This document shows, piece by piece, positions 1 through 64,000 of a stretch of 64,000 nucleotides of DNA. Made by a program: the position numbers and the translations under genes. The DNA lies in the NCBI RefSeq assembly GCF_007679325.1, contig NZ_VEGI01000002.1, forward strand, positions 372,001 to 436,000, in the 5' to 3' direction. This DNA comes from Arthrobacter sp. U41 (GTDB lineage: Bacteria; Actinomycetota; Actinomycetes; Actinomycetales; Micrococcaceae). Each line of letters starts with the position of its first letter. Positions within the stretch are counted from its first letter, which is position 1. The notes under the pieces are model-generated. The model was not told the DNA's origin, made no database searches, and was given only the letters and a program-made list of their open reading frames with translations.

Positions 1-57
1 GCCACGGGCGCCCAGTACCGCCACGTGCTGGAGCTGCTGGAGGAAGTCACCCGGTAG
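1..57 (+). CDS. C-terminal end of an unidentified protein (partial)
   Basis: The window opens inside an open frame that reads 18 residues (ATGAQYRHVLELLEEVTR) and ends at TAG 55-57. A strong hairpin follows directly, which supports this being a true gene end. The fragment is too short to assign a family or function. Confidence 0.55.
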   Translation, partial: ATGAQYRHVLELLEEVTR

Positions 58-61
58 ACAG

Positions 62-97
62 GACGCTCCCTCACGTCCTGCAACGTGAGGGAGCGTC
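62..97 (+). terminator. Intrinsic terminator-like hairpin after the partial gene
   Basis: A perfect 15-bp stem (62-76 with 83-97) encloses a 6-nt loop. No clear T-run follows on the plus strand. It starts 4 bp after the stop codon of the upstream partial gene, so it most likely terminates that transcript. Confidence 0.7.
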
Positions 98-205
98 GGG
101 CTGGCGGCCGACGTCGGACGTCTCTTCGACGGCGGCGTCAGACCTTCCGCAGCCCACGTTTACGCAACAAATGATTAAATGATCACGCTGCCTTAGCATT
201 TGTAC

Positions 206-979
206 ATGAACACTGACGAGCGGCACCGCCGCATCGGCGAGCTGCTGCGGCACCGGGAGCACGTGAGCGTCGACGAGCTGATGGCCGAATGTGGCGCCTC
301 GGGTGCCACAATCCGGCGCGACCTGGACGTGCTGGAGGTCCACGGGGTTCTCCGCCGGGTCCACGGCGGCGCCCGGAGCCTCGTGCTGCGCGGGGAAAAC
401 CCCGAATACGGCCAGCGCGAACTCGAGGACCACGCCGCCAAGGTACGGATTGGAGCCGGCGTCGCCGTCTTGCTGAAGGACCGCAGCCACGTCTGGCTGG
501 ACAGCGGCACCACGGCCACCGAAGTGGCCCGGCAGCTGCAGCAGCGGGAAATGACCCTGATGCCGATGTCGTTGCAGGCGGTCAATGCCGTGGCCGACGG
601 CGGGCCGGGGGCCGGCCGGCGCCCCGACCTGCTGTTGCCCGGCGGACGCCTCGTCCCCGGCGAGCTGTCCTTCCGCGGGCCCATGACGGAGGCCAATATC
701 CGCTCGCTGCGGTTCGACACGGCCGTTGTGACGCCCTGCGCGTTGAATCTCCAGGACGGGCTGCTGGCCCACGACCTCGAGGACGCCGCGGTAAAACGCG
801 CCGGGGTGGAATCCGCGGGCAGGGTGATCGTCGCCTGCTCCGGAACCAAATGGAACGCCAGCGCCATGGCGGTCGTCGCATCCCTCGATGCGGTGGACGT
901 CCTGGTCACGGACAGGCAACTGAGTCCCGAAGAACTTGCCCGGCTCACCCAACACTCGGTGGAAGTAGTGATCGTATGA
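206..979 (+). CDS. DeoR-family transcriptional regulator
   Basis: A 257-residue protein with an N-terminal DeoR-type winged helix (about residues 5-57; the recognition helix region reads GASGATIRRDLDVLE) and a C-terminal sugar-phosphate-sensing DeoRC domain (about 75-230). DeoR proteins usually repress nearby metabolic or transport genes and release DNA on binding a phosphorylated sugar. ATG 206 is preferred to the in-frame TTG at 200 because the protein then begins MNTDERHRRI, the usual family start. Its stop overlaps the start of the following MFS gene (ATGA), so the two are translationally coupled and the transporter is the likely target. The inducer is unknown. Confidence 0.88.
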   Translation: MNTDERHRRIGELLRHREHVSVDELMAECGASGATIRRDLDVLEVHGVLRRVHGGARSLVLRGENPEYGQRELEDHAAKVRIGAGVAVLLKDRSHVWLDSGTTATEVARQLQQREMTLMPMSLQAVNAVADGGPGAGRRPDLLLPGGRLVPGELSFRGPMTEANIRSLRFDTAVVTPCALNLQDGLLAHDLEDAAVKRAGVESAGRVIVACSGTKWNASAMAVVASLDAVDVLVTDRQLSPEELARLTQHSVEVVIV

Positions 980-2163
980 CCAAGACGGCAACCCGTCCGC
1001 AGCTCAACGCCGCCGCCGCGGCGACCTTCCTCATTTTCGGGATCAACGGCCTGGTGTTCGCCAGTTGGGCGGCCCGGATCCCCGCTGTGACGGACATCCT
1101 GCATATTTCCTCGGGGCAGATGGGAACCCTGCTGCTGTGTGTCGCGGCGGGCTCCCTGATCGCCCTGCCCACCGCCGGCCACGTTGTGGGCCGCATCGGC
1201 ACGGCAAATGCCGTCCGTGCCGCGGGCCTTGTGGCCGCCGCGGCCGGCGTCGGAGTGGCCCTGGCGCTACTGGCGGAGTCTGTCCCGGGAACCGCCGTCG
1301 CACTGTTCTTCTTCGGCATGGGCATCGGGCTCTGGGACGTCTCCCAGAACATCGAAGGCGCCGACGTCGAACACCAACTCGGGCGCACCATCATGCCGCA
1401 GTTCCATGCCGCCTTTAGTGGCGGCGCGTTCCTGGGCGCGCTGATCGGAGCGGGGCTCGCGGGGCTCGGGATCGGGCTCCCGGCACACCTGCTGGTGATC
1501 GCCGCCCTCGTCGCCGCGCTGACGCTATTTGCGCCGCGCTACTTCCTGCCGCACACTCCGGCGCCCGCGCCCGCCGCCGGTGAAACGCGGGAACCCAAGG
1601 GCCGCTCGGCCTGGCGGGACGGACGAACCCTGCTGATCGGTGTGGTGGTGCTGGGCGCGACGCTCACCGAGGGCGCCGGCAACGACTGGATCGCCAAAGC
1701 CGCCGTGGACGGCCTGGACGCCTCGGAGTCCACCGGTGCCCTGCTGTTCGCCGCTTTTGTCCTGGCCATGACAGCCGTGCGCTTTTTCGGCGGCCGCGCG
1801 ATCGACGCCTACGGCCGGGTGATTGTGTTGCGCGCCAGCATGGCCGCCGCCGCCGCAGGGCTGGGACTGTTCGTGGTGGCAGGCAACCTCTGGCTGGCCA
1901 CCGCCGGCGCGGTGCTCTGGGGAGCGGGAGCCGCCCTTGCGTTCCCGATGGGTATGTCCGCCGCGGCCGACGATCCAAAGTACGCTGCCGCCCGCGTGTC
2001 CGTGGTGTCCACGATCGGGTACGTTGCGTTCCTGGCCGGCCCGCCGCTGCTGGGCTACCTCGGAGACCTGATCGGCATCCGGCTGGCGCTGCTGGCCATC
2101 ATGATTCCGATTCTAGGTGCGCTGCTGCTCGCCGGCGCCGCGAAGCCCTTGCGCGCCACGTAA
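976..2163 (+). CDS. MFS transporter (YbjJ/fucose-permease-like)
   Basis: A 395-residue, very hydrophobic protein with the pattern of about 12 membrane helices. Its N-terminus (FLIFGINGLVFASWAARIP) and the segment GTLLLCVAAGSLIALPTAG resemble YbjJ-type members of the major facilitator superfamily. Transport direction and substrate cannot be told from sequence. The 4-bp overlap with the DeoR gene suggests a carbohydrate or related metabolite. The 3' end overlaps the convergent PAP2 gene by 65 bp. Confidence 0.85.
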   Translation: MTKTATRPQLNAAAAATFLIFGINGLVFASWAARIPAVTDILHISSGQMGTLLLCVAAGSLIALPTAGHVVGRIGTANAVRAAGLVAAAAGVGVALALLAESVPGTAVALFFFGMGIGLWDVSQNIEGADVEHQLGRTIMPQFHAAFSGGAFLGALIGAGLAGLGIGLPAHLLVIAALVAALTLFAPRYFLPHTPAPAPAAGETREPKGRSAWRDGRTLLIGVVVLGATLTEGAGNDWIAKAAVDGLDASESTGALLFAAFVLAMTAVRFFGGRAIDAYGRVIVLRASMAAAAAGLGLFVVAGNLWLATAGAVLWGAGAALAFPMGMSAAADDPKYAAARVSVVSTIGYVAFLAGPPLLGYLGDLIGIRLALLAIMIPILGALLLAGAAKPLRAT

Positions 2164-2812
2164 GCAGGCGGCGGGCGTCTCCATTCTCCTGGATGCATAT
2201 GTTTTGGCTGAACAGCCAGAACAGGAGCACCACCGGGACCGCCAGGCATACGCTTCCCACGGTGTCCACGAGCCAGTGCGCGGACAAATAGGTGCGGCTG
2301 ACCATCATGGCCAGCACGCCGAACGCCGCGATCACCCAGACCCAGGCGCGCCCCACCAGGAGGGCGACCACCATGAGTAAGGCCGCTGTGCTGGCGACGT
2401 GACCGGAGGGGAATGAGCCCGTGTCGGTCAGGACAATCGTGTTGTCCGGCCGGTCCCGCGAGATACCGGCCTTGAGGATCTGGGTGAAAATCAGGACGGC
2501 GATGCCGGCGGCCGCGGCGAAGACAGCTGTCTGCGGGCGTCTCCTCAGCAGCAGTGCCACGACCAGCAGCGCATGGAGCACCAGGACACCCCGGTAACCG
2601 GCCAGGTTGAGGAAGGCGTTGATTCCGTCCCAGAACGGGCTGCGGAGGGCGGCGATCCCGCGGGCCCAGCCTTCGTCCGCGCCCTGGAAGGGCGGCAACC
2701 GCACTTCCGCCACGAGCAGTCCGCCGAGGACCACACCGAGGGTGAGCAGGGCCGTGCAGGCCGCCAGCACGCGGCCCGTGGACAATCGCTGAGGATCCAG
2801 CACTCGGGTCAT
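2099..2812 (-). CDS. PAP2-superfamily membrane phosphatase
   Basis: A 237-residue integral membrane protein with all three PAP2 phosphatase motifs: K114...R121-P122, PSGH at 135-138 and R173...H179...D183. The histidines are the expected nucleophile and acid/base. Such enzymes dephosphorylate phosphatidic acid, undecaprenyl diphosphate or related lipids on the outer membrane face; the substrate is not defined here. The basic tail after the last helix is encoded in the 65-bp overlap with the convergent MFS gene. A second PAP2 domain is encoded just upstream on the other strand. Confidence 0.88.
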   Translation of the reverse strand: MTRVLDPQRLSTGRVLAACTALLTLGVVLGGLLVAEVRLPPFQGADEGWARGIAALRSPFWDGINAFLNLAGYRGVLVLHALLVVALLLRRRPQTAVFAAAAGIAVLIFTQILKAGISRDRPDNTIVLTDTGSFPSGHVASTAALLMVVALLVGRAWVWVIAAFGVLAMMVSRTYLSAHWLVDTVGSVCLAVPVVLLFWLFSQNICIQENGDARRLLTWRARASRRRRAAAHLESES

Positions 2813-2920
2813 TGCCCCATCCTAGCCAACCGGGTGCCCCTGCCCGCCGGAGGCTGCTGCCGTAGGAATCTCCGGGCCGCCTGACAGCGCGGCAGCCCGC
2901 GACGGCAGTAGGGTGATCGC

Positions 2921-4417
2921 ATGCGAAGCATGTTGCGGAAGGCGCCGGGGCGGTTCAAGAAGATCGACCGGAAACTGGTGGGCGCCGTGTCCGGCCTCCC
3001 CGGCGGCGGTCACGACGATTTCTTCCGACGGCTGTCCGCCGCGGCGAACAAGGGCAAGCTCTGGATCGGCATTGCCGCCGTGATGGCGCTCTTCCCGGGA
3101 CGGACGCGCCGGGCCGCCGTCCACGGGCTGCTGGCACAGGCCGTCGCCTCCGCGGTCACGAACGTGGGTTTCAAGACCCTGCTGCCGCGGGCCCGGCCGC
3201 TGCCGGAGCACCTTCCGGCGTTCAGATTCGTCCATCCCCAACCAACCAGCTCCTCCATGCCCTCGGGCCATTCCGCCTCCGCCGTGGCCTTCGCCGTCGG
3301 TGCCGGACTGGTGCGGCCCGCCCTTGGCGCCGCGTTGGCCCCGCTCGCGGCCGGCGTCGCCTACTCGCGGGTCCACACCGGCGCCCACTGGCCTTCGGAT
3401 GTGTTCTTCGGATCGGCAATCGGCGCAGGTGCCGCCATGGTGACCCGCAAGTGGTGGCCCGTCCGGCCGCCATTCCCCGAGGTCCGGCGCAGCACGGTTG
3501 CAGCTGCGAAACTGCCGGACGGCGAAGGCCTCGGCATCGCGGTCAACACGCTGGGCGGCGCCTATGCGGAAGAGACCGCAGCAGCCCTGCAGAAAGTATT
3601 CCCCAAGGCGTATATAAAGGAGATCTCCCCGGACGAGGACGTCGCGGAGGAGATCTCCCGGGTCGCCGGCCGCCCCGGGGTTGTGGCGCTGGGCGTCTGG
3701 GGCGGGGACGGAACCGTTGGCACGGCGGCAGCGACCGCCGTCGAACATTCCCTCCCGCTCCTGGTTCTTCCGGGCGGGACACTGAACCATTTCGCCCGGG
3801 ACGCCGGCACCCCCACGCTCGCGGCCGCCGTCGAGGCCGCGTCCCGCGGCGAAGCGGCGCGGGCGGACCTTGGCCTGGTGGCCGTGGAACGCGGACTTCC
3901 GGACGGTCCCGAAATGCTCCATCTGGCCATGCTCAACACGGCAAGCATCGGCCTCTACCCGAACCTGGTGCGCCGGCGCGAACTGCTGCAGCCCGCGCTC
4001 GGCAAACCCGTGGCCGGCGTCGTTGCGATGTTGCGGACCTTTGCCGCCGGAACACCCACCACTCTGGTGGTCGACGGGGTGCGGCACAAACTCTGGATCC
4101 TGTACGTGGGGCGCGGACGGTACTACCCCCGCGACCATGCCCCGCTGGTGCGCCCGGTCCTGGATGACGGCGTCTTCGACCTTAGGCTGATCACCGCGGA
4201 TGAATCCTTTGCCAGGCTCCGGTTGCTGTGGTCCGTGCTGACAGGAACCGTCGCCACGTCCCGGATCACCCACCTGAGCGAAACCAGCAGCATCCGGGTG
4301 GAACCGGGGGACACCAGCATGGTCCTGGCGGTGGACGGCGAGGTCATGCCGGGCGTCCGCGGCGTTGAGTTTTCGGTCCTGCCACGCGCCCTGACGTACT
4401 ACTCACCGGCATCCTGA
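2921..4417 (+). CDS. PAP2 phosphatase - diacylglycerol kinase fusion protein
   Basis: A 498-residue two-domain protein. The N-terminal part (about 35-185) carries PAP2 motifs: KTLLPRARP, MPSGH and SRVHTGAHWPSD. The C-terminal part (about 195-498) is a diacylglycerol-kinase-type lipid kinase with the nucleotide-binding GGDGT motif at about 262-266 and GGTLNHFARD. Unlike the neighbouring PAP2 protein, the phosphatase part looks weakly hydrophobic. The protein therefore joins a lipid-phosphate phosphatase to a lipid kinase, two opposing activities. Both active-site signatures are intact by eye. The substrate pair (for example diacylglycerol/phosphatidate or prenyl lipids) is an inference. Confidence 0.88.
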   Translation: MRSMLRKAPGRFKKIDRKLVGAVSGLPGGGHDDFFRRLSAAANKGKLWIGIAAVMALFPGRTRRAAVHGLLAQAVASAVTNVGFKTLLPRARPLPEHLPAFRFVHPQPTSSSMPSGHSASAVAFAVGAGLVRPALGAALAPLAAGVAYSRVHTGAHWPSDVFFGSAIGAGAAMVTRKWWPVRPPFPEVRRSTVAAAKLPDGEGLGIAVNTLGGAYAEETAAALQKVFPKAYIKEISPDEDVAEEISRVAGRPGVVALGVWGGDGTVGTAAATAVEHSLPLLVLPGGTLNHFARDAGTPTLAAAVEAASRGEAARADLGLVAVERGLPDGPEMLHLAMLNTASIGLYPNLVRRRELLQPALGKPVAGVVAMLRTFAAGTPTTLVVDGVRHKLWILYVGRGRYYPRDHAPLVRPVLDDGVFDLRLITADESFARLRLLWSVLTGTVATSRITHLSETSSIRVEPGDTSMVLAVDGEVMPGVRGVEFSVLPRALTYYSPAS

Positions 4418-4507
4418 CTGCCGGCGCCGTCATCCTCCCGGACTACCCTGATTCGACCCTGAATCATCCCTGAGACCGGCGAAATCGGTCCCTCGCCTCG
4501 GTAGCGT

Positions 4508-4521
4508 GGTGTGTACACACC
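4508..4521. promoter_or_regulatory. 14-bp perfect palindrome upstream of ABC exporter
   Basis: The sequence ggtgtgtacacacc is a perfect palindrome centred between 4514 and 4515, 29 bp before the ABC ATPase start. Its position suggests an operator over the promoter of the exporter/two-component operon. No dedicated regulator is adjacent except the downstream response regulator. Confidence 0.45.
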
Positions 4522-4549
4522 CCCTACTGCTAGGTAAAGGAACGCTTCC

Positions 4550-5494
4550 ATGATCGAAGCACGAGGCCTGACCAAGGTTTACGGCGAAAAGACCGCCGTG
4601 GCCGGGATCAACTTCACCGTCGAAGCCGGCCGGGTCACCGGCTTCCTGGGCCCGAACGGTGCCGGCAAATCCACCACCATGCGCATGATCATGGGACTCG
4701 ACCGGCCGACGTCGGGCTCCGTCACCGTCAACGGCGTGCCCTTCGACCGGCACCACGCTCCGCTGCGCGATGTCGGCGCCCTGCTGGACGCCAAAGCTGT
4801 CCACACCAGCCGCTCGGCCTACAACCACCTCCTGGCCATGGCCGCTACTCACAGCATCCCCAAGAAGCGGGTGCACGAAGTCATTGAAATGACGGGACTG
4901 GCCGATGTGGCCAAGAAGAAGGTCGGCGGCTTCTCGCTGGGCATGGGACAGCGGCTGGGGATCGCCGCGGCGCTGCTGGGGGACCCGCAGACCGTCATCC
5001 TGGACGAGCCCGTCAACGGCCTGGACCCGGAGGGCGTTGTCTGGGTCCGCAACTTGGTCAAGTACCTGGCCTCCGAGGGCCGCACCGTGTTCCTCTCCAG
5101 CCACTTGATGAGTGAAATGGCCGTCACCGCGGACCATCTGATTGTGATCGGACGCGGCAAGATCATCGCCGATGCCCCCATCCAGGACATCATCAACGGC
5201 AAGGGCCGGATCCGCACCCGCGTCCGCACCGATCAGCCGGACCAGCTGATGCAGCTGCTCGCGGGGGAGGGCGTCTCCGTGGAACTGCAGGACAACGAAC
5301 TGCTCGAGGTCACGGGCCTGGATCCGCGCCGGATTGCCCGCGCGGCCCTCGACAGCCACGTCATGATCTACGAACTCACCCCGTTGCAGGCCAGCCTCGA
5401 GGAGGCCTACATGGAGCTGACCAAGGATGAAGTCGAATACCACTCGCTGATCACCACGGGCGACAACGCCCCCGTCCCGTCCGGAGGCAACTGA
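4550..5494 (+). CDS. ABC transporter ATP-binding protein (exporter type)
   Basis: A 314-residue ATPase with Walker A GPNGAGKST at 34-42, a degenerate signature (SLGMGQR) and Walker B VILDEPVNGLDP, followed by the usual C-terminal extension of drug/bacitracin-type exporters (BcrA/CcmA-like). It energises export with the permease that starts 3 bp after its stop. The start is preceded by aaagga. The ABC pair is followed by a histidine kinase and response regulator on the same strand, a common layout for antibiotic- or envelope-stress-responsive exporters. Confidence 0.92.
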   Translation: MIEARGLTKVYGEKTAVAGINFTVEAGRVTGFLGPNGAGKSTTMRMIMGLDRPTSGSVTVNGVPFDRHHAPLRDVGALLDAKAVHTSRSAYNHLLAMAATHSIPKKRVHEVIEMTGLADVAKKKVGGFSLGMGQRLGIAAALLGDPQTVILDEPVNGLDPEGVVWVRNLVKYLASEGRTVFLSSHLMSEMAVTADHLIVIGRGKIIADAPIQDIINGKGRIRTRVRTDQPDQLMQLLAGEGVSVELQDNELLEVTGLDPRRIARAALDSHVMIYELTPLQASLEEAYMELTKDEVEYHSLITTGDNAPVPSGGN

Positions 5495-5497
5495 GCC

Positions 5498-6406
5498 ATG
5501 AGTTCCACCACTTTCGAACCGACCCCGCCAAGCCGCGGCGAGAACTTCGGCACGGCAGGCAACACGGCCGGCAGCCGGGCGGGCGACAGCCTCAGCACCG
5601 GTCCGGGCCCCAGCTTCCCCCGGGTGCTGAACTCGGAATTCATCAAGTTCCGCACGCTTCTGTCCACGCTGATCCTGCTGGGCTGCACCGTCCTGGTGGT
5701 TGTGGGCTTCGGTGCCCTCTCCGCCTGGGGCACGGGGCAGTTTGCCGAGGCCGCCACCAGCGACCCGGAAGCGGCCGCCGCCTTCGCCGCCCAGGGCGGG
5801 GACCTCGCCGTCGGCGTCCCCACCTCGGGCATCGCGTTTGCCCAGCTGATCCTGGGCTCGCTCGGGGTGCTGCTGATGAGCTCCGAATTCACCACAGGCA
5901 TGGCCCGCTCCACCTTCGCGGCCGTCCCCAAGCGGCTTCCGGCGTTCGCCGCCAAGCTGCTGGTGGTCATGGTGACGGCGTTCGTCCTCACCGCCGCCTC
6001 CGTATACCTGGCCGGCCTCGTGTCCCTGCCGATCCTGGACAACTACAACCTCAACCTGGACCTCTCCAGTTCACAGTCGGTAAAGATGCTGCTCGTCAAC
6101 AGCCTCTACGTCGCCGCCGTCGCCGCCATCGGCATGGCCCTGGGTGCGATCATCCGCAACTCCGCCGGCGGCATCATGAGCCTTGTCGGGCTGTTCTTTG
6201 TGGCCCCGATTGCCTTCCAGCTGATCCCGGGCGACTTCTTCGTCGAGGCCCGCAAGTACCTGCCCGGCAACACGGTCGAACCGATGATCGCCGTGGAGCA
6301 CCTCCCGGACACCCTGGAAGCCTGGCAGGCCGCCCTGGTGCTGGGCGCCTGGGTGGTCATCCCGGTGGTCCTGGCCGCTGTGCTGCTCAAAAAGCGGGAC
6401 GTGTAG
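5498..6406 (+). CDS. ABC transporter permease (ABC-2 type)
   Basis: A 302-residue protein with a Ser/Gly/Pro-rich cytoplasmic N-terminus (about 1-45) and about six predicted membrane segments. It ends in the hydrophobic helix VLGAWVVIPVVLAAVLL followed by the basic KKRDV. It pairs with the ATPase 3 bp upstream. The segment SSEFTTGMARSTFAAVPKR is typical of ABC-2 permeases of this subgroup. Substrate unknown. Confidence 0.88.
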   Translation: MSSTTFEPTPPSRGENFGTAGNTAGSRAGDSLSTGPGPSFPRVLNSEFIKFRTLLSTLILLGCTVLVVVGFGALSAWGTGQFAEAATSDPEAAAAFAAQGGDLAVGVPTSGIAFAQLILGSLGVLLMSSEFTTGMARSTFAAVPKRLPAFAAKLLVVMVTAFVLTAASVYLAGLVSLPILDNYNLNLDLSSSQSVKMLLVNSLYVAAVAAIGMALGAIIRNSAGGIMSLVGLFFVAPIAFQLIPGDFFVEARKYLPGNTVEPMIAVEHLPDTLEAWQAALVLGAWVVIPVVLAAVLLKKRDV

Positions 6407-6437
6407 TCCGCTCGTGCGCACCGTCTAGGCTCAGAGC

Positions 6438-7766
6438 ATGATCGATGCAGTTCCAGTGAGGGACGCGCCGGCCGGCCAGGCTGACGCGTCCTTCGCTGAA
6501 ATCACCGCCCGGCGCCGCGGCCGGGTCCGGCGCTACCTGTTCCAGCATCCGCGCGCCATGGACGCAGTTGTCGTGGCCTGCTACCTGCTGCTTGTCACGC
6601 CGACAGCGGTGGAATCGGTGCTCGACGGCGTCTGGCCCGTGGCGCTGCTGCTCGCGGCGGGCGCGGCGGCGCTGTTGTTCCGGCGGAGCCACCCTGTGGC
6701 AGTGGTGGCTGTGGTGGCGCTGCTTGAGGTGGGCGTGACGCTGCTCCACCCCTGGGGCTCCAACGTCTCCGCCGGGCTGTGGTTTGCGCTGTACTCGGTG
6801 GCGGTGGTGCGCAGCCGGCGTTTCGCCCTCGGGACCCTGGCCGCGGCCACGGCGCCGCTGGTGTTCCTGTACTTCCTGCTGGCGGTTGGTCCGCTGGATG
6901 GCCGGTTGCCGGACATGGGGGTCAGCACGCCGGAGAACTTCCAGCTGATTACCAGTATCGCGGCAGCCGTGAGCATCACCCTCTCCAATGTCATTGCCAC
7001 CGGGATCGGCGTCTCGGTCCGGCAGCGGCGCGAGCATGAGCACGAGATTGCCGCATGGGCAGCGAGGACCGCGCGGCTCGCGTCGGTCACGGAACGCAAC
7101 CGGATCGCCCGCGAGATGCACGACATCGTGGCGCATTCGCTGACGGTCATGATCAGTCTGTCGGACGGGGCCGCCGTCGTGGTCAAAAGGAACCCGGCGC
7201 AGGCCGCGGCGGTCCTCGGGGAACTCTCCCGCACCGGCCGCGCGGCGCTGGCGGACATGCGGCGCGTCCTCGGCCTGCTGCGCGACGACGCGGGCCCCGC
7301 GCGGGCGCCCCGGGAGCCGCTCGCCGCCGGGGACAACCTGGGCAAGCTGCTTGAAGGCTTCCGCACCGCGGGACTGCCGCTGCACTACACGCACACCGGG
7401 CCGTCCCTGCCGGACGACGCCGCGTTCCGGCTGACCGTGTACCGGATTGTGCAGGAGTCCCTGACGAATGTGCTGCGCTACGGCCGTTCCCTGGGCCGGG
7501 TGGACGTGGCGGTTGTCCGCGACGGCTCCACAGTCACCATCGACGTCGTCGACGACGGCGGGGGCTCCGTCGATTCCGGCGGCTCCGCCGCGGGGCCGCC
7601 GCAGTGGGGTTCCTCCGGGCCGGTGGGTACCGGGCAGGGCCTCGCCGGCATGCTGGAGCGGGCCCGGATCTACGCCGGCACTGTGCAGGCAGGACGGAGC
7701 GGGGACCGCGGCTGGCGTGTGCATGCTGTCCTGCACTGGAACGGCGACGAAAGCAAGGCCACATGA
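6438..7766 (+). CDS. Sensor histidine kinase (NarL-type, HisKA_3)
   Basis: A 442-residue membrane kinase. The N-terminal half (about 35-195) has several hydrophobic segments and no large extracellular domain, so it probably senses within or at the membrane. The dimerisation/phosphoacceptor segment contains REMHDIVAHSL with the phospho-accepting His228. The C-terminal HATPase_c domain shows VQESLTNVLRYG (N box), DVVDDGGG and a GTGQGLAGM G box. Its stop overlaps the response regulator start (ATGA). It lies 31 bp after the ABC permease, so a shared regulon is likely. Confidence 0.92.
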   Translation: MIDAVPVRDAPAGQADASFAEITARRRGRVRRYLFQHPRAMDAVVVACYLLLVTPTAVESVLDGVWPVALLLAAGAAALLFRRSHPVAVVAVVALLEVGVTLLHPWGSNVSAGLWFALYSVAVVRSRRFALGTLAAATAPLVFLYFLLAVGPLDGRLPDMGVSTPENFQLITSIAAAVSITLSNVIATGIGVSVRQRREHEHEIAAWAARTARLASVTERNRIAREMHDIVAHSLTVMISLSDGAAVVVKRNPAQAAAVLGELSRTGRAALADMRRVLGLLRDDAGPARAPREPLAAGDNLGKLLEGFRTAGLPLHYTHTGPSLPDDAAFRLTVYRIVQESLTNVLRYGRSLGRVDVAVVRDGSTVTIDVVDDGGGSVDSGGSAAGPPQWGSSGPVGTGQGLAGMLERARIYAGTVQAGRSGDRGWRVHAVLHWNGDESKAT

Positions 7767-8536
7767 GTCAAGGGGAACCGATGAGTACCGGACCGATCCG
7801 CGTCCTGCTGGTGGATGACCAGCCGCTTCTGAGGATGGGCTTCCGCCTGATCCTGGACGGAGAAGATGACCTGAGCATTGTGGGCGAGGCGTCCGACGGC
7901 GCCGAAGCGGTGCGCCAGGTCCGGGACCTCGCGCCCGACGTCGTGCTGATGGACGTGCGGATGCCGGTGCTGGACGGGATCGGGGCCACGCAGGCCATCG
8001 CCGCCTCCGGCGCCCGCGCAAAGGTCATCATCCTGACCACGTTCGACCTCGACGAATACGCATTTGCGGGGCTCCGGGCTGGAGCCTCCGCCTTCCTGCT
8101 CAAAGACGTGGCGCCCGCCGAACTGATCAGCGCCGTCAGGGTGGTGGCGAGCGGCGACGCGGTGGTGGCGCCGCGCGTCACGCAGCGGCTGCTGGAAACC
8201 TACGTCCGGGGCCGCGGGCCGGGCGGTGCATCCGGCGGCGCCTCTGGCGATGGCGCTGGTGCCGGCGGCGCCGCTGGGCAAGAATCCCCCGCCGGGGGCC
8301 GGTCTGCCAGGGACCCGCTGCTGGAGGACCTGACCCCGCGCGAAGCCGAGATGCTCGGAGCGATGGCTGAAGGGCTCTCCAACGCCGAAATTGCGCACCG
8401 GTATTTCCTCTCGGAAGCCACCGTGAAGACGCACGTGCGCCGGATCCTCAACAAGCTGCACCTGCGCGACCGGGTCCAGGCCGTGGTGTATGCCTACGAG
8501 ACGGGCCTGGTGGTGCCCAGCAATCCGGACTACTGA
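7763..8536 (+). CDS. LuxR/NarL-family response regulator
   Basis: A 257-residue regulator with a receiver domain (about 12-130; VDD acidic pocket at 17-19, phospho-acceptor D64 in VLMDVRMP, switch Lys in FLLKDVAP) and a C-terminal LuxR helix-turn-helix (LTPREAEMLGAMAEGLSNAEIAHRYFLSEATVKTHVRRIL). A Gly/Ala-rich linker of about 30 residues separates the domains and is longer than usual. ATG 7763 overlaps the kinase stop; ATG 7781 is an alternative. Partner of the preceding kinase; likely target is the upstream ABC exporter. Confidence 0.92.
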   Translation: MSQGEPMSTGPIRVLLVDDQPLLRMGFRLILDGEDDLSIVGEASDGAEAVRQVRDLAPDVVLMDVRMPVLDGIGATQAIAASGARAKVIILTTFDLDEYAFAGLRAGASAFLLKDVAPAELISAVRVVASGDAVVAPRVTQRLLETYVRGRGPGGASGGASGDGAGAGGAAGQESPAGGRSARDPLLEDLTPREAEMLGAMAEGLSNAEIAHRYFLSEATVKTHVRRILNKLHLRDRVQAVVYAYETGLVVPSNPDY

Positions 8537-8605
8537 GGCAGCGGCCGAGGGCGCAGCTTCCGGCGGTGGAGCCTGAAGCAGTGGTTTCAAACACATTTCT
8601 GAATT

Positions 8606-8637
8606 GCCCGTGAGGCAACTTTCATTGCCTCACGGGC
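8606..8637 (+). terminator. Intrinsic terminator-like hairpin
   Basis: A 12-bp perfect stem (8606-8617 with 8626-8637), extendable by one A-T pair, is followed by a weakly T-rich stretch. It lies 70 bp after the response regulator and ends the exporter/two-component operon. The remaining intergenic sequence to 8798 would hold the permease promoter. Confidence 0.7.
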
Positions 8638-8798
8638 CCTGTTCTTGGCACTGTGCCCGTCCCGGCCGTCCGTCATTTGTGGGATTGCACAGAACGAGGG
8701 ATTCCCCGTCCGGTCTAGTGTGAAACGTCAATGTGGTCCGTCGCACAAGTTTCAGTGATCCACCGCGGACCCGCACAATCCACGAAGGACGGCGCTTC

Positions 8799-10247
8799 AT
8801 GCAGGCTGACCAACAGCTATCCAAATCCCTGAAACCCCGGCATCTGTCCATGATCGCCATCGCCGGCGTGATTGGCGCCGGGCTGTTCGTCGGCTCCGGC
8901 GCGGCGATCCAGCAGGCGGGCCCCGGGATTCTGGTCGCCTACTCGGCGGCGGGGCTCGTCGTCATTCTGGTCATGCGGATGCTGGGTGAAATGGCTGCGG
9001 CCAACCCGGAAACAGGCTCCTTCTCCACGTACGCGGACAAGGCGCTGGGCCGCTGGGCAGGATTCAGCATCGGGTGGCTGTACGCCTGGTTCTGGATCAT
9101 CGTTCTGGGTATCGAGGCCACGGCGGGTGCGGCGATTATGCACCGCTGGGTCCCGGGGATCGACCAGTGGGTCTGGGCGCTGCTGCTGATGGTGGTCCTG
9201 ACCCTGACCAACCTGGGTTCGGTGAAGTCCTTCGGTGAGTTCGAGTTCTGGTTCGCCTCCATCAAGGTCGCGGCGATCGTGCTGTTCCTGCTCTTCGGCG
9301 TCGCGGCAATCCTGGGCTTCATCCCGGGAGTCCCCGCCCCCGGCGTGAGCAACCTGCTGGAAAACGGCGGCTTTATGCCCAACGGACCCGGTGCCGTGCT
9401 GGCGGGCATCCTCGTTGTTGTCTTCTCGTTCTTTGGCGCTGAGATCGCCACCATCGCCGCCGGCGAGTCGGAAAACCCCGTCGACGCGGTCAAGAAGGCC
9501 GTCAAGTCCACCGTCTGGCGCATCCTCGTGTTCTACATCGGCTCCATCGCGATTGTGGTCACCCTCCTGCCATGGAACTCCGCCTCCGTGGCCAAGAGCC
9601 CGTACGTTGCCGTGATCGAGCTGTACGGCATCCCCGGCGCCGGCACCATCATGGACATCGTGGTGCTGACCTCCGTGCTGTCGTGCCTGAACTCCGGCCT
9701 GTACACCGCCAGCCGGATGCTGTTCTCGCTCTCCCGCCGCGGCGACGCGCCGCAGTCCTGGATGCGGATCTCCAAGCGTGGCGTCCCGGCCGCCGCCGTC
9801 CTGGCCTCCACCGTGGTGGGCTTCATCACCGTTGGCCTGAACTACATCGCCCCGGACACAGTGTTCCTGTTCCTGGTCAACACTTCAGGCGCGATTGCCC
9901 TGTTCGTGTGGCTCGTAATCGCCGGCTCGCAGCTGATCCTGCGCCGCCGGATGGGCGCCTCGGCCAAGGATCTGCAGCTCAAGATGTGGCTCTTCCCCTA
10001 CCTGACCTGGGTGGCCATCCTGAGCATCATCGCGCTGCTGATCGGCATGGTCTTCCTGGAGTCCACCCGCGAATCACTGCTGCTCTCCCTGGCCCTCGCC
10101 GCCGTTGTGGTCGGGATCGGCCTGTGGCGCTACCGCAAGCAGGGCTCGAAGACCCCGGCCGCGGGCAGCGACGGAGCCGGCGCCGGCAAGTCCGGGGCCA
10201 GCGAGACGGCCGAAGACGTCACCGTGGGCGCCGGCCCGGCGTCGTAG
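8799..10247 (+). CDS. Amino-acid permease (AAT/GABA-permease-like, APC superfamily)
   Basis: A 482-residue transporter with about 12 membrane segments. The first helix has the APC signature HLSMIAIAGVIGAGLFVGSG, and ASRMLFSLSRRGDAP is typical of the AAT subfamily (GABA, Asn, Phe permeases). ATG 8799 is chosen because MQADQQLSKSLKPRHL gives the usual short cytoplasmic N-terminus. The C-terminus carries a hydrophilic Gly/Ala-rich tail of about 45 residues. It imports an amino acid by proton symport; the specific substrate cannot be read from sequence. Confidence 0.9.
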   Translation: MQADQQLSKSLKPRHLSMIAIAGVIGAGLFVGSGAAIQQAGPGILVAYSAAGLVVILVMRMLGEMAAANPETGSFSTYADKALGRWAGFSIGWLYAWFWIIVLGIEATAGAAIMHRWVPGIDQWVWALLLMVVLTLTNLGSVKSFGEFEFWFASIKVAAIVLFLLFGVAAILGFIPGVPAPGVSNLLENGGFMPNGPGAVLAGILVVVFSFFGAEIATIAAGESENPVDAVKKAVKSTVWRILVFYIGSIAIVVTLLPWNSASVAKSPYVAVIELYGIPGAGTIMDIVVLTSVLSCLNSGLYTASRMLFSLSRRGDAPQSWMRISKRGVPAAAVLASTVVGFITVGLNYIAPDTVFLFLVNTSGAIALFVWLVIAGSQLILRRRMGASAKDLQLKMWLFPYLTWVAILSIIALLIGMVFLESTRESLLLSLALAAVVVGIGLWRYRKQGSKTPAAGSDGAGAGKSGASETAEDVTVGAGPAS

Positions 10248-10264
10248 CACCGGTCGTAGCACCG

Positions 10265-10347
10265 CGGGACATGCCCAGTCCGGGGGCGCTGCAGTGGACA
10301 TACTGCCACTATGTCCACTCGGCGCGGCCCAGGGAGGGCATGTCCCG
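10265..10347. repeat. Nested inverted-repeat element (83 bp)
   Basis: The outer 12-bp arms (10265-10276 and 10336-10347, perfectly complementary) enclose an inner hairpin with a perfect 10-bp stem (10293-10302 with 10310-10319) and a 7-nt loop. It lies alone in the gap between the permease and the lipoprotein gene. It may act as a terminator, but the two-tier structure looks more like a REP/MITE-type element. Confidence 0.65.
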
Positions 10348-10442
10348 GGGCCGCCAGGCGCGGGGACTGCTCCGGCTCCGGCCACAGCACGCGCACAGGA
10401 AGGGCCTAGCCAGGGCATAGAGCTCCGGGGTTGCATGGACGC

Positions 10443-11354
10443 ATGACCACTACCCCGCAGCCCCAGCATGAACCACACCCCAACCACGACCGCGGCCTGG
10501 AATTCGACCTCTCCACGCTCCTGAGCCGCCGCTCGCTGGGCATGTTCCTCGGCGCCGGAGCGGCCGCGGCCCTGGCGGCGTGCACCCCGGGCGGCTCATC
10601 CGCTGCCGCGGGAGCGACGGCCACGTCCGCGCCGACACCGGCGGCCTCCGGCACCGCGGTGGCCACGGGCACGCCCTCCGCCGCTGCCTCCGCTTCGCCA
10701 ACGCTGACCCGCGCGATCGCCGAGTGCGGCGTGGAAATCCCAGAGGAGACCGCCGGGCCGTATCCCGGCGACGGCTCCAACGGCCCGAACGTCCTGGCCG
10801 CCTCGGGCGTGGTCCGGAAGGACATCACCTCCAGCTTTGGCACCTCCAGCACCAGGGCCGACGGCGTGCCGCTCACCGTCACGCTGACCCTGCTCGACAA
10901 CGCCAACGGCTGTGCACCCCTTGGCGGGGCCGCCGTCTACGCCTGGCACTGCGACAAGGAGGGCAGATACTCCATGTACGACGCCGGACTGACGAACGAA
11001 AACTTCCTGCGCGGCGTGCAGGAGGCCGACGCCAACGGCCAGGTGACTTTCCAGACGATCTTCCCCGGCGCCTACAGCGGCCGCTGGCCGCACATCCACT
11101 TCGAAGTCTTCGAGTCCATGGACAACGCAACGGCGGCCGGGCAGGTCCTCGCCGTGTCCCAGATCGCCCTGACCGACGCCGCCTGCAAGGAGGTCTATGC
11201 CTCGGCCGGTTACGAATCCAGCGCCCGGAACTTCCCCCGGACCACGCTGACGTCGGACAACGTCTTCGGCGACGACGGCGGCATCTACCAGCTCGCCACA
11301 ATGACGGGATCGGTGTCCGGCGGATATACGGCCGGGCTCAACGTCACCGTCTAG
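10443..11354 (+). CDS. Secreted intradiol ring-cleavage dioxygenase-like lipoprotein
   Basis: A 303-residue protein. Its N-terminus contains LLSRRSLGMFLGAGAAAALAAC: a twin-arginine-like pair, a hydrophobic stretch and a lipobox ending in Cys, so Tat export with lipid anchoring is likely. A Ser/Thr/Ala-rich linker follows. The core from about residue 95 matches the catalytic subunit of intradiol dioxygenases (EETAGPYPGDG; GGAAVYAWHCDKEGRYSMYD; IFPGAYSGRWPHIHFEVF), with Tyr and His residues placed as Fe(III) ligands. Cytoplasmic relatives cleave catechol or protocatechuate; the substrate of the exported members is uncertain. The start is ATG 10443 rather than TTG 10431. Confidence 0.85.
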   Translation: MTTTPQPQHEPHPNHDRGLEFDLSTLLSRRSLGMFLGAGAAAALAACTPGGSSAAAGATATSAPTPAASGTAVATGTPSAAASASPTLTRAIAECGVEIPEETAGPYPGDGSNGPNVLAASGVVRKDITSSFGTSSTRADGVPLTVTLTLLDNANGCAPLGGAAVYAWHCDKEGRYSMYDAGLTNENFLRGVQEADANGQVTFQTIFPGAYSGRWPHIHFEVFESMDNATAAGQVLAVSQIALTDAACKEVYASAGYESSARNFPRTTLTSDNVFGDDGGIYQLATMTGSVSGGYTAGLNVTV

Positions 11355-11394
11355 GCACCCGGCGGGCCAACGGCACGGCGCTAGACTCGGAGCC

Positions 11395-12711
11395 ATGCCT
11401 TCACAGTCCAACGCCGCTGCCCACATCCAGGACCTCGGCGCATACGTTGCCGCGTCGCCGTCGAGCTTCCATGCCGTCCACGAGGCCGCCCGCCGGCTTG
11501 ACGAAGCAGGATTCACCGCCCTTGACGAGCTCCAGCCCTGGGACGCGGCCCCCGGCGGCGGCGCAGGGAAGTCCTACATCATCCGCGACGGCGCGATCAT
11601 CGCCTGGGTGACGCCGGAGACGGCCGGTCCCACCACCGGGTTCAACATCTTGGGTGCGCACACCGATTCGCCGTCCTTCAAGCTCAAGCCCAAACCCACC
11701 ACGGGCAAGTTCGGGTGGCTGCAGGCCGGCGTCGAGGTCTACGGCGGTCCCCTGCTCAACTCCTGGCTGGACCGCGAACTGCAGCTCGCCGGGCGCCTGG
11801 TGATGCGGGACGGCACCCAGCACCTCACCGCCACGGGGCCGTTGCTGCGGTTCCCTCAGCTGGCCATCCATTTGGACCGCGCCGTGAACGAGGGGCTGGT
11901 CCTGGACAAGCAGCAACACATGAACCCGGTCTACGGGCTGGGCGACCCGGCGGGTGAGGACCTCCTGGGCCTGCTGGCGGACCGCGTTTCGGGCGCGGAG
12001 GTGGACGCGGCGCAGATCGGCGGCTACGACATCGTTATCGCGGACACCCAGGCCCCCGCCGTGTTCGGCGCGAAGGGCGAGTTCTTCGCCTCCGGACGGC
12101 TGGACAATCTTTCGGCCACCCACGCCGGGCTCGCGGCGCTGATCGCGCACGCGAACGCGCCGCTGCCGGCCGGGGCGTCGATTGCCGTGCTGGCCGCGTT
12201 CGACCATGAGGAGATCGGCTCCGCCTCCCGGTCCGGCGCGAGCGGGCCCATCCTTGAGGACGTGCTGGTGCGCATTTCCGACGGCTTGGGCGCCTCGGCG
12301 AGCCAGCGGCGGCAGGCCTTCGCGGCGTCGTTCTGTGTGTCCGCCGACGCCGGGCATGCCGTCCACCCGAACTACGCCGAGCGGCATGATCCGGCGAACC
12401 GGCCGGCCCTGAACGGCGGCCCGCTGCTGAAGATCAACGCCAACCAGCGCTACGCCACGGACGCCACCGGCGCCGCCCTCTGGGCGGGGCTGTGCGCGGA
12501 CGCCGGCATCCCGTTTCAGGAGTTCGTCTCGAACAACGTCATGCCGTGCGGCTCCACGATCGGGCCGTTGACGGCGACGCGCCTCGGCATCCGGACGGTC
12601 GACGTCGGGGTGCCCCTGCTCTCGATGCACTCCGCCCGCGAGCTCTGCGGCGTGGAGGACCCCTACCGGCTCGCGATGGTGACGGAGCTGTTCTTCCGGA
12701 CGGCGGCGTAG
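11395..12711 (+). CDS. M18-family aminopeptidase
   Basis: A 438-residue metallo-aminopeptidase (aspartyl aminopeptidase family). Metal-ligand and catalytic segments are visible: GAHTDSPSFKLKP, SGRLDNLSATHAG, FDHEEIGSASRSGA, SADAGHAVHPNYAERHD and the C-terminal VPLLSMHSARE. Family members remove N-terminal residues, often acidic, from peptides in the cytoplasm using two zinc ions. Length matches the family. It stands alone, 40 bp after the lipoprotein gene. Confidence 0.93.
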   Translation: MPSQSNAAAHIQDLGAYVAASPSSFHAVHEAARRLDEAGFTALDELQPWDAAPGGGAGKSYIIRDGAIIAWVTPETAGPTTGFNILGAHTDSPSFKLKPKPTTGKFGWLQAGVEVYGGPLLNSWLDRELQLAGRLVMRDGTQHLTATGPLLRFPQLAIHLDRAVNEGLVLDKQQHMNPVYGLGDPAGEDLLGLLADRVSGAEVDAAQIGGYDIVIADTQAPAVFGAKGEFFASGRLDNLSATHAGLAALIAHANAPLPAGASIAVLAAFDHEEIGSASRSGASGPILEDVLVRISDGLGASASQRRQAFAASFCVSADAGHAVHPNYAERHDPANRPALNGGPLLKINANQRYATDATGAALWAGLCADAGIPFQEFVSNNVMPCGSTIGPLTATRLGIRTVDVGVPLLSMHSARELCGVEDPYRLAMVTELFFRTAA

Positions 12712-12715
12712 GCGC

Positions 12716-13390
12716 TTAGAACGCCAGGCTGATCACCAGGCTGATCGTCGCCGCCAGGATGACGGTCCCAAAGAGGTAGGAAAGCAGGCTGTGCTTGAGC
12801 GCTTCCGCGCGGATGCCCTGGTGCTGCAGGGCGGTGTCCGAGACCTGGTAGGTCATGCCGAGGCTCGTGGCGAGGTAGGCGAAGTCGGTGTACTGCGGGG
12901 GCCGTTCCTGATTGAAATCGATGCCGCCCACAGCCGTCCCGGCTTTCCCGCCCGTGCCGTAGTACAACTCGGCGTACCGCAGCGTAAACAGCGTCTGCAC
13001 CAGCATCCACGACAGGGCGACCGAGGCCAGCGCCAATAGCCCCCCGCCGAAGCGGGACCCGCCGCCGCTGGCATGGGTATCGACGACGACGGCGGCCACG
13101 GCGCCGAGGCTGGCGACGTTGGCCGCCAGGATCAGCAGGTCTGTTGTGCCGCGGGACGGGTCCTCCGCCGTGGCGTGCGCCTGGGTTTCGGCAGGGTTGA
13201 AGCGGCCGATCGCCAGCCAGACCCAAGCGACGTAGGTCAGGGCGGCGACGCCCCAGCCCACGGCGGGAGCGGCTACCCAGTACCCGGCAAAGGCCGTGAC
13301 CGCGGCCGCGGCGGCCCCCGCGGTGAGCATCACCGCAAAACGCAGCCTGCTGCGGCGCACGGGCCGGGCGGGCGGGGATCCGGTGGTCAT
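12716..13390 (-). CDS. DUF1345 family integral membrane protein
   Basis: A 224-residue protein with about five to six hydrophobic segments and the DUF1345 features DLLILAANVASLGAV, FTLRYAELYY and PPQYTDFAYLATSLGMTYQVSDTALQ. No biochemical role is established for the family. ATG 13390 (MTTGSPPARP) is preferred to an upstream in-frame start at 13420. It converges on the aminopeptidase with a 4-bp gap. Confidence 0.8.
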   Translation of the reverse strand: MTTGSPPARPVRRSRLRFAVMLTAGAAAAAVTAFAGYWVAAPAVGWGVAALTYVAWVWLAIGRFNPAETQAHATAEDPSRGTTDLLILAANVASLGAVAAVVVDTHASGGGSRFGGGLLALASVALSWMLVQTLFTLRYAELYYGTGGKAGTAVGGIDFNQERPPQYTDFAYLATSLGMTYQVSDTALQHQGIRAEALKHSLLSYLFGTVILAATISLVISLAF

Positions 13391-13531
13391 TCCCCGATCA
13401 TGGCACAGCGTTGTCCACATATAAGCCGGCGCGGCTTCCGGAACCCTGCCGCCGGCGCCTACGCTGGGCAGGCGTGGAATCGCGGAATACGGCCCCGATG
13501 CACTAAGCTATTGAAGTCTGTGCTGCGCCCT

Positions 13532-13602
13532 GCCCCCGTTCCCGGGGGCGATGCGGGCACACGGCACCGCAAATGAACCTCCTGTTACGGAAATGCCGTA
13601 AC
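13532..13602 (+). promoter_or_regulatory. Structured 5' leader of rpsF
   Basis: Two hairpins precede rpsF: 13532-13538 with 13543-13549 (7-bp GC stem, TTCC loop) and 13584-13590 with 13596-13602 (7-bp stem). The second has CCG on its 3' side just before the AAAGGAGG ribosome site at about 13613-13620. S6:S18 complexes are known to autoregulate by binding a CCG-containing structured leader in several bacteria. That this leader does so is inference. Confidence 0.4.
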
Positions 13603-13631
13603 CGCTTAGCCCAAAGGAGGTGGGTTCACAT

Positions 13632-13937
13632 ATGCGTCCTTACGAATTGATGGTAATCATCGACCCCGAGGTCGAAGAGCGTACCGTTGAGCCAACGCTT
13701 CAGAAGTTCCTGAACGTCATCACGACCGATGGTGGAACCATCGAAAAGGTTGACATCTGGGGCCGTCGTCGCCTGGCTTACGAAATCCAGAAGAAGTCTG
13801 AAGGTATCTACGCCGTGGTGAACTTCACCGCTGAGCCGGCTACCGCCAAGGAACTTGATCGCCAGCTGAGCCTCAATGAGACCATCATGCGCACCAAGAT
13901 CACCCGCCCCGAAGAGCAGAAGGTTGTTGCTGAGTAA
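13632..13937 (+). CDS. rpsF: 30S ribosomal protein bS6
   Basis: A 101-residue protein beginning [16 protein letters not shown], the hallmark N-terminus of S6, with [18 protein letters not shown] in the middle. It binds 16S rRNA with S18 in the 30S platform. ATG 13632 follows an excellent AAAGGAGG site. It heads the rpsF-ssb-rpsR-rplI operon; its codon use looks less GC-extreme than its neighbours, as expected for a highly expressed gene. Confidence 0.98.
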
Positions 13938-13988
13938 TCAGCCCACCCTCAATCTTTACCCCCGCAGGAACGAACAAGGAGGCAGTAG

Positions 13989-14579
13989 ATGGCAGGCGAG
14001 ACCACTATTACGGTCATCGGTAATCTCACCAATGACCCCGAGCTGAGGTTCACGCCGTCAGGCTCGGCAGTAGCGAATTTCACCATCGCTTCTACTCCCC
14101 GCACCTTCGACCGCCAGTCCAATGAGTGGAAGGACGGGGAAACCCTGTTCCTCCGCGCGTCGGTATGGCGTGAAGCCGCCGAGAACGTCGCCGAATCCCT
14201 GACCAAGGGCATGCGCGTGATCGTTTCCGGCCGGTTGAAGAGCCGTTCCTACGAAACCAAAGAAGGCGAGAAGCGCACCGTTATCGAGCTTGAGGTCGAT
14301 GAAATCGGCCCCAGCCTGCGCTACGCCAACGCCAAGGTCAACCGCACCCAGCGCTCCGGCGGTGGGGGCGCCGGCAACGGCGCCCAGGGTGGCTTCGGCG
14401 GCGGCAACAGCGGCGGCGGCTTCGGTGGCGGCTCTGGTGGAAACCAGGGCGGCAACCAGGGTGGAACCTGGGGCGGCAACCAGCCCGCACAGCAGCAGGA
14501 TGACCCCTGGGCCACGCCCGGTGTCAGCAATGCAGGCGGCGGCTGGGGCAACGGCCCGGATTCCGAACCTCCCTTCTAA
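13989..14579 (+). CDS. ssb: Single-stranded DNA-binding protein
   Basis: A 196-residue protein with an N-terminal OB fold (about 1-115; [53 protein letters not shown]). A Gly/Asn/Gln-rich flexible linker follows, then the acidic protein-interaction tip ending DSEPPF. It coats single-stranded DNA in replication and repair. AAGGAGG lies just upstream. Placement between rpsF and rpsR is the classic bacterial arrangement. Confidence 0.97.
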
Positions 14580-14660
14580 ACAACATCTAAGGTCCGACGA
14601 CGACACCCGCCGGAACGCCGCAAGGCGGACGGGCGCTGACCGGCGTCGGATCACCACCAT

Positions 14661-14682
14661 CCCGTGGATCAATGTCCACGGG
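14661..14682 (+). other. Hairpin upstream of rpsR
   Basis: A perfect 8-bp stem (14661-14668 with 14675-14682, 6-nt loop) lies in the 126-bp ssb-rpsR gap, ending 23 bp before rpsR. It could be an mRNA processing or translational control element inside the operon. Confidence 0.4.
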
Positions 14683-14705
14683 CTCCATCGAATAGGAGCT
14701 CCACG

Positions 14706-14945
14706 ATGGCTAAGGCTGAACTCCGTAAGCCCAAACCAAAGTCCAACCCCTTGAAGGCCGCTGACATCACTGTCATCGACTACAAGGACGTAGCATTGCT
14801 GCGCAAGTTCATCTCCGACCGCGGAAAGATCCGCGCCCGTCGCGTCACTGGCGTCACGGTGCAGGAACAGCGCAAGATCGCCCAGGCAATCAAGAACGCC
14901 CGCGAAGTTGCTCTGCTGCCTTACTCCGGCGCTGGCCGCGGCTAA
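14706..14945 (+). CDS. rpsR: 30S ribosomal protein bS18
   Basis: A 79-residue protein with the S18 core [31 protein letters not shown] and [19 protein letters not shown]. It partners S6 in the 30S platform. ATG 14706 follows AGGAGCTCC; the longer upstream open frame has no support. No zinc-binding cysteines are present, so this is the Cys-free form. Confidence 0.97.
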
Positions 14946-14962
14946 GGAAGGGATTAACTAAC

Positions 14963-15415
14963 ATGGCAAAGCTCATTCTGACCCACGAAGTAACCGGTCT
15001 CGGTGCTGCAGGCGATGTTGTTGAGGTCAAGGACGGTTACGCACGTAACTACCTGCTGCCCCGCAACTTCGCTCTGACCTGGTCCAAGGGTGGCGAGAAG
15101 CAGGTTGAGTCCATCAAGGCTGCCCGCGCCGCCCGCGAGCACGCTTCCCTGGAAGACGCTCAGAAGCAGGCCGCTGCACTCTCCGCCAAGCCGGTCAAGC
15201 TCGTTGTCAAGGCTGGCGAGACCGGACGCCTGTTCGGCACCGTCAAGCAGGGCGACGTGGCCGACGCTGTTGAGGCCGCTGGCCTTGGCCGCATCGACAA
15301 GCGCAAGGTGGAACTGCCGACGCACATCAAGTCGGTTGGTTCCTACCAGGCCAACGTCCGTCTGCACGACGACGTTGCCGCTGTGATTGATCTGGACGTA
15401 GTCGCAGGCAAGTAG
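14963..15415 (+). CDS. rplI: 50S ribosomal protein bL9
   Basis: A 150-residue protein with the L9 N-terminal signature ([34 protein letters not shown]), the long connecting helix and a C-terminal RNA-binding domain ([31 protein letters not shown]). It binds 23S rRNA near the L1 stalk. It is the last gene of the operon; a strong terminator follows 30 bp later. dnaB is separated from it by about 4.4 kb of inserted genes. Confidence 0.97.
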
Positions 15416-15445
15416 CCTTCACGGCTCTGCAGTCCTGAACTGCTG

Positions 15446-15495
15446 GAAGGCCCCCGCCGTCGGATTCCCCTGAGGAACCGGACGCGGGGGCCTTC
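15446..15495 (+). terminator. Terminator of the rpsF-ssb-rpsR-rplI operon
   Basis: A perfect 12-bp GC-rich stem (15446-15457 with 15484-15495) with a partly paired 26-nt interior, placed 30 bp after rplI. The 3' side continues TGCGTT, a weak T tract. Confidence 0.75.
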
Positions 15496-15518
15496 TGCGT
15501 TAAGCCTGACGGGAGTGC

Positions 15519-15953
15519 TCAGCCGTGGTGCAGGACCGTCCTGACATAGCGGTACCCCTCCCGGACCAGCTCGGCGAGCACCGCCTCGTCGACGTCGTCA
15601 AGCTTCGTGATGTAGAGGCAGCCCGCGCCGGTCTTGTGCTTCCCCAGCCGGCCCAGGAGCTCCGCCGCCTCGGGTCCGTAAATCAGCCCGTACAGCGACA
15701 GACTGGCCTTCCGCGGCGAGAAGCCGACGGCGGGGGCATCCCCTTCGCGCCCGGTCTCGTATTTGTAGTGGTACTCGCCGAAGCCCACTATCGTCGGGCC
15801 CCACATCTGTGCCGGCTGCCCCGTGATTCCGGACATCAGGTCCAGCAGCCGGAGGCCGTCCTCCCTGCGCACGGGATGCTCGACGGCGGCGAGGAACTCG
15901 TCGACGGACGCGCCGGTTGCTACGGTCTTGTTTTCAGTCTTGTTCGCGGCCAT
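15519..15953 (-). CDS. DUF1801 domain protein
   Basis: A 144-residue soluble protein with the DUF1801 (YdhG-like) pattern: TVDEFLA-like opening (ASVDEFLAAVEHPVRREDGLRLLDLM), MWGPTIVGFGEYHYKYETGREGDAPAVGFSPRKASLSLY and a C-terminal LDDVDEAVLAELVREGY. The biochemical function of the family is not established. ATG 15953 (MAANKTENKT) is chosen; the frame upstream would overlap the divergent PhzF gene. Confidence 0.85.
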   Translation of the reverse strand: MAANKTENKTVATGASVDEFLAAVEHPVRREDGLRLLDLMSGITGQPAQMWGPTIVGFGEYHYKYETGREGDAPAVGFSPRKASLSLYGLIYGPEAAELLGRLGKHKTGAGCLYITKLDDVDEAVLAELVREGYRYVRTVLHHG

Positions 15954-16018
15954 GGGGGCAGTCTGGCAGACCGGGGCACGCTTGTCAGCCGCAACGGCGT
16001 CGGTGATAGCCTGCTCCG

Positions 16019-16879
16019 GTGACCCCGAACCCTGCACCCGAGCCCCGCCTGCGTCCCTTCGTGCAGGCGGACGTTTTCTCCGCCGAGCCGTACCGGGGCA
16101 ATCCGCTGGCCGTCGTCGTCGACGCCGAGGGACTCCCGGCTGACGTCATGCAGCAGTTTGCCAACTGGACCAACCTTTCCGAGACCACGTTCCTGCTGCC
16201 GCCCACGGACCCCGCGGCCGATTACCGGGTCCGGATCTTCACCGGCAGCGAGGAATTCCCCTTTGCCGGCCATCCCACCTTGGGCTCGGCGCACGCCTGG
16301 CTGGAGGCCGGCGGCATCCCCCGGCAGGACGGCGTGCTGGTCCAGGAGTGCGGTGCCGGGCTGGTCAGGGTCAAGCGCGACGGCGGCCGGCTTGCCTTCG
16401 CGGCGCCGCCGCTGACCCGTTCGGGACCCGTGTCCGAGGCGGAGCTCGCCCGGGTGGCCGCCGGCCTGGGCATGCCGCGGGAGGCGCTCCTGGACGCGTC
16501 CTGGCTGGTCAACGGACCGAACTGGATCGGAGTGCTGCTGGAGTCGGCGGAGGCGGTGCTTTCCGTCAGGCCCGACTACGCGGCCATGGGCGGGCTCAAG
16601 GTCGGCGTGATCGGTCCCCATCCCGCCGGAGCCGGGATCGGCTTCGAAGTGCGGACCTTCATCCCGGGCGACGCCGCGGCGGAAGACCCCGTCACCGGCA
16701 GCTTCAACGCCGGCGCGGCCCAGTGGCTGATCCGCAGCGGCCGGGCCCCGGAATCCTATGTCGCGGCGCAGGGAACGGTGCTGGGCCGGGCGGGGCGGAT
16801 CCATATCGACGCGGTGGGGGACGACATCTGGGTCGGAGGCAGTTCGGTGAGCTGTATCGAAGGCTTTGTCCTGCTCTGA
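16019..16879 (+). CDS. PhzF-family phenazine-biosynthesis-like protein
   Basis: A 286-residue protein of the PhzF/diaminopimelate-epimerase fold. Visible family motifs are FVQADVFSAEPYRGNPLAVV, NWTNLSETTFLLPP (with the conserved catalytic Glu), FPFAGHPTLGSAHAWLE and EDPVTGSFNAGAAQWLI. Most homologues outside phenazine clusters act as isomerases of unknown substrates. GTG 16019 is the start. No other phenazine genes are near, so a role in phenazine synthesis is unlikely. Confidence 0.88.
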   Translation: MTPNPAPEPRLRPFVQADVFSAEPYRGNPLAVVVDAEGLPADVMQQFANWTNLSETTFLLPPTDPAADYRVRIFTGSEEFPFAGHPTLGSAHAWLEAGGIPRQDGVLVQECGAGLVRVKRDGGRLAFAAPPLTRSGPVSEAELARVAAGLGMPREALLDASWLVNGPNWIGVLLESAEAVLSVRPDYAAMGGLKVGVIGPHPAGAGIGFEVRTFIPGDAAAEDPVTGSFNAGAAQWLIRSGRAPESYVAAQGTVLGRAGRIHIDAVGDDIWVGGSSVSCIEGFVLL

Positions 16880-16985
16880 CCCCCGGATGCCCTATCCCTT
16901 GTTGTGGTCATTCCGGCGGCAGAGGGACCAAAAGTGATAGCGCAACGGCGGGAATAAACGGCGCCGGGCCCGGCTTCTACAGGTA

Positions 16986-17003
16986 GATGCAAACGCATGC
17001 ATC
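16986..17003. promoter_or_regulatory. Inverted repeat upstream of FMN reductase
   Basis: gatgca (16986-16991) and tgcatc (16998-17003) form a perfect inverted repeat with a 6-nt spacer, 37 bp before the FMN-reductase start. The size and symmetry fit a dimeric winged-helix (for example MarR-type) operator. Confidence 0.4.
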
Positions 17004-17039
17004 AGGGCTCAGGCCCCCGCCTCACATCAGGAGCACTCC

Positions 17040-17666
17040 GTGGAAACCCGCCGTATCACCGTTCTTTCCGCCGGACTCGGCGTCCCGTCGTCGAGCCGTC
17101 TGCTGGCGGACCAGCTGGCAGCCTCTGCGGAGCGCCAGCTCGCCGCGGCCGGCTACGCCGTCCGCATCGAGACAGTGGAACTGCGGGACCTGGCGGTGGA
17201 CATCGCGAACAACTTTGTGACCGGCTATGCGGCGCCGACGCTGGCCGGCGTGATCGCCGGAGTCGAGGCCTCGGACGGCATCATTGCGGTCACCCCCGTT
17301 TTCAGCGCCTCCTACAGCGGACTCTTCAAATCGTTCATCGATGTCCTGGACCCCAAATCGCTGGAGGGGAAGGCCGTGCTGCTCGGCGCCACTGCGGGCA
17401 CGGACCGGCACCAGATGGTCCTGGACTTTGCCATGCGCCCCCTGTTCACGTACCTCCGCACCCGGACCGCCAACACCGCAGTCTTTGCCGGTCCGCAGGA
17501 CTGGGGCAACAACGACGACGGCGGCTCGGCCCTCTCCACGCGGATCGAGCGGGCGGCGGGGGAGTTCGCCAGCCTGCTGCAGGGCGCGCAGCCGCAGCAA
17601 AAACCGGCGGTCCTGGAGTCGCTGCCGTTCGAACAGTTGCTCGCCGGCATTTCCGGCCGGCCCTGA
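17040..17666 (+). CDS. NADPH-dependent FMN reductase (CE1759 family)
   Basis: A 208-residue flavodoxin-like protein. The opening RRITVLSAGLGVPSSSRLLADQLA is the phosphate-binding loop for FMN, and VTPVFSASYSGLFKSFIDVLDP, SLEGKAVLLGATAGTDRH and GPQDWGN match the CE1759-type FMN reductase group. It would reduce FMN for partner monooxygenases or quinone detoxification; no partner is adjacent. GTG 17040 lies 8 bp after AGGAG. A 9-bp GC hairpin (17653-17661 with 17671-17679) overlaps its stop codon and may terminate it. Confidence 0.88.
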   Translation: METRRITVLSAGLGVPSSSRLLADQLAASAERQLAAAGYAVRIETVELRDLAVDIANNFVTGYAAPTLAGVIAGVEASDGIIAVTPVFSASYSGLFKSFIDVLDPKSLEGKAVLLGATAGTDRHQMVLDFAMRPLFTYLRTRTANTAVFAGPQDWGNNDDGGSALSTRIERAAGEFASLLQGAQPQQKPAVLESLPFEQLLAGISGRP

Positions 17667-17679
17667 CCTCGCCGGCCGG
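17653..17679 (+). terminator. GC-rich hairpin at end of FMN reductase gene
   Basis: A 9-bp perfect stem (17653-17661 with 17671-17679) spans the stop codon. No T tract follows. Confidence 0.45.
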
Positions 17680-17717
17680 CGGCGAACCATTATGCACGCC
17701 CGGTCGTTGTGCGGGAC

Positions 17718-18095
17718 ATGAAATGTCCCGTGGATTCAATTGACCTGATCATGAGCGAACGCAGTGGCGTCGAGATCGATTACTGCCCCCAGTGCCGCGG
17801 CGTCTGGCTGGACCGGGGGGAGCTGGACAAGATCCTGGACCGCGCTGCGGAGACCATGGGCCCGGGCGTCGCGGCGCCCCCGGCGCCGATGCCGCCGACG
17901 ACGCCCGGCCACATCCCGCCACCGCTCTACAACCTGGATCCGCGCAGGGATGACCGCCGCCCGGATGACCGCCGCTACGATGACCGACGGTACGACGAGC
18001 GCCGGGACCGCCCGCGCTACGACCAGCCGCGCTATGACGACCGCCGCCGTCCGAAGAAGAAGGAAGGCTGGCTCGGGGAACTGTTCGACTTCTAA
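17718..18095 (+). CDS. Zinc-ribbon (TFIIB-type) protein with Arg/Asp-rich repeats
   Basis: A 125-residue protein. Residues 1-40 resemble the bacterial zf-TFIIB group (MKCPVDSIDL, YCPQCRGVWLDRGELDKIL); three Cys of a metal site are evident, while the fourth position appears to be Asp (CPVD). A Pro-rich stretch is followed by degenerate DDRRYD/DERRDRPRYD repeats (about 70-110) and a basic RRPKKKEGWLGELFDF tail. Function unknown; the repeats suggest nucleic-acid or polyanion contact. ATG 17718 chosen over GTG 17709. An inverted repeat (cgggacat/atgtcccg) covers the start codon. Confidence 0.8.
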   Translation: MKCPVDSIDLIMSERSGVEIDYCPQCRGVWLDRGELDKILDRAAETMGPGVAAPPAPMPPTTPGHIPPPLYNLDPRRDDRRPDDRRYDDRRYDERRDRPRYDQPRYDDRRRPKKKEGWLGELFDF

Positions 18096-18137
18096 GCCCC
18101 CGCGGGGCCGGTTCTGCCTGCGGGTCAGTCCTGTGGC

Positions 18138-18710
18138 TCAGTCCTCGAGCAGGGCGATGAATTCCCGGGCCTGTTTGATGGAAATGTCCGAATGGCGGGT
18201 GAGGGTCTCGGCCGCCGCTTCGGTGTCCCCGCTTCTGGCGAGCGTGCGGATCCTGCCGTAGATCTCATCGTTGAGCATGTTGCTGCTGACCTCCCGCGTC
18301 ACATCGCCCTTGCTGGCGATCGCCCGGTAGCGGTACGCGAACCGCTGCGGCGCATCGTCGTCGTCCTCAGCGGGTGCCGGCTCGGCGGTCTCGGGCCGGA
18401 AGGGCTGCGGATGGGCCGCCAGGGCACCCACGGCGTCACGGGAGGCCCTCAAGCCGTCGCCCGTGGCCTCCAAGTACAGTTTGATGGCGGCCATGGCCTG
18501 CCCCTGGGCGATCAGGGCGTACAGGCGCCGGTGCTGTTCCTGATTGAGCTTCGCCGCAGAGGTCCGCGCAAGCTCCACTGGATCCTTGCCCGGCTGAGGG
18601 GCGGTTTCCGGCGGGGTCCGGGAGCCGCGGTGGCCGAGGGCGCGGGCGGCAACGAGGACGCCGGCACCGACGAGCACCAGAATAAGGAGGGGGACAAGCA
18701 GGGATTCCAT
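18138..18710 (-). CDS. Membrane-anchored protein with two bL12-C-terminal-like segments
   Basis: A 190-residue protein of unknown function. Residues 1-25 form one membrane helix (LLVPLLILVLVGAGVLVAARAL). The rest is soluble and contains a segment like the ribosomal L7/L12 C-terminal domain (QAMAAIKLYLEATGDGLRASRDAVGAL, about 76-102) and, near the end, a second similar helix pair (AAAETLTRHSDISIKQAREFIALL). An acidic EDDDDA linker lies between them. It is 4 bp downstream of a shorter paralogue, so the two form an operon. Not ribosomal: the N-terminal dimerisation domain of L12 is absent. Confidence 0.72.
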   Translation of the reverse strand: MESLLVPLLILVLVGAGVLVAARALGHRGSRTPPETAPQPGKDPVELARTSAAKLNQEQHRRLYALIAQGQAMAAIKLYLEATGDGLRASRDAVGALAAHPQPFRPETAEPAPAEDDDDAPQRFAYRYRAIASKGDVTREVSSNMLNDEIYGRIRTLARSGDTEAAAETLTRHSDISIKQAREFIALLED

Positions 18711-18714
18711 GAAG

Positions 18715-19131
18715 CTACAGCCGATCTACAAAATTCTTGGCGGTCAAAAGATCTGAATGGGTTGCCTGCCGCAGCAGTTTGATGGCCTGGAGCTTCTTGC
18801 CGTTCCGGGCCAGCGACTGGAGTTGCAGGGCAAGCTGGGGATTGAGCTGGCCTCCCGGCAGAACGGGGCCCTGGTAGCGCGCGTGGTCTGCCTGCTGTGA
18901 CTGCTGCTGTTCGTTCTGGCTGGGCCGGGTGACGGCATCCACGCGGGCGCGGGCGGCGGTGGCCGCCTGGACCTGGGCGGCGTAATGGGCCTGGGAACGG
19001 GCAGCCAGTTCGTGCTGGTAGCGTTCCGCATCGGACATGCCGAAGTCGCGCGGCCGGAGGGCCGTGGTAAATGCCCAAAGGACCGCCGCCAGGATAAGGG
19101 CAGGCAGTATGACCAGCAATACATCGCCCAT
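18715..19131 (-). CDS. Membrane-anchored protein with bL12-C-terminal-like segment
   Basis: A 138-residue protein. It has an N-terminal membrane helix (VLLVILPALILAAVLWAFTTAL), a Gln/Ala-rich predicted coiled coil (about 33-85) and a C-terminal segment NGKKLQAIKLLRQATHSDLLTAKNFVDRL. That segment mirrors the helix-turn-helix of ribosomal L7/L12 CTD (K..AIK..R.AT...L..AK..V). It is paralogous to the gene 4 bp downstream. It is transcribed divergently from dnaB across a 659-bp gap. Function unknown. Confidence 0.72.
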   Translation of the reverse strand: MGDVLLVILPALILAAVLWAFTTALRPRDFGMSDAERYQHELAARSQAHYAAQVQAATAARARVDAVTRPSQNEQQQSQQADHARYQGPVLPGGQLNPQLALQLQSLARNGKKLQAIKLLRQATHSDLLTAKNFVDRL

Positions 19132-19790
19132 GTGAAGAGCTTATGCCAGATCGCGGTTATCCACAGCACATTCTGCGATAGGCATGGATGTGGGCGGCCG
19201 GGCGCCGCGCTTCGCCGCCCGCACCACCCCTCGGCGGTATGGTCCATGAGGACCATCACTTAATGTGCATATTTCCGGTGAGGTGTGGCCTCATATGCCA
19301 CCCGCTATCCCCAGCCGCTTCACATGGTCTGTGGATGAGTGTTGCTGAAAATTCTTTTGTGTCCACACGATGAAAGCAGTGTTTCCGCAGGTCAGAGCCT
19401 GATTGCGGCTGCAAGAATCTTTCTATCCACAGCTGTTCACACAGGCTGTGCACAAGCAGGGGGCAGTAGTGCACAGCTTATCCACAGGGGTGGCGGCCAG
19501 TCGGGTTGGTGACAGCCGGATCGGGCGATACCGTTGCTGGATATCGACCTTGGATACCGAAATCCGGTGCCGGCTGCACGACTTGTTCCTTCTCAGCGGC
19601 CACTTTCAGGCCCGGACCCGGGCTGTGGAAAACCGGCAGCGCCGGAGGGCGGCAAAAGTGTCGGAGTCGGCTGATAGTACTTAACCGTCGGGCCCACACC
19701 GGCGTCGACGCTGCCGGGCACCAAGGCCCGGAGGACACCCGTCGCCGGCGCACGAATATTCGCCGCGGCACACAATGGAGGACGGCAGTT
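19132..19790. promoter_or_regulatory. 659-bp intergenic region upstream of dnaB with DnaA-box-like cluster
   Basis: No gene is evident here. On the plus strand, exact ttatccaca lies at 19157-19165 and 19478-19486. On the minus strand, ttgtgcaca is read at 19447-19455 and ttttccaca at 19624-19632, both fitting the TTWTNCACA-type consensus or its G variant. One-mismatch copies lie at 19330-19338 (minus), 19359-19367 and 19423-19431. The 19260-19440 part is clearly more AT-rich than its surroundings. It probably carries the promoters of dnaB and of the divergent membrane-protein pair. DnaA binding is inferred. Confidence 0.6.
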
Positions 19791-19793
19791 TTG
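19777..19793 (+). promoter_or_regulatory. Ribosome-binding site fixing a TTG start of dnaB
   Basis: GGAGG at 19777-19781 lies 9 nt before TTG 19791, giving MSVTHLDSVEG. The open frame extends about 285 bp further upstream but with no comparable site and no DnaB similarity, so TTG 19791 is chosen. Confidence 0.7.
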
Positions 19794-21173
19794 TCAGTTA
19801 CGCATCTGGACTCAGTCGAGGGCACCCGGGGAGCCGAGGGCAGCCGCAAGCCGCCGCAGGACATTCCCGCCGAACAGTCCGTCCTGGGCGGCATGATGCT
19901 GTCCAAGGACGCCATTGCCGACGTCGTCGAGATCCTAAGGGGCGTCGACTTCTACCGTCCTGCGCACGAGACGATCTACGAAGCCATCATCGACCTCTAT
20001 GGCCGCGGCGAACCTGCCGACGCCGTGACCGTGTCGGATGAACTGACCAAGCGGGGCGAGATCAACCGGGTTGGCGGCCCCGCCTACCTTCACGAGCTCA
20101 TCCAGACCGTTCCCACGGCCGCCAACGCCGGCTACTACGCCGAAATCGTGGGTGAACGGGCGGTGCTGCGCCGCCTTGTCAATGCCGGCACCAAGATCGT
20201 CCAGCTCGGCTACGGCCAGGACGGCGAGGTTGAAGACCTGGTCAACCAGGCCCAGGCGGAGATTTATGCCGTGGCGGAACGCCGCACCGCAGAGGACTAC
20301 GTCGTCCTCAAGGACGTGATGGAGTCCACCGTGGACGAGATCGAAGCGTCCGGCCACCGCGAGGAGGGAATGACGGGCGTTCCCACCGGCTTCTACGAAC
20401 TGGATGAGCTCACCCACGGCCTGCACCCCGGCCAGATGATCGTCATCGCAGCGCGCCCCGCCGTCGGTAAGTCCACCTTCGCCCTCGACTTCGCGCGCTC
20501 CGCGGCCATCAAGAACAACCTCGCCACCGTGATGTTCTCACTCGAAATGGGCCGGAACGAGATCGCGATGCGCCTGCTGTCCGCCGAGGCCACGATCGGC
20601 CTGCAGGACCTGCGCAAGGGCACCATCAAGGACGAGCAGTGGTCCAAGATCGCCACCACAATGGGCCGGATGAATGAGGCACCGCTCTTCATCGACGACA
20701 GCCCCAACATGTCCCTGATGGAAATCCGGGCCAAGTGCCGCCGCCTGAAGCAGCAGCATGACCTCAAGCTCGTCATCCTGGACTACCTCCAGCTGATGAG
20801 CTCCGGCAAGAAGGTGGAGTCCCGCCAGCAGGAAGTCTCCGAGTTCTCCCGAGCCCTGAAGCTTCTGGCCAAGGAACTGCAGGTCCCCGTCATTGCCCTG
20901 TCGCAGCTGAACCGTGGCTCCGAGCAGCGCCAGGACAAACGGCCCATGGTCTCGGACCTGCGTGAATCCGGTTCCATCGAGCAGGACGCCGACATGGTCA
21001 TCCTGCTCCACCGCGAGGACGTTTACGACAAGGAATCGCCGCGTGCCGGCGAGGCCGACATCCTGATCGCCAAGCACCGCAACGGTCCCACCAAGGACAT
21101 TGTGGTCGCCTTCCAGGGCCACTACTCGCGGTTCGCCAACATGGCAGCCGACGCCGGGGGCGGCGGCTTCTAG
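19791..21173 (+). CDS. dnaB: Replicative DNA helicase DnaB
   Basis: A 460-residue hexameric helicase. The N-terminal domain (PPQDIPAEQSVLGGMMLSKDAIADV...) is the primase-interacting part. The RecA-like motor has Walker A ARPAVGKST, a Walker B region VILDYLQLM, the switch segment FSRALKLLAKELQVPVIALSQLNR and the arginine-finger region SIEQDADMVILLHR. No intein interrupts it, although inteins are common in actinobacterial DnaB. It unwinds DNA at the fork. The last 4 bp overlap the convergent thioesterase gene. Confidence 0.98.
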   Translation: MSVTHLDSVEGTRGAEGSRKPPQDIPAEQSVLGGMMLSKDAIADVVEILRGVDFYRPAHETIYEAIIDLYGRGEPADAVTVSDELTKRGEINRVGGPAYLHELIQTVPTAANAGYYAEIVGERAVLRRLVNAGTKIVQLGYGQDGEVEDLVNQAQAEIYAVAERRTAEDYVVLKDVMESTVDEIEASGHREEGMTGVPTGFYELDELTHGLHPGQMIVIAARPAVGKSTFALDFARSAAIKNNLATVMFSLEMGRNEIAMRLLSAEATIGLQDLRKGTIKDEQWSKIATTMGRMNEAPLFIDDSPNMSLMEIRAKCRRLKQQHDLKLVILDYLQLMSSGKKVESRQQEVSEFSRALKLLAKELQVPVIALSQLNRGSEQRQDKRPMVSDLRESGSIEQDADMVILLHREDVYDKESPRAGEADILIAKHRNGPTKDIVVAFQGHYSRFANMAADAGGGGF

Positions 21174-22156
21174 CTGTCCTGGCCAGGTGCCGCCGGCCGC
21201 AGCAGGTGGTTGGGGAGCCGGTTACCCGGTGCCCGGCCCCGGATCTCCAGCAGTTCGCGGGCGTGGGCGTGGAGCCGCGTGTCCTCCTCGGACACCGGAA
21301 CCCATTGCGGGACCGGGACGGACGTGCCGTGCTCGTCGCGGGCCACCATGACGGTGAGGCAGTAGGTGGTGAGCTCCAGCTCGCGTCCCTTCGGATCCCC
21401 CGAGCGGACATGGACCGCGATGTGCATGCCCTTGGTCCCGGTGTAGACCAGGCGCGCTTCCACCTCCACCACGTGGCCGATCAGAAGCGGCCGGTAGAAG
21501 CGCACTCCGCCGGAAAAGACCGCCACGGTGTCCATCCCGCAGTACCGAGAGGCGCAGACGTAGGCCGCTTCGTCGATCCATTTCATGACGATGCCGCCGT
21601 GCACCTTGCCGCCCCAGTTCACATCCGTGGGTGCGGCCACAAAGCGCAGGACCACGTTCTCGGCGGTCCCGGCGTCGGTGTATTCCTGTCCGCTCATCGC
21701 CTGGACGATGTCCTCGCGGACTTTGATCCGCGCCAGCGCATGGTCGCGCTGTTCGATTTCGTCCGGCGTCACCGGGTCAAAGTGGGGCACCGGAGCCGGT
21801 TTGCCGTCCTCGCCCACGGCTACGAAGATCACCATGCACTGGCTGCGCATCGTGGCCGGGCCGCCCTTTGGATCGCCCGAGGACACCACGGTGCGGATAT
21901 GCATGGAGGACCGGCCCGTGTAGACAATCGTTGCTTCGACTTCGACCATGTCCCCGCTGTTGACCGGATCCGCGAAGTGGATGTTCCCCACATACGCCGT
22001 CACGCAATAGGACTTGGCCCAGCCCACCGCCGCGGCGTAGGCCGCTTTGTCCACCCATTCAAGGACCGTGCCGGCATCGACCGAACCGCTGTGGCCGACG
22101 TCGGTGGGTGCGGCGAGGAAGCGCAGGGTCACGGAGTTGGCGGCGTTGTCACTCAT
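21170..22156 (-). CDS. Acyl-CoA thioesterase with two hotdog domains
   Basis: A 328-residue tandem-hotdog (BACH/BFIT-type) thioesterase. The halves are clear duplicates: FLAAPTDVGHSGSVDAGTVL near residue 9 and FVAAPTDVNWGGKVHGGIVM near 170, each followed by a helix with WVDKAAY/WIDEAAY and by VYTGRSSMHI/VYTGTKGMHI. Only the second half keeps the HGG turn, so activity may be unequal. It hydrolyses acyl-CoA to acid and CoA; chain-length preference unknown. Confidence 0.9.
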   Translation of the reverse strand: MSDNAANSVTLRFLAAPTDVGHSGSVDAGTVLEWVDKAAYAAAVGWAKSYCVTAYVGNIHFADPVNSGDMVEVEATIVYTGRSSMHIRTVVSSGDPKGGPATMRSQCMVIFVAVGEDGKPAPVPHFDPVTPDEIEQRDHALARIKVREDIVQAMSGQEYTDAGTAENVVLRFVAAPTDVNWGGKVHGGIVMKWIDEAAYVCASRYCGMDTVAVFSGGVRFYRPLLIGHVVEVEARLVYTGTKGMHIAVHVRSGDPKGRELELTTYCLTVMVARDEHGTSVPVPQWVPVSEEDTRLHAHARELLEIRGRAPGNRLPNHLLRPAAPGQDS

Positions 22157-22253
22157 GGTGAGAGTTTACTGATCGGCCGGGTTTGCGGCGCGGGCGGAGA
22201 CACAAACGGGCACCGGAGCGCCACAAGCGGCATACCGTACCCGGCAGGTACGA

Positions 22254-22287
22254 CGGCGGGCGGCCACCCGGAGGTGACCGCCCGCCG
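22254..22287 (-). terminator. Terminator of the DoxX gene
   Basis: A 15-bp stem (22254-22268 with 22273-22287; one position is a G-U pair in the minus-strand RNA) with a 4-nt loop, 32 bp downstream of the minus-strand DoxX stop. Confidence 0.7.
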
Positions 22288-22318
22288 CCGTGCGCCGCGA
22301 GGCGCCGGGGGATTCCCT

Positions 22319-22753
22319 TTAGGCGAGGACGCTCAGCTTGGAGCCGCTGCGGCCGAAGAGGGCCTTGTCCACGGAGACCTTGCCCGCGCCGACGAAGGCC
22401 AGAGCCACGGCGGCGGCAGCCAGGATCAGCACGAGCTCGTAGCCGCCCGTTGCGGCAAAGATGCCGGCCGGGGCATGGACCAGGAACAGGGCGCCGAGCA
22501 TGTTGGCCGCGAGCAGGGCAGCGAACACACGGGTGAGCACGCCGACGATCAGCGCGACGCCTCCGATGAGTTCGAGCGTGGCGATCACCGGGGCGGCGAC
22601 GTTGGCGGCCGGCACGCCCATCTGCGCGAAGGCGGCCTGCGTGCCGGCAATCGTGAACTCATTGAACTTCTGCCAGCCGTGCGCGGCGAAAAGGAATCCC
22701 GTGACGATACGCAAGATCGTGCGGGCCGAGGTGGTAAGTGCGGGCTGGTTCAT
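22319..22753 (-). CDS. DoxX family membrane protein
   Basis: A 144-residue protein with four membrane segments and the DoxX start ILRIVTGFLFAAHGWQKF, then AAPVIATLELIGGVALIVGVLTRVFAALLA. DoxX proteins are small quinone-linked or redox-stress membrane proteins; the reaction is poorly defined. ATG 22753 (MNQPALTTSA) is chosen over an upstream in-frame start. Its promoter region contains two near-identical palindromic operators shared with the divergent MATE gene. Confidence 0.88.
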   Translation of the reverse strand: MNQPALTTSARTILRIVTGFLFAAHGWQKFNEFTIAGTQAAFAQMGVPAANVAAPVIATLELIGGVALIVGVLTRVFAALLAANMLGALFLVHAPAGIFAATGGYELVLILAAAAVALAFVGAGKVSVDKALFGRSGSKLSVLA

Positions 22754-22804
22754 GGGTGCCGTCCTGACGTAGGAAGAGTGGCAGCTGTACACCGCCAGAG
22801 ATTT

Positions 22805-22820
22805 AGTTGAAGATTCAACT
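22805..22820. promoter_or_regulatory. Operator-like inverted repeat, copy 1
   Basis: agttgaa and ttcaact arms around a GA spacer (16 bp). It lies between the divergent DoxX and MATE genes. The TTGAA-N2-TTCAA core is typical of MarR-family operators. No regulator gene is adjacent. Confidence 0.6.
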
Positions 22821-22838
22821 TATAGTGTTCCGGTGCGT

Positions 22839-22854
22839 ACTTGAAAAGTCAACT
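22839..22854. promoter_or_regulatory. Operator-like inverted repeat, copy 2
   Basis: acttgaaaagtcaact matches copy 1 at 13 of 16 positions, 34 bp further on (about three helical turns). The two sites could bind dimers on the same DNA face. Confidence 0.55.
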
Positions 22855-22898
22855 AATGCGAAGCCGTGCGACCCAGGCCGTGCCGTTAGGGTGGTGCC

Positions 22899-24254
22899 GT
22901 GACCGTTTCTGCCCCCACTCCCGCCACGCTCCCGTCTGCGGCAGGCCGCCGGCGGGAAATCCTGCGCCTGGCCGTGCCCGCGTTCGGTGCACTGATCGCA
23001 GAACCGCTGTTCCTGCTCGCGGATGCGGCGATTGTCGGGCATCTCGGGGTCGCGCAGCTCGCGGGTGTAGGGCTGGCATCGGCCGTACTCCACACGGTGG
23101 TGGGGCTGATGGTGTTCCTGGCCTACTCCACCACTCCGGCCGTGGCGCGGGCGATCGGCAACGGCCAGCTGCCCAAGGCCCTCGCGGCCGGGCGGGACGG
23201 CGTGTGGCTGGCCCTGATGCTCGGTGTGGTCCTGGCGACCGCCGGTTTCCTGGCGGCCGAACCGCTGGTCGACCTCATGGGTGCCAGCGGCGAGGTGCGG
23301 GCCTTCGCCGTGGACTACCTGCGCTGGTCAATGCCCGGACTCGTCGCGATGCTGCTTATCTTCGCCGGCACGGGGGTGCTGCGCGGCCTGCAGGACACCC
23401 GCACCCCCCTCCTTGTAGCGGCCGCCGGCTTCACGCTGAACGTGGCGCTGAACTTCTTCCTGGTCTACGGGCTGCAGTGGTCTGTCGCCGGCTCGGCGAT
23501 CGGCACCAGCATCGCCCAGTGGGCCATGGCCCTGGTCTACGTGGTGATGGTCGGGCGCAATGCCCGCCGCCACGGTGTGGCCCTGCTGCCGGATTGGCGC
23601 GGCATCCGGTCCCTGAGCAAGGTGGGCTCGTGGCTGATGCTGCGGACGCTCAGCCTGCGCATCGCGATTCTTGCCACGGTGGTGGTGGTCACGGCCCAGG
23701 GGCCGGTCAACCTGGCCGCCCACCAGCTCGCGATGACGATCTTTACGTTCCTGGCGTTCGCCCTCGATGCCCTTGCGATTGCCGCGCAGGCGCTGATCGG
23801 CAAGGAACTCGGCGCCTCCCGCCCGTCCGGGGCGCGGGAGCTCACCGGAACCATGGTCCGCTGGGGCCTCGGCTTCGGCGCGATCACAGGAATCCTGCTG
23901 GCGCTTGCGGCACCGTGGGCCGGGCGGCTCTTCACGTCCGACGCCGACGTCCAGGCTGCGCTCACGCTGGCCTTGTGGGTGCTCGCGGCCGGACAGCCGA
24001 TCGCCGGCTATGTCTTTGTCCTTGACGGTGTGCTGATTGGTGCGGGGGATGCCAAGTACTTGGCGATTGCCGGCGTCGTGAACCTCGCCGCGTATCTGCC
24101 GCTGCTGCTGGCCGTCGGACAGTCCGGGGTCGGTGGCGGGGCTGGCCTGCTCTGGCTGTGGGCGGCGTTCTCCCTGGGCTATATGACGGCCCGGGCCCTC
24201 ACGCTGGGCCTCCGCGCCCGGACTGACCGGTGGATGGTGCTCGGCTCGCACTGA
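22899..24254 (+). CDS. MATE-family efflux transporter (DinF-like)
   Basis: A 451-residue transporter with about 12 membrane helices in two similar halves. Features include EILRLAVPAFGALIAEPLFLLADAAIVGHLG, the usual MATE/DinF opening, and GVLRGLQDTRTPL, a DinF-subgroup signature. MATE proteins extrude cationic drugs or metabolites by H+ or Na+ antiport. GTG 22899 is the start. It is divergent from DoxX with MarR-like operators in between. Confidence 0.9.
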   Translation: MTVSAPTPATLPSAAGRRREILRLAVPAFGALIAEPLFLLADAAIVGHLGVAQLAGVGLASAVLHTVVGLMVFLAYSTTPAVARAIGNGQLPKALAAGRDGVWLALMLGVVLATAGFLAAEPLVDLMGASGEVRAFAVDYLRWSMPGLVAMLLIFAGTGVLRGLQDTRTPLLVAAAGFTLNVALNFFLVYGLQWSVAGSAIGTSIAQWAMALVYVVMVGRNARRHGVALLPDWRGIRSLSKVGSWLMLRTLSLRIAILATVVVVTAQGPVNLAAHQLAMTIFTFLAFALDALAIAAQALIGKELGASRPSGARELTGTMVRWGLGFGAITGILLALAAPWAGRLFTSDADVQAALTLALWVLAAGQPIAGYVFVLDGVLIGAGDAKYLAIAGVVNLAAYLPLLLAVGQSGVGGGAGLLWLWAAFSLGYMTARALTLGLRARTDRWMVLGSH

Positions 24255-24296
24255 GTGCCGGCGCGCACGCGTGCGGCTGCACACTAAACTGGACGG

Positions 24297-24890
24297 GTGA
24301 CTCTCCCCGCAGCCTTTGACGCCTCCGCCGCCCTGCCCGCTGCGGCGGATCTTTGGAAACCGGTGCTGGTCCGGGCCGCCGTGGCGCTCGGATTCGGCGC
24401 CGTGACCGTGTTCTGGGCGGCTCCATCCGCGGAGGGTATGGGCTGGGCCGGGGGACTCTACCTGCTGGCCACTGGCGTGGTGCTGCTCTGGAGCGTGAAC
24501 AAGACGGGCCTCCGGGCCGGGTCATCCTCCAGTAAGATCCTGTCCGCCGCCGGCGCCGTACTCACCGGAACCGGTGCCGCCGTCGGCCTCCTTCCGAGCA
24601 GTCTGGTCTTCGGTGTGCTGGCAGCCGTGGGACTTGGCCTCGCCGGCGCTGCAGAGCTCTACCTCGGCATCACGCACCGCGGCCGGTCCGTGCTTGCGCG
24701 TGACTGGATCGCCTCCGGCGCCGTTGCGCTGGGCACCGCGGTCCTGCTGCCGTTCTTCATTGACCTCGGTCCGCACGCGCTGCTTGGCGTCGCGGGCGGC
24801 GGCGCCATCATCAGCGGCGTCCTCTGGGCGCTGGCGGGACTGACCTTGCGGCATGATGCGCGGGCCGATTCCGCGGAGGCCGTAAACTAG
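24297..24890 (+). CDS. Hypothetical integral membrane protein
   Basis: A 197-residue protein with about six hydrophobic segments and a short polar C-terminus. It looks like small membrane proteins of the HdeD/DUF308 kind by helix pattern, but I do not recognise a decisive motif. GTG 24297 is the start. It lies 42 bp after the MATE gene and may be co-transcribed. Confidence 0.7.
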   Translation: MTLPAAFDASAALPAAADLWKPVLVRAAVALGFGAVTVFWAAPSAEGMGWAGGLYLLATGVVLLWSVNKTGLRAGSSSSKILSAAGAVLTGTGAAVGLLPSSLVFGVLAAVGLGLAGAAELYLGITHRGRSVLARDWIASGAVALGTAVLLPFFIDLGPHALLGVAGGGAIISGVLWALAGLTLRHDARADSAEAVN

Positions 24891-24974
24891 TAGCGACAGG
24901 TTCTACCTTGCGTAGAACGATTGCGGGATCACAACGGCCACGCCTGGCGGCGGCGGCTGCAGGAGGAAAGCACC

Positions 24975-25325
24975 TTGGCACAGCAGAAATCTCGAGAACC
25001 GCGCAACATGCGGACCTCGGTCAAGGGCCCGCTGATGTTCTCCGCTTTCTGGGCCGTGGTGGCATTCGTTGCCACTCTCATTTTCGCCTCCGGCGGCACC
25101 GCTAAGACGCCCCGCTTTGATCTGGCCTTTATCGCCGCAGGTATTGCCTTCATCGTGATTCTGGTGGTACTCGCCATGCTGTCCATGGGCCACAAGCCCA
25201 ACGCTGAACATCTCGGCAAGGGCTCCGGCGTCAACCTGAGTTCGCGCAACTCCGGCCATGGCGGCCCGCCGGCCCGTCCCCGCCCGGACGCCGGCGACCC
25301 GGACGCCCCCCGCGACCGCACCTAA
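24975..25325 (+). CDS. Small two-helix membrane protein, unknown function
   Basis: A 116-residue protein with a basic N-terminus, two membrane helices (LMFSAFWAVVAFVATLIFAS and DLAFIAAGIAFIVILVVLAML) and a hydrophilic Gly/Pro/Arg/Asp-rich tail. TTG 24975 is chosen because AGGAGG (24961-24966) lies 8 nt upstream; an earlier in-frame ATG lacks such a site. An inverted repeat gttcta/tagaac (24900-24918) precedes it. Confidence 0.7.
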   Translation: MAQQKSREPRNMRTSVKGPLMFSAFWAVVAFVATLIFASGGTAKTPRFDLAFIAAGIAFIVILVVLAMLSMGHKPNAEHLGKGSGVNLSSRNSGHGGPPARPRPDAGDPDAPRDRT

Positions 25326-25335
25326 GAGCTGCCGC

Positions 25336-25878
25336 TCAGGACGCGGCTTTCCGTGCCCGGTACGCGGCCACGTGGGCGCGGTTGGCGCAGTTGCCGGTGT
25401 CGCAGTAGCGCTTGGAGCGGTTCCGGCTGAGGTCCAGCACCACGGCATCGCAGTCTTCCGCGGCGCACACCAGCATGCGGTCCATCTCCTTGCTGCGGAT
25501 GACGTCCACCAAGGCCATCGCCGCCTCGGTGCTCATCCGGTCCGCCAGCGGAGCTTCCGGGGTGGTGGCGTGCAGATGCCAGTCCCACTGATCGTGCTTG
25601 ACCAGCTGGGGGAGGGCCCGTGCCTGCCTCAGCAGCCTGTTCACTGTGTCCACGGCGGCGGATTCCTCCGCGCGCCACAGTGCGGCGAGTTCCGCGCGTA
25701 GACGGTGCACGCTGGCCAGCTCGGCCGCGTCCCCGGTCCGCGAGCCGGCGAATCCCTCCGCTTCCAGGAACCGGTCCAGGTCCTGCTCCGTGGCGAGCTG
25801 TTCGTCCCCGTTGGCCGCGGAGTTGATGAGGTTGACCACGGACCGCAGGGCCACCTCTATGTCAGGGGCAAAAAGCAT
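25336..25878 (-). CDS. CGNR zinc-finger domain transcriptional regulator-like protein
   Basis: A 180-residue protein. The N-terminal two thirds match the ABATE-type domain found with CGNR fingers. The C-terminus carries CAAEDCDAVVLDLSRNRSKRYCDTGNCANRAHVAAYRAR, a four-Cys zinc site with GNCANR in place of CGNR. Such proteins are thought to bind DNA. It is divergent from an EamA transporter with an imperfect palindrome between them, so it may control that gene. Confidence 0.88.
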   Translation of the reverse strand: MLFAPDIEVALRSVVNLINSAANGDEQLATEQDLDRFLEAEGFAGSRTGDAAELASVHRLRAELAALWRAEESAAVDTVNRLLRQARALPQLVKHDQWDWHLHATTPEAPLADRMSTEAAMALVDVIRSKEMDRMLVCAAEDCDAVVLDLSRNRSKRYCDTGNCANRAHVAAYRARKAAS

Positions 25879-25903
25879 CTTGACTCCTTACGTCGGCGTG
25901 GCG

Positions 25904-25919
25904 TACGGTCATGACCATA
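25904..25919. promoter_or_regulatory. Palindrome in the CGNR/EamA divergent promoter
   Basis: ggtcatgacc (25907-25916) is a perfect 10-bp palindrome that extends with one mismatch to 16 bp. It lies between the two divergent starts. Confidence 0.4.
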
Positions 25920-25950
25920 ACCCTACTTTACTCCTGACAGGAGGCAGCCT

Positions 25951-27033
25951 GTGTCTGCCGCACGCCGCACCGCCGAAGCTCCGGCCAAGATCGCTTCCGG
26001 AATGCACACCCCCGGAAAACGAGGCTCCGGCAAACCCGGCGCGGCACCCGGCTTTCTGGCGTCCGGCCTCGGGGTTGCCCTGTTTTCCTCGGCCGTGTTC
26101 GGCCTCTCCGGGTCCTTTGCCAAGGCGCTGCTGGAGACCGGCTGGACCCCCGGGGCGGCAGTCACCGCCCGCCTCACCGGCGCCGCGCTCATCCTTGCGG
26201 TTCCCGCCATTTCGGCACTACGGGGGCGCTGGCACCAACTCAGGGACAACTGGCTCACGGTCCTGCTCTTCGGCTTTATCGGCGTCGCGGCCTGCCAACT
26301 GTTCTACTTCAACGCCGTGGCCAGGCTCTCGGTAGGGGTGGCCCTGCTCCTGGAATATCTCGCTCCGGTGCTAATCGTGCTGTGGCTCTGGGCTGCCAGC
26401 CGCCGGCGCCCGCGGCCCCTGACTATCTCCGGAACCCTGCTGTCCCTGGGCGGGCTGATCCTGGTCCTGGACCTCACGGGAGCGGTGAAGATTGACCTTA
26501 TCGGTGTGCTGTGGGGGATCGCGGCGGCTGTCTGCCTGGCCATCTATTTCTTCATCACGGCCAAGGAAAATGACACCCTCCCCCCGATCGTCCTTGCCTC
26601 CGGCGGGCTGATGGTGGGCGCCGTCACCATGTGGCTCGCCGCCGCGACCGGGCTGCTGCCGATGGCCTTCAGCACCGCCGACACGCGGCTGGGCCCCTGG
26701 GTCACCCCCTGGTGGGTGGCCCTGGGCGGGCTGGTGGTGCTGGCCACCGTGCTGGCTTATGTCTCGGGGATTGTGGCAGCACGGGCTCTCGGTTCCAAGG
26801 TGGCATCCTTTGTCTCGCTGACCGAAGTGCTGTTTGCCGTCATCTGGGCGTGGCTGCTGTTGGGTGAACTGCCCGGACCCATCCAGCTTCTGGGCGGGCT
26901 GCTGATTGTCGGCGGCGTTGTGCTGGTCCGGCTGGACGAGCTCCGGACGCGGACCGGCGCCGGTGCGGAAGCGGTGCCGTCAGCGCTCGACCATGCGAAC
27001 GACGTCGAACCCGTGCCGTCAAAGGGGAACTGA
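25951..27033 (+). CDS. EamA/DMT-family transporter (RhtA-like)
   Basis: A 360-residue protein with an N-terminal polar extension of about 35 residues, then ten hydrophobic segments in two EamA repeats. It contains LEYLAPVLIVLWLWAASRRRPRP and VASFVSLTEVLFAVIWAWLLLGELP, typical of amino-acid/metabolite exporters of the DMT superfamily. GTG 25951 follows AGGAGG. The gene is terminated by a strong hairpin. Confidence 0.88.
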   Translation: MSAARRTAEAPAKIASGMHTPGKRGSGKPGAAPGFLASGLGVALFSSAVFGLSGSFAKALLETGWTPGAAVTARLTGAALILAVPAISALRGRWHQLRDNWLTVLLFGFIGVAACQLFYFNAVARLSVGVALLLEYLAPVLIVLWLWAASRRRPRPLTISGTLLSLGGLILVLDLTGAVKIDLIGVLWGIAAAVCLAIYFFITAKENDTLPPIVLASGGLMVGAVTMWLAAATGLLPMAFSTADTRLGPWVTPWWVALGGLVVLATVLAYVSGIVAARALGSKVASFVSLTEVLFAVIWAWLLLGELPGPIQLLGGLLIVGGVVLVRLDELRTRTGAGAEAVPSALDHANDVEPVPSKGN

Positions 27034-27037
27034 CACA

Positions 27038-27071
27038 GACCGGCCCGGACGCTGCTGCGTCCGGGCCGGTC
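27038..27071. terminator. Bidirectional terminator between EamA and WXG100 genes
   Basis: A perfect 15-bp GC-rich stem (27038-27052 with 27057-27071) with a TGCT loop lies between two convergent genes, 5 bp after the EamA stop. Confidence 0.75.
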
Positions 27072-27092
27072 CGATATCTGCGGGTTTCCTGC

Positions 27093-27356
27093 TTAGCGGG
27101 AAGCGCTTTCCTGCTCGGTGGCGTTGCGGCTGGCCTGCTTGCCGGCCTCCTGCAGCGCCTGGGACACCTTCGCCAGGGCGGCAACGTGCTGGCCGTTCCA
27201 TTCGCTGCGGAACTTATCGGCGTCCGGGCCCTTCCAGTCGGTGCCCTCGAGCACCTTGGTCAGCAGCGACTTCTGCTTGTCGATCTCGGATGAACCGGCC
27301 TGCAGCTTCGTCCCAAGAGTCTTGAGCTGAGCAATGTCTGCACCCCAAATAGCCAT
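27093..27356 (-). CDS. WXG100-family (ESAT-6-like) protein
   Basis: An 87-residue helical-hairpin protein with WKG in the central turn (LEGTDWKGPDADKFRSEW). WXG100 proteins are substrates of type VII (ESX) secretion. Its C-terminus does not show the YxxxD/E export signal clearly. No EccC ATPase or partner WXG100 gene is present here, so it is an orphan. ATG 27356 (MAIWGADIAQL) fits the family start. Confidence 0.88.
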   Translation of the reverse strand: MAIWGADIAQLKTLGTKLQAGSSEIDKQKSLLTKVLEGTDWKGPDADKFRSEWNGQHVAALAKVSQALQEAGKQASRNATEQESASR

Positions 27357-27530
27357 TCGAAAAATCTCCTCAAGTGGTAGAAACGGACCCGGCGCCGCCG
27401 GCGTCCCCTCGGATTCCGGCTGCTCCGGAAGATCCAGTGCCCCCAAACTATCCTGCTGGCCGGAAAACTGTCGATGGGCAGCCCTCCCCATGCCCTCGAT
27501 CCCCGACGCGAGGAGCCCTAGCATGGAGAT

Positions 27531-27803
27531 ATGTGCCGAAACATCCGGACCCTCCATAATTTTGAACCGCACGCCACCACCGCCGAGGTGGAAGCGGCAG
27601 CGCTGCAGTACGTGCGCAAGATCAGCGGCAGCACCAAGCCCTCCAAAGCGAACGAGGAGGCCTTCACCCGTGCCGTGGAGGAGATTGCCCACGCCACCCA
27701 GCACCTGCTCGACTCCCTGGTGACGCACGCCCCGGCCAAGGACCGCGGGGAGGAAGCTGCCAAGGCGAAAGCCCGGGCAGCTGTCCGCTACGGCGCGGCC
27801 TGA
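27531..27803 (+). CDS. DUF2277 family protein
   Basis: A 90-residue soluble protein starting MCRNIRTLHNFEPHATTAEVEAAALQYVRKISGSTKPSKAN, the strongly conserved DUF2277 N-terminus including the Cys-Arg-Asn start. Function of the family is unknown. It sits alone between the WXG100 gene and the copper operon. Confidence 0.9.
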   Translation: MCRNIRTLHNFEPHATTAEVEAAALQYVRKISGSTKPSKANEEAFTRAVEEIAHATQHLLDSLVTHAPAKDRGEEAAKAKARAAVRYGAA

Positions 27804-27824
27804 GGGCATCCCTCCGCAGGGCGC

Positions 27825-30332
27825 CTACTTGCCGAAGCTGCGCAGCCGCAGCGAGTTGGCCACCACCAGCACGGAGCTGGCCGCCATCGCCGCGCCCGCG
27901 ATCATCGGGTTGAGCATGCCCAGGGCTGCCACCGGAATTCCCACCGCGTTGTAGAAGAAGGCCCAGAAGAGGTTCGTTTTGATGGTCCCCAGCGTCCGGC
28001 GGGACAGTTCAATCGCCTGCGCGACCTGGCCGAGATCGTTGCCCATCACCGTCAGGTCGGCCGCCTCGATTGCCACATCGGTGCCGGATCCCATCGCGAT
28101 GCCGAGGTCCGCCTGCGCCAGCGCCGCGGCGTCGTTGACACCGTCGCCGGCCATGGCCACCGTGGCGCCGGCGGCCTGCAGCTTCCGCACGGCCTCGACC
28201 TTGCCCTCCGGCAGTACCCCGGCGAACACGTCCGCCGGAGCGATCCCGACGGCGGCGGCCACCTGTGCGGCCACCGCGGCGTTGTCCCCGGTCAGGAGGA
28301 TCGGCCGCAGCCCGAGCCCGCGGAGCCGTGAGATCGCGGCCGCGGAGCCAGGCTTCACCGTGTCGCGCAGGCTGATGATTCCGGCCGGTTCCCCGTCCAC
28401 GGCCAGCCAGACCGCGGTGGCCCCGGAGCTTTCAGCCCTGCTGAACGCCTCCAGCTGCTCGGTGTCCGGGACGATGCCGTTCGCCTGCAGCCATCCCGTG
28501 CGGCCGGCTGTTACGAGCCGGCCCTCGACGGTTCCCTGGACTCCGCCGCCGGGTGCGGAACGGAAGTTGACGACGGCCGGGAGGACCCCGGCGCCGGTGC
28601 CGGTCGCTGCGCCGGGGTGTTCGTCTCCGTGTTCGGCCGATCGGGCGGCGGCGGCAACGGCGCGCGCGATTGGGTGCTCGGAGGCATCCTCCACCGCTCC
28701 GGCCAGCCGCAGGACCTCCGCCGGGGTGGCGGTCCCGAACGCCGCGGTGCCGTCGACGGCGAGGTGGCCGGTGGTCACGGTGCCGGTCTTGTCCAGCAGG
28801 ATGGTGTCAACGGTCCGGGTATCCTCGAGGACCTGCGGGCCCTTGATCAGGATGCCCAGCTGCGCGCCCCGGCCGGTTCCGGTGAGCAGCCCCACCGGGG
28901 TGGCCAGGCCCAGGGCGCAGGGGCAGGCGATGACCAGCACGGCGACGGCGGCCGTGAACGCGGCACGAAGGTCGGCGTCGCTGACCTCAGGTCCGGCCGC
29001 CAGCAGCCAGCCGCCGAAAGTCACTGCGGCGATGGCCAGGACCACGGGTACGAACACGGAACTGATCCGGTCCGCGAGGCGGGCGATCGGCGCCTTGCCG
29101 GACTGGGCCTGGGATACCAGCCGGCCCATCTGGGCCAGTGTCGTTTCGGCGCCGACACGCGTGGCCCGGACCAGCAGGCGGCCGGAAGTGTTGATGGTGG
29201 CGCCCGTGACCGGGCTCTCCGGGCCGACTTCCACGGGCACGGATTCGCCAGTGACCAGCGAGGCGTCGACGGCGGAGGAACCTTCGACGACGATGCCGTC
29301 CGTCGCGATCTTCTCGCCGGGGCGGACCACAATAACGTCGCCCACGGCCAGCCGATCGGCCGGCAGCCGCTGCTCCCGGCCGTCCCGAAGGACCGTGGCG
29401 TCCTTGGCGCCGAGGTTCAGCAGGGCCTTGAGGGCGTCTCCGGCCTTCTGCTTGGCATTGGCCTCCAGGTACCGGCCCAGCAGCAGGAAAGTGGTGACCA
29501 CCGCGGCGACCTCGAAGTACAGCCCGCCGGAGGCGGCCATGCCTTCCATGCCCTCCATCCCGGGCGGGTGGTCCGTCATCCGCGGGTCCGTGAAGAGCTG
29601 CCAGGCCGAGAAGACGTAGGCGGCCGTCACGCCGATGGAGACGAGTGTGTCCATGGTGGAGGAGAAGTGGCGGGCGTTGATGGCGGCGGCCCGGTGGAAG
29701 GGCCACGCCGCCCAGGTGACCACGGGCAGGGCCAGGATTCCCGCCGCCCAGCCCCAGTTCGGAAACTGGAACGCCGGGAACATCGAAATGAGGAACACCG
29801 GGACGGTGAGGATGGCCGCGACCATCAGGCGCGGGCGGAGCTTGGCTGCTGCGGCCGACGCGGTGTGGTCACCAACCGCGGCTCCACCGGAGACACGCTC
29901 CGCGTGCTCGGTCGTTCCTCCCCACCGGCCCCCTGACCTCGCAAGCTCGGTCAGGGAACCCTGCCGGCGTGGCCCGACCTTAGACGCACGCTTCCGCGTG
30001 CCCCCGGCGGCGCCGCTCGGGGATGGGTCACCGATGCTTGCAGCCGACGTCTCTTCGCCGACAGGCGCTGGGGGCGGGCTTGGATACCTGGGCGGGCGGA
30101 CTGTGGCCTTGTAGCCTGCTGCCTCCACCGTGGCCGTGATCTGGCTGTCTGTGATCCCTGCGGGGACTGTGACCTGGGCCGACTCCAGGGGCAGGTTGAC
30201 TGAGGCCGTGACGCCGTCGAGTTTTCCGAGCTTGCGTTCGACGCGGCTGACGCAGGAGGCGCAGGTCATGCCGTCGATGTCGAGCTCGATCACCCGCGTT
30301 CCGGGCTGGTCCAAAAGCTGCTCTCTACTCAC
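27825..30332 (-). CDS. copA: Copper-exporting P-type ATPase
   Basis: An 835-residue P1B-ATPase. The N-terminal heavy-metal domain has GMTCASC (C24, C27). The membrane part contains the CPC ion site (ACPCALGLATP), the phosphorylation motif DKTGT and the hinge MAGDGVNDAAALAQ. It exports Cu(I) from the cytoplasm. An unusually long linker of about 85 residues (nt about 29840-30095), containing GSLTELARSGGRWGG and encoded by inverted-repeat-rich DNA, separates the metal domain from the first helix. GTG start. Last gene of the csoR-copZ-copA operon. Confidence 0.95.
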   Translation of the reverse strand: MSREQLLDQPGTRVIELDIDGMTCASCVSRVERKLGKLDGVTASVNLPLESAQVTVPAGITDSQITATVEAAGYKATVRPPRYPSPPPAPVGEETSAASIGDPSPSGAAGGTRKRASKVGPRRQGSLTELARSGGRWGGTTEHAERVSGGAAVGDHTASAAAAKLRPRLMVAAILTVPVFLISMFPAFQFPNWGWAAGILALPVVTWAAWPFHRAAAINARHFSSTMDTLVSIGVTAAYVFSAWQLFTDPRMTDHPPGMEGMEGMAASGGLYFEVAAVVTTFLLLGRYLEANAKQKAGDALKALLNLGAKDATVLRDGREQRLPADRLAVGDVIVVRPGEKIATDGIVVEGSSAVDASLVTGESVPVEVGPESPVTGATINTSGRLLVRATRVGAETTLAQMGRLVSQAQSGKAPIARLADRISSVFVPVVLAIAAVTFGGWLLAAGPEVSDADLRAAFTAAVAVLVIACPCALGLATPVGLLTGTGRGAQLGILIKGPQVLEDTRTVDTILLDKTGTVTTGHLAVDGTAAFGTATPAEVLRLAGAVEDASEHPIARAVAAAARSAEHGDEHPGAATGTGAGVLPAVVNFRSAPGGGVQGTVEGRLVTAGRTGWLQANGIVPDTEQLEAFSRAESSGATAVWLAVDGEPAGIISLRDTVKPGSAAAISRLRGLGLRPILLTGDNAAVAAQVAAAVGIAPADVFAGVLPEGKVEAVRKLQAAGATVAMAGDGVNDAAALAQADLGIAMGSGTDVAIEAADLTVMGNDLGQVAQAIELSRRTLGTIKTNLFWAFFYNAVGIPVAALGMLNPMIAGAAMAASSVLVVANSLRLRSFGK
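29931..30001. repeat. Inverted repeats inside the copA linker
   Basis: Two hairpin-capable repeats lie inside the coding sequence: ccctgacc/ggtcaggg (29931-29938 with 29949-29956) and gcacgc/gcgtgc (29986-29991 with 29996-30001). They fall in the extra linker of CopA and suggest an inserted palindromic element that stayed in frame. Confidence 0.45.
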
Positions 30333-30401
30333 CGTGTTTTTCCCTGTCTGCTCTGGTCTTCCGCGCTGTGTGCTGCGGCTGTGTGTGCCTGCGGCGGGTG
30401 G

Positions 30402-30632
30402 TCAGGCCTCGTTGGCCACCACCAGGTAGCCCGCTTCGGCAACGGCTTCGCCGATCTCGGACTCGGACAGGGCTCCGGCCGATGTAATGGTGACGGTGGA
30501 AACGCCGCCCGAGTTGAGGTCGACGTCGACCTTCTCTACCCCGGCGAGGGCTTCGAGCTCCTCGCTGACGGAGGACACGCAGTGGCCGCAGGTCATGCCG
30601 GAAACGTTGACGGTGGTGGAAACGGTGCTCAT
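30402..30632 (-). CDS. copZ: Copper chaperone (HMA domain)
   Basis: A 76-residue ferredoxin-like HMA protein with the Cu(I)-binding motif GMTCGHC (C15, C18) and the fold-typical SSVSEELEALAGVEKVDVDL. It delivers copper to the ATPase encoded 69 bp downstream. ATG 30632 (MSTVSTTVNV) is chosen. Confidence 0.95.
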   Translation of the reverse strand: MSTVSTTVNVSGMTCGHCVSSVSEELEALAGVEKVDVDLNSGGVSTVTITSAGALSESEIGEAVAEAGYLVVANEA

Positions 30633-30696
30633 GGCTTGCTCCTGGTTCGTGGGCGGCTGGTTCATCAGCCCGATGGTGTGGTGAGTGGTGTTGCCG

Positions 30697-31050
30697 CTAC
30701 CGCAGCAGGCGCCCGATGGCATCGGTGGCCTCCTTGACCTTGAAGTCGATGGCCTCAGCCCGCAGTGCCGCGTCCGGTTCGGCCGCGGCCCCGACAACGC
30801 AGTGGCCGATGTGCTCCTCCACCAGCCCGAGGCTGACGGCGTGGAGGGCCTTGGTGACGGCGGCGACCTGGGTGAGGATGTCGATGCAGTACTTGTCTTC
30901 ATCGACCATCCGGGCGATGCCGCGCACCTGGCCCTCGATCCGTTTCAGCCGCAGCAGGTACGCCTCCTTGTTGGGGGAGTAACCGTGCTGCTGATGCGGT
31001 GCGGCATCGGCGGCATCCATGACGGGGACTGGGGCTTCGGACTCGTTCAT
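30697..31050 (-). CDS. csoR: Copper-sensing repressor CsoR
   Basis: A 117-residue DUF156 all-helical repressor. The Cu(I) ligand triad is present: C55 (DKYCIDIL), H80 and C84 (EEHIGHC). The core YLLRLKRIEGQVRGIARMVDEDKYC is diagnostic. It represses its own operon (csoR-copZ-copA) until Cu(I) binds; two matching operators lie just upstream. The N-terminus has about 25 extra residues; ATG 31020 is an alternative start. Confidence 0.95.
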   Translation of the reverse strand: MNESEAPVPVMDAADAAPHQQHGYSPNKEAYLLRLKRIEGQVRGIARMVDEDKYCIDILTQVAAVTKALHAVSLGLVEEHIGHCVVGAAAEPDAALRAEAIDFKVKEATDAIGRLLR

Positions 31051-31061
31051 AAGGACAACAT

Positions 31062-31078
31062 ATACCCCAAGGGGGTAT
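31062..31078 (-). promoter_or_regulatory. CsoR operator 1
   Basis: atacccc (31062-31068), spacer AAG, ggggtat (31072-31078). This is the classic CsoR site, 12 bp upstream of csoR. Confidence 0.85.
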
Positions 31079-31085
31079 GCCGCAA

Positions 31086-31102
31086 GTACCCCATGGGGGT
31101 AT
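31086..31102 (-). promoter_or_regulatory. CsoR operator 2
   Basis: gtacccc (31086-31092), spacer ATG, ggggtat (31096-31102), 24 bp from operator 1. The tandem arrangement suggests cooperative binding of CsoR tetramers. Confidence 0.8.
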
Positions 31103-31134
31103 TTGCGATCTGGTGCGGCGGGACGCCGGGCCAC

Positions 31135-31179
31135 AAAAAAGCTCCGGAGTGCGTTATTGGGGGATACGCACTCCGGAGC
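31135..31179 (-). terminator. Intrinsic terminator (minus strand)
   Basis: A perfect 14-bp stem (31141-31154 with 31166-31179) is followed on the minus strand by six T (AAAAAA at 31135-31140). It ends the transcript of the DinB-family gene upstream and insulates the copper operon. Confidence 0.88.
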
Positions 31180-31275
31180 AGTCTTTGGGCAGGCGCCCTA
31201 TCGTTCGCGCCCACGAATTAAAGCTTACTTGGCGGTAGGCAGGGAAAGGAAGCGCCCCGAATAAGTACTTTCGCT

Positions 31276-31833
31276 TTATTTTCGGTCGGCCTCCGGCGCC
31301 CCCGGCCCGACGTTCCAGGACAGCTGGGTCGCATGGAAGTCGAAGTGCGCCACCGGGTACGCGTAGACGTCCGCGAGGGTCATGCTCTCCGTGAAGAACG
31401 GGTCCCAGCGGGTTGGGAAGTGCATCCGGCATGCCAGCCCGGCCTCCGTTTCCCGCCGCAGGCGCCGTTCCAGCGCCGAGCTCACCCGGCGCAACTTGGC
31501 GGCCATCCGCCGGTGGTTGAAGATTCGTGCGCCTCCCTTAGATCCCCAGTAGTTGATGATGTCGAACGCTACGGTCCCGGCATTCAGCAGCCAGGCGAAG
31601 CCCCGGTTGACGAAATCAGGCAGCCGTCCGAAGATCCGCACGAGCGGAAGCAGTGCCAACACCACGATGTAGCCGAACACCATGTGGTAGAGCAGCTCCT
31701 CGTTGGTCCATCGGGTGCCTGCGCTGCGGCGGTGGAGCGCTTCGGGCGGGATGAGCGCCAGGGTGGTCTCCAGCTCCGTGCAGTTGCGCCGATAGGCGGC
31801 AGTAACGGCCTCGGCGTCCAGGGGGCCGGTCAC
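31276..31833 (-). CDS. DinB-superfamily protein
   Basis: A 185-residue protein of the DinB/YfiT helical-bundle type. The N-terminus (NCTELETTLALIPPEAL, RWTNEELLYHMVFGY) and the C-terminal DVYAYPVAHFDFHATQL contain histidines spaced as in the metal site of the family. A hydrophobic middle stretch (YIVVLALLPLVRIFG) is unusual for a soluble DinB protein and might contact the membrane. Possibly a thiol-dependent transferase; substrate unknown. Confidence 0.78.
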   Translation of the reverse strand: MTGPLDAEAVTAAYRRNCTELETTLALIPPEALHRRSAGTRWTNEELLYHMVFGYIVVLALLPLVRIFGRLPDFVNRGFAWLLNAGTVAFDIINYWGSKGGARIFNHRRMAAKLRRVSSALERRLRRETEAGLACRMHFPTRWDPFFTESMTLADVYAYPVAHFDFHATQLSWNVGPGAPEADRK

Positions 31834-31851
31834 GCTGGGTCAGACATCATG

Positions 31852-32364
31852 TCAGGCGCCGTGCTTGGTCCGGTGGTGTATCGCGGTCCTGACCGGAACG
31901 ATGAGGATGGGACGGTCCTGATGGTGGCTGAGCCACGCGGCCACTGAACCGTTAAGGGCGGCGGAAATCCGGTGACCCAGGCCGGGTTCAGGTGTGCCCA
32001 CGATGATCATCGCGGCGCCGACTTCGGCGGCCAGCCTGCCCAGTGCCCTGGCCGGATCTCCGGCCAGCGTCCGCAGGGTCCACTGGATCCCCTGTGCATC
32101 GCAGGCCAGGCCTATGTTTCTCCGCAACTCCTGTGTGACGGCCCGGATTTCGGCGTTGTCCGTCTCCGGGTGCAGTGAGAGCCGGTGCGCGGACCGCGCG
32201 GGGTCCCACTCCACGAGATAGCTTGCCTCATCCACGTGGGCGCAGATCAGCGGGGCGGCGAGTTTCGAGGCCAACGAAGCGGCAGACTGCAGCACCTCTG
32301 GGCTTTGCCCCGGGAGCACGCCGACCACAAGGGGCGACGGACCACTTGGGCGTTCGGCAGACAT
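31852..32364 (-). CDS. Universal stress protein family
   Basis: A 170-residue UspA-type protein. It has a Rossmann-like start (PLVVGVLPGQSPEVLQSAASLASKL) and the ATP-binding signature VGTPEPGLGHRISAALNGSVAAWLSHHQ, matching G-2x-G-9x-G-S. ATG 32364 is chosen over TTG 32370. It lies 39 bp downstream of the MFS gene of the arsR-linked cluster and 18 bp upstream of the DinB-like gene. Confidence 0.87.
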   Translation of the reverse strand: MSAERPSGPSPLVVGVLPGQSPEVLQSAASLASKLAAPLICAHVDEASYLVEWDPARSAHRLSLHPETDNAEIRAVTQELRRNIGLACDAQGIQWTLRTLAGDPARALGRLAAEVGAAMIIVGTPEPGLGHRISAALNGSVAAWLSHHQDRPILIVPVRTAIHHRTKHGA

Positions 32365-32403
32365 ACTCAATTGTGGCGCCGGTCCTGGGCCGGGAACAGG
32401 GAC

Positions 32404-33672
32404 TTACTTCCCGGTCTTGCCGCCCGCCAGGGGTACCGAATCTGCCCGGTTAGGCCCCGGTGACCGGTTGGGGGACGCCGCCTCGGCGCGGGGCACGAAT
32501 CCGGCGATGATGGCGGCGATGCCGGCGGCAGCAGCGGCGGCGTATGCCATGGCTGTGTAGCTGCCCAACAAGGCCGCCAGCGCGGGGCCCGCAACAGGCG
32601 CCAGCGCAGTCACCGCGGTCAGAGGCGCGGCGAACCGCCCCTGCAGGGCGCCCAGATTGGACATGCCCCACCGCTCGGCCACGATCGTTGCCTGCAGCAG
32701 CGTGTGGCAGCCACGGACCGCACCGGCAAGCACTCCCGCCGCGATCAACAGCCCCGGGGGGCCGGGGAGAACGGCGAGCGAGAGGACCGCACCGGCGCCG
32801 GCGCCGGCGATGGTGGCCAGCCGGGCGCGGACCGGAATGCGCGCGAACAGAAGGCGCCCGCCCACCTGCCCTGCCCCCACCAGACCCAGCCCCAGGGCGG
32901 CACCGGCATAGCCCGCACCTTTTTCCATAAGCAGCGGAATGATGTTCAGCGTCACCGTGTAAAGACCCAGGCACAACAGCACCATGAGGGCCTGGAGTCC
33001 CAGGAACTCGGGGCTCCGGGTGACGGCACGAATCCGGAGGCGGTCGCGTCCCGGCCGGGCGGGGGATGCTGCGGACGGCCAGGAGCGGTTGAGGAAGAGT
33101 GCGTGCAGCGGGACCGTAATGAGCCCCAGCAGCGCCGCGAGGACCAGGAAAGTGCTGCGCCAGCCGACGGCGGCGGTGAGTCCGGCGGTGAGCGGGGCGA
33201 AAATTGTCGAGGCAAAACCGGCCACCAGGGTCAGTGTGGTCAGTGGGCGGACCCTGTTGCGGCCGTACCAGCGGCTGATCACTGTGAAAGCAGGCTGGTA
33301 GAGGACGGCGGCCTGGGCCGTTCCGGCCAGGAGCCACGCAGCGGCGAACAGCGGCAGGTTTGGGGCCAGCCCGGCCAGCCCGAGCGCCATAACACCAATC
33401 AGCGAGCCGGTGACCATGAGGGTCCGCGGCCCGGTGCGGTCCAGGATCCGGCCCACCGGGATGCCGGCGAGGGCGGACACCAGCAGTCCGGCGGAAAACG
33501 ATCCGGTGATGAGGACGGGATCCCAGCCGGTGTCCTCGCTGATGGGCCGCACGGCGGCGGGCAGGGAGTAGTAGAGCAGGCCCCACCCTGTGGTCTGGGT
33601 GATGCACAACGCCACCAGCCCGCCCCGGGGAGCCCCGGCAGCGGCAGGCCGCGGAGTCCCCGGGGCGGCCAA
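32404..33672 (-). CDS. MFS transporter linked to an ArsR-type cluster
   Basis: A 422-residue 12-helix MFS protein (TQTTGWGLLYYSLPAAVRPI; motif A-like AGIPVGRILDRTGPRTLM). It starts 2 bp after the flavoprotein gene, so the pair is co-transcribed. Context with an arsenite-type ArsR suggests export of an arsenical or another product of the flavoprotein. Neither ArsB nor Acr3 is present. The substrate is an inference. Confidence 0.82.
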   Translation of the reverse strand: MAAPGTPRPAAAGAPRGGLVALCITQTTGWGLLYYSLPAAVRPISEDTGWDPVLITGSFSAGLLVSALAGIPVGRILDRTGPRTLMVTGSLIGVMALGLAGLAPNLPLFAAAWLLAGTAQAAVLYQPAFTVISRWYGRNRVRPLTTLTLVAGFASTIFAPLTAGLTAAVGWRSTFLVLAALLGLITVPLHALFLNRSWPSAASPARPGRDRLRIRAVTRSPEFLGLQALMVLLCLGLYTVTLNIIPLLMEKGAGYAGAALGLGLVGAGQVGGRLLFARIPVRARLATIAGAGAGAVLSLAVLPGPPGLLIAAGVLAGAVRGCHTLLQATIVAERWGMSNLGALQGRFAAPLTAVTALAPVAGPALAALLGSYTAMAYAAAAAAGIAAIIAGFVPRAEAASPNRSPGPNRADSVPLAGGKTGK

Positions 33673-33674
33673 GG

Positions 33675-35054
33675 TCAGTCCGCCGAGCGGCCGTGCGCCA
33701 GACCGGTGGGGAACCCCACCAGCACGGGTTCCGGGGTGCCGCAGCAGCCTCCCGCCGTCTCCAGGATGGGATCGGCGGAAACGGCCGGGATGTCGCAGCT
33801 GGTGCCGGCATCGGAGGAGCAGACGCCGGTTTCCGGAAGTTCGAGCAGGACGGTGTCCGCGGCCTCGCGGTCGCCGGCCAGGGCGGCCGCGACGGAGCGC
33901 ACCTGCTCGTAGCCGGTGGCCAGCAGGAAGGTGGGAGCCCGGCCGTAGGATTTCATCCCCACAATGTAGAAATCCTTGTCCGGGTGGGCCAGCAGCCTGG
34001 CGCCGTGCGGCGCCACTGTGCCGCAGGAGTGGAACTCCGGGTCGATCAGCGGACCCAGTTCACGCGGGGCCTCGACGGCCGGGTCCAGCTCCAGCCGGAG
34101 TTCCCGCAGGATGTCAAGGTCCGGGCGGAATCCGGTGCACGGCACTACGACGTCTGCCCCGAGGGTGCGGCCGTCGGCGGAGCTGACAGTGACGCCCGCA
34201 GCCGACGCTGTGAGGGCGGTGATCCCGAAGCCGGTGTGCAGCTCCACGGTGCCGGCCTCGACCAGGCGGCGGAGCCGGCTGCCCAGCTGCCCGCGCGCGG
34301 GAAGCCCGTCGGCGTCGCCGCCGCCATAGACTTTCTCGGCGGAGGCGCCCCGCACGGCCCAGAGGATCTTGGTGTCCGGCTCCTGCTTCGCCAGGTCCGC
34401 AAGGTTGATCAGGGTGTTGGCGGCGGAGTGTCCTGCGCCCACCACGAGGACCCGTTGTCCTGCAAACCGGGCGCGCTCGCGGCCCAGGACGTCCGGGAGC
34501 GCGGCGGAAATCCGCTCCGCGGCGGCAGCCTCGCCCGCCGCCGGCAGCCCGGAGGTGCCGAGCGGATTGCGGGTGCTCCACGTGCCGGAGGCATCAATGA
34601 CGCCCGCGGCACGGTACTCGCGGACTTCTCCGCCCGCGTGTTCGACCCGGAGCAGGAACGGCGTGGTGTCGCGGCCGCGGCTGTGGGTCTTATCCATCCC
34701 GAGCCGCGTCACGGCCACGACGCGGGCGCCGGTGTGCAGCCGGCCGGCGATGGCCGGCAGTGCGGCGAGGGGTGCCAGGTACGAATCAACGAGTTCGCCG
34801 CCGAAGGGTAGCGCCGTGGGGCGCGGTGCCTCCCAGCCGGATGCAGTGAGCAGCCGCGCGGCAGCAGCATCGACGTTGAACCGCCAGGGCGAGAAGAGCC
34901 GGATGTGGCGCCATTGTTCGATCGCGGCCCCCGCCGTCGGGCCGGCCTCGAAGATCAGCGGCTCGATGCCGCGCTCCAAAAGGTGGGCTGCCGCGGCCAG
35001 GCCGATCGGGCCTGCTCCGATGACGGCAACGGGAAGGTTCGTGTTAGCAGCCAT
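33675..35054 (-). CDS. FAD-dependent NAD(P)-binding monooxygenase-like protein (ArsO-like)
   Basis: A 459-residue flavoprotein with an FAD-binding GAGPIGLAAAAHLLERG near the N-terminus and a second dinucleotide motif GAGHSAANTL in the middle. The layout resembles the flavin monooxygenase/thioredoxin-reductase superfamily. The C-terminus is Cys-rich (GVCSSDAGTSCD, TAGGCCGTPEP), unlike ordinary monooxygenases but suited to thiophilic metalloids. Genes of this type called arsO occur in some actinobacterial ars operons. ATG 35054 faces arsR across an 89-bp divergent promoter. Confidence 0.8.
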   Translation of the reverse strand: MAANTNLPVAVIGAGPIGLAAAAHLLERGIEPLIFEAGPTAGAAIEQWRHIRLFSPWRFNVDAAAARLLTASGWEAPRPTALPFGGELVDSYLAPLAALPAIAGRLHTGARVVAVTRLGMDKTHSRGRDTTPFLLRVEHAGGEVREYRAAGVIDASGTWSTRNPLGTSGLPAAGEAAAAERISAALPDVLGRERARFAGQRVLVVGAGHSAANTLINLADLAKQEPDTKILWAVRGASAEKVYGGGDADGLPARGQLGSRLRRLVEAGTVELHTGFGITALTASAAGVTVSSADGRTLGADVVVPCTGFRPDLDILRELRLELDPAVEAPRELGPLIDPEFHSCGTVAPHGARLLAHPDKDFYIVGMKSYGRAPTFLLATGYEQVRSVAAALAGDREAADTVLLELPETGVCSSDAGTSCDIPAVSADPILETAGGCCGTPEPVLVGFPTGLAHGRSAD

Positions 35055-35069
35055 TGTGTCCCTCTCCAA

Positions 35070-35126
35070 ATATTGATGATTATCGATATGCCGAGTATCG
35101 CCCCATATATCGACGCCTGTCAATAT
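35070..35126. promoter_or_regulatory. ArsR operator region between divergent genes
   Basis: An AT-rich island in GC-rich DNA. It has atattga (35070-35076) paired with tcaatat (35120-35126), cgatat (35084-35089) with atatcg (35107-35112), and the palindrome tatcgata (35081-35088). It fits the AT-rich imperfect dyads bound by ArsR/SmtB proteins and could control both genes. Confidence 0.6.
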
Positions 35127-35143
35127 AGGTGCATAATGGATGT

Positions 35144-35494
35144 ATGACAGCACTCCAGATTGTTGAGCCAGCGTCGGCGGCCGCGTGCTGCACCTCGTCC
35201 GGGTTGCCCGTCCTGGGCCCCGAGGAGGCGCAGGGCAAGGCCCAGCTCTTCAAGGCCCTGGCCGACCCGAACCGCCTGCGGCTGCTGTCCATCGTCAAAG
35301 CGTCCGACGGCGGAGAGGCCTGCGTCTGCGATCTCACCGAACCCCTGGACCTCGGTCAGCCGACGGTATCCCACCACCTCAAGATCCTGGTCGATGCCGG
35401 CCTGCTGCACCGCGAAAAGCGGGGGACCTGGGCCTACTACTCCCTGGTGCCCGGCGCGCTCGAGCGGACCGCGGGCGTGCTCGCTGAGCTGTAG
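35144..35494 (+). CDS. arsR: ArsR/SmtB-family metalloregulator
   Basis: A 116-residue winged-helix repressor. The recognition region reads CVCDLTEPLDLGQPTVSHHLKILVDAGLLHREKRGTWAYYSL. Cys15-Cys16 in the N-terminal tail and Cys60/Cys62 near helix 3 resemble the As(III) site of Corynebacterium glutamicum ArsR, which uses Cys15, Cys16 and Cys55. It should repress the divergent flavoprotein-MFS operon until arsenite or antimonite binds. ATG 35144 is chosen over GTG 35129, which would shift the cysteine numbering. Confidence 0.9.
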   Translation: MTALQIVEPASAAACCTSSGLPVLGPEEAQGKAQLFKALADPNRLRLLSIVKASDGGEACVCDLTEPLDLGQPTVSHHLKILVDAGLLHREKRGTWAYYSLVPGALERTAGVLAEL

Positions 35495-35562
35495 GCCGCC
35501 AGAGCCGGGCGGCTCTTGAACAGCTGCGGTACGGGGCCTAACGTTGAAGAACTGAGGAAAGG

Positions 35563-35772
35563 GTGACCGCCGTGGAGATCTTCATGTGGTGGCTGGATCT
35601 GGATCTGGCGAGCAAGGAGTGGCTGCGGGAAAACCTGCGCGCCGAAGAGTTGCCGCTGCCCGTGCTGCAGGGGATTGCCGAGGCCGGCGGACCCCACCCG
35701 GATGATGTGTCCGGTGTCCTGACCGACGCCGACTGGGACTTCATCGAGACTCAGTCGGAATTCGTCGACTGA
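35563..35772 (+). CDS. Small hypothetical protein
   Basis: A 69-residue acidic protein (FMWWLDLDLASKEWLRENLRAEELPLP...) without recognised motifs. GTG 35563 is preceded by GAGGAAAG. The Trp-rich start and acidic body suggest a folded small soluble protein. No link to arsR is evident beyond proximity. Confidence 0.6.
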   Translation: MTAVEIFMWWLDLDLASKEWLRENLRAEELPLPVLQGIAEAGGPHPDDVSGVLTDADWDFIETQSEFVD

Positions 35773-35841
35773 CAAAAACGGACCCGATCCGGCGCGGGAA
35801 AACCATTGCGGCCATCTTCCCGGGGTGGTTGCATGGGGGGC

Positions 35842-37023
35842 ATGGCTACCGCAGAGAGTTATGTCCTGGCGATCGGCACCAAAAAAGGCCTCTGGCTGGC
35901 GACGAGCCCGGACCGCAAAGACTGGTCCCTTTCCGGCCCGCATTTCCTGATGAGCGAAGTCCCCAGCATCGGCATCGACACCCGTGACGGCCGGACCCGG
36001 ATCCTGGTCGGAGTCCGTTCCGAGCACTGGGGTCCCACCGTTTTCCACTCCGATGACCTGGGTGAAACGTGGAACGAGCCCGAACAGGGAGCCATCCGCT
36101 TCCCTGAGGGCACCGACGCGGCCCTGGAGCGCGTCTGGCAGATCCATCCCGACGCCGAGTCCCGTCCCGGCGTCGTCTGGGCCGGCTGCGAGCCGATCTC
36201 GGTCTGGAAGTCCACCGACGGCGGCGAACACTTCGAACTGAATCGCGGGCTCTGGGACCACCCGCACCGCGGCGAATGGGGGGCCGGTTACGGCGGCGCC
36301 GCGGCGCACTCGATTGTGGTTGACCACACCGGAGAGAAGGTCCACGTCGCGATGAGCACCGGCGGTGTCTACCGTTCCCTGGACGGCGGGAGCTCCTGGG
36401 AGCCGCGCAACAAGGGAATCTCGGCCTACTTCATGCCCGATCCCAACCCGGAATTCGGCCAGTGCGTGCACAAGATCGCGGCCGATTCCGCCGTCGAGGG
36501 CCGCCTCTACGCGCAGAACCACCACGGCGTCTACCGCAGTGACGACGACGCCGAGAACTGGGAATCCATCGCGGACGGCTTGCCGGCGGACTTCGGTTTC
36601 GTGATGCTCACCCACCCCGGGCGGGCCGGCACCGCCTGGGTGATCCCGCTCAAGGCTGACGGCGAGCGGATCCCCCCGGAGGGCAGACTCGCGGTCCACC
36701 GGACCGACGACGCCGGCGCCACCTGGAAGCGCTTGGATGCCGGACTCCCCGAAAAGGAATTCAATGCCGTCCTTCGGGACGCCGCCTGCGTTGACACGGC
36801 AGAGCCGGCCGGCGTGTACTTCGGGACCCGTGGCGGCAGCGTCTACGCCAGCGCCGACGAGGGCGAACACTTCGCCGAGGTGGCCTCGCACCTGCCGGAC
36901 GTGCTGTGCGTTCGCGTCGCGGCCGTGTCCGGCGCCGGTTTGTCGGAGGCCGCCCTGTCGGATGCAGCCTTGTCTGGGGCGTCGTCCGGGTCCGCGTCGT
37001 CCGGGTCCGCGGCGGGCGCCTGA
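35842..37023 (+). CDS. BNR/sialidase-like beta-propeller protein
   Basis: A 393-residue protein with repeated BNR-type Asp-box segments (VFHSDDLGETWNEP, VWKSTDGGEHFE, VYRSLDGGSSWEP, VYRSDDDAENWES, VHRTDDAGATWKR, VYASADEGEHFAEV), about six blades of a propeller. It lacks a signal peptide and the sialidase FRIP motif, so true sialidase activity is doubtful. The C-terminus ends in a low-complexity Ser/Ala/Gly tail (about 365-393). The next gene, a MoaD/ThiS-like protein, starts 5 bp after the stop. Confidence 0.85.
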   Translation: MATAESYVLAIGTKKGLWLATSPDRKDWSLSGPHFLMSEVPSIGIDTRDGRTRILVGVRSEHWGPTVFHSDDLGETWNEPEQGAIRFPEGTDAALERVWQIHPDAESRPGVVWAGCEPISVWKSTDGGEHFELNRGLWDHPHRGEWGAGYGGAAAHSIVVDHTGEKVHVAMSTGGVYRSLDGGSSWEPRNKGISAYFMPDPNPEFGQCVHKIAADSAVEGRLYAQNHHGVYRSDDDAENWESIADGLPADFGFVMLTHPGRAGTAWVIPLKADGERIPPEGRLAVHRTDDAGATWKRLDAGLPEKEFNAVLRDAACVDTAEPAGVYFGTRGGSVYASADEGEHFAEVASHLPDVLCVRVAAVSGAGLSEAALSDAALSGASSGSASSGSAAGA

Positions 37024-37028
37024 GTCGC

Positions 37029-37316
37029 GTGCCCGGAATCAGTGTGGTGCTGCCCAGTGTGCTCCAGCCGCTGGCCGGCGGGCAGTCCTTCCTGACTGCG
37101 CCCGCCGACTCGGCGGTGACGGTGGAGGGTGTGCTGGACGAGGTGACCGGGCAGTACCCGGCGCTGTCGAGGCGGCTGCGGGATGAGACCGGGGCGATCC
37201 GACGCTACGTGAATATATACGTCAACGGGAATGAAATCCGCCGCCTGCAGGGCCTGGCCACCGAGGTTCTACCCGGCGGGGAGGTCCTGATCATCCAGTC
37301 CGTCGCGGGAGGCTAG
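37029..37316 (+). CDS. MoaD/ThiS (ubiquitin-like) family protein
   Basis: A 95-residue beta-grasp protein. ISVVLPSVLQPLAGGQSFLTA, TVEGVLDEVTGQYPALSRRLRD and VNIYVNGNEIRRLQG are typical, and it ends in the diglycine of the family (QSVAGG). MoaD/ThiS proteins carry sulfur as C-terminal thiocarboxylate, or modify proteins in some lineages. No moaE, thiG or E1-like gene lies in this window. GTG 37029 is 5 bp after the BNR gene, so they are coupled. Confidence 0.85.
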   Translation: MPGISVVLPSVLQPLAGGQSFLTAPADSAVTVEGVLDEVTGQYPALSRRLRDETGAIRRYVNIYVNGNEIRRLQGLATEVLPGGEVLIIQSVAGG

Positions 37317-37321
37317 ACGCC

Positions 37322-37558
37322 TCAGGCGACCCGCCAGAGGCTGCACTCGTCCGTGTTGATGGCTTTCCGCGTGCCGGACTGCCGGTCCATGATCCAGACG
37401 ACGCCGATTCCCGGCGCGGTTTCCTGGACGCTGCCGCGGCGGATCACAACGTCGTCGTAATTCGGGCCGACCTTCAGCCGGGCCTCGATCTCGTCGCCGC
37501 GGTGCAGCTGATCCAGGGCACGGATACGGGTTACATGGGCGTTGGCTTCCTTCAACAT
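37322..37558 (-). CDS. Small hypothetical protein
   Basis: A 78-residue basic soluble protein (MLKEANAHVTRIRALDQLHRGDEIEARLKVG...) with predicted beta strands (VVIRRGSVQETAPGIGVVWIMDR). I recognise no family. ATG 37558 is preceded on the minus strand by AGGAGG, a strong site. It converges on the MoaD-like gene with a 5-bp gap. Confidence 0.7.
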   Translation of the reverse strand: MLKEANAHVTRIRALDQLHRGDEIEARLKVGPNYDDVVIRRGSVQETAPGIGVVWIMDRQSGTRKAINTDECSLWRVA

Positions 37559-37739
37559 GGCGGGGCCTCCTGGACTGGAGAGTGGTGCCTGCTCTTGCCG
37601 GCACTTCCAGTGTCCTGCGCCAATGTTGCCGCCGCGTTTCGGCCCGGTAAGACGTGGGTAAGCGTCCGACGCCGGGGGAGTTACCGGCGCCGGGCCGGGC
37701 GTGGATTATGACGGTCAAGGTGGCTGGGGGCCCGGCGGC

Positions 37740-39434
37740 TCAGGGCATGTAGCGTTCGCCCGGGTGCTGGACCCGGAACCACCGGTAGCCGTACCGGCCC
37801 AGCTCCAGCTCGAAACCGCCGTCGTCCGCCAGTTCGATGTCCTGGCCGTCCAGGAGGTCCCGCAGGTAGGCGCCCTCGAAACCGGACGCCGCGTCAGCAG
37901 CCGGGCTGACGTTCGCGGCCACCGAGGCTGGTTCCGCCCCGAAGTTGTGGGCCAGGACCACCGTGGAGCCGCCCCACGAACACCGGTGCAGAAGAACCTT
38001 CGCGGCGGGCTGTTTGATGAGCTCGTAGTCGCCCCACCCCAGTTCGGGGCTTTCCCGGTAGCGCTGGATCAGGGTTGCCATGAAGTTCCACAGCGACTCC
38101 GGGTCCCGCTTGGCAGCGGCGGCGTTGACGGTCTTCGGCCCGAAGTAGCCGTCCACCACCTGCGCCACGAGGTCCTTTTGGGCGGCGGTCGAGAATCCGC
38201 CGTTTTCGGTGTCATTCCATTGCATGGGGGAACGCACGGCCGAGCGGCCCTTCGCCGAGAGGTCCTCTCCCATGCCGATTTCCTCGCCGTAGAAGAGCAC
38301 CGGCGTTCCGGGCAGCGCAAACAGCAGTGAATAGACCATCCGGATCCGGGCGGGGTCGCCGTCGAGCATGGTGGGCAGCCTGCGGCGCAGGCCGCGGCCG
38401 TACATCTGCATGTCCTCGTCCGGACCGAACGCGGCAAAAACCTCCTCGCGCTCGGCATCGCTGAGCTTGTCCAGGGTCAGTTCGTCGTGGTTCCGGACAA
38501 ACATGGCCCACTGGTTGTCCGGATGGATCTTCGGGCGGGAACTGAGTGACTTGGCCAGCGGCCGGGCGTCCTCCCGGGCGAGGGACAAGTAAAGGTTTTG
38601 CATGGACAGGAAGTCGAACTGCATGTTCAGCTCGTTCCCGGCCGCGCCGCCGAAGTACTTCTGTTGCTCCTTGTAGGGCACGTTGACCTCGCCCAGCAGC
38701 AGACCGCTGCCGTTGCGGCGGTTGAGGAAGCTGCGGAGCGCACTGAGGTAGTCGTGCGGGTCGACCAGCGCCGAGTCTTCCTTGGACGTGCCCTGCAGCT
38801 CAAGGAAAAACGGGACCGCGTCCAGGCGGAAGCCGTCCAGTCCCAGCTGCAGCCAGAACCCCATGGACTTGGCGATCTCGTCCCGCACCTTCGGATTCGC
38901 CACGTTGAGGTCCGGCTGGTGCTTGGCGAACATGTGCAGGTACCACTCACCGGTGGCCTTGTCCTGGGTCCAGATGGACGTCTCCTCGCCGGGGAACACC
39001 ACCTGCTCCGACGTGTCCGGGGGCGTGTCCTTGCGCCAGACGTAGTAGTCGCGGAACGGGTTGTCCACCGATTTGCGGGACTCGACGAACCAAGGGTGCT
39101 TGTCCGAGGTGTGGTTGAGGACGAAGTCCGCGATCACGCGCATCCCCCGGTCCTTCGCGGTCCGGATGAACTCCACCACGTCGCCCAAATTGCCCAGCCG
39201 CCGGTCCACGCCGTACAGGTCCGTGACGTCGTAGCCGTCGTCCTTGTCCGGAGTGGGGTAGAAGGGCATGAGCCAGATGCACGTCACGCCCAGGGCCGCG
39301 AGGTAGTCCACGCGCTGGATCAGCCCGCCGAAATCCCCGGTGCCGTCGCCGTCGCTGTCGAAGAACGTCTCCGGGTCCAGGCAGTAGATGACGGCGTTTT
39401 TCCACCAGAGGTCCGAGGTCTCAGCGATCCTCAC
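37740..39434 (-). CDS. GH13 alpha-amylase-family protein (trehalose-synthase-like)
   Basis: A 564-residue GH13 enzyme: substrate-binding DFVLNHTSDKHPWF, nucleophile region GLDGFRLDAVPFF, acid/base E in GLLLGEVN and third Asp in FVRNHDELTLDKL. The end (RYGYRWFRV) matches the C-terminal beta domain. Similarity in style is to TreS/alpha-glucosyltransferase-like members acting on maltose or trehalose. The GTG start overlaps the stop of the upstream oxidoreductase gene (GTGA). Confidence 0.9.
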   Translation of the reverse strand: MRIAETSDLWWKNAVIYCLDPETFFDSDGDGTGDFGGLIQRVDYLAALGVTCIWLMPFYPTPDKDDGYDVTDLYGVDRRLGNLGDVVEFIRTAKDRGMRVIADFVLNHTSDKHPWFVESRKSVDNPFRDYYVWRKDTPPDTSEQVVFPGEETSIWTQDKATGEWYLHMFAKHQPDLNVANPKVRDEIAKSMGFWLQLGLDGFRLDAVPFFLELQGTSKEDSALVDPHDYLSALRSFLNRRNGSGLLLGEVNVPYKEQQKYFGGAAGNELNMQFDFLSMQNLYLSLAREDARPLAKSLSSRPKIHPDNQWAMFVRNHDELTLDKLSDAEREEVFAAFGPDEDMQMYGRGLRRRLPTMLDGDPARIRMVYSLLFALPGTPVLFYGEEIGMGEDLSAKGRSAVRSPMQWNDTENGGFSTAAQKDLVAQVVDGYFGPKTVNAAAAKRDPESLWNFMATLIQRYRESPELGWGDYELIKQPAAKVLLHRCSWGGSTVVLAHNFGAEPASVAANVSPAADAASGFEGAYLRDLLDGQDIELADDGGFELELGRYGYRWFRVQHPGERYMP

Positions 39435-40426
39435 AGCAGCACCTCCCGGCCCTGCCGCGGGCTCCCGGACGCGCGAAGCTGCGGGAGCACGTGTTCCGCG
39501 AACGTGTCGATGAACGGCGCCTGCTCCTGCCCCACGAAGTGCAGGTACAGCTCATCGAAGCCCAGGTCGATATATTCGGCGAGCCACTGCGCGTGCTGCC
39601 CGGTATCCGCGGAGATGTTCACCACCTTGCGGACCTGGTCCTCGCCGACGTCGGCGCTGACGCCGTCGAAGTGGGCCGCCGTCGGGAGGTCCCAGGGGAT
39701 GGGCGGGGTAAAGACGTTGCTGCGCCACTGGTCCAGGGCCACCGCAACGGCTTGCTGTTCCGTGGGCGCCCACGACAGGTGCACCTGCAGCACGGCCTTG
39801 CCCCGGCCGCCGGCGTCGCGGTAGGCAGCGAGCATGTCCTTCAGCTTCGCGTGCGGCTGGTTGACCGTCACGAGCCCGTCCGCCCAGGCCGCCCCGCGAC
39901 GCGCGGTTTCCACGCTGACGGCAGGAGCGATGAGCGGCGGCTTGATCTCCGGCACATCCCAGATCCTGGCCTGCTGGACGGTGACCAGGCCGTTCCGGGT
40001 CACTTCCTTGCCGTCGTGGAGTTCGCGGATGATCTGGACGGATTCCTCGAGGCGCTGCTGCCGGGTCGCCTTGTCCGGCCAGACCTCCCCGGTGACGTGC
40101 TCGTTCATGTACTCGCCGCTGCCCGGCGCCAGCCAGAACCGGCCGGGGAACATGTCCGCGAGCGTGGCGGACGCATGCGCGATGATCGCCGGGTGGTAGC
40201 GCTGCCCGGGCGCCGTGACCACACCGAAGCGCAACTTGGTGGTGGCCAGGGCTGCCCCCAGCCAGGACCAGGCAAAGCCGGAATGCCCCTGCCGGGCGGA
40301 CCACGGCTCAATGTGGTCCGAGCACATGGCGGCGTCGAAGCCCGCCTGCTCGGCCAGCTGCACGTCCTTGAGGAGGCGGCCGGGGCTGATCTGTTCATGG
40401 GATGCGTGGAAACCGAGGGTAGCCAT
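39431..40426 (-). CDS. LLM-class flavin-dependent oxidoreductase (TIGR03885-like)
   Basis: A 331-residue bacterial-luciferase-like TIM barrel (LGFHASHEQISPGRLLKDVQLAEQAGFDAAMCSDHIEPW; GERYHP-like GQRYHPAIIAHASATLADMFPGRFWLAPGSGE). It looks like the subgroup described as related to F420-dependent enzymes but probably using ordinary flavin. Substrate unknown. It is translationally coupled to the GH13 gene by a 4-bp overlap. Confidence 0.85.
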   Translation of the reverse strand: MATLGFHASHEQISPGRLLKDVQLAEQAGFDAAMCSDHIEPWSARQGHSGFAWSWLGAALATTKLRFGVVTAPGQRYHPAIIAHASATLADMFPGRFWLAPGSGEYMNEHVTGEVWPDKATRQQRLEESVQIIRELHDGKEVTRNGLVTVQQARIWDVPEIKPPLIAPAVSVETARRGAAWADGLVTVNQPHAKLKDMLAAYRDAGGRGKAVLQVHLSWAPTEQQAVAVALDQWRSNVFTPPIPWDLPTAAHFDGVSADVGEDQVRKVVNISADTGQHAQWLAEYIDLGFDELYLHFVGQEQAPFIDTFAEHVLPQLRASGSPRQGREVLL

Positions 40427-40520
40427 TGTTCATGTCTACCGTCGACCCGGCGGGTTGTCGAGGAAGGCCTGCCCGGCCGGCCTCTGGCGGACGGCGCCAG
40501 GCGGGACCAGAATGGGGCCT

Positions 40521-41597
40521 ATGCAACTGCCCCTGATGCCCCCGGTAGCGCCCATGCTGGCAAAGGCTGTGCCGTCCCTGCCCGACGGCGCGCTGATGTT
40601 CGAGCCGAAGTGGGACGGGTTCCGGTCCATTATCTTCCGCGACGGCGGGGACGTGGAGATCGGCAGCCGCAACGGCAAGCCGCTGACCCGCTACTTCCCG
40701 GAACTGGTCGAGGCGCTGAAGGCCAACCTCCCGCCGCGCTGTGTGCTCGACGGCGAGATCATCATGGTCGGGGCCTCCGGTGACCGGCTCGACTTCGACG
40801 CCCTGCAGCAGCGGATCCACCCCGCCGCGAGCCGCGTCCGGCTGCTGGCCGACCAGACACCGGCGAGCTTTGTCGCGTTCGATCTGCTGGCCCTCGACGA
40901 CGAGGACTTCACCGGGCGGCCCTTCGCCGAGCGGCGCGGGGCCCTGGAACGCGTGCTCGCCGGGAGCGCGGCGCCGATCCACCTAACCGCCGCGACCCGG
41001 GACCGGGAAACCGCCGGGGAATGGTTCCACCAGTTCGAGGGGGCCGGGCTGGACGGGATCGTCGCCAAACCACTGGACGGGCCCTACCTGCCGGACAAGC
41101 GCTCCATGTTCAAGATCAAGCATGAACGCACCGCCGACTGCGTCCTCGCCGGGTACCGGGTGCACACGTCCGGCCCGGACCGGGTGGGTTCGCTGCTGCT
41201 GGGACTTTATGACGACGCCGGACGACTCGCCAACGTGGGCGTGGTGGGGGCCTTCCCGCTGCAGCGCCGCAAGGAGCTTTTCGAGGAACTTCAGCCGCTG
41301 GTGACCAGCTTCGAGGACCACCCGTGGGACTGGGCCCGGCAGGAGGCCGGCAGCCGTACACCGCGCAACGCCGAGGGCAGCCGGTGGAGCGGCGGAAAGG
41401 ACCTCTCCTTCACTCCCCTTCGGCCGGAGCGGGTGGTGGAGGTGAAGTACGACCACATGGAAGGCGAGCGGTTCCGCCACACAACGCAGTTTGTGCGGTG
41501 GCGGCCGGACCGGGACCCGCGTTCATGCACCTACGAACAGCTCGAGGAGCCGGTCAAATTCGATCTGGCCGCGGTGCTGGGTACCGCAGGGGACTGA
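40521..41597 (+). CDS. ATP-dependent DNA ligase (LigC-like)
   Basis: A 358-residue ligase. The adenylation motif EPKWDGFR contains the nucleotidyl-acceptor K30. Other visible motifs are SRNGKPLTRYFPEL, VLDGEIIMV, FVAFDLLALD, LDGIVAKPLDGPYLPDKRSMFKIKHERTADCVLAGY, and an OB domain ending near FVRWRPDRDP. Length and domain set match mycobacterial LigC used in repair rather than the multidomain LigD. No Ku gene is near. ATG 40521 chosen; 40512 is an alternative. Confidence 0.93.
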   Translation: MQLPLMPPVAPMLAKAVPSLPDGALMFEPKWDGFRSIIFRDGGDVEIGSRNGKPLTRYFPELVEALKANLPPRCVLDGEIIMVGASGDRLDFDALQQRIHPAASRVRLLADQTPASFVAFDLLALDDEDFTGRPFAERRGALERVLAGSAAPIHLTAATRDRETAGEWFHQFEGAGLDGIVAKPLDGPYLPDKRSMFKIKHERTADCVLAGYRVHTSGPDRVGSLLLGLYDDAGRLANVGVVGAFPLQRRKELFEELQPLVTSFEDHPWDWARQEAGSRTPRNAEGSRWSGGKDLSFTPLRPERVVEVKYDHMEGERFRHTTQFVRWRPDRDPRSCTYEQLEEPVKFDLAAVLGTAGD

Positions 41598-41620
41598 TCC
41601 GGCCCTCCGGGGACACGGAA

Positions 41621-41654
41621 AAGCCCGGCGTGTCCCGAGGAACACGCCGGGCTT
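41621..41654. terminator. Bidirectional terminator between ligase and MHS transporter
   Basis: A perfect 13-bp stem (41621-41633 with 41642-41654) with an 8-nt loop lies between convergent genes. On the minus strand it is followed by T-rich sequence, so it terminates the transporter transcript well. Confidence 0.8.
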
Positions 41655-41699
41655 CCGGAGGTGTGGCCCGGAGCAGCCGGGCCGGAACGCTGAATGCGG

Positions 41700-43019
41700 C
41701 TACTTGATGCCGAGCTTCTTGGTGGGAATCTTGAAGGATTCCTTGGCGGTCAGGGCCGAGACGGCCGAGATCAGGCAGATGACAGCGGTGAAGATGCTGA
41801 TCTGGACCCAGCCCCCGGGCTTGGTGCCGCCCATGGCTGCCACGATCGCCGGGGCGAAGCCTGCCATCAGGAAACCGAGCTGGGTGCCGATGGCCAGGCC
41901 GGAGAAGCGGACCTTGGTGGTGAACATTTCGGCGTAGAACGCGGGCCAGACAGAGTTGGCGGCGGCGTAGCCGAAGGAGAAGAAGCCGATGGCGGCCAGG
42001 AACATCAGCGGCACGCTGCCGGACTCGAGGCTGAGCAGGAACACCGGCGTCAGGACGGCGCTGGCGACGGCGCCGTAGATGAAGACCGGCTTACGGCCGA
42101 TCCGGTCCGCGAGCATACCGAAGAGCGGCTGGGTGCCGAGGGCCAGGAAGTTCGCGCCGACGACGAGCCACAGGGTGGTGGTGCCGTCCACGCCGGCGAC
42201 GTTCTTGGCGTAGGCGATGGCCAGCGTACCGAACACGGTGGAGACGGCCGCGATGAAGGCGCAGGCGACGACGCGGAGGACATCGCGCCAGTGGTGCTTG
42301 AGCAGGTCCGCGACGGGGAGCTTGGAGATCTGGGCGTTCTTCTGCGCTTCCTCGAACGCCGGCGGTTCGTGCAGGGTGCGGCGGATGAAGAACGCAACAA
42401 CTACCACGACCGCGCTGAGCCAGAACGGGATGCGCCAGCCGATGCCGTACTTGATCTCGTCCGGCAGGGCCAGGACGGGGATGAAGACGAGGGCCGCGAG
42501 GATCTGGCCGCCCTGGGTGCCCGTCAAGGTCCAGGAGGTGAAGAAGGCACGGCGGTTGTCCGGGGCGTGTTCCAGCGTCATGGACGAGGCACCCGCCTGC
42601 TCGCCGGCAGCGGAGAGGCCCTGGCAGAGCCGCGCCAGCACCAGCAGGGCCGGGGCCCACCAGCCGATGGTGTTGAAGTCCGGCAGGCAGCCGATCGCGA
42701 ACGTTGAGGCGCCCATCAGCAGGAGGGTGAACATAAGGACCTTGCGGCGGCCCACCCGGTCACCGAAGTGACCCAGAATCACGGCGCCCACCGGCCGGGC
42801 GACGTAGGCGAAGCCGAAAGTCGCGAAGGACATGATCGCCGCGTTGGCGCCGGCGTCGGGGAAGAAGACCGTGGGGAAGATCAGCGCGGCGGCGGATCCG
42901 AAAATAAAGAAGTCGTAGTACTCGACGGCGCTCCCCAGGAAACTGGCGAGGGCTGCCTTCTTCGGCGTCCCGGCCGGTGCGTCCGTGCCCGGCGTCGTAG
43001 ACGGGAGTGTCTGGCTCAT
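41700..43019 (-). CDS. MHS-family MFS transporter (shikimate/metabolite symporter)
   Basis: A 439-residue 12-helix transporter of the metabolite:H+ symporter family. SFLGSAVEYYDFFIFGSAAALIFPTVFFP and the motif GHFGDRVGRRKVL are diagnostic and resemble ShiA. It is divergent from an IclR gene and near quinate/shikimate catabolic genes, so import of shikimate, quinate or a related acid is the best inference. Confidence 0.88.
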   Translation of the reverse strand: MSQTLPSTTPGTDAPAGTPKKAALASFLGSAVEYYDFFIFGSAAALIFPTVFFPDAGANAAIMSFATFGFAYVARPVGAVILGHFGDRVGRRKVLMFTLLLMGASTFAIGCLPDFNTIGWWAPALLVLARLCQGLSAAGEQAGASSMTLEHAPDNRRAFFTSWTLTGTQGGQILAALVFIPVLALPDEIKYGIGWRIPFWLSAVVVVVAFFIRRTLHEPPAFEEAQKNAQISKLPVADLLKHHWRDVLRVVACAFIAAVSTVFGTLAIAYAKNVAGVDGTTTLWLVVGANFLALGTQPLFGMLADRIGRKPVFIYGAVASAVLTPVFLLSLESGSVPLMFLAAIGFFSFGYAAANSVWPAFYAEMFTTKVRFSGLAIGTQLGFLMAGFAPAIVAAMGGTKPGGWVQISIFTAVICLISAVSALTAKESFKIPTKKLGIK

Positions 43020-43217
43020 GGTGTTCCTTTGTGTGACGACATTGTCGCGGATGGATCAGGAAGGTCTCGGCCGCCGCTGGCTTTAAGTGTGCGGCCGCAG
43101 AAGTTTCGTGGAAAGACCCGGACGAGTAGCCACATGGTGGGAGCTACTTGTGCGATATAGCAATCATCACTGTGAGGCCGGTCACCTGTCAAGAAAAATA
43201 ATCACTATCTAGAAATA

Positions 43218-43236
43218 GCTCTCACCATGTGAGAGC
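43218..43236. promoter_or_regulatory. Inverted repeat at IclR/MHS divergent promoter
   Basis: gctctcac (43218-43225) and gtgagagc (43229-43236) form perfect 8-bp arms with a CAT spacer, 8 bp upstream of the IclR start. The whole 43185-43220 stretch is unusually AT-rich. A likely autoregulatory operator. Confidence 0.6.
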
Positions 43237-43244
43237 ATTGAGCT

Positions 43245-44111
43245 ATGAGTGTGAATCAAGACACAGAATTGCCGGAGGCCGCCGCCGCCCCTCCAGCCCC
43301 TGCCGCCAAGGGCGCAAAAGCCCCGCGAAGTGGGTCCAAGGGAGGTTCGAAGGAAGATTCCCGGACGGACATGGTCGGCAAGGCCCTCGGTCTGCTGGTC
43401 CTGCTCGGCGACGAGCCCCGCGGTGCCAGCGCCGCGGAGCTGTCCCGCAGGGCGGAACTGCCCTTCAGCACCACGTACCGCCTGCTCGGCTCCCTGACCC
43501 GGGACGGTTTCGTGGACTACGAGCCGGACGGGCGCCGCTACCACCTGGGCCTGCGGATCTTCCAGCTGGGGCAGCGCGTGTCCAACCACCACGGGTTCGC
43601 CGGAACCGCCCTGCCGATCCTGCGGCGCGTCACGGAAGAGACGGGCGAGGCCACCATCCTCTCCGTGCGGGACGGCAATCACCACCTGACCGTCAACAAG
43701 GTGGACGGCCCGCAGACCTTCCGCGTCACGAGCGACCCGGGACACCTGGGCGCCCTGTACACCACCTCCGTCGGCAAGGCGCTCGTGGCCTTCGCCGACG
43801 ACGCCACCCGCAGCCGGCTTGTAGACGAGCTTGAACTGGAGCCGCTGACCGAATTTTCCATCACGGACCGGGAGGCGTTCCGAGCGGAGATCGAACTGGT
43901 CCGCCAGCGCGGCTTTGCCGTGATGGACCAAGAGAACGAACTGGGCATGCGGGCTGTCGCCGTTCCGGTCTTCAACGCCCAGGGCACCGCCTTCGCCTCC
44001 CTGGCCACCGCCGTCCCGGTCTTCAGGATGAGCGTCGAGGCCCTGGTGGCCCTGGTTCCGTTGCTCCAGTCGGCTGCGGCCGAGCTGGCCGCCCGGCTGC
44101 CGCAGCAGTGA
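43245..44111 (+). CDS. IclR-family regulator (quinate/shikimate uptake type)
   Basis: A 288-residue regulator with a disordered basic/Ala-rich N-terminus (about 1-40), a winged helix (MVGKALGLLVLLGDEPRGASAAELSRRAELPFSTTYRLLGSL) and an IclR effector domain (SVGKALVAFADD, EFSITDREAF, DQENELGMRAVAVPVF). It lies between the divergent transporter and the aroE-quiC-pca operon and could control both. ATG 43245. Confidence 0.92.
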   Translation: MSVNQDTELPEAAAAPPAPAAKGAKAPRSGSKGGSKEDSRTDMVGKALGLLVLLGDEPRGASAAELSRRAELPFSTTYRLLGSLTRDGFVDYEPDGRRYHLGLRIFQLGQRVSNHHGFAGTALPILRRVTEETGEATILSVRDGNHHLTVNKVDGPQTFRVTSDPGHLGALYTTSVGKALVAFADDATRSRLVDELELEPLTEFSITDREAFRAEIELVRQRGFAVMDQENELGMRAVAVPVFNAQGTAFASLATAVPVFRMSVEALVALVPLLQSAAAELAARLPQQ

Positions 44112-44132
44112 GGCGCCCATGAAATGTCCCCC

Positions 44133-44170
44133 GTTGTTCGCTAGTAGAACAACAGTGCAACATGCGAACA
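44133..44170. promoter_or_regulatory. Operator-like repeats upstream of the shikimate/pca operon
   Basis: gttgttc (44133-44139) and gaacaac (44147-44153) form a perfect inverted repeat with a 7-nt spacer. gcgaaca (44164-44170) is a further half-site complementary to tgttcgc at 44135-44141. GTTC/GAAC dyads fit IclR-type operators. Position is about 90-130 bp before the first operon gene. Confidence 0.55.
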
Positions 44171-44261
44171 CTTGCGGTACTGTAATTTCCAACACCCGGC
44201 CCGCGGCCGTCGCCCCCTGCGAACCCGCCCGCCGAGTGCCGTTGTCAAAGGAGCTATACGG

Positions 44262-45143
44262 ATGAGCAACCGAGCAGAGTCCTTCCTCGTGGGCCTGATA
44301 GGCGACGGCGTGATGCCGTCCCTCACGCCCCCCATGCACGAACGCGAAGGCGATGTGCAGGGCCTCCGGTACCTCTACCGCCCCATCGACCTCACCGAAC
44401 TGGGACTTCCCGGCCAGAGCGTCGGCGAGCTCCTGACCGGCGCCTACCGCCTGGGGTTCAACGGACTGAACATCACCCATCCATGCAAACAACTGGTGCT
44501 GGAGCATCTGGACGAGGTCACCCCCGACGCCCGGCGGCTCGGCGCAGTCAACACGGTGACCATCCGGGACGGCCGTTTCATCGGCCATAACACCGACTTC
44601 TCCGGGTTTGCCGCCGCCCTCGCCACCGGCCTGCCCGGAGCCAGGCTGAACCGTGTGGTGCAACTGGGCGCCGGGGGTGCCGGCTCCGCCGTCGCCTACG
44701 CCCTGCTCACCGCCGGCGTCCGGGAACTGGACCTGGTGGACACCGATCCCGCCCGCTGCGCGGCCCGTGCCACGGAACTGGCCGGATTCTTCCCGGACCA
44801 GCTGGTCACCGCCCGGTCGACGCCGGAGCTTCCGCAGCTGATGCCGCTGGCCGACGGCCTGGTGCACTGCACCCCGGTGGGCATGGCCGCCCACCCCGGC
44901 GTCCCGCTGGACATGTCCCTCGTGACACCCCGGCACTGGGTGGCGGACATTGTGTACCGGCCGATCGAGACCGAACTGGTCCGTGAAGCCCGCGCCAAGG
45001 GCTGCGAAGTGCTCGACGGCGGCCGGATGGCCGTGGGACAGGCGGCTGACGCCTTCCGGATCTTCACCGGCCGGGAGGCCGACGCGGACCGGATGCGCGC
45101 GCATTTCCTGGAACTCGTCGCCGCCGAAGAGGTGGCCGCCTGA
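44262..45143 (+). CDS. Quinate/shikimate dehydrogenase
   Basis: A 293-residue NAD(P)-dependent dehydrogenase of the AroE/YdiB fold. The catalytic region GFNGLNITHPCKQ has the conserved Lys, GHNTDFSG has the conserved Asp, and LGAGGAGSAVAYAL is the cofactor loop. As first gene of a catabolic operon it most likely oxidises shikimate (and quinate) to the dehydro form rather than serving biosynthesis. ATG 44262 follows AAAGGAG. Its stop overlaps the next start by 1 bp. Confidence 0.9.
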   Translation: MSNRAESFLVGLIGDGVMPSLTPPMHEREGDVQGLRYLYRPIDLTELGLPGQSVGELLTGAYRLGFNGLNITHPCKQLVLEHLDEVTPDARRLGAVNTVTIRDGRFIGHNTDFSGFAAALATGLPGARLNRVVQLGAGGAGSAVAYALLTAGVRELDLVDTDPARCAARATELAGFFPDQLVTARSTPELPQLMPLADGLVHCTPVGMAAHPGVPLDMSLVTPRHWVADIVYRPIETELVREARAKGCEVLDGGRMAVGQAADAFRIFTGREADADRMRAHFLELVAAEEVAA

Positions 45144-47113
45144 TGCGCACGGGAATCGCCACCGTCTGCCTCTCCGGCACCCTGCGGGAGAAGATGCAGG
45201 CCTGCGCCTCCGCGGGTTTCGACGGCATCGAAATCTTCGAACAGGACCTCGTCACCTCCCCGCTGAGCCCCGAGGACGTCCGCACGATGGCCGCGGACCT
45301 GGGCCTGACCCTGGATCTGTACCAGCCGTTCCGCGACTTCGACAGCGTGCCGGAGGATCTGCTGGCCGCCAACCTGCGCCGCGCGGACGCCAAGTTCCGC
45401 CTGATGTCCCGCCTGGGCATGGACACCATCCTGGTCTGCTCCAACGTTGCCACCGCCAGCATCGACGACGACGGGCTCCGGGCCGAACAGCTCGCGGCCC
45501 TCGCGGCCCTGGCCCGGGACCACGGCGTCAAAGTGGCCTACGAGGCACTGGCGTGGGGGAAATACGTCAACGACTACGAGCACGCGCACCGGCTCGTCGC
45601 AGCCGTGGACCACCCCAACCTGGGCACCTGCCTGGACTCGTTCCACATCCTGTCCCGGGACGCGGACACCGCCCCGATCGAATCCTTCAACCCGGAGAAG
45701 ATCTTCTTCGTCCAAGTGGCCGACGCTCCCAAGCTGTCCATGGATGTGCTCTCCTGGAGCAGGCACTACCGGGTGTTCCCGGGCGAAGGCCAGTTCGAGC
45801 TCGCCAAGTTCATGGGACATGTGGTCCGGGCCGGCTACACCGGCCCGGTGTCCCTGGAGGTCTTCAACGATGTGTTCCGGCAGTCCGACGTCGAACGTAC
45901 CGCCGTGGACGCGATGCGGTCGCTGATCTGGCTGGAGGAGCAAAGCGCCAAGTGGCTGGACGCGCAGCCGGCCGCCGGAAACGGCGCGGGGGGTGCCGGC
46001 ACCGCTGCGACGGGCCGCCGCCGGTACGCGATGGAGCTCGCCACGCTTCCGCAGGTGGCCGAGCCCGCGGGCTTCAACTTCGCCGAAGTCAGGGCGGCGG
46101 ACACCGCCGGCCTGGAAACCCTGCTGGGCCAGCTGGGATTCGATTTCAACGGGCGCCACCGGACGAAGAACGTGCAATTGTGGACCATGGGCCACGCCCG
46201 CGTGATCATCAACGAGGACCCCTCCCAGGAATCCCGCACCTCCGGGGCAGCGATCGCGCCCGCCATTTCCGCCCTGGGCTTCGACGTCGATTCCCCCGTC
46301 GTCGCCGCCGCCCGGGCCCAGCAGCTCAAGGCCCCGGCCGTGCCGCGCAAGAGCCAGGCCGACGAGGAAATATTCCAGGGCTTCGCCGCCCCGGACTCCA
46401 CCGAGATCTTCCTGTGCCAGGGCAGCCCCGACGGGACCGCCGTGTGGACCCGCGAATTCGGCGAGGGGCGCGAAGCCCCCGCCGGCACGGCAGGGTCCCG
46501 GAATGCGGTCATCGACCACGTCAACCTCGCCCAGCCCTGGCAGCACTTCGACGAGGCTGTCCTTTTCTACACCAGCGCCCTGGCCCTGGAGCCGCAACCG
46601 TACGCGGAAGTCGCCAGCCCCACCGGTCTGGTCCGGTCCCAGGTGATGCTCACCCGCGACCGCGGCGTCCGCCTCGTGCTGAACCTGGCCCCGCTGATCC
46701 AGCGCGAAGGCGCCGCCCCGGACGGAACCGCCGGCCCCGGCCCGGAGGACACCGGCCAGCACCGCACCTACCAGGAACACATCGCCTTCGCGGTGGATGA
46801 CCTCGTCGCGACCGCCCGCGCCGCCAAGGGACGCGGCCTGGACTTCCTCCGGATCCCGGCGAACTACTACGAGGACCTCGACGCCCGGTTCGGCCTGGAC
46901 CCCGCCTTCCTGGCGACCCTCCGGGAGCTCAACCTCCTCTACGACCGCGACGCCGACGGCGAATTCCTGCACTTCTACACCGCCACCGTGGGCAGCGTCT
47001 TCTTCGAAATGGTGGAGCGCCGCGGAACCTATGACGGCTACGGCGCGCCCAACGCCCCGGTGCGGCACGCCGTGCAGTACGACCACCTGCATAAGCTGAC
47101 CCCCACCCGCTGA
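45143..47113 (+). CDS. quiC1: 3-dehydroshikimate dehydratase fused to HPPD-like domain (QuiC1-type)
   Basis: A 656-residue fusion. Residues about 1-285 form an AP-endonuclease/sugar isomerase-like TIM barrel (FDGIEIFEQDLVTS, YEALAWGKYVND, CLDSFHIL, VSLEVFND), as in 3-dehydroshikimate dehydratases. About 300-650 resemble 4-hydroxyphenylpyruvate dioxygenase (VIDHVNLAQPW, YQEHIAFAVDD, SVFFEMVERRGTYDGYGAPNAPVR). The front half makes protocatechuate from dehydroshikimate. The same fusion is known in Pseudomonas QuiC1, where the second domain's role is unclear. It links shikimate oxidation to the pca genes that follow. Confidence 0.9.
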   Translation: MRTGIATVCLSGTLREKMQACASAGFDGIEIFEQDLVTSPLSPEDVRTMAADLGLTLDLYQPFRDFDSVPEDLLAANLRRADAKFRLMSRLGMDTILVCSNVATASIDDDGLRAEQLAALAALARDHGVKVAYEALAWGKYVNDYEHAHRLVAAVDHPNLGTCLDSFHILSRDADTAPIESFNPEKIFFVQVADAPKLSMDVLSWSRHYRVFPGEGQFELAKFMGHVVRAGYTGPVSLEVFNDVFRQSDVERTAVDAMRSLIWLEEQSAKWLDAQPAAGNGAGGAGTAATGRRRYAMELATLPQVAEPAGFNFAEVRAADTAGLETLLGQLGFDFNGRHRTKNVQLWTMGHARVIINEDPSQESRTSGAAIAPAISALGFDVDSPVVAAARAQQLKAPAVPRKSQADEEIFQGFAAPDSTEIFLCQGSPDGTAVWTREFGEGREAPAGTAGSRNAVIDHVNLAQPWQHFDEAVLFYTSALALEPQPYAEVASPTGLVRSQVMLTRDRGVRLVLNLAPLIQREGAAPDGTAGPGPEDTGQHRTYQEHIAFAVDDLVATARAAKGRGLDFLRIPANYYEDLDARFGLDPAFLATLRELNLLYDRDADGEFLHFYTATVGSVFFEMVERRGTYDGYGAPNAPVRHAVQYDHLHKLTPTR

Positions 47114-47160
47114 CCAGACTCCCTGACCGACAACACCCACACCCACGAAAGGAGGCTGCT

Positions 47161-48057
47161 GTGCCTGAAGAGTTCAACCTTGAAACCTATAACGCGGATC
47201 CGCTCACCGAGGACGTGTCCGACGCCGCCACGGAGGCCGCACCAAAGACCTACGCCCCGCTGGACGCCGCCGCTGAGTCGCAGGCCGATCTCAGCGCCGA
47301 AATGAAGGCCCTCGGCGACGCCTACGCCCAGGCCCTCAGGAACGGCGCCCCGGCAGAGATCCAGCCGCGGCTGGACTACGCACCGTACCGCAGCAGCGTC
47401 CTGCGCCACCCCACCAAGGACCTGCATCACGCGGACCCGGAGACCATCGAGCTGCACTCTCCCGCATTCGGGCACATGGACGTGCACGCGCTGGAGGCGG
47501 ACCTCACCATCCAGCACGGCGGGGAACCGCTGGGCGAACGCATCGTCGTCTCCGGCCGGGTCCTCGACGGCGACGGCCGTCCGGTCGCAGGCCAGCTCGT
47601 CGAGATCTGGCAGGCGAACTCCGCCGGCCGCTACATCCACAAGCGGGACCAGCACCCCGCCCCGCTGGACCCCAACTTCACCGGCGTCGGCCGCTGCATC
47701 ACCGGCGCCGACGGCTCCTACAGTTTCACCACCATCAAGCCCGGTGCCTACCCGTGGAAGAACCACCTGAACGCCTGGCGCCCGGCCCACATCCACTTCT
47801 CCCTGTTCGGCCAGGAGTTCACCCAGCGGATTGTCACCCAGATGTACTTCCCCGGTGACCAGCTCTTCCCGCTGGACCCGATTTACCAGTCGATCGTGGA
47901 CCGGGACGCCCGCGACCGGCTCGTCGCCACCTACAACCACGAGCAGACTCAACCCGAATGGGCCCTGGCCTACAACTGGGACATCGTCCTGACCGGGTCC
48001 AAGCGGACCTGGACAGAGAACGAGGCCCTGGGCGCAGAAGGAGACGACCATGAGTAA
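47161..48057 (+). CDS. pcaH: Protocatechuate 3,4-dioxygenase, beta subunit
   Basis: A 298-residue catalytic subunit. The Fe(III) ligands are visible: Tyr in GRYIHKRDQHPAPLDPNF, and Tyr, His, His in GAYPWKNHLNAWRPAHIHFSLFG. It cleaves the protocatechuate ring between the hydroxyls to 3-carboxy-cis,cis-muconate. The N-terminus carries about 50 additional residues. GTG 47161 follows AAAGGAGG. Its 3' end overlaps pcaG by 8 bp. Confidence 0.97.
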   Translation: MPEEFNLETYNADPLTEDVSDAATEAAPKTYAPLDAAAESQADLSAEMKALGDAYAQALRNGAPAEIQPRLDYAPYRSSVLRHPTKDLHHADPETIELHSPAFGHMDVHALEADLTIQHGGEPLGERIVVSGRVLDGDGRPVAGQLVEIWQANSAGRYIHKRDQHPAPLDPNFTGVGRCITGADGSYSFTTIKPGAYPWKNHLNAWRPAHIHFSLFGQEFTQRIVTQMYFPGDQLFPLDPIYQSIVDRDARDRLVATYNHEQTQPEWALAYNWDIVLTGSKRTWTENEALGAEGDDHE

Positions 48058-48640
48058 CCCCACCAAACTGATTCCGACCCCGGGCCAGACCGTGGGCCCG
48101 TTCTACGGCTACGCCCTGCCCTACGCCAAAGACCGCGAACTGCTGGCCCCCGGCTCCCCGGGCTCCATCCGCCTGCAGGGCACTGTCTACGACGGCGCCG
48201 GTCACCCCATCCCTGACGCGATCCTGGAAATCTGGCAGGCCGATGCCGACGGCAAGGTCCCCAACCGCACGGGCTCCCTGGTCCGCGACGGCTACACCTT
48301 CACCGGCTTCGGCCGCAGCGCGGTCGGCAACACCGGTGTCTTCACCTTCACCACGGTGAACCCCGGCCCCACCGAGGAAGGCGCGGCACCGTTCATCGCC
48401 GTGGCGGTTTTCGCCCGCGGCCTCATGAACCGGCTCTTCACCCGGATCTACCTGCCGGAGGACGAGGCCGCCCTGGCCGCCGACCCCCTGCTCCGCTCCC
48501 TTGACCCGGAGCGCCGCAGGACGCTGATCGCACGCCGCGACGCCGACGGCGGCCTGACCTGGGACATCCGGCTCCAGGGCGAGGGAGAAACCGTGTTCCT
48601 TGATTTTGAAGGTGCCGGCCCCGAGGGCGCCTCAAAGTGA
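48050..48640 (+). CDS. pcaG: Protocatechuate 3,4-dioxygenase, alpha subunit
   Basis: A 196-residue structural partner of PcaH. TPGQTVGPFYGYALPY opens the protein and DAILEIWQADADGKVPNRTG aligns with the beta subunit, but the Tyr/His iron ligands are absent, as expected for the alpha chain. It starts inside pcaH (8-bp overlap) and ends inside pcaB (4-bp overlap). Confidence 0.96.
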   Translation: MSNPTKLIPTPGQTVGPFYGYALPYAKDRELLAPGSPGSIRLQGTVYDGAGHPIPDAILEIWQADADGKVPNRTGSLVRDGYTFTGFGRSAVGNTGVFTFTTVNPGPTEEGAAPFIAVAVFARGLMNRLFTRIYLPEDEAALAADPLLRSLDPERRRTLIARRDADGGLTWDIRLQGEGETVFLDFEGAGPEGASK

Positions 48641-50241
48641 CCCCTCATGAAAGCAACGGAGACACGGCGGGCAACGCCGGCCTCCAGGGTGACTTTGGAC
48701 TGCATGGTGACTTTGGACTGCACGGTGACTTTGGACTGCTGAGTCCCGTCTCGGCGTCGCCGCTCGTGGCGGCGCTGACCGGGGACCGGGCCGTCCTGGC
48801 CGCCATTCTCCGGGTGGAGGCTGCGTGGGCCACGGTCCTGGAAGGCGCGTCCCTGGCGCCCGCCGGATCCGCCGCAGTGGTGGCCGTGGCCGCCGATGTG
48901 AGCCGCTACGACCTCCCGGACCTTGCGGTGCGTGCCCAGGGCGGCGCCAACCCGGTGATCCCGCTGCTGGCGGACCTGCGCGGGCAGGTTGCGGCCCTTG
49001 ATACCGCGGGGATCGGGGCGGGACAGGCCGTGCACACCTCGCTGACCAGCCAGGACGTGCTCGATTCAGCCCTGATCCTCCTCGCCAGGGACGCCGTCCG
49101 CGGTCTGCTCACCGAGCTGAAGGCAGCGACGGCGGCGCTGGCCGCCCTCGCGGAACAGCACGCGGACACGCTCTGCGTGGGCCGCAGCCTCACCCAGCAC
49201 TCCCTGCCGTTCAGCTTCGGGCTCAAGGCGGCCCAATGGTTCCACGGCCTCGCCGCCGCCGCACGCCGCCTCGAGGCGCTCAAGTTCCCCGTGCAGACCG
49301 GAGGGGCTGCCGGGACACTGGCGGCCGGCACCGTCCTGACGGCGGGCTCGGACCTCAGCCCCTTTGATCTGTCCGACCGGCTGGCCGCAGAACTCGGCCT
49401 CGCCGCCGTGCCGGCCCCGTGGCACACCAACCGCCTCGCCGTCACATCCCTCGGCGATGCCCTGGCCGCCGTGACCGACGCGGCGGGAAAGGTCGCCTCC
49501 GACGTGCTGTTCCTGAGCCGCCCGGAGGTCGCCGAGCTCGCCGAGCCACGCGCCGCGGGACGGGGAGGGTCCTCGGCCATGCCGCAGAAGCAGAACCCGG
49601 TGCTGTCCGTGCTGGTCCGCAGCGCCGCCCTGCAGGCCCCCGGCCAGGCCGCCCAGCTGCACCTGGCTGCCGCCAACTTCAACGATGAACGCCCCGACGG
49701 CGCCTGGCACAGCGAATGGCCGGCCCTCCGCCAGCTCCTCCGCCTGGGCCTCGGAGCCTCCGTCCAGCTGCGGGAACTTGCCGAAGGCCTGCAGGTTTTC
49801 CCCGGGGCCATGCGGCGCAACCTGGACCTTGCCGGACCGCTGCTGCTCAGTGAAGCCGTCTCGGCCGCGGTCGCACCGCTCCTGGCCGGAAAGTCTGCGG
49901 CCGGACAGTCAGGGGCCGGACAGTCCGCCGCGGACGGCAAGCGGCTGCTGCAGTCCGTCGTGGACCAGACGCTTCAGGTCCCGGCCGCCGAACAGGCCGC
50001 CACCTACCGGCGGCTGCTCCGCGACGCTGTCCCGCCTGCGCTGCTCTCCGATGCCCGGCTCGAGGAACTGCTCGATCCGGCCAACTACCTCGGCCAGGCC
50101 GCCGACATCTCCCGCCGCATCCTCGCGGCCTACCCGGACTACAGCGCCAGCGCCAGCGCCAGCCACGCCGACGCCGACGCCGACGCCGGAGTCCACACGC
50201 CGTTACCGATCCCCGACCTGAACGGAGCCTCCCGTGGCTAG
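48637..50241 (+). CDS. pcaB: 3-carboxy-cis,cis-muconate cycloisomerase
   Basis: A 534-residue fumarase/adenylosuccinate-lyase-fold enzyme with TSLTSQDVLDSALIL, QTGGAAGTLAAGT and the signature GGSSAMPQKQNPVLS. It lactonises carboxymuconate to 4-carboxymuconolactone. It is longer than the usual 350-450 residues because of three N-terminal GDFGL repeats (residues about 18-34), a C-terminal Gln/Ala stretch and a SASASASHADADADA tail. GTG 48637 overlaps the pcaG stop. Confidence 0.94.
   Translation: MTPHESNGDTAGNAGLQGDFGLHGDFGLHGDFGLLSPVSASPLVAALTGDRAVLAAILRVEAAWATVLEGASLAPAGSAAVVAVAADVSRYDLPDLAVRAQGGANPVIPLLADLRGQVAALDTAGIGAGQAVHTSLTSQDVLDSALILLARDAVRGLLTELKAATAALAALAEQHADTLCVGRSLTQHSLPFSFGLKAAQWFHGLAAAARRLEALKFPVQTGGAAGTLAAGTVLTAGSDLSPFDLSDRLAAELGLAAVPAPWHTNRLAVTSLGDALAAVTDAAGKVASDVLFLSRPEVAELAEPRAAGRGGSSAMPQKQNPVLSVLVRSAALQAPGQAAQLHLAAANFNDERPDGAWHSEWPALRQLLRLGLGASVQLRELAEGLQVFPGAMRRNLDLAGPLLLSEAVSAAVAPLLAGKSAAGQSGAGQSAADGKRLLQSVVDQTLQVPAAEQAATYRRLLRDAVPPALLSDARLEELLDPANYLGQAADISRRILAAYPDYSASASASHADADADAGVHTPLPIPDLNGASRG
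48685..48738 (+). repeat. Three tandem 18-bp repeats in pcaB 5' end
   Basis: Three copies of an 18-bp unit (48685-48702, 48703-48720, 48721-48738) differ only at positions 2 of each unit. They encode QGDFGL, HGDFGL, HGDFGL. Near-identity at DNA level implies recent expansion by slippage. Confidence 0.9.
50143..50190 (+). repeat. Low-complexity GCC/GAC-type repeats in pcaB 3' end
   Basis: Runs of 6-bp units (gccagc three to four times, then gccgac four times) encode SASASASH ADADADA at the PcaB C-terminus. Likely length-variable between strains. Confidence 0.8.
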
Positions 50242-51052
50242 ACCCACAGTCAAGGCAGTACTGCTCTCGCCCCAGCGCCCGCTGGGGGACAAACCCCTCC
50301 TCGTGGCCGGCCCCTCCCTGGGCACGTCCACGCTGCTGTGGGCCCAGGCCGGCGCCCTGCTCGGGGACGACGTCGACGTTGTCGCCTGGGACCTGCCCGG
50401 GCACGGCATCTCACCGGCCGCGGCGGAGCCGTTCACGGTGGCCGACCTGGCCGACGCCGTCGTCGAATTGGTCGATTCGATCGCTCCCGGCGCGCGGTTC
50501 CACTACGCCGGGGTCTCGCTGGGCGGTGCCACCGGGCTGCAGCTGGGCATCAAGCATGGACACCGCCTCAAGAGCCTGTCCGTGCAGTGCGCCGGGGCCA
50601 AACTGGGCACGCCGGAGGGCTGGCTGGAGCGTGCGGAGACCGTCCGCACGCAGGGAACGCCGGTGATGATCCAGGGATCGGCCCAGCGCTGGTTTGCACC
50701 CGGCTTTATGGAGCACCAGCCCGAACTCAGCAGCCGCCTGCTGCACAGCCTGCGCGACGCCGACCGCTTCAGCTACGCCTTCTGCTGCGAAGCCCTCGCC
50801 GGCTTCGACGTCCGGGACCAGCTGGGCAGCATCAGCGTCCCCACCCAGGCCCTCGCCGGGGCCCTGGACAATGTTGCCCCGCCGTCGATGGCCGCGGAGA
50901 TCGTCGAAGGAATCACTTCCGGCGGCGGCACAGCGAACGCGGCGACCCTCGAGGGTGTGGCCCACCTGGCCCCCTTCGAGGCCCCAGGCCACGTGGCCGA
51001 ACTGCTGCGCAGCCTGATCACCTGGACCGAATCCACCGGAGCAGGAAAATGA
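50234..51052 (+). CDS. pcaD: 3-oxoadipate enol-lactonase
   Basis: A 272-residue alpha/beta hydrolase with WDLPGHGISPA, nucleophile S95 in YAGVSLGGATG and catalytic His in EGVAHLAPFEAP. It opens the enol-lactone to 3-oxoadipate. Here it is separate from PcaC, whereas many actinobacteria carry a PcaL fusion. GTG 50234 overlaps pcaB by 8 bp; the stop overlaps pcaC (ATGA). Confidence 0.94.
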   Translation: MARPTVKAVLLSPQRPLGDKPLLVAGPSLGTSTLLWAQAGALLGDDVDVVAWDLPGHGISPAAAEPFTVADLADAVVELVDSIAPGARFHYAGVSLGGATGLQLGIKHGHRLKSLSVQCAGAKLGTPEGWLERAETVRTQGTPVMIQGSAQRWFAPGFMEHQPELSSRLLHSLRDADRFSYAFCCEALAGFDVRDQLGSISVPTQALAGALDNVAPPSMAAEIVEGITSGGGTANAATLEGVAHLAPFEAPGHVAELLRSLITWTESTGAGK

Positions 51053-51546
51053 CGGGCGCAGATCTCAGCGGCGCGGCGCGGACCGGGCCGGAACGGCATG
51101 GAGCAGTCCAGCCGGACGCCACCAGTCAGGAGATCTACGACGACGGCATGGTGGTCCGCCGCGAGGTGCTCGGCACCGAACACGTGGACCGCGCCAACGC
51201 CGCCAAGGATTCCTTCACCGAGGACTTCCAGGACATGATCACCCGGATCGCCTGGGGCGGCATCTGGACCAGACCGGGCCTGAGCCGCCAAATGCGCTCG
51301 GCGGTCACCCTTACCGCCATGGTGGCCCACGGGCACTGGGAAGAACTGGCCATGCATATCCGCGCCGCCATCAACAACGGCCTGAGCCGGGATGAGATCA
51401 AGGAAATCCTGCTCCAGACCGCGATCTACTGCGGCGTCCCCTCCGCCAACACCGCCTTCAAGACCGCCCAGCAGGTGTTCCAGTCGATGGACACCCCCGC
51501 CAGGGACACTACAGAAGTCGACACAGGATCGGACAAGACGCCGTGA
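51049..51546 (+). CDS. pcaC: 4-carboxymuconolactone decarboxylase
   Basis: A 165-residue AhpD-fold protein with the CMD core YDDGMVVRREVLGTEHVDRANAAKDSFTEDFQDMITRIAWGGIWTR and HWEELAMHIRAAINNGLSRDEIKEILLQTAIYCGVP. It decarboxylates 4-carboxymuconolactone to the enol-lactone. About 25 extra N-terminal residues and a short acidic tail flank the core. Coupled to pcaD and pcaF by 4-bp overlaps. Confidence 0.95.
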   Translation: MTGADLSGAARTGPERHGAVQPDATSQEIYDDGMVVRREVLGTEHVDRANAAKDSFTEDFQDMITRIAWGGIWTRPGLSRQMRSAVTLTAMVAHGHWEELAMHIRAAINNGLSRDEIKEILLQTAIYCGVPSANTAFKTAQQVFQSMDTPARDTTEVDTGSDKTP

Positions 51547-52802
51547 ACCAGGCCTACATCTACGATGCCGTCAGGACCCCCTTCGGCAAGTTCGGCGGCG
51601 GACTCGCCGGCGTCCGTCCGGACGACCTCGCCGCCCACGTGATCCGCGAAGCCGTGAAGCGTGCCCCGGACCTCGACGTCGAACGCATCGACGAGGTGGT
51701 CTTCGGCAACGCCAACGGCGCCGGCGAGGAGAACCGCAACATCGCCCGGATGGGCACCCTCCTGGCCGGGCTTCCCGTGTCGGTTCCCGGCACCACCGTC
51801 AACCGGCTCTGCGGCTCGTCCCTGGACGCGGCGATCATCGCCTCCCGCCAGATCAACACCGGCGACGCGGAGCTGATGCTGGCCGGCGGCGCCGAATCCA
51901 TGTCCCGCGCCCCCTGGGTGCTGCCCAAGACCGAGAAGCCCTACCCGGCCGGGGACATGACCCTGGTCTCCACCACCCTGGGCTGGCGGCTGGTCAACAA
52001 GGCCATGCGGCCGGACTGGACCGTGTCCCTGGGCGAGGCCACCGAGCGGCTCCGCGAGAAGTACGGTGTCACCCGCGAGGCGCAGGATGAATTCTCGGCC
52101 AACTCGCACAACCTTGCCGCCGCTGCCTGGGACGAGGGGTTCTATGACGGGCTCGTCACCCCGGTCCCGGGCACGGACCTGGTCCGCGACGAAGGCATCC
52201 GCGCCGGATCCACGGCGGAGAAGCTCGCCGGCCTCAAAACCGTGTTCCGGACCGACGACGGCACCGTCACCGCCGGGAACGCCTCCCCGCTGTCCGACGG
52301 CGCCTCCGCGGCCTGGCTCGGCTCGGAAAACGCCGCGGGGATCCTGGGGATGGAGCCGCTGGCCCGCATCGCCGGCCGCGGCGCGCACGCCAACGATCCG
52401 CAGTTTTTCGGCTACGCCCCCGTGGAAGCCGCGAACAAAGCCCTCGCCAAAGCCGGCATCGGCTGGGACCAGGTGGGCGCCGTCGAACTCAACGAAGCCT
52501 TCGCCGCGCAGTCCCTGGCCTGCATCAATGCCTGGGACATCGACCACTCCATCGTGAACCGGCACGGCGGAGCCATCGCCATGGGCCACCCGCTGGGCGC
52601 CTCCGGCGGCCGCATCCTCGGCACGCTCGCCCGTTCCCTGCAGGCGTCCGGGCAGCGCTGGGGCGTCGCCGCGATCTGCATCGGCGTCGGCCAGGGCCTC
52701 GCCGTCGTGCTCGAAAACGTCACCTCATCCGCCGCCCCGGCAAAAACATCGTCGAAAACACCGGCAGAAACGCAGCCGCCGGCAAAACCAGTAAAGGGCT
52801 AG
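51543..52802 (+). CDS. pcaF: 3-oxoadipyl-CoA thiolase
   Basis: A 419-residue thiolase. The acyl-accepting Cys90 lies in VNRLCGSSLDAA; NRHGGAIAMGHPLGASGGR and AICIGVGQGLAVVLE provide the His and second Cys. It cleaves 3-oxoadipyl-CoA to succinyl-CoA and acetyl-CoA. The C-terminus has a 25-residue Ala/Pro/Lys tail beyond the fold. GTG 51543 overlaps pcaC. Placed before pcaIJ in the operon although it acts after them. Confidence 0.95.
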   Translation: MNQAYIYDAVRTPFGKFGGGLAGVRPDDLAAHVIREAVKRAPDLDVERIDEVVFGNANGAGEENRNIARMGTLLAGLPVSVPGTTVNRLCGSSLDAAIIASRQINTGDAELMLAGGAESMSRAPWVLPKTEKPYPAGDMTLVSTTLGWRLVNKAMRPDWTVSLGEATERLREKYGVTREAQDEFSANSHNLAAAAWDEGFYDGLVTPVPGTDLVRDEGIRAGSTAEKLAGLKTVFRTDDGTVTAGNASPLSDGASAAWLGSENAAGILGMEPLARIAGRGAHANDPQFFGYAPVEAANKALAKAGIGWDQVGAVELNEAFAAQSLACINAWDIDHSIVNRHGGAIAMGHPLGASGGRILGTLARSLQASGQRWGVAAICIGVGQGLAVVLENVTSSAAPAKTSSKTPAETQPPAKPVKG

Positions 52803-52805
52803 GAC

Positions 52806-53465
52806 ATGCTGAACTTTCCCGAGACCGTCAACGAGGCCGTCGCGGGCATCCGGGACGGCTCCACCGTGATGATCGGAGGATTCGGCAACGCCGGTCAGCC
52901 GTTCGAACTCATCGACGCCCTGATGGACTGCGGCGCCAGGGACCTCACCGTGGTCAACAACAACGCCGGCCAGGGCGACCAGGGCCTCGCGGTGCTGATC
53001 AAGGAAGGGCGGGTGAAGAAAATGATCTGCTCCTTCCCGCGGCAGTCCGACTCCTGGCACTTCGACGCGAAGTTCCGCGCCGGCGAGATCGAACTCGAAC
53101 TCGTCCCGCAGGGCAACCTCGCCGAACGGATCCGCGCCGCGGGCGCCGGGATCGGCGGCTTCTTCACCCCCACCGGCTACGGCACCATGCTGGCCGAAGG
53201 AAAGGAAACCCGGATCCTGGACGGCCGCGGCCAGGTCTTCGAGACCGCCATCCACGCCGACGTCGCCCTCATCAAAGCGCTCACGGCCGACGGCAAGGGC
53301 AACCTCGTCTACCGGAAGACAGCCCGCAACTTCGGCCCGATCATGGCCGCCGCGGCCAAACACACCATCGTCCAGGTGTCCCGGATCGTCCCCACCGGAG
53401 ACCTCGACCCGGAAACCATCGTGACCCCCGGCATCTACGTCAACAGCATTGTGAAGGTGGCCTGA
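52806..53465 (+). CDS. pcaI: 3-oxoadipate CoA-transferase, subunit A
   Basis: A 219-residue family I CoA-transferase alpha subunit with the glycine loop MIGGFGNAGQPFELIDAL and FFTPTGYGTMLAEGKETR. With PcaJ it moves CoA from succinyl-CoA to 3-oxoadipate. ATG 52806 is 3 bp after pcaF; 1 bp separates it from pcaJ. Confidence 0.95.
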   Translation: MLNFPETVNEAVAGIRDGSTVMIGGFGNAGQPFELIDALMDCGARDLTVVNNNAGQGDQGLAVLIKEGRVKKMICSFPRQSDSWHFDAKFRAGEIELELVPQGNLAERIRAAGAGIGGFFTPTGYGTMLAEGKETRILDGRGQVFETAIHADVALIKALTADGKGNLVYRKTARNFGPIMAAAAKHTIVQVSRIVPTGDLDPETIVTPGIYVNSIVKVA

Positions 53466-53466
53466 C

Positions 53467-54183
53467 ATGAGCATCCAATCCAATGGCCAGGCAGGAATCC
53501 ACGCAGGAATCCACGCCGGCATCCAGACCTCCGACAAGCCGCTGGGCCGCGATGACCTGGCCCGCCTGGTGGCCCGGGACATCACATCCGGGTCCTTCGT
53601 GAACCTCGGTATCGGCCAGCCCACCCTGGTCTCCAACTACCTCGAGCCGGAGCAGAACATCACGCTCCACACCGAGAACGGCATGCTCGGCATGGGCCCG
53701 GAGGCCACCGGCGGCCAGATCGACGGCGACCTCATCAACGCCGGCAAGATCCCCGTGACCGAACTGCCCGGGGCGTCCTACTTCCACCACGCCGACTCCT
53801 TCGCGATCATGCGCGGGGGGCATCTGGACATCTGCGTGCTGGGCGCCTTCCAGGTCTCCGCCACCGGCGACCTCGCCAACTGGCACACCGGCGCCCCGGA
53901 CGCGATCCCGGCCGTCGGCGGAGCGATGGACCTCGCCACCGGCGCCAAGGATGTCTTCGTCATGATGACCCTCCTGACCCGCGAGGGCGTCTCCAAGCTC
54001 GTCGAAACGTGCACCTACCCGCTGACCGGCGTCGGCTGTGTGACCAGGATCTACACAGACAAGGCCGTCTTCCTGACCGGCCCCGACGGGGTGCAGGTCC
54101 GGGAAACGTTCGGCTGCACCCTCGAAGAGCTGCAGGCCATGGTTCCGGTGCCGCTCACGGCCGCGTCCGCCGCCGGAACCTGA
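53467..54183 (+). CDS. pcaJ: 3-oxoadipate CoA-transferase, subunit B
   Basis: A 238-residue beta subunit. HTENGMLGMGP holds the catalytic Glu that forms the CoA thioester; FVNLGIGQPTLVSNYL and TKLVET-like SKLVETCTYPLTGVGCVTRIYTD are family segments. An extra N-terminal AGIHAGIHAGIQT repeat precedes the fold. Forms a heteromer with PcaI. Confidence 0.95.
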   Translation: MSIQSNGQAGIHAGIHAGIQTSDKPLGRDDLARLVARDITSGSFVNLGIGQPTLVSNYLEPEQNITLHTENGMLGMGPEATGGQIDGDLINAGKIPVTELPGASYFHHADSFAIMRGGHLDICVLGAFQVSATGDLANWHTGAPDAIPAVGGAMDLATGAKDVFVMMTLLTREGVSKLVETCTYPLTGVGCVTRIYTDKAVFLTGPDGVQVRETFGCTLEELQAMVPVPLTAASAAGT

Positions 54184-54231
54184 GCACCTGTCCGCACGGA
54201 TAAAGTGGGGCGGGACCGGGAGGCTAAGGAA

Positions 54232-55047
54232 ATGATCGACGCAGCAAAGGGCGCGCGGACCGGTGACGGGCCGGCGGCCAGTGACCAGTACGTGCAGTCG
54301 CTGGCGCGCGGGCTGGCGGTGATCCGCGCCTTCGACACGGACCATCCGAAGATGACGCTGACCGAGGTGGCGGCGCGGACGGACCTTACCCGGGCCACCG
54401 CGCGGCGGTTCCTGCACACGCTCGTGGAGCTGGGTTACGTCCGCACCGACGGCAAGATCTTCGCCCTGACCGCCAAGGTGCTGCAGCTCGGCTACGCCTA
54501 CCTGTCGGGGCTGTCGCTGCCGCAGCTCGCCCAGCCCCACCTCGAGGAGCTGTCGCTCCAACTGGGGGAGTCGACGTCGGCCGCGGTGCTGGAAGGCACG
54601 GACATCGCCTACATCGCCCGGGTGGCGACGCGCCGGATCATGACCGTGGGGATCACTGTCGGGACCCGCTTTCCGGCCTACGCGACGTCGATGGGCAGGG
54701 TGCTGCTGGCTGCCCTGCCGCCGGCCCGGCTGGAGGAGTACCTCGCCCACGCCGACATCCGGCCCCTGACCCCGCACGCCATTGGAACACGGGAGGGACT
54801 GCTCGCGGAGCTGGCCACCGTCAGGGCGCAGGGATGGTGCCTGCTTAACCAGGAGCTCGAACCCGGGCTGATGTCCGTCGCCGCTCCGGTCCATGACGGT
54901 CCCAAGGTGGTCGCCGCCATCAACGTGTCATTGCAGGCGCAGTCCGTTGCGGCCCGGCCTGACCCGGAGGCCTACCTGGACTCGGTTCGGACGGCGACCG
55001 TGGCCACCGCCGGACTCATTTCGGCCGACCTGTCCTCCGGACGCTGA
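54232..55047 (+). CDS. pcaR: IclR-family pathway regulator (PcaR-type)
   Basis: A 271-residue IclR protein of the PcaR/PcaU/PobR group: YVQSLARGLAVIRAFDTDHPKMTLTEVAARTDLTRATARRFLHTLVELGYV, then the effector domain (TRFPAYATSMGRVLLAALP; CLLNQELEPGLMSVAAPVHD). Such regulators activate pca genes in response to protocatechuate or 3-oxoadipate. It ends the operon and may control it. ATG 54232 chosen; an in-frame start at 54205 would add nine residues. Confidence 0.9.
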   Translation: MIDAAKGARTGDGPAASDQYVQSLARGLAVIRAFDTDHPKMTLTEVAARTDLTRATARRFLHTLVELGYVRTDGKIFALTAKVLQLGYAYLSGLSLPQLAQPHLEELSLQLGESTSAAVLEGTDIAYIARVATRRIMTVGITVGTRFPAYATSMGRVLLAALPPARLEEYLAHADIRPLTPHAIGTREGLLAELATVRAQGWCLLNQELEPGLMSVAAPVHDGPKVVAAINVSLQAQSVAARPDPEAYLDSVRTATVATAGLISADLSSGR

Positions 55048-55053
55048 CGCGCT

Positions 55054-55296
55054 TCAGTTGGGACTCCCCGAGACCGGCGCGGTGGACACCGTGATGGTGA
55101 CGCCGGCGGCGTCATCGTCACGGATCTTGAGGTGCAGGTCCCTGCCCACCAGCGAGGCATGGATGTCCTCACTGTCCGCGGGGGCGAGCTGCTCGGCCAG
55201 CCGTGTGACCGCCAGCGCCATGGCCCGGCCCCAGTCGTGGGGATCCGTGCTGGACGCCCCGGCCTCGGCCGAGTAGTTCTCCTGTGCTTCGGACAT
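55054..55296 (-). CDS. Small hypothetical protein
   Basis: An 80-residue acidic protein (MSEAQENYSAEAG..., RAMALAVTRLAEQLAPADSEDIHASLVGRDLHLKI). I recognise no family. ATG 55296 is chosen because GGGAGC precedes it on the minus strand. It converges on pcaR. The 230 bp between it and the next gene show nothing I can name. Confidence 0.55.
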   Translation of the reverse strand: MSEAQENYSAEAGASSTDPHDWGRAMALAVTRLAEQLAPADSEDIHASLVGRDLHLKIRDDDAAGVTITVSTAPVSGSPN

Positions 55297-55527
55297 GTGC
55301 TCCCGCTTTCCGCCCTTGGAGCGCGGCCTGTCAGGCTGATCCGGACAGGCGGCCGGCCCGGCAGGTGGCGAAGGCCGGCAGGCTCCAGTACTTGAGCATG
55401 CCCAGTCTAGTGACCCCGGCGCGCGAACGTCCACGGTCCGCGCCCCGGGCTGCGGAAGTTACGGCCGGAAGCCCGCTAGGATTTCAATCCGGGACACTCC
55501 ACGCCCCCACTTGCCTCGAAGGACGCC

Positions 55528-56511
55528 ATGCCAGAGAAAAATCCCGCGGTCGATAGCAATCCTGCGGCCGCCAGCCAGACTGTGCGCGACAGCACAACCC
55601 CGGCCCGGCGCGCCGCCGTCGTCGTCAACCCCGCCAAATCAGGCGGTGAGGAACTGAAGGGCGCAATCCTCCGGCTGTGCGAGACGCAGGGCTGGGCCGA
55701 GCCGCTCTGGCTCGAAACCACGGTCGAGGACCCGGGAGCCGGCCAGGCCCGCGAGGCGCTGGAGGCCGGCGTCGACGTCGTGATTGCCGCCGGCGGCGAC
55801 GGGACCGTGCGCTGCGTCGCGGAGGTGCTCGCCGGTACCGGAACGCCCATGGGCCTGGTGCCGCTGGGAACCGGAAACCTGCTGGCCCGCAACCTGGGTG
55901 TGGACATTACCGATCCGGTGTCCGCCTGCTACGACGTGTTCAACGGCAGCGACAAGGCCATCGACGTTGTTAAGGCCCGGCTGAACCGCTCCGACGACGA
56001 ACAGGTGTTCCTGGTGATGGCCGGACTCGGCTACGACGCCGCCATTATGGCGGACACCGTCGATGTGCTCAAGGACCGCATGGGGTGGCTGGCGTACGTT
56101 GAGGCCGGCATCCGCAAACTCCCCGGCAAACCCGTAAAGGCAACCATCAGCGTCGACGGCGGCCATCCCGTCCGCCGCAGGATCCGCAGCGTAATGATCG
56201 GCAACTGCGGCCGGATCATGGGCGGGGTGGAGATTTTCCCGGACGCCAAGGTCGACGACGCCGTGCTGGATCTGTTGGTACTGGCCCCGCGGGGCCGGTT
56301 TGGCTGGCTAGGCGTTGTTGCCGGTATCTTCGGCCGGAACAAGAGTGAGACCGAATCCGTGGAGTACTTCCAGGGCAAATCGGCCGAAATCACCCTGGAA
56401 CATGAGCAGGAGTTCCAGCTCGACGGCGACCACCTCGGCACCGGGACCCACCTTGTGGTGACCGTTGAGCCGGAGGCCTTGAAGATCCGGATGACCGCCG
56501 CAGCGGTGTAA
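55528..56511 (+). CDS. Diacylglycerol-kinase-family lipid kinase
   Basis: A 327-residue DAGK/YegS-type kinase: AVVVNPAKSGGEELK, the nucleotide-binding GGDGTVRCVAEVLAGTGTPMGLVPLGTGNLLARNLG (GGDGT near residue 90), then LVMAGLGYDAAIMADT and a C-terminal beta sandwich with EQEFQLDGDHLG. It phosphorylates a lipid, likely diacylglycerol. The window also encodes the PAP2-DAGK fusion at 2921-4417. Confidence 0.92.
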   Translation: MPEKNPAVDSNPAAASQTVRDSTTPARRAAVVVNPAKSGGEELKGAILRLCETQGWAEPLWLETTVEDPGAGQAREALEAGVDVVIAAGGDGTVRCVAEVLAGTGTPMGLVPLGTGNLLARNLGVDITDPVSACYDVFNGSDKAIDVVKARLNRSDDEQVFLVMAGLGYDAAIMADTVDVLKDRMGWLAYVEAGIRKLPGKPVKATISVDGGHPVRRRIRSVMIGNCGRIMGGVEIFPDAKVDDAVLDLLVLAPRGRFGWLGVVAGIFGRNKSETESVEYFQGKSAEITLEHEQEFQLDGDHLGTGTHLVVTVEPEALKIRMTAAAV

Positions 56512-56516
56512 GGCCA

Positions 56517-56525
56517 CCCCCCCCC
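56517..56525 (+). repeat. Poly-C tract (9 C)
   Basis: Nine consecutive C just after the lipid kinase stop, followed by GGG. A possible slippage or sequencing-error site; it is outside coding sequence. Confidence 0.8.
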
Positions 56526-56562
56526 GGGCATCCCTGCCTGCTGGTCGTCCCGCGTCCTTCCG

Positions 56563-57414
56563 TCACCGGTCAGAGACGGCGGGACGGTGCGCGAGGATCT
56601 CGGCCAGCTCGGCCAGCCGGTGGGCCCGGGCGGATTCCGCCGGGGTGAAGGGCTCCCCGGCACGGCTGAAGGTGATGGGACCGTGCCAGGCGGTCGGGAT
56701 CCGCAGCACGCTCCCGTCCACCGGTACCGGACCGGCAGGTTCGATCCGTGCGCGCAGCAGTTCCGCCACCGCCAGCGGCAGTTCCTCCGGGTTGGCGGCG
56801 ATCCTGGCCGCGAGGCTCAGCGCCCCGGTTTGCCCGTCGGCCATTGCCAACGCCGTGGTGGGCCAGACATGCGGATCGCCTCCGCCGCCCTCGCGCAGGG
56901 CCTTGAGCAGTTCCGCTTCGCGCAGGTCGCCGGGCGCGGACAGCACAAACTCGTCCAGCACACCGCCGTGGACCGGGTGGACATGGATACTGAGGATGTT
57001 CGTGTCCAGCCGAGCCAGCGACTGCGTGAGTTTCTGCAGCGAACCGGGCCGGTCCTTCAGCACGGTGCGGGCCCGCCACAGGGCCGGAGCGGCGCCGAGC
57101 CGGCTGCGGTGCCGCAACGCCGGGGCATGCAGCCAGGTCCGGAGCATCCGCGTCGCGGAGGGTTCCGCCACCCAAATGACCAGGATGGTGGCGGTCAGCG
57201 TGAGGACCAGGACCTTGGCCGCATAAGGCAGGTGCGTTCCCACTACGGCCGCATGGACCATCAGCTCGATGGGCAGCATCACGGCGACATTGGCCAAGGT
57301 CAGCCGGGTTTTGGTGGGTTCGGGCATCTGGCCGCAGACTTCGCAGCTCAGCTCGGAGGTTGCCGGTGTTCTGCCGTGTTTGGTGCCGCGGGCGGAGGGC
57401 TTCATGGGTCCCAT
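56563..57414 (-). CDS. Membrane-linked ACT-domain protein
   Basis: A 283-residue protein. A short Cys pair (CEVCGQ) in the N-terminus is followed by two hydrophobic helices (about 38-85; VAVMLPIELMVHAAVV, AAKVLVLTLTATILVIWVA). An ACT domain (about 113-190) starts RTVLKDRPGSLQKLTQSLARLDTNILSIHVHP. ACT domains bind amino acids or sense metabolites. Catalytic domains are absent. The ligand is unknown. ATG 57405 is an alternative start. Confidence 0.78.
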   Translation of the reverse strand: MGPMKPSARGTKHGRTPATSELSCEVCGQMPEPTKTRLTLANVAVMLPIELMVHAAVVGTHLPYAAKVLVLTLTATILVIWVAEPSATRMLRTWLHAPALRHRSRLGAAPALWRARTVLKDRPGSLQKLTQSLARLDTNILSIHVHPVHGGVLDEFVLSAPGDLREAELLKALREGGGGDPHVWPTTALAMADGQTGALSLAARIAANPEELPLAVAELLRARIEPAGPVPVDGSVLRIPTAWHGPITFSRAGEPFTPAESARAHRLAELAEILAHRPAVSDR

Positions 57415-57468
57415 GATGTCCGCGCGCTGTTACGGGCCCATTGCCGGCCCGTGACAGTTTCGTTCGGC

Positions 57469-57957
57469 CTACCGGCTGCGTTCGCCAGCGGCCTCGACGA
57501 CGCGGTCGACCGACCGTTCCGGGGCGGTGTGATCGCCCGTCCGGCCGTGCTCCGGGCCGGCGATCTGCGTCAGCAGGTCACGGATCTCGGCCAGCAGGGC
57601 CGTGTCCGCCGGGACCGGTTGCTCGTCCGGCTCCGCAGTGGCGAGGCGCTTCTTGACTCTGTGGTTGATCCGGTTCATCGGCGCCACGAAGATGAAGTAC
57701 ACGACGGCGGCCGTGATCATGAATGTGACGAACGCCGTGATGACTGCGCCGAAGTCGAGGAAGGTCTTGTCGTTCCCCGGCAGGATGGGGAAGCCCAGCC
57801 CGTTGGTTTCGACACCGCCGGCCGTCGCAATGATGGGGTTTACGATGTTGGCCGTGAACGCGCTGACCAGGGCGGTGAATGCGGTGCCGACCACCACGGC
57901 GATGGACAGTTCAATTACGTTGCCGCGCAGGATGAAGTCCTTGAATCCTCTGAGCAT
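57469..57957 (-). CDS. mscL: Large-conductance mechanosensitive channel
   Basis: A 162-residue channel subunit. MLRGFKDFILRGNVIELSIAVVVGTAFTALVSAF is the conserved S1/TM1 gate region; TM2 is FGAVITAFVTFMITAAVVYFIFV, and an extended charged C-terminal helix follows. It opens under osmotic down-shock. ATG 57957 fits the family start; the open frame continues upstream without similarity. Confidence 0.96.
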   Translation of the reverse strand: MLRGFKDFILRGNVIELSIAVVVGTAFTALVSAFTANIVNPIIATAGGVETNGLGFPILPGNDKTFLDFGAVITAFVTFMITAAVVYFIFVAPMNRINHRVKKRLATAEPDEQPVPADTALLAEIRDLLTQIAGPEHGRTGDHTAPERSVDRVVEAAGERSR

Positions 57958-58158
57958 GGGGTCCTCCGTGTGCCTTGATGTAACTCGGTGTGCGGTGACC
58001 CCGGCGCGGGGGATCAACCGCTAGACGCTATCACTTCCGCGGCCTTCCGGGCTTAAAGTCGGGCGGGTCCAAGTGCCCTGTCCCGGCGGCGCCCCGCACG
58101 GAAGGCTAGTCTGGACACGACGGCGCAGGGGGACTGTGCAAGCCGACTGGGGGGTGCT

Positions 58159-59118
58159 GTGGAAGTTGCCGAGGTAACAACCAAGGACGTGCTGGATGTC
58201 CGGGGGCTGGTCAGGCGCTACGGGGACCTGACCGCCGTCGACGGTGTTTCCTTCCACATCCGTGCCGGGGAAACCTATGGCCTGCTGGGACCCAACGGGG
58301 CGGGAAAAACCACCATCATTTCCATGGTCGCCGGCCTGATTCCGGCCAACGAGGGCTCCGTCCGGGTGGCGGGCCTGGACATGACCCCGTCCGAGACGGA
58401 GGCCAAGCGGATCATCGGCCTGGTCCCGCAGGAGTTGGCCATCTACCCGGACCTGACGGCCCGGGAGAACCTGAAGTTCTTCGGCCGGCTGCAGGGACTC
58501 ACAGGCAAGGACCTCACGCGGCGCACCAACGAGGTACTGGAACTGATCGGGCTGAGCGACCGTGCCGGCGACCTGACCAAAAAGTACTCCGGCGGTATGA
58601 AACGCCGGCTGAACATTGGCATCGGACTGCTGCACCGGCCCGCGCTGCTGATCCTGGACGAACCGACCGTCGGAGTGGATCCGCAGTCCCGCAACTCGAT
58701 CCTCGAATCCGTGGAACGGCTTTCCGTCGAAGGCATGGCGGTCCTCTACACCACCCACTACATGGAGGAAGCCGAGCGGCTCTGCGACCGGATTGCCATC
58801 ATCGACGAGGGCCGGTTCCAGGCCGAGGGCACCCGGGACCAGCTGATCACCCTGACCGGCGGGGTGGACCGGATCAACCTCCGCGGCGGCGGGAGCACGT
58901 CCCGGGCCGCGGAGGCCCTGAGCGCGCTGCCGGCCGTGCAGCACGTCGACAGCGACGGCGCCGGACTTATGCTCACCGTCAGCGACGGACCCACGGCACT
59001 CGCGGGGATCGTGACCGGCGCCGGTGACGCCGGGATGTCCGTCACGTCCGTGGAGATCGTCCGGCCGGACCTCGAATCCGTTTTCCTGCACCTCACCGGC
59101 AAAGCGCTGAGGGACTGA
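58159..59118 (+). CDS. ABC transporter ATP-binding protein
   Basis: A 319-residue exporter ATPase (DrrA/YhiH-like). Walker A GPNGAGKTT (about 44-52), signature YSGGMKRRLNIG, Walker B LLILDEPTVGVDPQSR, then the C-terminal domain usual for ABC-2 exporters. First gene of a three-gene unit with two permeases; 1 bp separates it from the next. GTG 58159. Confidence 0.93.
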   Translation: MEVAEVTTKDVLDVRGLVRRYGDLTAVDGVSFHIRAGETYGLLGPNGAGKTTIISMVAGLIPANEGSVRVAGLDMTPSETEAKRIIGLVPQELAIYPDLTARENLKFFGRLQGLTGKDLTRRTNEVLELIGLSDRAGDLTKKYSGGMKRRLNIGIGLLHRPALLILDEPTVGVDPQSRNSILESVERLSVEGMAVLYTTHYMEEAERLCDRIAIIDEGRFQAEGTRDQLITLTGGVDRINLRGGGSTSRAAEALSALPAVQHVDSDGAGLMLTVSDGPTALAGIVTGAGDAGMSVTSVEIVRPDLESVFLHLTGKALRD

Positions 59119-59119
59119 G

Positions 59120-60292
59120 ATGTACGGCCTGTGGACCATGGTCGCGAACGACCTGCGGCAGCGCATCCGGGACAAGTCCGTCTTCATCTTCTCCCTCATC
59201 GTCCCACTCGCACTCATGGGAGTGCTGAGCCTCGTGTTCGGCGGCCTCGGCGACGACACCGTTGATCTGCAGCCGGCCACCGTTGTGGCCAGCGCGGACG
59301 ACGCCGACCAGTTGGGTGCTGCGCTGCTCGGCGCCGTCGAATCCCTCGAGATCATGGACGTGACCATCAAGCGGGCCCCGGCTGCGGATGTCCGCGACGA
59401 GATGCAGGCCAGCGGCGCCGAGCTCGGCATCATCATTCCCGAGGAGTTTAGCGACGCCGTGCTGTCCGGGCAGGCCGCATCGGTGCAATTGGTCCAGGGC
59501 AGCGACGCGACGCTGGAATCCGGCGTGCTGATCTCCGTGGTCCAGGGGGCCGTGGACCAGATAGCCGCCGGCACGGTGACCGCCGCAGCCGGCGGCATTG
59601 CGGAGCTGCCGCACCAGGATCTCGCGACGCTTGCCCAGCAGGCCGCGGCCGGTCCGCCCCTGCTGACCCTGACGGAGGGCCAGGCTGCCGCCGAACAGCT
59701 CTCGCCCCGCGGCACGCTCGTCGCGGGCCAGGCCGGGCTGTTTCTGATGTTCACCGTTGGTTTCGGCGTGTTGGGCCTGCTCGCGGAGCGGGAACAGGGC
59801 ACGCTGGCCCGGCTGCGGTCGATGCCGGTCACTGCCGGCACGGTGATCACGGCCAAGGCCTGTACCGGCTTCATCCTGGGCGTTGCTGCCACCACCGTCC
59901 TGCTGACGGCCGGCTCCCGGCTGTTCAACGTCTCCTTCGGCTCTCCGCTGGTGGTGGCAGCCCTGATCCTGTGCGTCGCCACCGCCGCGACCAGCCTCAC
60001 GTTCGTGGTCGCCCGGCTGGTCCGGACGGCCGAGCAGGCGAACGTGGCACAGTCCATCCTGGCGATGGTGCTGGGGATCGCCGGCGGTGCCTTCTTCCCG
60101 GTCCAGGGCACCGGCTTCGCCGCAACGCTGCTGGACCTCAATCCGATCGGCGCATTCATCCGGGGATTGGGGATCTCAGCCGGCGGAGGAACCCTCAACG
60201 ACGTGATGGGTCCGGTCGCGGTGATGCTGGCCTTTGCCGCAGTCGGGCTCGTCATTTCGCGCTTTCTGCCGGACTGGGGGGCGCAGGCATGA
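59120..60292 (+). CDS. ABC-2 type permease 1
   Basis: A 390-residue permease of the DrrB/YhhJ long form. One N-terminal helix (VFIFSLIVPLALMGVLSLVFG), a soluble domain of about 150 residues with ADVRDEMQASGAELGIIIPEEF, then five helices with LAEREQGTLARLRSMPVTAGTVITAK. It pairs with the second permease that starts within its stop codon (ATGA). Confidence 0.9.
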   Translation: MYGLWTMVANDLRQRIRDKSVFIFSLIVPLALMGVLSLVFGGLGDDTVDLQPATVVASADDADQLGAALLGAVESLEIMDVTIKRAPAADVRDEMQASGAELGIIIPEEFSDAVLSGQAASVQLVQGSDATLESGVLISVVQGAVDQIAAGTVTAAAGGIAELPHQDLATLAQQAAAGPPLLTLTEGQAAAEQLSPRGTLVAGQAGLFLMFTVGFGVLGLLAEREQGTLARLRSMPVTAGTVITAKACTGFILGVAATTVLLTAGSRLFNVSFGSPLVVAALILCVATAATSLTFVVARLVRTAEQANVAQSILAMVLGIAGGAFFPVQGTGFAATLLDLNPIGAFIRGLGISAGGGTLNDVMGPVAVMLAFAAVGLVISRFLPDWGAQA

Positions 60293-61452
60293 ACACCCTG
60301 ACCGCGATCGCCGCGGTGGAACTGCGGCGCTTCCTGCGGGACAAATCGAACATCTTCTTCGTCTTCATCTTCCCCCTCATGCTGATCCTGCTGCTCGGAT
60401 CGCAGTTCGGTGCCGGCAGCGGCCAGGCCCGGGTGACCATCTCCGGACCCGGTTCCGCCCTGGCCCAGGCCCTGACCGCGGAGCTTGAGGCGTCGGGAGC
60501 CGACGTCACGGCTACCGGCGCGGACACGGCGCGGACGGACCTCAGCCGCGGACGCGCCGACGTCGGGCTATTCCTCGACGACGCCGATGCGGCGGCGTTC
60601 GACGCTGGGCGGCCGGCGGAGCTCGACGTCGTAATGGCGCCGGAATCCGCGGCGCAGGCCGTGCTGCAACAGGTCCGCACCGCCGTGCAGGCGGTGGGCC
60701 TGGAACGGGGCCAGCTTGCCGCCCTGAGCGGTGCCGGCATTCCCCAGGAACTGGCCGGCACGGCCCTCGACCAGGCCGCCGCGGAGGTGGCGGTGCCGAC
60801 CGTGGAAATTGTGGACGCGAACGATGTCGAGCAGGAATTCCGGGGACTGGGCCGGTTCGACCTGGGCGCCTCGCAGCAACTGCTGCTCTTTGTGTTCCTC
60901 AGCTCGCTCACCGGTGCGGCGACGCTGATCCAGGCGCGGCGCTATGGTGTGGTGGGCCGGGTCATGTCGGCCCCGGTCTCCAGCGGCCAGGTGGTGGCCG
61001 GGCAGGCGCTGGGACGGTTCGCCATCGCCTTCGTCCAGGGCGGCTTCATCATGGTCGGCACGGCGCTGCTGTTCGGCGTGGACTGGGGCAATCTGTGGCT
61101 GTCCGGCCTGGTGCTGGTGCTCTTTTGCGCCGTCTCGGCTGCCGCCGCGATGATGATCGGCTCGGTGATGGACAACGACACCGCCGCAGCGGGCGTCGGC
61201 GTGGGCGGCGGGCTGGTGCTGGGCGGCCTGGGTGGCTGCATGGTGCCGCCCGAGTTTTTCCCGGAAACCCTCGCCGCGATCTCCCTCGCCACGCCGCACC
61301 GCTGGGCCTACGATGCGCTTGCCGACATCCAGCGGCACGAGGGTACCTTTGCGGATATCCTGCCCCAGCTGGGAGTCCTGGCGGGCATGGCCGCGGCGCT
61401 GCTCGTGCTGGGCGCCTGGCTCCTGCGGCGAAGCCTCAGCCGGGCCCTCTGA
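60289..61452 (+). CDS. ABC-2 type permease 2
   Basis: A 387-residue permease with the same architecture: N-terminal helix (IFFVFIFPLMLILLLGSQFG), extracytoplasmic domain, then helices with QARRYGVVGRVMSAPVSSGQVVAGQALG. With the preceding permease it would form a heterodimeric pore driven by the shared ATPase. Substrate unknown; position between pca and pob genes is not evidence for aromatic export. Confidence 0.9.
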   Translation: MNTLTAIAAVELRRFLRDKSNIFFVFIFPLMLILLLGSQFGAGSGQARVTISGPGSALAQALTAELEASGADVTATGADTARTDLSRGRADVGLFLDDADAAAFDAGRPAELDVVMAPESAAQAVLQQVRTAVQAVGLERGQLAALSGAGIPQELAGTALDQAAAEVAVPTVEIVDANDVEQEFRGLGRFDLGASQQLLLFVFLSSLTGAATLIQARRYGVVGRVMSAPVSSGQVVAGQALGRFAIAFVQGGFIMVGTALLFGVDWGNLWLSGLVLVLFCAVSAAAAMMIGSVMDNDTAAAGVGVGGGLVLGGLGGCMVPPEFFPETLAAISLATPHRWAYDALADIQRHEGTFADILPQLGVLAGMAAALLVLGAWLLRRSLSRAL

Positions 61453-61478
61453 TGGCCGGCGCGCCGCAGCCTGGCGGA

Positions 61479-62729
61479 CTAGATTTCCGCGGGGGCGGAC
61501 TCCCTGGTGACCTCAGCAGCTGCCGGCTCGCTGTGCGGGATCCGCTGCGGCACGATGGCCAGTGCGGCCACGGCAATCAGGGCCGCTGCGGCGAAGACGT
61601 AGAAACCCCAGGGGTAGGCGATGCCGGCGGCCACCAGGGTACCGGTGACGGCGGGACCCAGGATGGCGCCCAGGCGGCCGACGCCCGCGGAGTAGCCCAG
61701 GGCGGTGGCCCGCAGCCGGCTGGGGAAGAGCTGGCTCACCCAGGCGTAGACCAGGACCTGTGAGCTGAAGACGAAGACGCCGGTGACGAAGACAGCCGCG
61801 TTCAGGAGCAGCTCATTCTGCAGCTTGATGCTCAGCACGGCCAGGAGGACGGCCGAGAGGCCGAACCAGAGCAGGACCACTTTCTTGGCGCCGTGCTTGT
61901 CCGCGAGGACGCCCGCGATGACGAGCCCGACGACGGCGCCCACGTTGAGCACCAGCAGCTGCCCGATGCCGGCGGCGATGGAGTAGCCGGCGGAGGCCAT
62001 CAGCTGCGGAAGCCAGGTGTTCAGGCCGTAGACGAGCAGCAGTCCCATGAAGGACGCGATCCCGATTCCGATGGCCACCACGGGGTAGGGCTTCCTGGCG
62101 AGGTCGCGGAAGCCCGCCGCCTTCTCCGGTTCAGCGGCCTGGCGGACCGGCGGCAGGGACTCGGGCAGTTTGAACCACAGGAACGGAAGCAGGGCCAGCC
62201 CGGCCGCGCCGCCGATGATGAACATCATCCGCCAGTTCGGGATCAGCACGAGGGCTAGGAGGGCCGTGAGGACAGCGCCGACGTGGTACCCGGTCATGGT
62301 CCTGGTGGTGGACCGGCCAGCCGACCCCTCCTTGGTGGCGTAGTCGTTCATGTAGGCCAGCGCCGCGGGCAGGCACGCGCCGAGGCCCACGCCGGCCAGC
62401 AGGCGGAAGATGCTGAACACCAGAACGTTGGGGGCGATCACGATGGCGAGCGTAAAGAGGGAGAACCAGGCAACGCAGGCGATCAGCAGCCGGCGGCGGC
62501 CCAACCGGTCCGAGAGCGGCGCGATGAAGAGCGCGCCCAGGCCCACGCCCACCAGGGAAATCGTGGCGGCCAACGTGGCTCCGACGGCGTCGAACCCGAG
62601 TTCCTGGGTTTTGATGAGTGTCGGAATGACGGTGCCCAGCACCACCAGGTCGAAACCGTCCAGCACCATGGCCAGCCAGCAGAGCCAGACAGGCCAGCGG
62701 GAAGTTCGGTCAGCGGACGTCATTGGCAT
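61479..62729 (-). CDS. pcaK: Aromatic acid:H+ symporter (AAHS family, PcaK-like)
   Basis: A 416-residue MFS transporter of the AAHS family. The first helix ends in LDGFDLVVLGTVIP with the DGFD motif, APLSDRLGRRRLLI is motif A and the RSTTRTMTGYHVGAV region follows helix 4. PcaK-type members import 4-hydroxybenzoate and protocatechuate. It is divergent from the IclR gene and next to pobA, fitting 4-hydroxybenzoate uptake. ATG 62723 is an alternative start. Confidence 0.88.
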   Translation of the reverse strand: MPMTSADRTSRWPVWLCWLAMVLDGFDLVVLGTVIPTLIKTQELGFDAVGATLAATISLVGVGLGALFIAPLSDRLGRRRLLIACVAWFSLFTLAIVIAPNVLVFSIFRLLAGVGLGACLPAALAYMNDYATKEGSAGRSTTRTMTGYHVGAVLTALLALVLIPNWRMMFIIGGAAGLALLPFLWFKLPESLPPVRQAAEPEKAAGFRDLARKPYPVVAIGIGIASFMGLLLVYGLNTWLPQLMASAGYSIAAGIGQLLVLNVGAVVGLVIAGVLADKHGAKKVVLLWFGLSAVLLAVLSIKLQNELLLNAAVFVTGVFVFSSQVLVYAWVSQLFPSRLRATALGYSAGVGRLGAILGPAVTGTLVAAGIAYPWGFYVFAAAALIAVAALAIVPQRIPHSEPAAAEVTRESAPAEI

Positions 62730-62837
62730 GGCAACCTCGGAGATAGGGCTCGGCGTCGAGCGGGCACGAAGGCGAAGGGTTGGGCGGCGGGCTTCCGGTG
62801 CGCGGCAACGTGCATCCGGGCAGCATCCGACCTGAGA

Positions 62838-62890
62838 GTTCTATCACCGGCGGGTGTAACGTAGAACACCTCAAACCATTCAATGGAATG
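62838..62890. promoter_or_regulatory. Operator-like repeats between pcaK and the IclR gene
   Basis: gttcta (62838-62843) and tagaac (62862-62867) form an inverted repeat with an 18-nt spacer. cattc/gaatg (62877-62881 with 62886-62890) forms a second one, containing TTCAATGGAAT that recurs before pobA as TTCAACGGAAT. Confidence 0.55.
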
Positions 62891-63696
62891 TGGGCTCCGC
62901 CCGGAAAGTAGGAAGCGTGGCCAATTCGGGCTCCGGGGACTCCGTGGTGGACCGCGTGGTGCGGGTCATCGCAGCTTTTCCGGAAGGCTCCAATGTCCTG
63001 CAGTGGACGGAACTGGCCACCCGGGCCGGGCTGCCCCTGACCACGGCGCACCGGTTGGTCCGGCAGCTTGCCGGGCATGGTCTGCTGGAGCTGGGAGCCG
63101 GCGGCTCCGTGCGTCTGGGGCTGCGCCTGTGGGAGCTCGTGAACCGGAATTCGCCCACCTTGGAGCTCCGGCAGGCGGCCCTGCCGTTTATGGAGGATAT
63201 CCAGCAGGTGCTCAACCAGAATGTGAACCTGGCCGTGCTGGACGGCAGCGAGGTGCTCTTTGTGGAGCGGCTGTCCCGGCGGGGTTCGGTGGCGAACCGG
63301 GCGCAGGTGGCCGGACGCATGCCGGTGCACGTGTCCTCCGCCGGGCTGGTGCTCATGGCCCACCAGCCCAGGCAGGTGCAGGCCGGGTACGTCGAAGGCT
63401 TCGCGGATCCCACCGGAAGGCTGACGGTGGACGAACTCCGCCGCCTGCTCAGCGAAGCGGCCCACCAGGGCTATGCCCAGCTGGTCGGCGTGGTGGACCC
63501 AGACACCCGGGGCATCGCCGTTCCGGTGACGGACCGGAAGAAGCGCACGGTGGCCGCCATCGGCGTCGTGGTCCCTCTGGATGAGGCGCGCCTGCAGGCG
63601 CTGGTGCCCGCCCTGCAGACAGCGGCCCGGGGCATCGGACGCCGGCTGGGTGAAACACAAAGCGCCGCGGAATTCCGTTCAACGGAATTCCTGTAA
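62890..63696 (+). CDS. IclR-family regulator (PobR-like)
   Basis: A 268-residue IclR protein: VVDRVVRVIAAFPEGSNVLQWTELATRAGLPLTTAHRLVRQLAGHGLLEL, then effector-domain segments (HVSSAGLVLMAHQP, VVDPDTRGIAVPVTDRKKRTVAAIGVVVPL). Between pcaK and pobA it probably controls 4-hydroxybenzoate use. GTG 62890 overlaps a putative operator; GTG 62917 with GGAAAG upstream is equally plausible and would free the operator. The last codons lie inside a 23-bp palindrome. Confidence 0.88.
   Translation: MGSARKVGSVANSGSGDSVVDRVVRVIAAFPEGSNVLQWTELATRAGLPLTTAHRLVRQLAGHGLLELGAGGSVRLGLRLWELVNRNSPTLELRQAALPFMEDIQQVLNQNVNLAVLDGSEVLFVERLSRRGSVANRAQVAGRMPVHVSSAGLVLMAHQPRQVQAGYVEGFADPTGRLTVDELRRLLSEAAHQGYAQLVGVVDPDTRGIAVPVTDRKKRTVAAIGVVVPLDEARLQALVPALQTAARGIGRRLGETQSAAEFRSTEFL
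63669..63691. promoter_or_regulatory. 23-bp palindrome upstream of pobA, inside the IclR 3' end
   Basis: ggaattccgtt (63669-63679) and aacggaattcc (63681-63691) flank a single C. It is perfect over 22 bases and lies just before the IclR stop, 95 bp upstream of pobA. Size and position fit an operator for the IclR protein. Confidence 0.65.

Positions 63697-64000
<304 letters not shown>

Follow-up and report, generated by a model that had tools for sequence, protein, structure and literature searches.

Predicted membrane-anchored protein pair of Arthrobacter with helical half-domains, related in sequence in one of them to helices 4-5 of ribosomal protein bL12

The closest described counterpart of the proteins reported here is the C-terminal domain (CTD) of ribosomal protein bL12 (PF00542, TIGR00855), with which they have in common the pattern KKIxxIKxxRxxTxxxLxxAKxxVd of helices 4-5. 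In excerpts of PMC6753160, these helices are described as a positively charged site for IF2, EF-Tu, EF-G, and RF3; a cryo-EM fit in excerpts of PMC3677378 presents them as the sole RF3-L12 interaction, and K65 and K70 of L12 are important for EF-Tu binding according to excerpts of PMC10602876. All hairpin positions are numbered here by E. coli bL12. Positions 66, 69, and 73 are presumably contact residues, and the L12 N-terminal dimerisation domain is taken here to bind the stalk base and to form a separate Pfam family. A second system to be considered is the N-terminal domain of EF-Ts (within TIGR00116), which we assume to be UBA-like and which shares the helix-turn-helix pattern xVKxLRexTGAGMMDxKkAL with the proteins described below. 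Wieden et al. reportedly proposed in 2001 an EF-Tu motif common to EF-Ts and L7/L12.

We analyzed a stretch of 64,000 nucleotides (hereafter, the window) from Arthrobacter sp. U41 (contig NZ_VEGI01000002.1, positions 372,001 to 436,000), containing two adjacent genes, named here P1 and P2 (Table 1). Their coordinates, sizes, and 4-bp spacing in the initial annotation agreed with the ORF list and the translations, and the gap measures 2-4 bp in 45 of 46 named loci. The pair is flanked by a zinc-finger-like gene (17709-18095, plus strand) and by dnaB (19506-21173, listed on the plus strand), and rpsR, rplI, and dnaB were recognized by eye from the translations in its neighborhood, as the initial annotation had reported when mentioning dnaB and ribosomal genes. 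The adjoining zinc-finger-like protein, also recognized by eye, is small, has a long DDRR-rich tail, and was matched in 29 of the 46 named loci.

Table 1. Coordinates of the features of the P1/P2 gene pair in the window.
Feature	Coordinates	Strand	Description
P1 gene	18715..19131	-	138 aa; membrane helix, long helix, then C-terminal L12-type half-domain
P1 membrane helix, residues 3-24	19060..19125	-	hydropathy peak 2.69; AF2 helix 3-24
P1 long helix, residues 34-67	18931..19032	-	AF2, block pLDDT 57-60; precedes conserved PSQN motif
P1 three-helix unit, residues 98-138	18718..18840	-	AF2 helices 98-109, 113-124, 128-137
P1 hairpin, residues 112-138	18718..18798	-	matches bL12 helices 4-5 (PF00542, profiles, alignment)
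Intergenic gap, P1 stop to P2 start	18711..18714	.	4 bp
P2 gene	18138..18710	-	190 aa; membrane helix followed by unit 1, an acidic linker, the conserved YRYRAI segment, and unit 2
P2 membrane helix, residues 5-26	18633..18698	-	hydropathy peak 2.9; AF2 helix
P2 unit 1, residues 44-99	18414..18581	-	four helices; AF2 helices 44-53, 57-68, 72-83, 87-99
P2 linker, residues 100-119	18354..18413	-	acidic; pN/pS 0.50
P2 YRYRAI segment, residues 120-147	18270..18353	-	FxYRYRAIASKGDVTREVSSNMLN
P2 unit 2, residues 148-189	18144..18269	-	AF2 helices 148-159, 163-173, 178-189

The anatomy summarized in Table 1 is well supported, and the single N-terminal membrane helix proposed earlier for each protein was borne out by the hydropathy peaks. 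In 22 of 22 sequences, the C-side flank of the helix was more positive than the N-side flank, both for P1 (mean charges +0.2 vs. -1.0) and for P2 (+3.5 vs. -1.0), the positive-inside signal being weak in P1 and clear in P2. By the positive-inside rule, such a charge difference predicts that the remainder of P1 and P2 should be cytosolic, and the two are probably single-pass membrane proteins with their L12-like parts on the cytoplasmic side. Purifying selection acts on both genes (pN/pS of 0.26 for P1 and 0.28 for P2, 231 pairs each), and region 26-87 of P1 gave a value of 0.22.

The C-terminus of P1 was modelled by AF2 as an all-helical unit of about 41 residues (block pLDDT 64-72, no strands), whose last helix ends 1 residue before the end of the protein. 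Residues 110-137 matched positions 9-36 of 67 of PF00542 (Ribosomal_L12) with an E-value of 0.011 and 16.5 bits, below the Pfam cut-off of 25.9, and P2 had no PF00542 match in a Pfam scan to E 10; the initial annotation had suggested a search against this family. A profile made only of P1 sequences (29 distinct orthologue C-termini) found 31 of 31 bL12 sequences, one from this genome and 30 from the phylum sample, with a best E-value of 7.5e-5 and a median of 0.0066, the best non-bL12 or reversed frame being at 1.9. When compared to bL12 with hhalign, the same profile scored 23.5 with a probability of only 22.7; its 30 column-shuffled controls scored at most 5.6. Profile A1, whose 21 rows comprise P2 unit 1 and P1-type proteins from several genera, also found 31 of 31 bL12 (median E 1.1e-6, best decoy 0.14). 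Its 14 best matches among 177,635 PDB sequences were bL12 chains (E 7.2e-6 to 0.045), and bL12 accounted for 15 of the 21 sequences at E <= 1. Finally, 76 distinct half-units aligned with bL12 with an hhalign probability of 97.4 and a score of 52.8 (shuffled maximum 15.9).

These comparisons of sequence indicate that the P1 hairpin is related to bL12 helices 4-5 by more than chance, and that the match comprises these two helices only and not the whole L12 CTD. Chance or convergence of the K..AIK..R..T pattern would be conceivable for a match of about 28 residues, with P1 alone lying under the Pfam cut-off and the P1-only hhalign probability being low, but it appears very improbable in view of the recovery of all bL12 sequences well ahead of the best decoy, the shuffled controls, the identity of the top PDB matches of A1, and the relatives that score above the Pfam cut-off. 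A low-complexity artefact was likewise disfavored by the reversed and shuffled controls.

P1 and P2 are not bL12 proteins, as they lack the L12 N-terminal domain, predicted strands, and a full CTD. The L12 N-terminal family was not listed for either protein in a Pfam scan to E 10, and no strand of at least three residues was present in their AF2 models, which are of moderate confidence (overall pLDDT 63.9 and pTM 0.26 for P1, 72.0 and 0.37 for P2). P1 ends so soon after its last modelled helix that there is no room for the later L12 strands. In contrast to bL12, P1 and P2 have an extra helix before the hairpin and a membrane anchor, and copies of the unit stand in tandem. Neither protein is the rplL product of this genome, since PF00542 is matched over its full length, with 102.1 bits, on another contig (C11). 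The description "bL12-CTD-like" given in the initial annotation was thus too strong for the whole unit, whose predicted fold is unlike that of the L12 CTD, an outcome that the initial annotation had named as refuting; the resemblance is retained for helices 4-5 in P1.

Searches against known structures returned no close counterpart: the best phmmer E-values against PDB were 0.57 for P1 and 0.88 for P2, and the best Foldseek E-value with the P2 model was 1.7. The best VIA-align rows for P1 were three-helix stretches of eukaryotic ribosome chains, such as 8br8_Lj (Z 5.6, rmsd 1.4 over 40), presumably eL36, together with 5vid_G, which is a mini-protein binder (Z 5.6, rmsd 1.1 over 39), although the program warns that Z below about 13 for helical bundles may reflect a common arrangement only. 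No L12 domain was recognized among the Foldseek and VIA-align rows shown (for P1 in VIA-align, the best 50 at most), among which a partial hairpin match could escape. In PHROGs, P1 had weak matches only (best E 0.02) and P2 none. Residues 97-138 of P1 also matched positions 52-93 of the 97-position NCBIfam hypothetical protein family NF005269 (PRK06771) with an E-value of 2.4e-4 and 21.7 bits, below its curated cut-off of 90 bits; several actinobacterial relatives match this family better, and none of the 19 genomes with a match exceeded the cut-off. The fit of the P1 unit to unrelated three-helix chains would be expected if the unit were a small generic helical scaffold, its hairpin inherited or converged and now binding unrelated partners or its own copies, for example in a P1-P2 assembly at the membrane, with no link to translation.

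In P2, two helical units were modelled, in agreement with the two segments noticed earlier in the longer protein, and the second of them is degenerate. Unit 1 is confidently modelled (block pLDDT 81-96 for residues 41-100, with block means of 90-96 for residues 51-100) and has a pN/pS of 0.19. Both units align with the P1 unit by hhalign (unit 1, E 0.0014, probability 6.9; unit 2, E 1.5e-4, probability 24.7), and unit 1 aligns with unit 2 at E 0.028 and a probability of 0.9. P1 and P2, which had been called paralogues, plausibly are so given their common architecture and the alignment of their units, yet the hhalign probabilities are low. Searched alone, unit 1 found 6 of the 31 bL12 sequences (best E 0.042, best decoy 0.71) and unit 2 found 0 of 31 in the profile search. 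The L12 helix pattern originally attributed to both proteins therefore holds for P1 and its orthologues, where it persists with its basic positions, but not for the P2 units taken alone. Neither of these resembles bL12 convincingly in sequence and, because both align with the P1 unit, the connection of P2 to bL12 seems to run via P1-type relatives.

The strongest constraint of the regions measured in P1 and P2 was found between the two P2 units, in residues 120-147 (pN/pS 0.05, vs. 0.14-0.26 for the units). AF2 gave no confident structure for this YRYRAI segment, and its matches in Pfam and NCBIfam did not exceed chance level. Profile A4, built on the P2 C-terminus, matched 5 of 148 class genomes, namely two true orthologues and three weak matches that fall in the unit-2 part outside the segment, two of which are half-unit proteins of another family (E 0.006-0.007); in this class sample, the segment was found in its own genus only. 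P2 was detected in 174 of the 245 genomes of the family sample and P1 in 33 (single-sequence search, E <= 0.001), and the corresponding figures in the order sample were 9 and 5 of 149. Some genomes yielded P2 alone and others P1 alone, the latter being the case, for instance, in G170, G172, G173, and G194. The constraint on the segment and the wider occurrence of P2 could mean that the segment and unit 2 are the functional heart of the pair, as a family-specific module for another membrane process in which the L12-like units would serve only for spacing or dimerisation. However, a segment so rare in the class cannot explain the wider family, and P1 occurs where P2 was not detected, so that we regard this possibility as rather improbable.

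The basic residues of the factor-binding helices are kept in P1, which has K65, K70, R73, and K84 in common with bL12, and partly lost in P2. Among the named P1 orthologues with a residue at the position, R73 was found in 44 of 44, K84 in 43 of 44, and K or R in 44 of 44 at both 65 and 70, one row, apparently that of L113 with its truncated P1 frame, being gapped there. A further 25 P1-family rows, from the same genus and others, have R73 in 23 of the 23 with a residue, whereas position 70 is A in 6/23 and N in 1/23, and position 65 is neither K nor R in 4/23. A set of 79 unit rows (76 distinct) was collected with A1, and is thus biased to A1 and not to bL12; these rows are not independent, many coming from one genus and some from overlapping stretches. 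They are hydrophobic at position 66 in 60/79 and at 69 in 77/79, and basic at 70 in 66/79, at 73 in 67/79, at 84 in 67/78, at 81 in 46/79, and at 65 in only 41/79. At position 68, V is present in all but one of 30 bL12 (30 of the 31 passed the threshold), whereas all 79 unit rows have A; if 68 is a core position of the L12 hairpin, as we assume, this exchange would mean an altered core beneath a retained face.

P2 unit 1 has A at position 65 and Y, L, or F at position 73 in 31 of 31 rows, and the net charge of the hairpin is +4 in P1, +2 in the genome's own bL12, 0 in P2 unit 1, and -2 in P2 unit 2. Since P2 unit 1 is confidently modelled without K65 and R73, these basic residues are probably not required for the fold, and their fixation in P1 would then point to a function at the surface of this protein. 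The losses in P2 imply that, at most, P1 would be a good L12 mimic. The same losses are compatible with a generic helical scaffold, whereas the retention of the basic positions in the named P1 orthologues and in most of the 79 unit rows, at sites that P2 suggests are partly unneeded for folding, speaks against it.

The likeness to EF-Ts is weaker than that to bL12. In EF-Ts the third helix presumably comes after the hairpin, whereas in the P1-type unit the extra helix comes before. The half-unit family aligned with the EF-Ts N-domain with an hhalign probability of 64.7 and a score of 23.7 (shuffled maximum 18.3); with the P1-only profile, the probability fell to 7.1 and 2 of 21 EF-Ts frames were matched, at E 0.79 and 6.6, which is not significant. 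A1 matched, at E <= 10, all 21 EF-Ts frames recognized by pattern in 30 loci (best E 0.0041, best reversed frame 4.0) and 11 further non-reversed frames, and its PDB search also included EF-Ts at E 0.15. The direct comparison of bL12 with EF-Ts gave a probability of 27.1 and a score of 22.2, a figure without a shuffled control. In three genomes (G000 contig C28, G408, and G440), PF00542 matches under the cut-off fell on EF-Ts genes. The one on C28, the third PF00542 match of this genome, corresponds to the start of EF-Ts (G000:C28:81759-81830, E 0.233) and may be an independent though weak sign of a motif common to L12 and EF-Ts. Separately, a 129-aa frame of another genome (G422:C1:1808643-1808777) has a match to the EF-Ts N-domain alone (positions 3-47, E 6.5e-11), lies apart from the main EF-Ts matches of that genome, and is possibly an orphan domain.

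P1 and P2 belong to a wider actinobacterial set of proteins with one to three half-domains, often behind a membrane helix; among the titles and opening lines of abstracts listed in literature searches of open PMC papers, there was no description of such membrane proteins. With A1, 157 of 197 class genomes were matched at E <= 0.01. Judged by their position (17-44) and the length of their frames, many of the weaker matches resemble bL12, and the strongest ones with translations read are not bL12. For 38 class genomes the best A1 match was below 1e-6, and frames were read from about two thirds of these. Three units were found in L158-L163, L166, and L168, with a membrane helix confirmed in L158, L159, L162, and L163, and two units with a membrane helix in L164, L165, L171, L173, L175, and L179. 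A single unit follows a hydrophobic helix and a coil-like stretch in L149, L167, L177, and L184, and has no membrane helix in L150, L170, L178, and L185; L172 and L181, also devoid of a membrane helix, have one clear unit and a second at noise level. Six of the nine relatives scanned passed the PF00542 cut-off, with their best stretches within positions 8-38; the best relative reached 83.3 bits in three stretches, the best of which covers positions 9-38 of 67. Of 149 phylum genomes, 142 had a PF00542 match above the cut-off, and the above-cut-off matches listed include a small frame of 96 aa that spans positions 9-38 only and another of 98 aa limited to positions 10-37.

Half-units were also noticed outside this set of frames. 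A 94-aa protein encoded on a Streptomyces plasmid beside ParA/ParB genes (WP_329391534.1; L215:1839-2123, NZ_CP108357.1) is automatically annotated as ribosomal protein L7/L12, probably a misannotation. Proteins of this type share with P1 and P2 a hydrophobic N-terminus, a coil-like stretch (by eye), and a half-unit, but have one unit only, without the long middle region of P1 and without a P2-like gene among the four annotated neighbors. Stenotrophomonas phage Philippe gp012 (L214:2522-2743; MZ326861.1, 3104-3325), a 73-aa protein annotated as hypothetical, carries a single L12-type half-unit, with no membrane helix evident. A scan of viral_contigs with a three-unit relative found no relative.

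The conservation of the locus was analyzed with a P1 scan of genome contigs, which gave 46 named loci in Arthrobacter, Pseudarthrobacter, and related organisms. P1 and P2 matches were both present in 46 of 46, in a set that was seeded by P1 similarity and in which loci without P1 could not appear. P2 is broken into two frames in Arthrobacter sp. Hiyo4 (L103) and P1 is cut short (89 aa) in Arthrobacter sp. EPSL27 (L113), by sequencing error or real decay. The gene dnaB lies near the pair in 46 of 46 named loci and rplI in 42 of 46. Since all of them come from close relatives and were picked by their similarity to P1, their shared dnaB/rplI context reflects inherited order. Among 20 wider stretches from other genomes, dnaB and rplI surround the match in six (L195, L196, L199, L200, L201, and L203) and are missing in 14. 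Judged by eye from the 70 N-terminal residues of crudely called genes, two of these 14, from one genus (L186 and L188), are near efp and nusB, and one (L193) is near infC and rplT; in the 11 others, no translation gene was recognized nearby. L186 and L188 hold a second half-unit pair of another actinobacterial genus (L186:5143-7128, L188:4909-6946), one protein of which has three units, located between aroQ and pepQ-efp-nusB (names by eye).

The neighborhood survey proposed in the initial annotation thus showed a context that is conserved in close relatives and, with 14 of 20 wider stretches lacking both genes, constitutes weak evidence. A ribosomal role read from the gene neighborhood was rejected on these grounds. 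The 11 loci with no recognized translation gene, and the tandem copies common among the relatives examined at locus level, are in turn what a generic scaffold would predict. We consider such a non-translation scaffold to be a reading of about equal standing with GTPase binding, both being tentative.

The pair is real, conserved, and distinct from bL12, and a possible involvement in translation would be as follows. Our tentative proposal is that P1, and perhaps P2, is a cytosol-facing, membrane-tethered binder of translational GTPases. The predicted unit would be an all-helical one of about 41 residues, lacking the L12 beta-sheet and closed by the additional helix ahead of the hairpin. Its final two helices are in P1 relatives of bL12 helices 4-5 and, in the wider family, show a weaker relation to the beginning of EF-Ts. 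The initial annotation had pointed to the L12 CTD as the contact of translational GTPases, and the excerpts of PMC6753160 and PMC3677378 cited above place this site, for L12, in the two matched helices. Because P1 retains the basic residues of these helices, its hairpin would most likely dock the G domain of a translational GTPase at the membrane, with EF-Tu as the first candidate since both bL12 and EF-Ts bind EF-Tu. P2, made with P1, may join or position it as a partner or adaptor, and translation factors or translating ribosomes could in this way be held at the membrane. The loss of basic residues in P2 and the mixed neighborhoods of distant relatives argue against GTPase binding. A broader version of this proposal, which we consider somewhat unlikely, is that these proteins form a third, membrane-tethered class of the docking hairpin for EF-Tu or translational GTPases common to bL12 and EF-Ts, in which the two contact helices would have been taken out of the L12 fold, closed by a new helix, multiplied in tandem, and placed at the membrane, or in other relatives in soluble and phage proteins, gathering or sequestering translation factors.

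Automatic annotation labels at least one half-unit protein as ribosomal, which is misleading. Even without GTPase binding, our data indicate that the L12 helix 4-5 hairpin is an independent and repeatable half-domain. Should P1-type proteins indeed act as binders of translational GTPases, the ribosomal stalk would have a counterpart at the membrane, a simple module that would tie translation to the cell envelope.
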